Shown: positions 1 through 12,042 of the stretch, in pieces
Position numbering within the stretch: the stretch's first letter is position 1
Layout of the letters: each line of letters opens with the position of its first letter
Assembly (NCBI GenBank): GCA_002296055.1
Contig: DBHE01000119.1
Coordinates: forward strand, 14,198 to 26,239
DNA length: 12,042 bases
Source: Pseudomonadaceae bacterium UBA836
GTDB taxonomy: Bacteria; Pseudomonadota; Gammaproteobacteria; Pseudomonadales; Pseudomonadaceae
Direction of reading: 5' to 3'
Notes under the pieces: generated by a model
Databases searched by the model: none
What the model saw: only the letters and a program-made list of their open reading frames with translations
What the model was told of the DNA's origin: nothing
Translations under genes and position numbers: made by a program

Positions 1-510
1 CAGCGCCTTGGCGTCTTCGATCATCGCGCGCGCTTGAGCTTCGTCGCGGCCTTGTACCTTGAAGCCGCCCAGGACATTGACTGTCTGCGGCGTCAGGCCC
101 ATGTGGGCACAGACCGGAATACCGTTACGGCTCAGCACCTCAATGCTCTCAGCCAGCCAGCGACCGCCCTCCAGTTTGACCATATGGGCGCCGGCCTGCA
201 TTAGCTCGGTGCTGTTGGTCAGAGCCTGCTCCAGGGTGGCATAGGCCATGAACGGCAGGTCGGCCATGATCAGCGCGCCCTTGTTGCCGCGCTTGACCGC
301 AGCGGTGTGGTACGCCATGTCGGCAACGCTGACCGGCAGGGTGCTGTCATGCCCCTGCAGGACCATGCCGAGGGAGTCGCCAATCAGCATTACCTCGACG
401 CCGGCCTCACTTTCAACGTGGGCGAAGGTGGCGTCGTAGGCTGTCAGACAAACGATCTTTTCGCCGCTTTGCTTGAGCTTGTTCAGTGTGGTCAGAGTAA
501 CGTCAGGCAT
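1..510 (-). CDS. panB: 3-methyl-2-oxobutanoate hydroxymethyltransferase, 5' part (cut by window edge)
   Basis: PanB makes ketopantoate from 2-oxoisovalerate and methylene-tetrahydrofolate, the first committed step of pantothenate and coenzyme A synthesis in the cytoplasm. The minus-strand frame from the ATG at 510 is open to the window edge and gives 170 residues of a family that usually has about 265. The N-terminal half is typical: LIGDSLGMV at 42-50, IMADLPFM at 81-88 and VKLEGG at 111-116 supply the three Mg-binding acids D45, D84 and E114, at the same numbers as in E. coli. The C-terminal catalytic part lies outside the window. A weak GGAAA precedes the start by about 8 bases. folK lies upstream, 163 bases away, on the same strand. 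panC would be expected to follow to the left, but this cannot be seen. The family call is secure. Confidence 0.96.
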
Positions 511-602
511 GGCTGTTTCCAGTGGGTGGCCTTTGCTGTGGGCGACTGCAGCTGCAGCGGCGCCGTTGAATCCGCACTCTCGCGCTGGGTGGCTGCAGCG
601 AG

Positions 603-630
603 AGTATAGCCTTGGTAAGGCGACTGTCCG
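603..630 (-). promoter_or_regulatory. Possible promoter for panB in the folK–panB gap
   Basis: The 163-base gap between folK and panB (511-673) has no gene. On the minus strand it contains TATACT (608-603), five of six matches to a -10 box. A weaker CGGACA (630-625) lies 16 bases upstream as a possible -35. The predicted start near 596 would give a leader of about 85 bases. An inverted repeat, CTCTCGC (577-583) with GCGAGAG (598-604), overlaps the end of the -10 box and the start site. This is inferred from consensus matching only. Confidence 0.4.
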
Positions 631-673
631 CCAGAGCTGGGGTAGAGCCCTGCCGGAATCGGCATCCTACGTG

Positions 674-1204
674 TCAGCCATGGGGTGTCAAGTCTGATCG
701 CGCATCAGGCTGTTGTATAAAAAAGGGCAATGCCTGCAGATCACCGCGCGGGCAGTTCTCCAGCAAGCTGACCAGCTGCACGCCGTCCGGCATCTGCAGC
801 TGCGGAGCAATCTCGGCCAGCGGATAGAGGACGAAGGCGCGGGCGTGCATGTGGTAATGCGGGATCTGCAGACGCGGGCTGTTTATCACCTGCTTGTCGT
901 ACAGCAGGATGTCCAGGTCCAGGGTGCGTGGCCCCCAGCGCTCGGCCTTGCGCACGCGCCCTTGCTCCTGCTCGATGCGTTGCAGCTGATCGAGCAGTGC
1001 TTCAGGCTCAAGGCTGGTCTGCAGGGCGACCACGGCGTTGACGTAAGACGGTTGATCCTGCGGGCCCATGGGGGCGCTACGGTACAGTGACGAGCATGCC
1101 AGCAGCTGGCTGCCGGTCAGCTCGTTCATGGCTTGGCAGGCAGCGCGCAGCTGGGCAACTGGGTCGCCCTGGTTGCTGCCCAGTGCGACGTAGACGAGTG
1201 GCAT
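674..1204 (-). CDS. folK: 6-hydroxymethyl-7,8-dihydropterin pyrophosphokinase (HPPK)
   Basis: FolK transfers pyrophosphate from ATP to 6-hydroxymethyl-dihydropterin, the step before dihydropteroate synthase in folate synthesis. The chosen start (ATG at 1204) gives 176 residues, a normal length beginning MPLVYVALGSNQGDP, the usual HPPK N-terminus. The frame stays open further upstream, but that part overlaps pcnB and has no family resemblance. The HPPK signature is at 89-101 (RWGPRTLDLDILL), where D96 and D98 are the expected Mg/ATP ligands. The ATG overlaps the pcnB stop codon by one base (TGATG), so translational coupling with pcnB is likely. The pairing of pcnB and folK is common in gammaproteobacteria. 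Confidence 0.96.
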   Translation of the reverse strand: MPLVYVALGSNQGDPVAQLRAACQAMNELTGSQLLACSSLYRSAPMGPQDQPSYVNAVVALQTSLEPEALLDQLQRIEQEQGRVRKAERWGPRTLDLDILLYDKQVINSPRLQIPHYHMHARAFVLYPLAEIAPQLQMPDGVQLVSLLENCPRGDLQALPFFIQQPDARSDLTPHG

Positions 1205-2574
1205 CAGGCGTTGGATTGCGGTTTGCGTGGTTTGCGGCGCGAGCGAGAGCGGCTGCGTTTGCCACCGCTCTTGGGTGCATCGCCCAGCTCGCGAATCATC
1301 TGCCTGCGCTGATCGGCGTTGGCATCCTGATACTGGGTCCACCAGGCGCCCAGGCCGTCGGTCTGCTCGCCGGCTTCCTCGCGTAGCAGCAGGAAGTCGT
1401 AGGCGGCGCGGAAGCGCGGGTGTTCCAGCAGTTGGTCCGCGCGCCGGCCACTGCGTCGTTCCAGCCGAGGCTGCATGTCCCAGATTTCGCGCATGGGGAT
1501 GCTGAAGCGCTTGGGTATGGCGGTATGCAGGCATTGTTCGGCCAGTAGCTCGTGGGCCGCCTGCTGGTAAGCAGGGATTGGCGGAATACCTTGCTCTTCC
1601 AGCGCGGCAACCCGCGCCGGCAGTGCTGGCCAGAGAAAGGCTGCGAATAGGAAGGCGGGGGTGACCGGCTTATCCTGGGCAATACGTGCATCGGTGTTGT
1701 CGAGCGCCTTGCGCACCAGGCGCAAGGTGTATTCGGGATTGTCGAGAATGGCCTCGTCGGTATCCGGGAACAGCGGGGCCAGCAGATCGTATTGATACAA
1801 CAGGTCGAAGGTGGCCTTGCCCTGGCCGCTCATCAGCAGTTTCAGTGACTCATCAAATAGGCGCGCTGCAGGAATGTCGTGCAGCAGTGGGGCCAGCGTC
1901 TCGATAGGGGCGGCGGTGTGTTGCTCGATCTCGAAATCCAGCTTGGCGGCAAAGCGGATGGCCCGCAGCATGCGCACCGGGTCTTCCTGATAGCGCTGCT
2001 CGGGGTGGCCGATCAGACGGACCAGGCGGTTGCGAATGTCGTGCACGCCGTGGGCAAAATCGTGAATCTGGCCGGTACTGACGTCGAAGTAGAGGGCATT
2101 TATGGTGAAGTCTCGGCGTTGGGCATCCTGCTCAAAGGTGCCATAGACATTGTCGCGCAGCAGTCGGCCGGACTCGCTCTGGCGTGACTGCTCCTCCGAG
2201 ACTTGCGTTTCGTGGTTGGCGCGGAAGGTGGCTACTTCGATGATCTCGCGGCCAAAATGCACGTGCACCAGCTTGAAACGGCGGCCAATCAGGCGCGCGT
2301 TGCGGAAGGTGGCGCGCACTTGCTCGGGAGTGGCGCTGGTGGCAACGTCAAAATCCTTAGGCGTGATATCCAGCATCAGGTCGCGCACGCAGCCGCCGAC
2401 CAGAAAGGCTTCATAGCCGGCCTGTTGCAGCTTCTCTACCACGCTTACCGCGTGTCGGCTCAGGCGTTCGCGCCGCACCTGATGTTGACTGGCGGGAATG
2501 ACGGACGGGGTGGTGCGTCGGCGTTGGGGTAGGCCGAAGGGAGAGGGCATTTTCTGCAACAGCTTTCGAATCAT
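1204..2574 (-). CDS. pcnB: Poly(A) polymerase I
   Basis: PcnB adds poly(A) tails to RNA 3' ends, which promotes decay of mRNA fragments and small RNAs. The 456-residue product carries the class II nucleotidyltransferase head: LVGGCVRD at 58-65 (the GG motif) followed by the catalytic DFD at 74-76. RRDFTINA (153-160) and EDPVRMLRAIRFAAKL (197-212) are further family blocks. The tail from about residue 436 is very basic (SRSRSRRKPRKP), typical of PcnB and likely to contact RNA. The frame is open for 25 codons further upstream. I chose the ATG at 2574 because MIRKLLQKMPSPFG resembles the N-terminus of pseudomonad PcnB as I remember it, although the ribosome binding site (GGAACC, about 10 bases away) is weak. 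The gene sits directly downstream of crcZ and is coupled to folK. Confidence 0.95.
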   Translation of the reverse strand: MIRKLLQKMPSPFGLPQRRRTTPSVIPASQHQVRRERLSRHAVSVVEKLQQAGYEAFLVGGCVRDLMLDITPKDFDVATSATPEQVRATFRNARLIGRRFKLVHVHFGREIIEVATFRANHETQVSEEQSRQSESGRLLRDNVYGTFEQDAQRRDFTINALYFDVSTGQIHDFAHGVHDIRNRLVRLIGHPEQRYQEDPVRMLRAIRFAAKLDFEIEQHTAAPIETLAPLLHDIPAARLFDESLKLLMSGQGKATFDLLYQYDLLAPLFPDTDEAILDNPEYTLRLVRKALDNTDARIAQDKPVTPAFLFAAFLWPALPARVAALEEQGIPPIPAYQQAAHELLAEQCLHTAIPKRFSIPMREIWDMQPRLERRSGRRADQLLEHPRFRAAYDFLLLREEAGEQTDGLGAWWTQYQDANADQRRQMIRELGDAPKSGGKRSRSRSRRKPRKPQSNA

Positions 2575-2718
2575 AGATGGTGGCGGTTCCGGCGCCATGC
2601 GGTGATGCGGCCTGGGTGTCAGTTGGCAGGCATGCTCACGGCGGCGCAAGGTGAGTGGGCCGGGTCGGCGATATGCCTGGCCTGGCGCGCAGGTGGCGAG
2701 AGGCCACGTTTGTCGAGC

Positions 2719-2747
2719 ATTCTAGCTTGATTTGTTAACAAAGGTAA
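2719..2747 (-). promoter_or_regulatory. Probable sigma-70 promoter of pcnB–folK
   Basis: On the minus strand, TAGAAT (2724-2719, five of six matches to a -10 box) lies 17 bases after TTACCT (2747-2742, a poor -35). The spacer region overlaps a perfect 12-base palindrome, TTTGTTAACAAA (2731-2742), which could be an operator. Transcription would begin near 2712, giving a leader of about 138 bases before pcnB. The site lies just past the candidate crcZ terminator, so pcnB need not depend on crcZ transcription. The interval 2575-2718 shows nothing else I recognise. Confidence 0.5.
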
Positions 2748-2777
2748 GAAAGGGGGGGATGTTACGTAGGGAAGGAA

Positions 2778-3130
2778 AGCTCAAGGGGAGTAGGGCACTC
2801 CCCCTAATGGTTTTTTATTATTGTTTTTATGAGAGCTATTCTTTTTTTGTTCAAAGCGGCAAACGCCGCTTTCCGACTGACCCATCTCGGGTTGTCAAAA
2901 CCAAACGGATTGCTTTGGAAGCTTAGGTTCAGAGCGGCCTGCGTATGGCTTTGGATGGCGGGTTGCTTGGGCAACTTTTATTCTTCTTCATCCAAGTGAG
3001 CGTCCTGCTCGCGATCTGACTGCTATTCTCCAAAAAAATCAGTTTGCTGCGTCTCTCACATCTTGTTTTTATTGTGTGTGGAGTCGAATGTTATTTTTGT
3101 TATGTGTTTTGGTTTTTATTGTTGTTGTGC
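2778..3130 (-). ncRNA. crcZ: CrcZ, Hfq/Crc-titrating small RNA
   Basis: CrcZ sequesters Hfq/Crc and so relieves carbon catabolite repression in pseudomonads. No protein gene explains this 600-base gap, and it occupies the known crcZ position between cbrB and pcnB. Read on the minus strand from 3130 it begins GCACAACAACAATAA, close to the CrcZ 5' end as I remember it. It carries about six A-rich stretches of the AANAAYAA type that Hfq/Crc bind: near 3111-3128, 3090-3103 (ATAACAAAAATAAC), 3061-3078 (CAATAAAAACAAG), 2974-2988 (AAGAAGAATAAAAG), 2841-2852 and 2811-2830 (AAAAACAATAATAAAA). An 8-bp hairpin (2853-2872, AAAGCGGC/GCCGCTTT) separates some motifs. A sigma-54 promoter fits the 5' end. Length is about 350 nt against roughly 400 in P. 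aeruginosa. The 5' end is well supported; the 3' end is estimated. Confidence 0.88.
2785..2803 (-). terminator. Candidate crcZ terminator hairpin
   Basis: A 7-bp stem (2785-2791 with 2797-2803, GGGGAGT/ACTCCCC) has a 5-base loop. On the minus strand it is followed by TTGAGCTTTCCTTCCC, which is pyrimidine-rich but lacks a clean T run. It is the only strong hairpin between the last A-rich motif and the pcnB promoter, so it is the best candidate for the crcZ 3' end. Confidence 0.5.
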
Positions 3131-3140
3131 CAGATATAAA

Positions 3141-3156
3141 GCATTCGGCGTGCCAA
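3141..3156 (-). promoter_or_regulatory. Sigma-54 promoter of crcZ
   Basis: The minus strand reads TTGGCACGCCGAATGC from 3156 to 3141. This has the -24 GG (3154-3153) and -12 GC (3142-3141) separated by exactly 10 bases and matches the YTGGCACG-N4-TTGCW consensus except for one base (ATGCT for TTGCT). The start site expected 12 bases downstream falls at 3129-3130, where GCACAACAAC begins. In P. aeruginosa and P. putida, crcZ is transcribed by sigma-54 RNA polymerase activated by CbrB. Together with the upstream half-site array and CbrB encoded next door, this makes the assignment strong. Confidence 0.9.
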
Positions 3157-3213
3157 CTTTTTAAATTCCTTTAAAAACAGTGGCTTGCGATTTTTGGTGG
3201 TTTTGAGAGGGGG

Positions 3214-3336
3214 TGTTACCCCTGGATGTGTTACCGCAATCGGGGGGTAAGTGTTACCTCGGTGGCTGGTTGGGGTAACAGTTTTGCGGGAACTTTAGCG
3301 GTAACAGGTAACACATGCGCAAGGATGGGGTGTTAC
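3214..3336 (-). promoter_or_regulatory. Upstream activating region with seven TGTTAC/GTAACA half-sites (probable CbrB sites)
   Basis: Seven exact copies of one hexamer occur within 123 bases. On the plus strand, TGTTAC starts at 3214, 3229, 3252 and 3331, and GTAACA at 3275, 3301 and 3308. A degenerate GTAAGT begins at 3247. Several start-to-start distances are exactly 23 bases (3229-3252-3275 and 3308-3331). Relative to the crcZ start at about 3130, the array lies at -84 to -206, the usual place for a sigma-54 enhancer. From memory, CbrB sites are TGTTAC/GTAACA palindromes, but I cannot confirm the preferred spacing here. The neighbouring 3158-3177 segment is an AT-rich inverted repeat (TTTTTAAA/TTTAAAAA). 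Confidence 0.8.
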
Positions 3337-3341
3337 AGGTT

Positions 3342-3374
3342 GGCAGGGGTGGCGAGTGTCAGCCGGCCCCTGCC
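3342..3374 (-). terminator. Hairpin after cbrB without T tract
   Basis: GGCAGGGG (3342-3349) pairs with CCCCTGCC (3367-3374), and an inner GGC/GCC extends the stem. It begins 15 bases after the cbrB stop. On the minus strand the downstream sequence is AACCTGTAACACC, with no T run. It is therefore either a weak terminator or an mRNA 3'-end stabiliser, and cbrB transcripts may read through into the crcZ upstream region. Confidence 0.45.
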
Positions 3375-3389
3375 GTTGCACTGGCGGGA

Positions 3390-4817
3390 TCAGGTGCTGG
3401 CGGTTTTCTTACGCGGGATGCCCAGACGCTGACGGCGTTCCCACAAGCACTTGCGGCTGATGCCTAGCTTGTGCGCCAGCTGGGTTTCGGTCATGTGGTC
3501 CTGATGCTCCAACACAAAGTGCTGGAAGTAGTCCTCCAGCGACAGGTCTTCTGCCGGCTCCTGGCCTGGCGTGACGTCGTGCTGCATGGTCTGCAGGGCG
3601 TTGGCAGCTTCGGAGGCGCGCTCTATCTCTGCATCCAGCTCAATGCCCAGCAGGTCGGCGGTGATCTCGTCGTGGTCGCAGAGAATGGCTGAGCGCTCAA
3701 TGGCGTTTTCCAGCTCACGCACGTTACCGGGCCAGCTGTAGGCCAGAATCGCCTGCTCGGCATCCCTGCTGAAGTGCAAACCTTCCATATTCATGTTGCC
3801 AGCGGCGCGTTGCAGCAAGGCCTCGGCGATCAGCATGACGTCGCGGCCACGCTCTCGCAGCGGTGGCAGGCGCAGCTCGATCACGTTCAGTCGGTAGTAC
3901 AGGTCTTCGCGGAACAGGCCTTGGCGCGCCATGGTCTTGAGGTCGCGGTGGGTTGCCGCGACCAGACGCACATCGACCTTTTGGGATTGCACTGAACCAA
4001 CCCGGCGGATCTCGCCTTCTTGCAGCACGCGCAGCAGGCGCGCTTGCGCTTCGAGTGGCAGCTCGCCGATTTCGTCGAGGAACAGGGTGCCGCCGTCGGC
4101 GGCCTCAACCAGACCGGTGCGGTTGCTGGTGGCGCCGGTAAAGGACCCCTTCTCATGACCGAACAGCTCGGACTCGATCAGGGTTTCCGGAATGGCGGCG
4201 CAGTTGACCGAAATCAGTGGTGCCTTGGCGCGCTGTGACTGTTCATGCATGGCCCGGGCTACCAGCTCCTTACCGGTGCCGGATTCACCTTGAATCAGCA
4301 CGGTGGAGTCGGTGGGCGCGACCTTGCGAATGCGCTTGAACAGCGTGAGCATGGTGTCGCAGCCGCCAATGATGCCCATCTGCTTGCGAATGTCATCGTC
4401 TTGCATCGGCTGCGGCTTTTGCTTGCCAGTGGGTTGTTCCGCTGCGGCAGCTTGCTGCTTGCGTTCGCTGCCGCTGGCAATGATGCGTTGCACGGTTTCG
4501 ACCATTTCATCGTGGTCGAAGGGCTTGGCAATGTAATCGACCGCGCCCAGCTTCATCGAGTCAACAGCCGAGCGCAGGCTGGCGTAGCTGGTCATGATCA
4601 GCACCGGCGTGTTGGCGGCGCGGCGTATCAGCTCAGTGCCGGGCTCGCCCGGCAGGCGCAGGTCGCTGATGATGAGATCAAAGCTGTCCAGGTTGTGACG
4701 CTCGCAGGCTTCGCCGACGGAACCGGCTTCGGCCACTTGGTAGTGGTGACGCTCCAGCAGCCGCTTGAGTGCCGTGCGGATGATGGCTTCGTCTTCAACA
4801 ACCAGAATGTCTGACAT
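3390..4817 (-). CDS. cbrB: Sigma-54-dependent response regulator CbrB
   Basis: CbrB is the NtrC-type partner of kinase CbrA. When phosphorylated it activates sigma-54 promoters, chiefly crcZ, and controls use of amino acids and other secondary carbon sources. The 475-residue protein has a receiver domain (about 1-115; D52 phosphoacceptor in SDLRLPG, K98 in KPF). An Ala/Gln-rich linker (about 118-140) follows. The AAA+ domain (about 148-390) has Walker A GESGTGKE (177-184), Walker [12 protein letters not shown] (244-254) and the arginine-rich [11 protein letters not shown] block. A Fis-type helix-turn-helix ends the protein (about 441-468, [20 protein letters not shown]). The sigma-54 contact loop reads GSFTGA (224-229) instead of the usual GAFTGA. 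The start at 4817 has a good ribosome site (GAGGTA, 5-base spacing) and lies 34 bases after cbrA, in one operon. Strong match to pseudomonad CbrB. Confidence 0.97.
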
Positions 4818-4851
4818 AGTTACCTCATGCGTGACGGCGCCTGGATAAAGC

Positions 4852-7803
4852 TCAGGCAGAGGCGCCGCTAGCGCTCATGCTGTAGCGCGGCAAAGTAATG
4901 GTGAAACGGGTGCCGCGCTGGTTTGTCTGGTCGACCGGGCTGTCGATGGTGATCTGCCCATAATGCTCTTCGATGATGGAGTAGACCAGTGCCAATCCGA
5001 GCCCGGTGCCTGTCCCTGGTTCCTTGGTAGTGAAGAAGGGCTCGAACAGGCGGTCCATGATCGCCTTGTCGATTCCGCTGCCCTGATCCTCAACCTGCAG
5101 CAGCACTTGATGCTCGTTTTCCTGGCTGGCAATGCTGATGCTGTCGCCGTTCTGGCTGGCATCACGGGCATTACCCAGCAGATTGATCAACACCTGCACC
5201 AGCCGTTGGGCGTCGCCGGCGACCAGGTGCTCGGGACGGCACAGGTTAACATACTTGACCTCCGGCCCCTTGCGGTTGAGCGAGAGCAGGTGAATAGCCT
5301 CGTTGGTACAGGCCGCCAGATCAACCGGCTCGTTGGGGTTGTGATGGCGGCTGCCAACGTGGGCGAAGTTGACCAACGACTGCACGATGCGCGAGACCCG
5401 GCGGGTCTGGTCGAGGATCTGCTCGCTGGCCTCACGTGCCTCGGGCTGTTCTGACTCATCGCGCAGGTTTTGCGCCAGACAGGCGATACCGGTGATCGGG
5501 TTGCCGATCTCATGCGCGACCCCGGCGGCCAGGCGGCCAATGGAGGCCAGGCGCTCGGAGTGCATCAACTCCTCTTCCAGCATTTGGGTTTCGGTCTGAT
5601 CTTCGATCAGTAGCACCAGGCCGCTGCTCCCAACGTAGCCGGGCTCGTCGATGGCTGCCTTGTGCAGGCTGAGCCATTGGGTGTGGCCGTTGATGCTGAG
5701 CTTCTGTTTATGCAGATGGGCAGATTGATCTTCGACAAAGCGTTCCAGCAGCTCACGCCAGGGTTCGGGCAGGCTGCCCAGGCGAGAGCCGATCACGCTG
5801 TCGGCTTCGATGCCGGTGAGTGCCTGCATCGCGCGGTTCCACATCAGGATTTCGCTGTCTTGCCCCAGTGAGCAAACGCCCATCGGCAGGTCCTGCAGGG
5901 TCTGGCGGTGGTAGCGCCGCAGGGCGTCGAGCTCGGCAGCCAGGCCGGTCAGGCGGCTGTGGTAGTCCTCCAGCCGGTTTTCGATAAAGTGGATGTCCTC
6001 AGTCATGTAGCCGTCGCGACCCATCTTGAACGGCAGGAAGGTCTCGATGATGTCCTGTGCCACCGAGGGGCCCATCAGGCCAGACAGGTTGGCCTCCAGG
6101 CGGTCGCGCAGGCGACGCAGGGCGTAAGGGCGGCGCTCATCAAAGGGCAGCTTGAGATCGCGTAACGCCTGCTCGACTTCGTACTGTGCGGTCTTGTTGC
6201 CGAGCGGTTTGGCTAGCTGTTGGGCAAACTCCTGCGGCGAAGATGCCATCAGTTGCATGCGTTGGGGGCGGCTGACGTTGTCGACCGAGCAGGCCTCGGC
6301 CGCGCTTTGTTCCTCGCTGGAGCGCTGTGTGAACAGGGAGATCACGGCCAGCACCAGCACGTTAGCGGCCAGCGAGCTGATGGCCGCCAGATGCCAGGTG
6401 TCTGCGTTGAAGGCCAGTGTCATGCCGAACAGCTGCAGGCCCGGCAGCTCGGTGACCAGCGGCAGCAGCAGGGTAATACTCCAGACCAGCATGCCGGCCA
6501 TCACCCCGCCGATAAAGCCGCGCCGGTTGGCCTGCGGCCAATAGAGTACCGACAGGGTGCCGGGCAAAAACTGCACCGTGGCAACGAAGGACGCGATACC
6601 CAGGTTGGCCAGATCCTGCTCGGCGCCGAGCAGCCGGTAAAAGCCATAGCCTGCCATGATGATGGCGGCAATCAAGGTGCGGCGGGTCCATAGCAGCCAG
6701 CGGTAGATATTGTTGTCGGCGCTGGGTTGATACAGCGGCAACACGACATGGTTGAGCACCATGCCCGACAGCGCCAGAGTGATGACAATGATCAGGCCGC
6801 TGGCTGCCGACAAACCGCCAACAAAGGCCAGTAGCGATAGCCATTCGGAGCCGGCTGCAACCCCAAGGCCAAGGGAGAAATACTCCGGGTTGGTGCGCAC
6901 ACCCAGGTGCAGGCCAGCCCAGAGGATCGGTGGCACGGCCAGACTCATCAGCAGCAGGAACAGCGGTAGCCCCCAGCTGGCTGTGCCCAGTGCGCGCGGG
7001 TTGAGGTTCTCGGTAAAGGCCATGTGATACATGTGCGGCATTACAAAGGCGGCGGAAAAGAACACCAGCAGCAGCGTCCGCCAGGGGCCTTCCTGCAGCG
7101 GTGTATGCAGGGTGATCAGCGCTTCCTGGTTGTTGTTCAGCCACAACTGCAAACCCTGCGGGCCGTCGAATACCACATACAAGGCATACAGGCCGATAGC
7201 GGCGATGGCGACCAGTTTGACCACCGACTCGAAGGCAATCGCCATCACCAGACCTTCATGCTTCTCCCGGGCCGAGATATGGCGCGCACCGAACAGGATG
7301 GCAAACAGGATAATCAGCACGCAGAAGCCGAGGGCTACGGTGCCTTGGCCGGATTCGTCGGTCAGGATTTGCACCGAGTCGGCGACTGCCTGGATCTGCA
7401 GGGCCAGTAGCGGCAGTACACCCACCAGCATGAACAGCGTGGTGAGGGTGCCCGCCCAGGTGCTGCGGAAGCGAAAGGCAAAGAGGTCGGCCAGAGACGA
7501 TAGCTGGTAAGTGCGGGTAATGCGCAGGATCGGGTTAAGCAGCACCGGTGCCAGCAGAAAGGCGCCACACACGCCCAGGTAGTAGGTCAGAAACCCGTAC
7601 CCGTATTGGTAGGCCAACCCGACCGTGCCATAAAACGCCCAGGCGCTGGCGTACACGCCAAGCGACAGGGTGTAGACCGCAGGGTGTCGCAGCAAACCGC
7701 GTGGAACGTGCCCGTTCTCAGTGGCCCAGGCCACACCGAACAGCAGGATCAGGTAGACAATGCTGATCAGCAGCAGCTGACTCAGCTCAAAGCTCATCGG
7801 CAT
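4852..7803 (-). CDS. cbrA: Transporter-fused sensor histidine kinase CbrA
   Basis: CbrA is an inner-membrane sensor that phosphorylates CbrB. Residues 1 to about 490 are a polytopic sodium:solute symporter (SLC5-like) domain with many hydrophobic helices; in Pseudomonas it has been reported to take up histidine. A STAC-type linker follows (about 505-560). Next come a coiled stretch, a PAS domain (about 635-735), HisKA with phosphoacceptor H764 in GVAHEIGNP, and a HATPase domain with N box NLLGNARDA (from 874), G1 DQGSGI (906-911), FEPFFTTK and GTGTGLGL. All catalytic boxes are intact, so the kinase should be active. Length (983) agrees with the family. Two in-frame ATGs are possible, at 7803 and 7797 (MSFELSQ). 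The second has GAAAG at 6-base spacing and may be the true start. The 5' end overlaps cbrX, and cbrB follows after 34 bases. Confidence 0.96.
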   Translation of the reverse strand: MPMSFELSQLLLISIVYLILLFGVAWATENGHVPRGLLRHPAVYTLSLGVYASAWAFYGTVGLAYQYGYGFLTYYLGVCGAFLLAPVLLNPILRITRTYQLSSLADLFAFRFRSTWAGTLTTLFMLVGVLPLLALQIQAVADSVQILTDESGQGTVALGFCVLIILFAILFGARHISAREKHEGLVMAIAFESVVKLVAIAAIGLYALYVVFDGPQGLQLWLNNNQEALITLHTPLQEGPWRTLLLVFFSAAFVMPHMYHMAFTENLNPRALGTASWGLPLFLLLMSLAVPPILWAGLHLGVRTNPEYFSLGLGVAAGSEWLSLLAFVGGLSAASGLIIVITLALSGMVLNHVVLPLYQPSADNNIYRWLLWTRRTLIAAIIMAGYGFYRLLGAEQDLANLGIASFVATVQFLPGTLSVLYWPQANRRGFIGGVMAGMLVWSITLLLPLVTELPGLQLFGMTLAFNADTWHLAAISSLAANVLVLAVISLFTQRSSEEQSAAEACSVDNVSRPQRMQLMASSPQEFAQQLAKPLGNKTAQYEVEQALRDLKLPFDERRPYALRRLRDRLEANLSGLMGPSVAQDIIETFLPFKMGRDGYMTEDIHFIENRLEDYHSRLTGLAAELDALRRYHRQTLQDLPMGVCSLGQDSEILMWNRAMQALTGIEADSVIGSRLGSLPEPWRELLERFVEDQSAHLHKQKLSINGHTQWLSLHKAAIDEPGYVGSSGLVLLIEDQTETQMLEEELMHSERLASIGRLAAGVAHEIGNPITGIACLAQNLRDESEQPEAREASEQILDQTRRVSRIVQSLVNFAHVGSRHHNPNEPVDLAACTNEAIHLLSLNRKGPEVKYVNLCRPEHLVAGDAQRLVQVLINLLGNARDASQNGDSISIASQENEHQVLLQVEDQGSGIDKAIMDRLFEPFFTTKEPGTGTGLGLALVYSIIEEHYGQITIDSPVDQTNQRGTRFTITLPRYSMSASGASA

Positions 7804-7963
7804 CTTTCGGGCTCTGTAGCAGCATGCCGGCGATGATCAGAATCAGCCACAGCACGTAGGGGCGGTACCAGGCACCCTGGGGCTCTATCCACCAGTCCAT
7901 GATGGCCGGGGAGAACAGGTAGATGCCGATGACCAGCAGCAATACCAGGCGATAGATATACAT
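7787..7963 (-). CDS. cbrX: Small membrane protein upstream of cbrA (CbrX-like)
   Basis: A 58-residue frame runs from the ATG at 7963 to the TGA at 7787-7789. It starts MYIYRLVLLLVIGIYLFSPA, continues with a short WWIEPQGAWYRPY stretch and a second hydrophobic segment (YVLWLILIIAGMLLQ, 36-50), and ends in the charged tail SPKDADEL. It therefore looks like a two-helix inner-membrane protein. The stop lies inside cbrA, with an overlap of 11 or 17 bases depending on the cbrA start, which suggests translational coupling. A small gene in this position, called cbrX, is known from Pseudomonas as I remember; its function is not established. A role in CbrA insertion or regulation is inference from position only. 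The Shine-Dalgarno (GGA, about 5 bases before the ATG) is weak. Another frame across this stretch (7794-7976) lacks hydrophobic pattern and I judge it a shadow. Confidence 0.82.
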   Translation of the reverse strand: MYIYRLVLLLVIGIYLFSPAIMDWWIEPQGAWYRPYVLWLILIIAGMLLQSPKDADEL

Positions 7964-8016
7964 GGGTGTCCGTCATCTGGGTGACGCCCGTGTCGGCGCG
8001 TCAGGTTAAGAGCGTG

Positions 8017-8045
8017 ATGGTAATCAGCCGTGCCTGGCTTGCCAA
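8017..8045 (-). promoter_or_regulatory. Probable sigma-70 promoter of cbrX–cbrA–cbrB
   Basis: On the minus strand TTGGCA (8045-8040, five of six matches to a -35 box) is followed by a 17-base spacer and TACCAT (8022-8017, four of six matches to a -10 box). Transcription would begin near 8010, giving a leader of about 47 bases before cbrX. The site lies only 5 bases past the gluQ stop, within the 86-base gap between gluQ and cbrX. It would let the sensor operon be expressed independently of dksA–gluQ. Confidence 0.55.
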
Positions 8046-8049
8046 GCAA

Positions 8050-8940
8050 TCAGCCGGGCAAGCTATGTTGCATGATTTGCAGGGTCGATGGCAGACGCTG
8101 TGGCTGCCAGTGCTCGACCGCCCAGGCCAGTTGCTGCTGGACCGATGCGCCGCGCAGCTCCTCGGGAACCGGTTGCGCCAATGCCCGCAGTGCGCGCCAC
8201 AGTGTCTGTGGCGCTTGAGCAGCCTGCAGAGGTTCGGAGGCCAGGCGTTTGCTGAGTTTCTCGCCGTCCTCGCGCATGATCAGCGGCACGTGCAGGTAGC
8301 GCGGTGCGGGCTGCTTCAGGACCTGATACAGCCACATTTGCCGGGGCGTGGAGTCGAGCAGGTCGGCGCCGCGGACCACGTCGGTGATGCCTTGCTCGAT
8401 GTCGTCCAGCACCACCGCCAGCTGGTAGGCATAGACGCCGTCGCGGCGGCGGATAATGAAATCGCCCAGCTCGTGTGCAAGGTGTTGGGTCAGTGGTAAC
8501 TGCAGGCGATCAACACAGGTGATGGGGGTGTCGTCGACGCGGATGCGCACGGCATGGTCGGCGGCCGGTGCAAGCTGGCGTGTGGAGCAGGTGCCAGGGT
8601 AGGCCGGTCCGTGCTGTAGCAGGGTTCGGCGCGGGCAGTCGCAGTAGTAGGCCAGGCCTTGCTCTAGCCAGCGCTCGGTCTGTGCCCGATATAGCTCAAG
8701 ACGTTCACTCTGGCGGATGATCTCGCCGTCGTGCTCAAGTCCAAAGTCCTCCAGTGCCTGCAGAATCTGACGTTCTGCGTCGGGCTGGCTGCGGGTCTGG
8801 TCCAGGTCTTCGACGCGCAGCAGCCATTGGCCGCCTGCGTGGCGTGCGTCCAGATAGCTGGCCAGCGCGGCTACCAGCGAGCCAAAGTGCAGCAGGCCGC
8901 TTGGGGTTGGCGCGAAGCGCCCGATATAGGGGGAGGTCAT
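8050..8940 (-). CDS. gluQ: Glutamyl-Q tRNA(Asp) synthetase
   Basis: GluQ is a paralogue of the catalytic half of glutamyl-tRNA synthetase. It attaches glutamate to the queuosine base at position 34 of tRNA(Asp) rather than to the 3' end. The 296 residues fit the family and lack the anticodon-binding domain. The N-terminus YIGRFAPTPSGLLHFGSLVAA (from residue 5) holds the class I HIGH-like element. The KMSKS-like loop is KLSKR (228-232). Zinc ligands are visible as C100, C102, Y114 and C118. I see no good Shine-Dalgarno before the ATG, although this start gives the standard N-terminus. dksA lies 54 bases upstream with a strong hairpin between, as described for dksA–gluQ in other gammaproteobacteria, where it limits gluQ expression. 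Confidence 0.95.
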   Translation of the reverse strand: MTSPYIGRFAPTPSGLLHFGSLVAALASYLDARHAGGQWLLRVEDLDQTRSQPDAERQILQALEDFGLEHDGEIIRQSERLELYRAQTERWLEQGLAYYCDCPRRTLLQHGPAYPGTCSTRQLAPAADHAVRIRVDDTPITCVDRLQLPLTQHLAHELGDFIIRRRDGVYAYQLAVVLDDIEQGITDVVRGADLLDSTPRQMWLYQVLKQPAPRYLHVPLIMREDGEKLSKRLASEPLQAAQAPQTLWRALRALAQPVPEELRGASVQQQLAWAVEHWQPQRLPSTLQIMQHSLPG

Positions 8941-8956
8941 GCGGGAGAGGCGGTAA

Positions 8957-8980
8957 CAGCAAGCCCGATCGGGCTTGCTG
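8957..8980 (-). terminator. Hairpin between dksA and gluQ
   Basis: A perfect 24-base palindrome: a 10-bp stem CAGCAAGCCC with its complement around a GATC loop. On the minus strand it is followed by TTACCGCC, so the T tract is very short. It starts 14 bases past the dksA stop and ends 16 bases before the gluQ start. It is best read as a leaky terminator that reduces gluQ transcription from the dksA promoter. Confidence 0.65.
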
Positions 8981-8994
8981 CAGAACAGGGCGGC

Positions 8995-9438
8995 TTAGCT
9001 GCCGACCTGCTTTTCCTTGATTTCGGCCAGGGTCTTGCAGTCGATGCACAGAGTAGCCGTGGGGCGCGCTTCCAGGCGACGGATGCCAATCTCGACACCA
9101 CAGGAGTCGCAGAAACCGTAGTCGTCGTCCTCAATGCGTTGCAGCGTCTGGTCAATCTTCTTGATCAGCTTGCGCTCGCGGTCACGGGTGCGCAGTTCCA
9201 GGCTGAACTCTTCTTCCTGGCTGGCACGGTCGGCCGGATCGGGGAAGTTGGCCGCTTCGTCCTGCATGTGATGCACAGTGCGGTCGACTTCTTCCATCAA
9301 CTCCTTTTTCCAGGCGTTGAGTATGTTGGCGAAATGCTCGAGCTGCTGCTCGTTCATGTATTCCTCGCCCTTCTTTTCCTGGTAGGGGACGAAGCCGCGG
9401 ATCAACATCGATGTTTTCTGCTTGGCATTGCTGGGCAT
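8995..9438 (-). CDS. dksA: RNA polymerase-binding transcription factor DksA
   Basis: DksA enters the RNA polymerase secondary channel and, with ppGpp, adjusts transcription of rRNA and amino acid genes. The 147-residue protein has the coiled-coil with the acidic tip DPADRAS (67-73; D67 and D70 correspond to the essential pair). It ends in a four-cysteine zinc finger (C110, C113, C131, C134), so this is the zinc-containing canonical form rather than a cysteine-poor DksA2. The conserved block [16 protein letters not shown] (75-90) is complete. The start at 9438 has an excellent ribosome site (GAGGGG, 5-base spacing). gluQ follows on the same strand. The 219-base gap to the divergent aminotransferase gene must hold the dksA promoter, but I see no convincing sigma-70 pair in it. 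Confidence 0.97.
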
Positions 9439-9619
9439 GAGAACCCCTCACTTATTGCTCAATCTTCCTGTTTCAGGTCCGCTGTCTGCACCTGCATGAG
9501 CAGCGGCCAAAATCCTGCAAGCGGGCAAAGCTACCAGAACCTTAAGGCCCGCGCTACTGTTTGACGCCCGATGGCGCGACACGAGGGATTGAGCCGCTGC
9601 GGCGGGGGCTCTGGCAGGG

Positions 9620-9625
9620 TATGAT
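9620..9625 (+). promoter_or_regulatory. Possible -10 box for the aminotransferase–sfsA pair
   Basis: TATGAT (five of six matches to a -10 box) stands 32 bases before the aminotransferase ATG, in the divergent gap with dksA. No acceptable -35 hexamer is found 16-18 bases upstream (the sequence there is GC-rich), so an activator or another promoter is possible. The partial ribosome site AGGA (9642-9645) follows. Confidence 0.35.
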
Positions 9626-9657
9626 CGGCGTTTTTTGCGGCAGGACGAGAGTATTTC

Positions 9658-10839
9658 ATGGCGCAGCAACGCTGGACCAAACGGGTGCAGGATATCCAAC
9701 CCTTCCATGTGATGGCCGTGCTGGCGAGAGCCAAGGCGCTGGAGGCCGAAGGGCGTGATGTCATTCATATGGAGATTGGTGAGCCGGACTTCACCACCCC
9801 CGAGCCGATTATTCAGGCGGGCCAGCGAGCGCTGGCTGACGGCTGTACGGGCTATACCCCGGCGTTGGGGTTGCCGGCGTTGCGCGAAGCCATCGCCGCA
9901 CTCTACGCCGAGCGGCATGGCCTGGCGCTTGACCCCGAGCGCGTAGTGGTAACACCGGGTGGTTCTGCGGCGTTGCTCTTGGTCAGCGCACTGTTGGTGG
10001 AACCGGGTAAGAAGATCCTTATGGCCGACCCGGCCTACCCCTGCAATCGTCATTTTCTGCGCTTGGTAGAAGGCCGGGCGGTGCTGGTGCCGACCGGCCC
10101 TGAAACGCGCTACCAGCTGACCCCCGAGTTGATCGAGCAGCATTGGGATGCCGACTGCGTGGGCGTGCTCGCTGCCTCACCGGCCAACCCTACCGGCACA
10201 TTGCTGTCGCGCGCGGAACTGCAGGCGCTGGCGGCCTGCTGCCGCCGCCTGGGCGGGCAATTGATCGTAGATGAGATTTACCACGGTCTGACCTATGGCC
10301 TGGATGCGCCCTCGGTGCTGGAGGTGGCAGACGATGCCTTTGTGCTGAACAGCTTCTCCAAATACTTCGGTATGACTGGTTGGCGTTTGGGCTGGCTGGT
10401 GGCGCCCAAGGAGGCGGTTGCCGGCTTGGAGAAATTGGCGCAGAACCTCTACATCTGTGCGCCACACATGGCCCAGCAGGCCGCGCTGGCGGCCTTCAGC
10501 GAGCAAAGCCGGGAAATCTGCGAGCTGCGTCGCCGTGCCTTTCAGGTGCGGCGCGACTTCCTGCTGCCAGCGGTGCGTGAGCTGGGCTTTTCGGTCCCGG
10601 TTACCCCTGAAGGTGCTTTCTATCTGTATGCCGACATGCAGGCGCTGGGCGGTGACAGTGCCGCCTTCTGTCAGCATGTGATTGAGCGTGAGTTTGTTGC
10701 CCTGACGCCGGGGCTGGACTTTGGTCAGCACCGGGCTGATCAGCACTTGCGCCTGGCTTACACCACCTCGCTGGAGCGCCTGGAGCAGGCGGTTGAGCGT
10801 CTGCAGCGGGCGCTGCGCAGTTGGTCGCCGACATGCTGA
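9658..10839 (+). CDS. PLP-dependent class I/II aminotransferase
   Basis: The 393-residue protein is a fold-type I aminotransferase of the aspartate aminotransferase superfamily. Cofactor residues are all visible: K235 in NSFSKYFGMTGWRLGW (the Schiff-base lysine), N177 in SPANPTG, D205 and Y208 in VDEIYHG, and R243. R365 in LRLAYTT is the expected substrate-carboxylate arginine. N-terminal EIGEPDFTTP (39-48) and GYTPALGLPALREAIA (65-80) are typical of the subgroup close to archaeal and bacterial AspC/AlaT-like enzymes. The amino donor and acceptor cannot be decided from sequence. A gene of this type next to dksA and sfsA is usual in pseudomonads and is normally annotated only as an aminotransferase. 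Its 3' end overlaps sfsA, so the two are probably co-translated. Confidence 0.93.
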   Translation: MAQQRWTKRVQDIQPFHVMAVLARAKALEAEGRDVIHMEIGEPDFTTPEPIIQAGQRALADGCTGYTPALGLPALREAIAALYAERHGLALDPERVVVTPGGSAALLLVSALLVEPGKKILMADPAYPCNRHFLRLVEGRAVLVPTGPETRYQLTPELIEQHWDADCVGVLAASPANPTGTLLSRAELQALAACCRRLGGQLIVDEIYHGLTYGLDAPSVLEVADDAFVLNSFSKYFGMTGWRLGWLVAPKEAVAGLEKLAQNLYICAPHMAQQAALAAFSEQSREICELRRRAFQVRRDFLLPAVRELGFSVPVTPEGAFYLYADMQALGGDSAAFCQHVIEREFVALTPGLDFGQHRADQHLRLAYTTSLERLEQAVERLQRALRSWSPTC

Positions 10840-11546
10840 TCCCGTTCGCGCCGGCCTTGCAGGAGGCAGTGCTGCTGCGCCGCTACAAGCGTTTTCTGAC
10901 CGATATCCGTTTGCCGGATGGGCAGGAGCTGACCGTGCACTGCCCCAATACCGGCTCGATGCGCAACTGCGGGCAGCCGGGTGATCGCATCTGGGTCAGC
11001 CTGGAACATAAGCCCGGGCGCAAGCTGCCCGGTACCTGGGAGCTGGTTGAGGTGGCGCCGGGGCAGTTGGCCTGCATTCACAGCGCACGCGCCAACCGGG
11101 TAATAGGCGCCGCGCTGGCAGAGGGGCTGATCGCGCCGCTGGCGGATTATCCGCAGCAGCGCGCAGAGGTGAAGCTGCCGGAATTGGCCAGCCGCTTCGA
11201 CTTTCTATTGTCCGGCGCTGATCAGCCGGACTGCGTGGTGGAAGTGAAAAGCGTCACCCTGGCGCTGGGCGATGGCGTTGGCGCCTTTCCCGATGCGGTC
11301 AGCCAGCGCGGCCAAAAGCATCTGCGTGAGCTGATTGAGGTGGTGCGAAGCGGGCGCCGCGCTTGTTTGCTGTTCTGCGTCATGCACTCGGGCATCAGCC
11401 AGGTACGACCCGCCGATGAAATCGACCCGGAGTACGGGCGGCTGCTGCGCGAGGCGGCGCAGGCGGGTGTTGAGGTACTGGCCTGGTCGGTCTGGCCGGA
11501 ACCGGACGGCCTGCGGGTGCGCGGCGCCTTGCCGGTCAGTCTGTAG
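10833..11546 (+). CDS. sfsA: SfsA family protein (sugar fermentation stimulation homologue)
   Basis: SfsA was named for stimulating maltose use in E. coli. The fold is an OB-like domain joined to a nuclease-like domain, and its biochemical role is uncertain. The 237-residue product shows the family blocks HCPNTGSM (from residue 36), VEVKSVTL and FPDAVSQRGQKHLREL, which include the nuclease-like Asp/Glu-x-Lys pattern. I chose the ATG at 10833, giving MLIPFAPALQEAVLLRRYKRF, a typical N-terminus. It overlaps the aminotransferase stop by 7 bases and has no clear Shine-Dalgarno, which fits translational coupling. A TTG at 10821 is an alternative start. The gene converges on the Rieske gene with only 3 bases between stop codons, and no terminator hairpin is visible. 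Confidence 0.94.
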   Translation: MLIPFAPALQEAVLLRRYKRFLTDIRLPDGQELTVHCPNTGSMRNCGQPGDRIWVSLEHKPGRKLPGTWELVEVAPGQLACIHSARANRVIGAALAEGLIAPLADYPQQRAEVKLPELASRFDFLLSGADQPDCVVEVKSVTLALGDGVGAFPDAVSQRGQKHLRELIEVVRSGRRACLLFCVMHSGISQVRPADEIDPEYGRLLREAAQAGVEVLAWSVWPEPDGLRVRGALPVSL

Positions 11547-11549
11547 GGG

Positions 11550-11888
11550 CTAGGGAATTACTAGATAAACCGCGCCGTCACGTACCTCGCAGGCAAAGGC
11601 GCGAAGTGACTGGCCAACACAGGGCCCAGCGATGCACTCGCCGGACTCGGGCAAAAAGAGCGCGCCATGGCTGGCGCACTGGATCAGTCGCCCGGACTGA
11701 TCCAGAAACCGATCCGGCACCCACTCCAGCGGTATGCCCCTGTGCGGGCAGCGATTCTCATAGACCGTTACTTGCGTACCTTGGCGCACCACAATGAGGT
11801 TGTGGCCATTGTGCTGTACGCCCTTGCTGCCGCGTGCGGGTAAATCACTCAGTTGGCAAAGGAGATGGGAGGCGGGTTTGTCTGACAT
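11550..11888 (-). CDS. Rieske [2Fe-2S] ferredoxin-like protein
   Basis: This is a small 112-residue Rieske protein with no signal peptide, so cytoplasmic. The two cluster-binding boxes are complete: C47-P-H49 in NRCPHRG and C71-A-S-H74 in CASHGALF, providing two Cys and two His ligands. The later part, LPESGECIAGPC, is the usual loop after box 2. Such proteins can be electron carriers for oxygenases, but no oxygenase or reductase gene is nearby, so the partner is unknown. The start at 11888 gives MSDKPASHLLCQLSDLP. An in-frame ATG at 11945 would add 19 residues with no recognisable function. No Shine-Dalgarno is seen before 11888, and a -10-like GATAAT lies directly upstream. The gene is convergent with sfsA. 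Confidence 0.9.
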   Translation of the reverse strand: MSDKPASHLLCQLSDLPARGSKGVQHNGHNLIVVRQGTQVTVYENRCPHRGIPLEWVPDRFLDQSGRLIQCASHGALFLPESGECIAGPCVGQSLRAFACEVRDGAVYLVIP

Positions 11889-11894
11889 GGACGC

Positions 11895-11924
11895 ATTATC
11901 GACCGACTCATGGACCGCTGACCA
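11895..11924 (-). promoter_or_regulatory. Possible promoter giving a leaderless Rieske mRNA
   Basis: On the minus strand GATAAT (11900-11895, five of six matches to a -10 box) is preceded 18 bases upstream by TGGTCA (11924-11919, four of six matches to a -35 box). A start 7 bases after the -10 would fall on the A of the Rieske ATG at 11888. Consensus evidence only. Confidence 0.3.
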
Positions 11925-11974
11925 GTGCCCGACCAACGGCTGCACCCGGCGGCAACGGCGGGCGTCAGCCGTAG

Positions 11975-12042
11975 CCTAGGGCCTGTTGACGTTTCGTTCA
12001 CCCGCCTGCCGGAGGCCATTTTTCGGCCAGGCAAGGCGGAGG
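11975..12042. repeat. Possible interspersed non-coding repeat, cut by window edge
   Basis: From CCTAGG (11975) to the edge the sequence has no coding frame I trust. It contains GGGCCTGTTGACGTTTCG followed by a GC-rich imperfect hairpin: GCCT and GGCC pairing with GGCC and AGGC around ATTTTTC (12005-12032). I associate GTTGACGTTTCGTTCACC and this arrangement with intergenic repeats seen in pseudomonads and relatives. This is from memory and could not be checked, since only one partial copy is in the window. Confidence 0.35.

What the first reader, a model, noticed from the sequence alone, without database searches (positions are those of the whole stretch)
3141..3336. Seven half-sites with 23-base phasing upstream of a sigma-54 promoter
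TGTTAC/GTAACA occurs seven times exactly within 123 bases, with repeated 23-base start-to-start distances and both inward and outward facing pairs (17 bases between hexamers at 3252/3275 and 3308/3331). A hexamer is expected by chance far less than once in such a span. This is more elaborate than a single NtrC-type palindrome and suggests stepwise loading of CbrB oligomers on one enhancer.
Basis: partly seen in the sequence, partly recalled or inferred. Interest (0 to 1): 0.7.

Follow-up and report, generated by a model that had tools for sequence, protein, structure and literature searches.

The report
Expanded CbrB enhancer before crcZ
The seven repeated six-letter words are very probably docking sites for the regulator CbrB in front of the gene for the small RNA CrcZ: an enlarged version of a control region already known in Pseudomonas, with a core and an extra upstream element kept across the sampled species of this genus.

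Summary
The seven TGTTAC/GTAACA hexamers at 3214-3336 are real and not chance: 0 of 20,000 local shuffles reached seven. They lie between cbrB and the sigma-54 promoter of crcZ and work on the minus strand. In crcZ orientation they read R'-F-F-F1-R1-R2-R3. F1-R1-R2 is the CbrB subsite trio already dissected by mutation in P. putida (PMC6296734, passages), so the CbrB reading is well founded but largely known. Stepwise loading cannot be tested here. In 36 crcZ loci of the genus, five of the seven sites are conserved. An exact F upstream of F1 is in 36 of 36, against 0 of 76 named loci outside the genus. R' (5 of 36) and R3 (7 of 36) are local; 3 of 36 have seven exact sites. A by-product: outside the genus, in 63 of 76 named loci, R2 sits in the loop of a terminator-like hairpin after cbrB; in 65 of 76 it is predicted to fold as a GUAA tetraloop. 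By the same strict test it is found at 0 of 36 genus loci and 0 of 27 crcY-type promoters. Verdict: new variant of a known kind.

The parts
3141..3156 (-). sigma-54 promoter of crcZ, TTGGCACGCCGAATGC (-24/-12)
   Evidence: conserved at the same place in the 36 genus loci aligned; about 12 bases upstream of the Rfam CrcZ 5' end
3175..3187 (-). IHF-like site CAAGCCACTGTTT (2 mismatches to YAANNNNTTGATW, a consensus recalled from memory)
   Evidence: same fixed position with at most 1 mismatch in 33 of 36 genus loci and 58 of 76 named others; 8-9% of shuffles reach that; the window itself has 2 mismatches
3214..3219 (-). half-site R3 (GTAACA in crcZ orientation), local: exact in 7 of 36 genus loci
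3229..3234 (-). CbrB subsite R2 (GTAACA); exact in 18 of 36, GTAACG in the other 18
3252..3257 (-). CbrB subsite R1 (GTAACA); exact in 36 of 36
3275..3280 (-). CbrB subsite F1 (TGTTAC); exact in 35 of 36
3300..3313 (-). tandem upstream element TGTTACCTGTTACC: half-sites F at 3301-3306 and 3308-3313; the exact 14-mer is in 27 of 36 genus loci, at least one exact F in 36 of 36, at least two in 31 of 36
3331..3336 (-). half-site R' (GTAACA), outward-facing, local: exact in 5 of 36
3216..3250 (-). weak hairpin around R2 (predicted -12.2 kcal/mol) without a T run, at the place where other species have the cbrB terminator-like hairpin
2747..3128 (-). CrcZ small RNA (Rfam RF01675, 136 bits, gathering 95)
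3390..4817 (-). cbrB: receiver + sigma-54 AAA+ activator; C-terminal KLGISRKCLWERRQRLGIPR
4852..7803 (-). cbrA sensor kinase (PAS, HisKA, HATPase; multi-helix N-terminus)

Best explanation
This is the CbrB-dependent enhancer of the sigma-54 promoter of crcZ, in an enlarged form typical of this genus (Halopseudomonas and kin). Shown here: the half-sites, their conservation, fixed placement relative to the promoter, the IHF-like site between, and the neighbours cbrB and CrcZ. Known from P. putida: CbrB protects and needs such subsites, IHF assists, sigma-54 is required. Inferred: CbrB subunits occupy F1, R1 and R2 as the working core; the upstream TGTTACCTGTTACC element adds further CbrB contact, raising occupancy so that crcZ is switched on at low active CbrB; IHF bends the DNA so that the AAA+ ring reaches the polymerase. 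R' and R3 are optional additions in some species.
For: Exact array, not chance. CrcZ by covariance model and cbrB/cbrA upstream. Published subsites F1/R1/R2 with the same hexamer and 20-25 base spacing, mutational, EMSA and IHF data (passages). Mean majority identity in the 36-locus alignment: 0.88-1.0 for the five conserved sites against 0.58 for 126 other columns. F1 lies 124-127 bases before the GG in 35 of 36 genus loci, and in the exception G040 the array sits about 11 bases (near one helical turn) closer as a block. The CbrB recognition segment is the same within one I/V exchange in the 80 named loci.
Against: No binding or expression data exist for this genus. R' and R3 are no better conserved than background (0.39 and 0.48 against 0.58). 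The two upstream F sites are 7 bases apart, so two subunits may not fit side by side; they may be alternatives. F1-R1 is N17 here, outside the published N12-14. The IHF-like site of the window itself has 2 mismatches. Pfam's list for this CbrB shows no HTH family at E 1e-3.
Confidence: 0.88

Rival explanations
1. Only F1-R1-R2 work; the extra half-sites (upstream FF, R', R3) are by-standers left by local duplication.
For: In P. putida one extra perfect F' site and one extra R' site were dispensable (passages). R' and R3 are not generally conserved. TGTTACCTGTTACC looks like a 7-base tandem duplication.
Against: The upstream F element is in 36 of 36 genus loci with majority identity 0.88-0.94 in otherwise variable DNA, which by-standers would not keep; several loci keep two F sites at altered spacing.
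Confidence: 0.25
2. Stepwise or cooperative loading of CbrB dimers or hexamers along all seven sites.
For: Repeated 23-base steps; many sigma-54 activators use several sites (recalled; NorR's three sites are mentioned in PMC6296734, passages).
Against: Seven sites are the exception (3 of 36). Steps of 7, 15 and 26 do not fit one 23-base register. Published work (passages) found no CbrB oligomers in solution and accumulative subsite effects.
Confidence: 0.15
3. The upstream FF element serves another protein or another promoter that happens to share the hexamer.
For: The element is genus-specific and lies 26-33 bases from F1 with some variation.
Against: Same 7-mer as the CbrB core sites, between cbrB and crcZ; no second sigma-70-like promoter was found at 3000-3500 (simple scan).
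Confidence: 0.06

Closest known systems
CbrB subsites F1/R1/R2 at P. putida crcZ, crcY and PP2810 (PMC6296734; consensus TGTTAC-N12-14-GTAACA-N15-19-GTAACA in PMC8871633)
   Same: Same hexamer, same F-R-R order, 20-25 base centre spacing, IHF between array and sigma-54 promoter, same gene pair.
   Different: F1-R1 gap N17 in the window (N16-17 in 36 genus loci) instead of N12-14; an added tandem F element upstream in 36 of 36; R' and R3 in a few. Note that 33 of 76 named loci outside the genus also exceed N14.
NtrC/NorR-type sigma-54 enhancers
   Same: Several sites upstream of a -24/-12 promoter, AAA+ activator, looping.
   Different: Half-sites 22-23 bases apart instead of one compact palindrome (NtrC and NorR details recalled or from passages).
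Intrinsic terminator after cbrB in other Pseudomonadaceae
   Same: Occupies the R1-R2 stretch of the same enhancer.
   Different: Not found in this window or its genus by the strict test.

Membership tests
CbrB-activated crcZ promoter | CrcZ RNA downstream and cbrB upstream in synteny | tested here: met
   cbrB adjacent at the 36 genus crcZ loci counted
CbrB-activated crcZ promoter | sigma-54 promoter GG-N10-GC at the RNA start | tested here: met
CbrB-activated crcZ promoter | F1, R1, R2 subsites, 20-25 bases centre to centre | tested here: met
   23 and 23 bases; genus F1-R1 22-23, R1-R2 22-23
CbrB-activated crcZ promoter | review consensus gap F1-N12-14-R1 | tested here: not met
   N17 in the window; N16-17 in 36 of 36; but N15-18 in 33 of 76 others too, so the published range looks too narrow
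CbrB-activated crcZ promoter | IHF site between array and promoter | tested here: inconclusive
   genus and family: fixed-place match (33 of 36; 58 of 76); window itself 2 mismatches
CbrB-activated crcZ promoter | CbrB binding and CbrB/RpoN-dependent expression | not testable with these tools
   needs EMSA/footprint and reporter
single NtrC-type palindrome | compact inverted repeat (half-sites about one turn apart) | tested here: not met
   half-sites 23 bases apart, in both relative orientations
enhancer overlapping the cbrB terminator (seen in other species) | stem with T run enclosing R2 | tested here: not met
   0 of 36 genus loci incl. window; no minus-strand terminator-like site at 3000-3500

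The most novel reading that the evidence does not exclude
In many Pseudomonas relatives the CbrB subsite R2 doubles as the loop of the cbrB terminator (as RNA, a GUAA tetraloop), so that ending the activator's own transcript and activating crcZ use the same letters and may interfere: CbrB on R2, or cbrB transcription through it, would set read-through into crcZ. This window's genus has lost the terminator and instead carries an enlarged CbrB array, so that crcZ depends more on bound CbrB or on unterminated cbrB transcription.
Probability: 0.25. Interest if true: 0.6.

Novelty: new variant of a known kind. Interest (0 to 1): 0.42.

Why it matters
CrcZ sets the strength of carbon catabolite repression in Pseudomonads. 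A natural series of promoters with the same core but different numbers of CbrB sites lets one ask, in one genus, how many subsites a sigma-54 enhancer needs and how they act together. The overlap of R2 with a terminator-like hairpin makes a testable link between cbrB read-through (known in P. putida and A. vinelandii) and CbrB action.

Tried and rejected
Chance: rejected by shuffles. Genus-wide conservation of all seven sites: rejected (3 of 36). A search for the F-F-F pattern over 390 genomes of the order gave matches in 39; many are plain tandem repeats, and apart from the window none was shown to be at crcZ; I inspected only one of the others by ORFs (L161, between folK and panB), so this search says little. 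It drew no other member of the window's genus.

Terminator as a mere CbrB-binding palindrome: argued against, since 27 family crcY-type promoters have no such terminator (0 of 27) and 35 paralogue loci pair no better than slid controls (0.389 against 0.356-0.415). Against my terminator reading: terminator loss alone does not bring the array, since 13 of 76 named and 17 of 33 family crcZ loci lack the strict terminator around R2 and have no upstream F. The covariation test is mixed: paired cells 793 of 945 (shuffle maximum 753) and double-change cells 74 (maximum 50) exceed 500 shuffles, but the number of pairs with a double change (7; mean 6.2, maximum 9) and of pair types (22; mean 22.3) do not. 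GGG 8-10 bases before R2 is common in paralogues too, so part of the stem may serve CbrB. The 6th base of R2 is G in 79 of 79 loci with the terminator, but G is also common without it (NG 13 of 13, FZ 11 of 17, genus 18 of 36), and genus g18, with a relocated terminator-like hairpin, keeps G in 4 of 4; so G is no proof. A relaxed scan (G-T pairs, weaker T run) finds hairpins upstream of R2 in 4 of 36 genus loci. One count (R' = 7) came from a slicing error at two short gaps; the right number is 5 of 36. Rows dropped: of 80 named loci, L033 and L034 belong to the genus, L065 is too short, L036 has no exact F1-R1 pair: 76 left. One of 37 genus genomes (G046) had no crcZ match.

Full report
What is there. 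The window holds folK/pcnB-side genes, then CrcZ (2747-3128, minus; Rfam RF01675, 136 bits), cbrB (3390-4817, minus) and cbrA (4852-7803, minus), and beyond them gluQRS and dksA. The seven hexamers lie in the cbrB-crcZ gap. The sigma-54 promoter TTGGCACGCCGAATGC is at 3156-3141 on the minus strand, so the array must be read on the minus strand: R' 3336-3331, F 3313-3308, F 3306-3301, F1 3280-3275, R1 3257-3252, R2 3234-3229, R3 3219-3214.

Is it chance? In 20,000 dinucleotide shuffles of 3141-3389 the mean was 0.21 and the maximum 3. In the whole window 10 hexamers occur, 3 outside the cluster. In the held genome (83.9% complete) an exact TGTTAC-N8-24-GTAACA occurs at two places: this one, and one between an FKBP-like gene and a convergent ORF (the reversed control pattern gave 1 per strand).

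Where it comes from. NCBI's taxonomy copy still lists P. neustonica under Pseudomonas.

Conservation in the genus. CrcZ was found in 36 of 37 genus genomes, 35 above the cut-off. In 36 loci next to cbrB: F1 exact in 35, R1 in 36, R2 exact in 18 and with one mismatch in 18, an exact F within 40 bases upstream of F1 in 36, two or more in 31, the 14-mer TGTTACCTGTTACC in 27. R3 is exact in 7, R' in 5; seven exact sites in 3, six in 6, five in 5, four in 20, three in 2. Mean majority identity is 0.88-1.0 in the five conserved sites, 0.39 and 0.48 in R' and R3, 0.58 in 126 other columns.

Outside the genus. Of 80 named CbrB loci (the best 80 of a capped list), 76 could be compared. F1-R1 start distances are 20 (43), 21 (18), 22 (7), 23 (4), 24 (4); R2 is present with one mismatch in 76 of 76; no exact F lies within 60 bases upstream of F1, coding DNA included. 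Of these, 18 have an upstream R within 70 bases of F1 and one at 70. In 33 further crcZ loci from genomes drawn evenly from the family, none has a second exact F at -200 to -100, nor do 27 crcY-type promoters; among 9 paralogue promoters of the genus itself, 2 have two F sites and 1 has one. So the upstream F element is, in this sample, a feature of the genus. The gap upstream of F1 is also longer in the genus (median 83.5 against 41.5 bases).

Placement. F1 starts 124-127 bases before the GG of the promoter in 35 of 36 genus loci and 122-127 in 74 of 76 named others; the exceptions lie at -115 (G040) and -137 (two loci), about one helical turn away. The IHF-like site sits at one fixed place with at most one mismatch in 33 of 36 and 58 of 76, whereas 8-9% of shuffles reach that anywhere in the stretch. 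The window's own copy has two mismatches.

How it probably works. PMC6296734 (passages) reports for P. putida that substitutions in F1, R1 or R2 lower crcZ expression, that R2 matters most there, that CbrB binding to the crcZ probe is lost with any of them, that IHF is needed, and that no CbrB oligomer was seen in solution. PMC8871633 (passages) gives the consensus and says spacing is rather conserved. The CbrB recognition segment KLG(I/V)SRKCLWERRQRLGIPR is found in the 80 named loci (50 with I, 30 with V), so I carry this over. The added upstream element most likely adds CbrB contacts; its 7-base tandem may be two alternative seats for one subunit. This step is inference.

A by-product: the terminator. 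In the named loci outside the genus the R1-R2 stretch reads like AAAGCCGGG...GGTAACG...CCCGGCTTTTTT. A strict test (perfect stem of at least 6 with 4 GC pairs, loop up to 22, T run) finds it around R2 in 63 of 76; 16 of 33 family crcZ loci; 0 of 27 crcY-type promoters; 0 of 36 genus loci. R2 is GTAACG in 76 of 76, and RNAfold predicts GUAA as a tetraloop closed by two pairs in 65 of 76, 18 of 33 family crcZ, 5 of 35 paralogues and 4 of 36 genus loci. Stem pairing in the expected register is 0.754 of cells against 0.618 at best for slid registers in the named loci; paralogues 0.389 (slid 0.356-0.415) and genus 0.438 (slid 0.347-0.446) show none. Against 500 shuffles two of four measures exceed, two do not. 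The likely meaning is an intrinsic terminator of cbrB placed on top of the crcZ enhancer. Read-through from cbrB into crcZ is known in P. putida (PMC8871633, passage) and A. vinelandii (PMC6292655, section 22 read). In the genus of the window the hairpin is gone or reduced. Terminator loss does not by itself bring the array (see Tried and rejected).

In print? I searched for cbrB+crcZ+terminator (14 papers listed), cbrB-crcZ read-through and Halopseudomonas with crcZ/CbrB, and looked at passages of PMC6296734, PMC8871633, PMC6292655, PMC11406991, PMC5429807, PMC4063720 and PMC8395346. None of those passages states the overlap of R2 with a terminator or a multi-site array in Halopseudomonas. 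PMC5429807's Figure 1 legend marks terminators as stem-loops, but the figure is not held. Two likely key papers are not held, so I cannot say that the overlap is unpublished.

Verdict. Observation confirmed; CbrB enhancer reading supported and largely known; the seven-fold number and stepwise loading are not the general point. What is new here is the genus-wide upstream F element, the wider F1-R1 gap, and the overlap of R2 with a terminator-like hairpin elsewhere.

Noticed in passing
L161 about 1501-1540, between folK (914-1396) and panB (1719-2519): Three to four TGTTAC half-sites close together; the same kind of pattern match occurs in five of 17 other same-family genomes (G183, G247, G287, G326, G343), of which only L161 was inspected. 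Possibly another CbrB-type array.
   Followed up: partly
L223, L228, L229, L230 (genus g18): Terminator-like hairpin TGTAGCC...GGCTACATTTTT downstream of R2 (-66 to -40) instead of around it: the cbrB terminator seems to have moved.
   Followed up: partly
window 3390-4817 (CbrB C-terminus): No helix-turn-helix Pfam family is listed at E 1e-3 although the C-terminus looks like a Fis-type HTH.
   Followed up: no
L032 974-1003 (window genome contig C211): The only other exact TGTTAC-N18-GTAACA in the held genome, between an FKBP-type gene and a convergent ORF; probably chance.
   Followed up: partly
genus genomes G003, G004, G005, G007, G008, G020, G023, G045, G047: A second CrcZ-like RNA away from cbrB, with its own sigma-54 promoter and CbrB-like sites; the genomes with six or seven exact sites at crcZ are not among these nine. 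Absence of a second copy was not tested beyond the Rfam model.
   Followed up: partly
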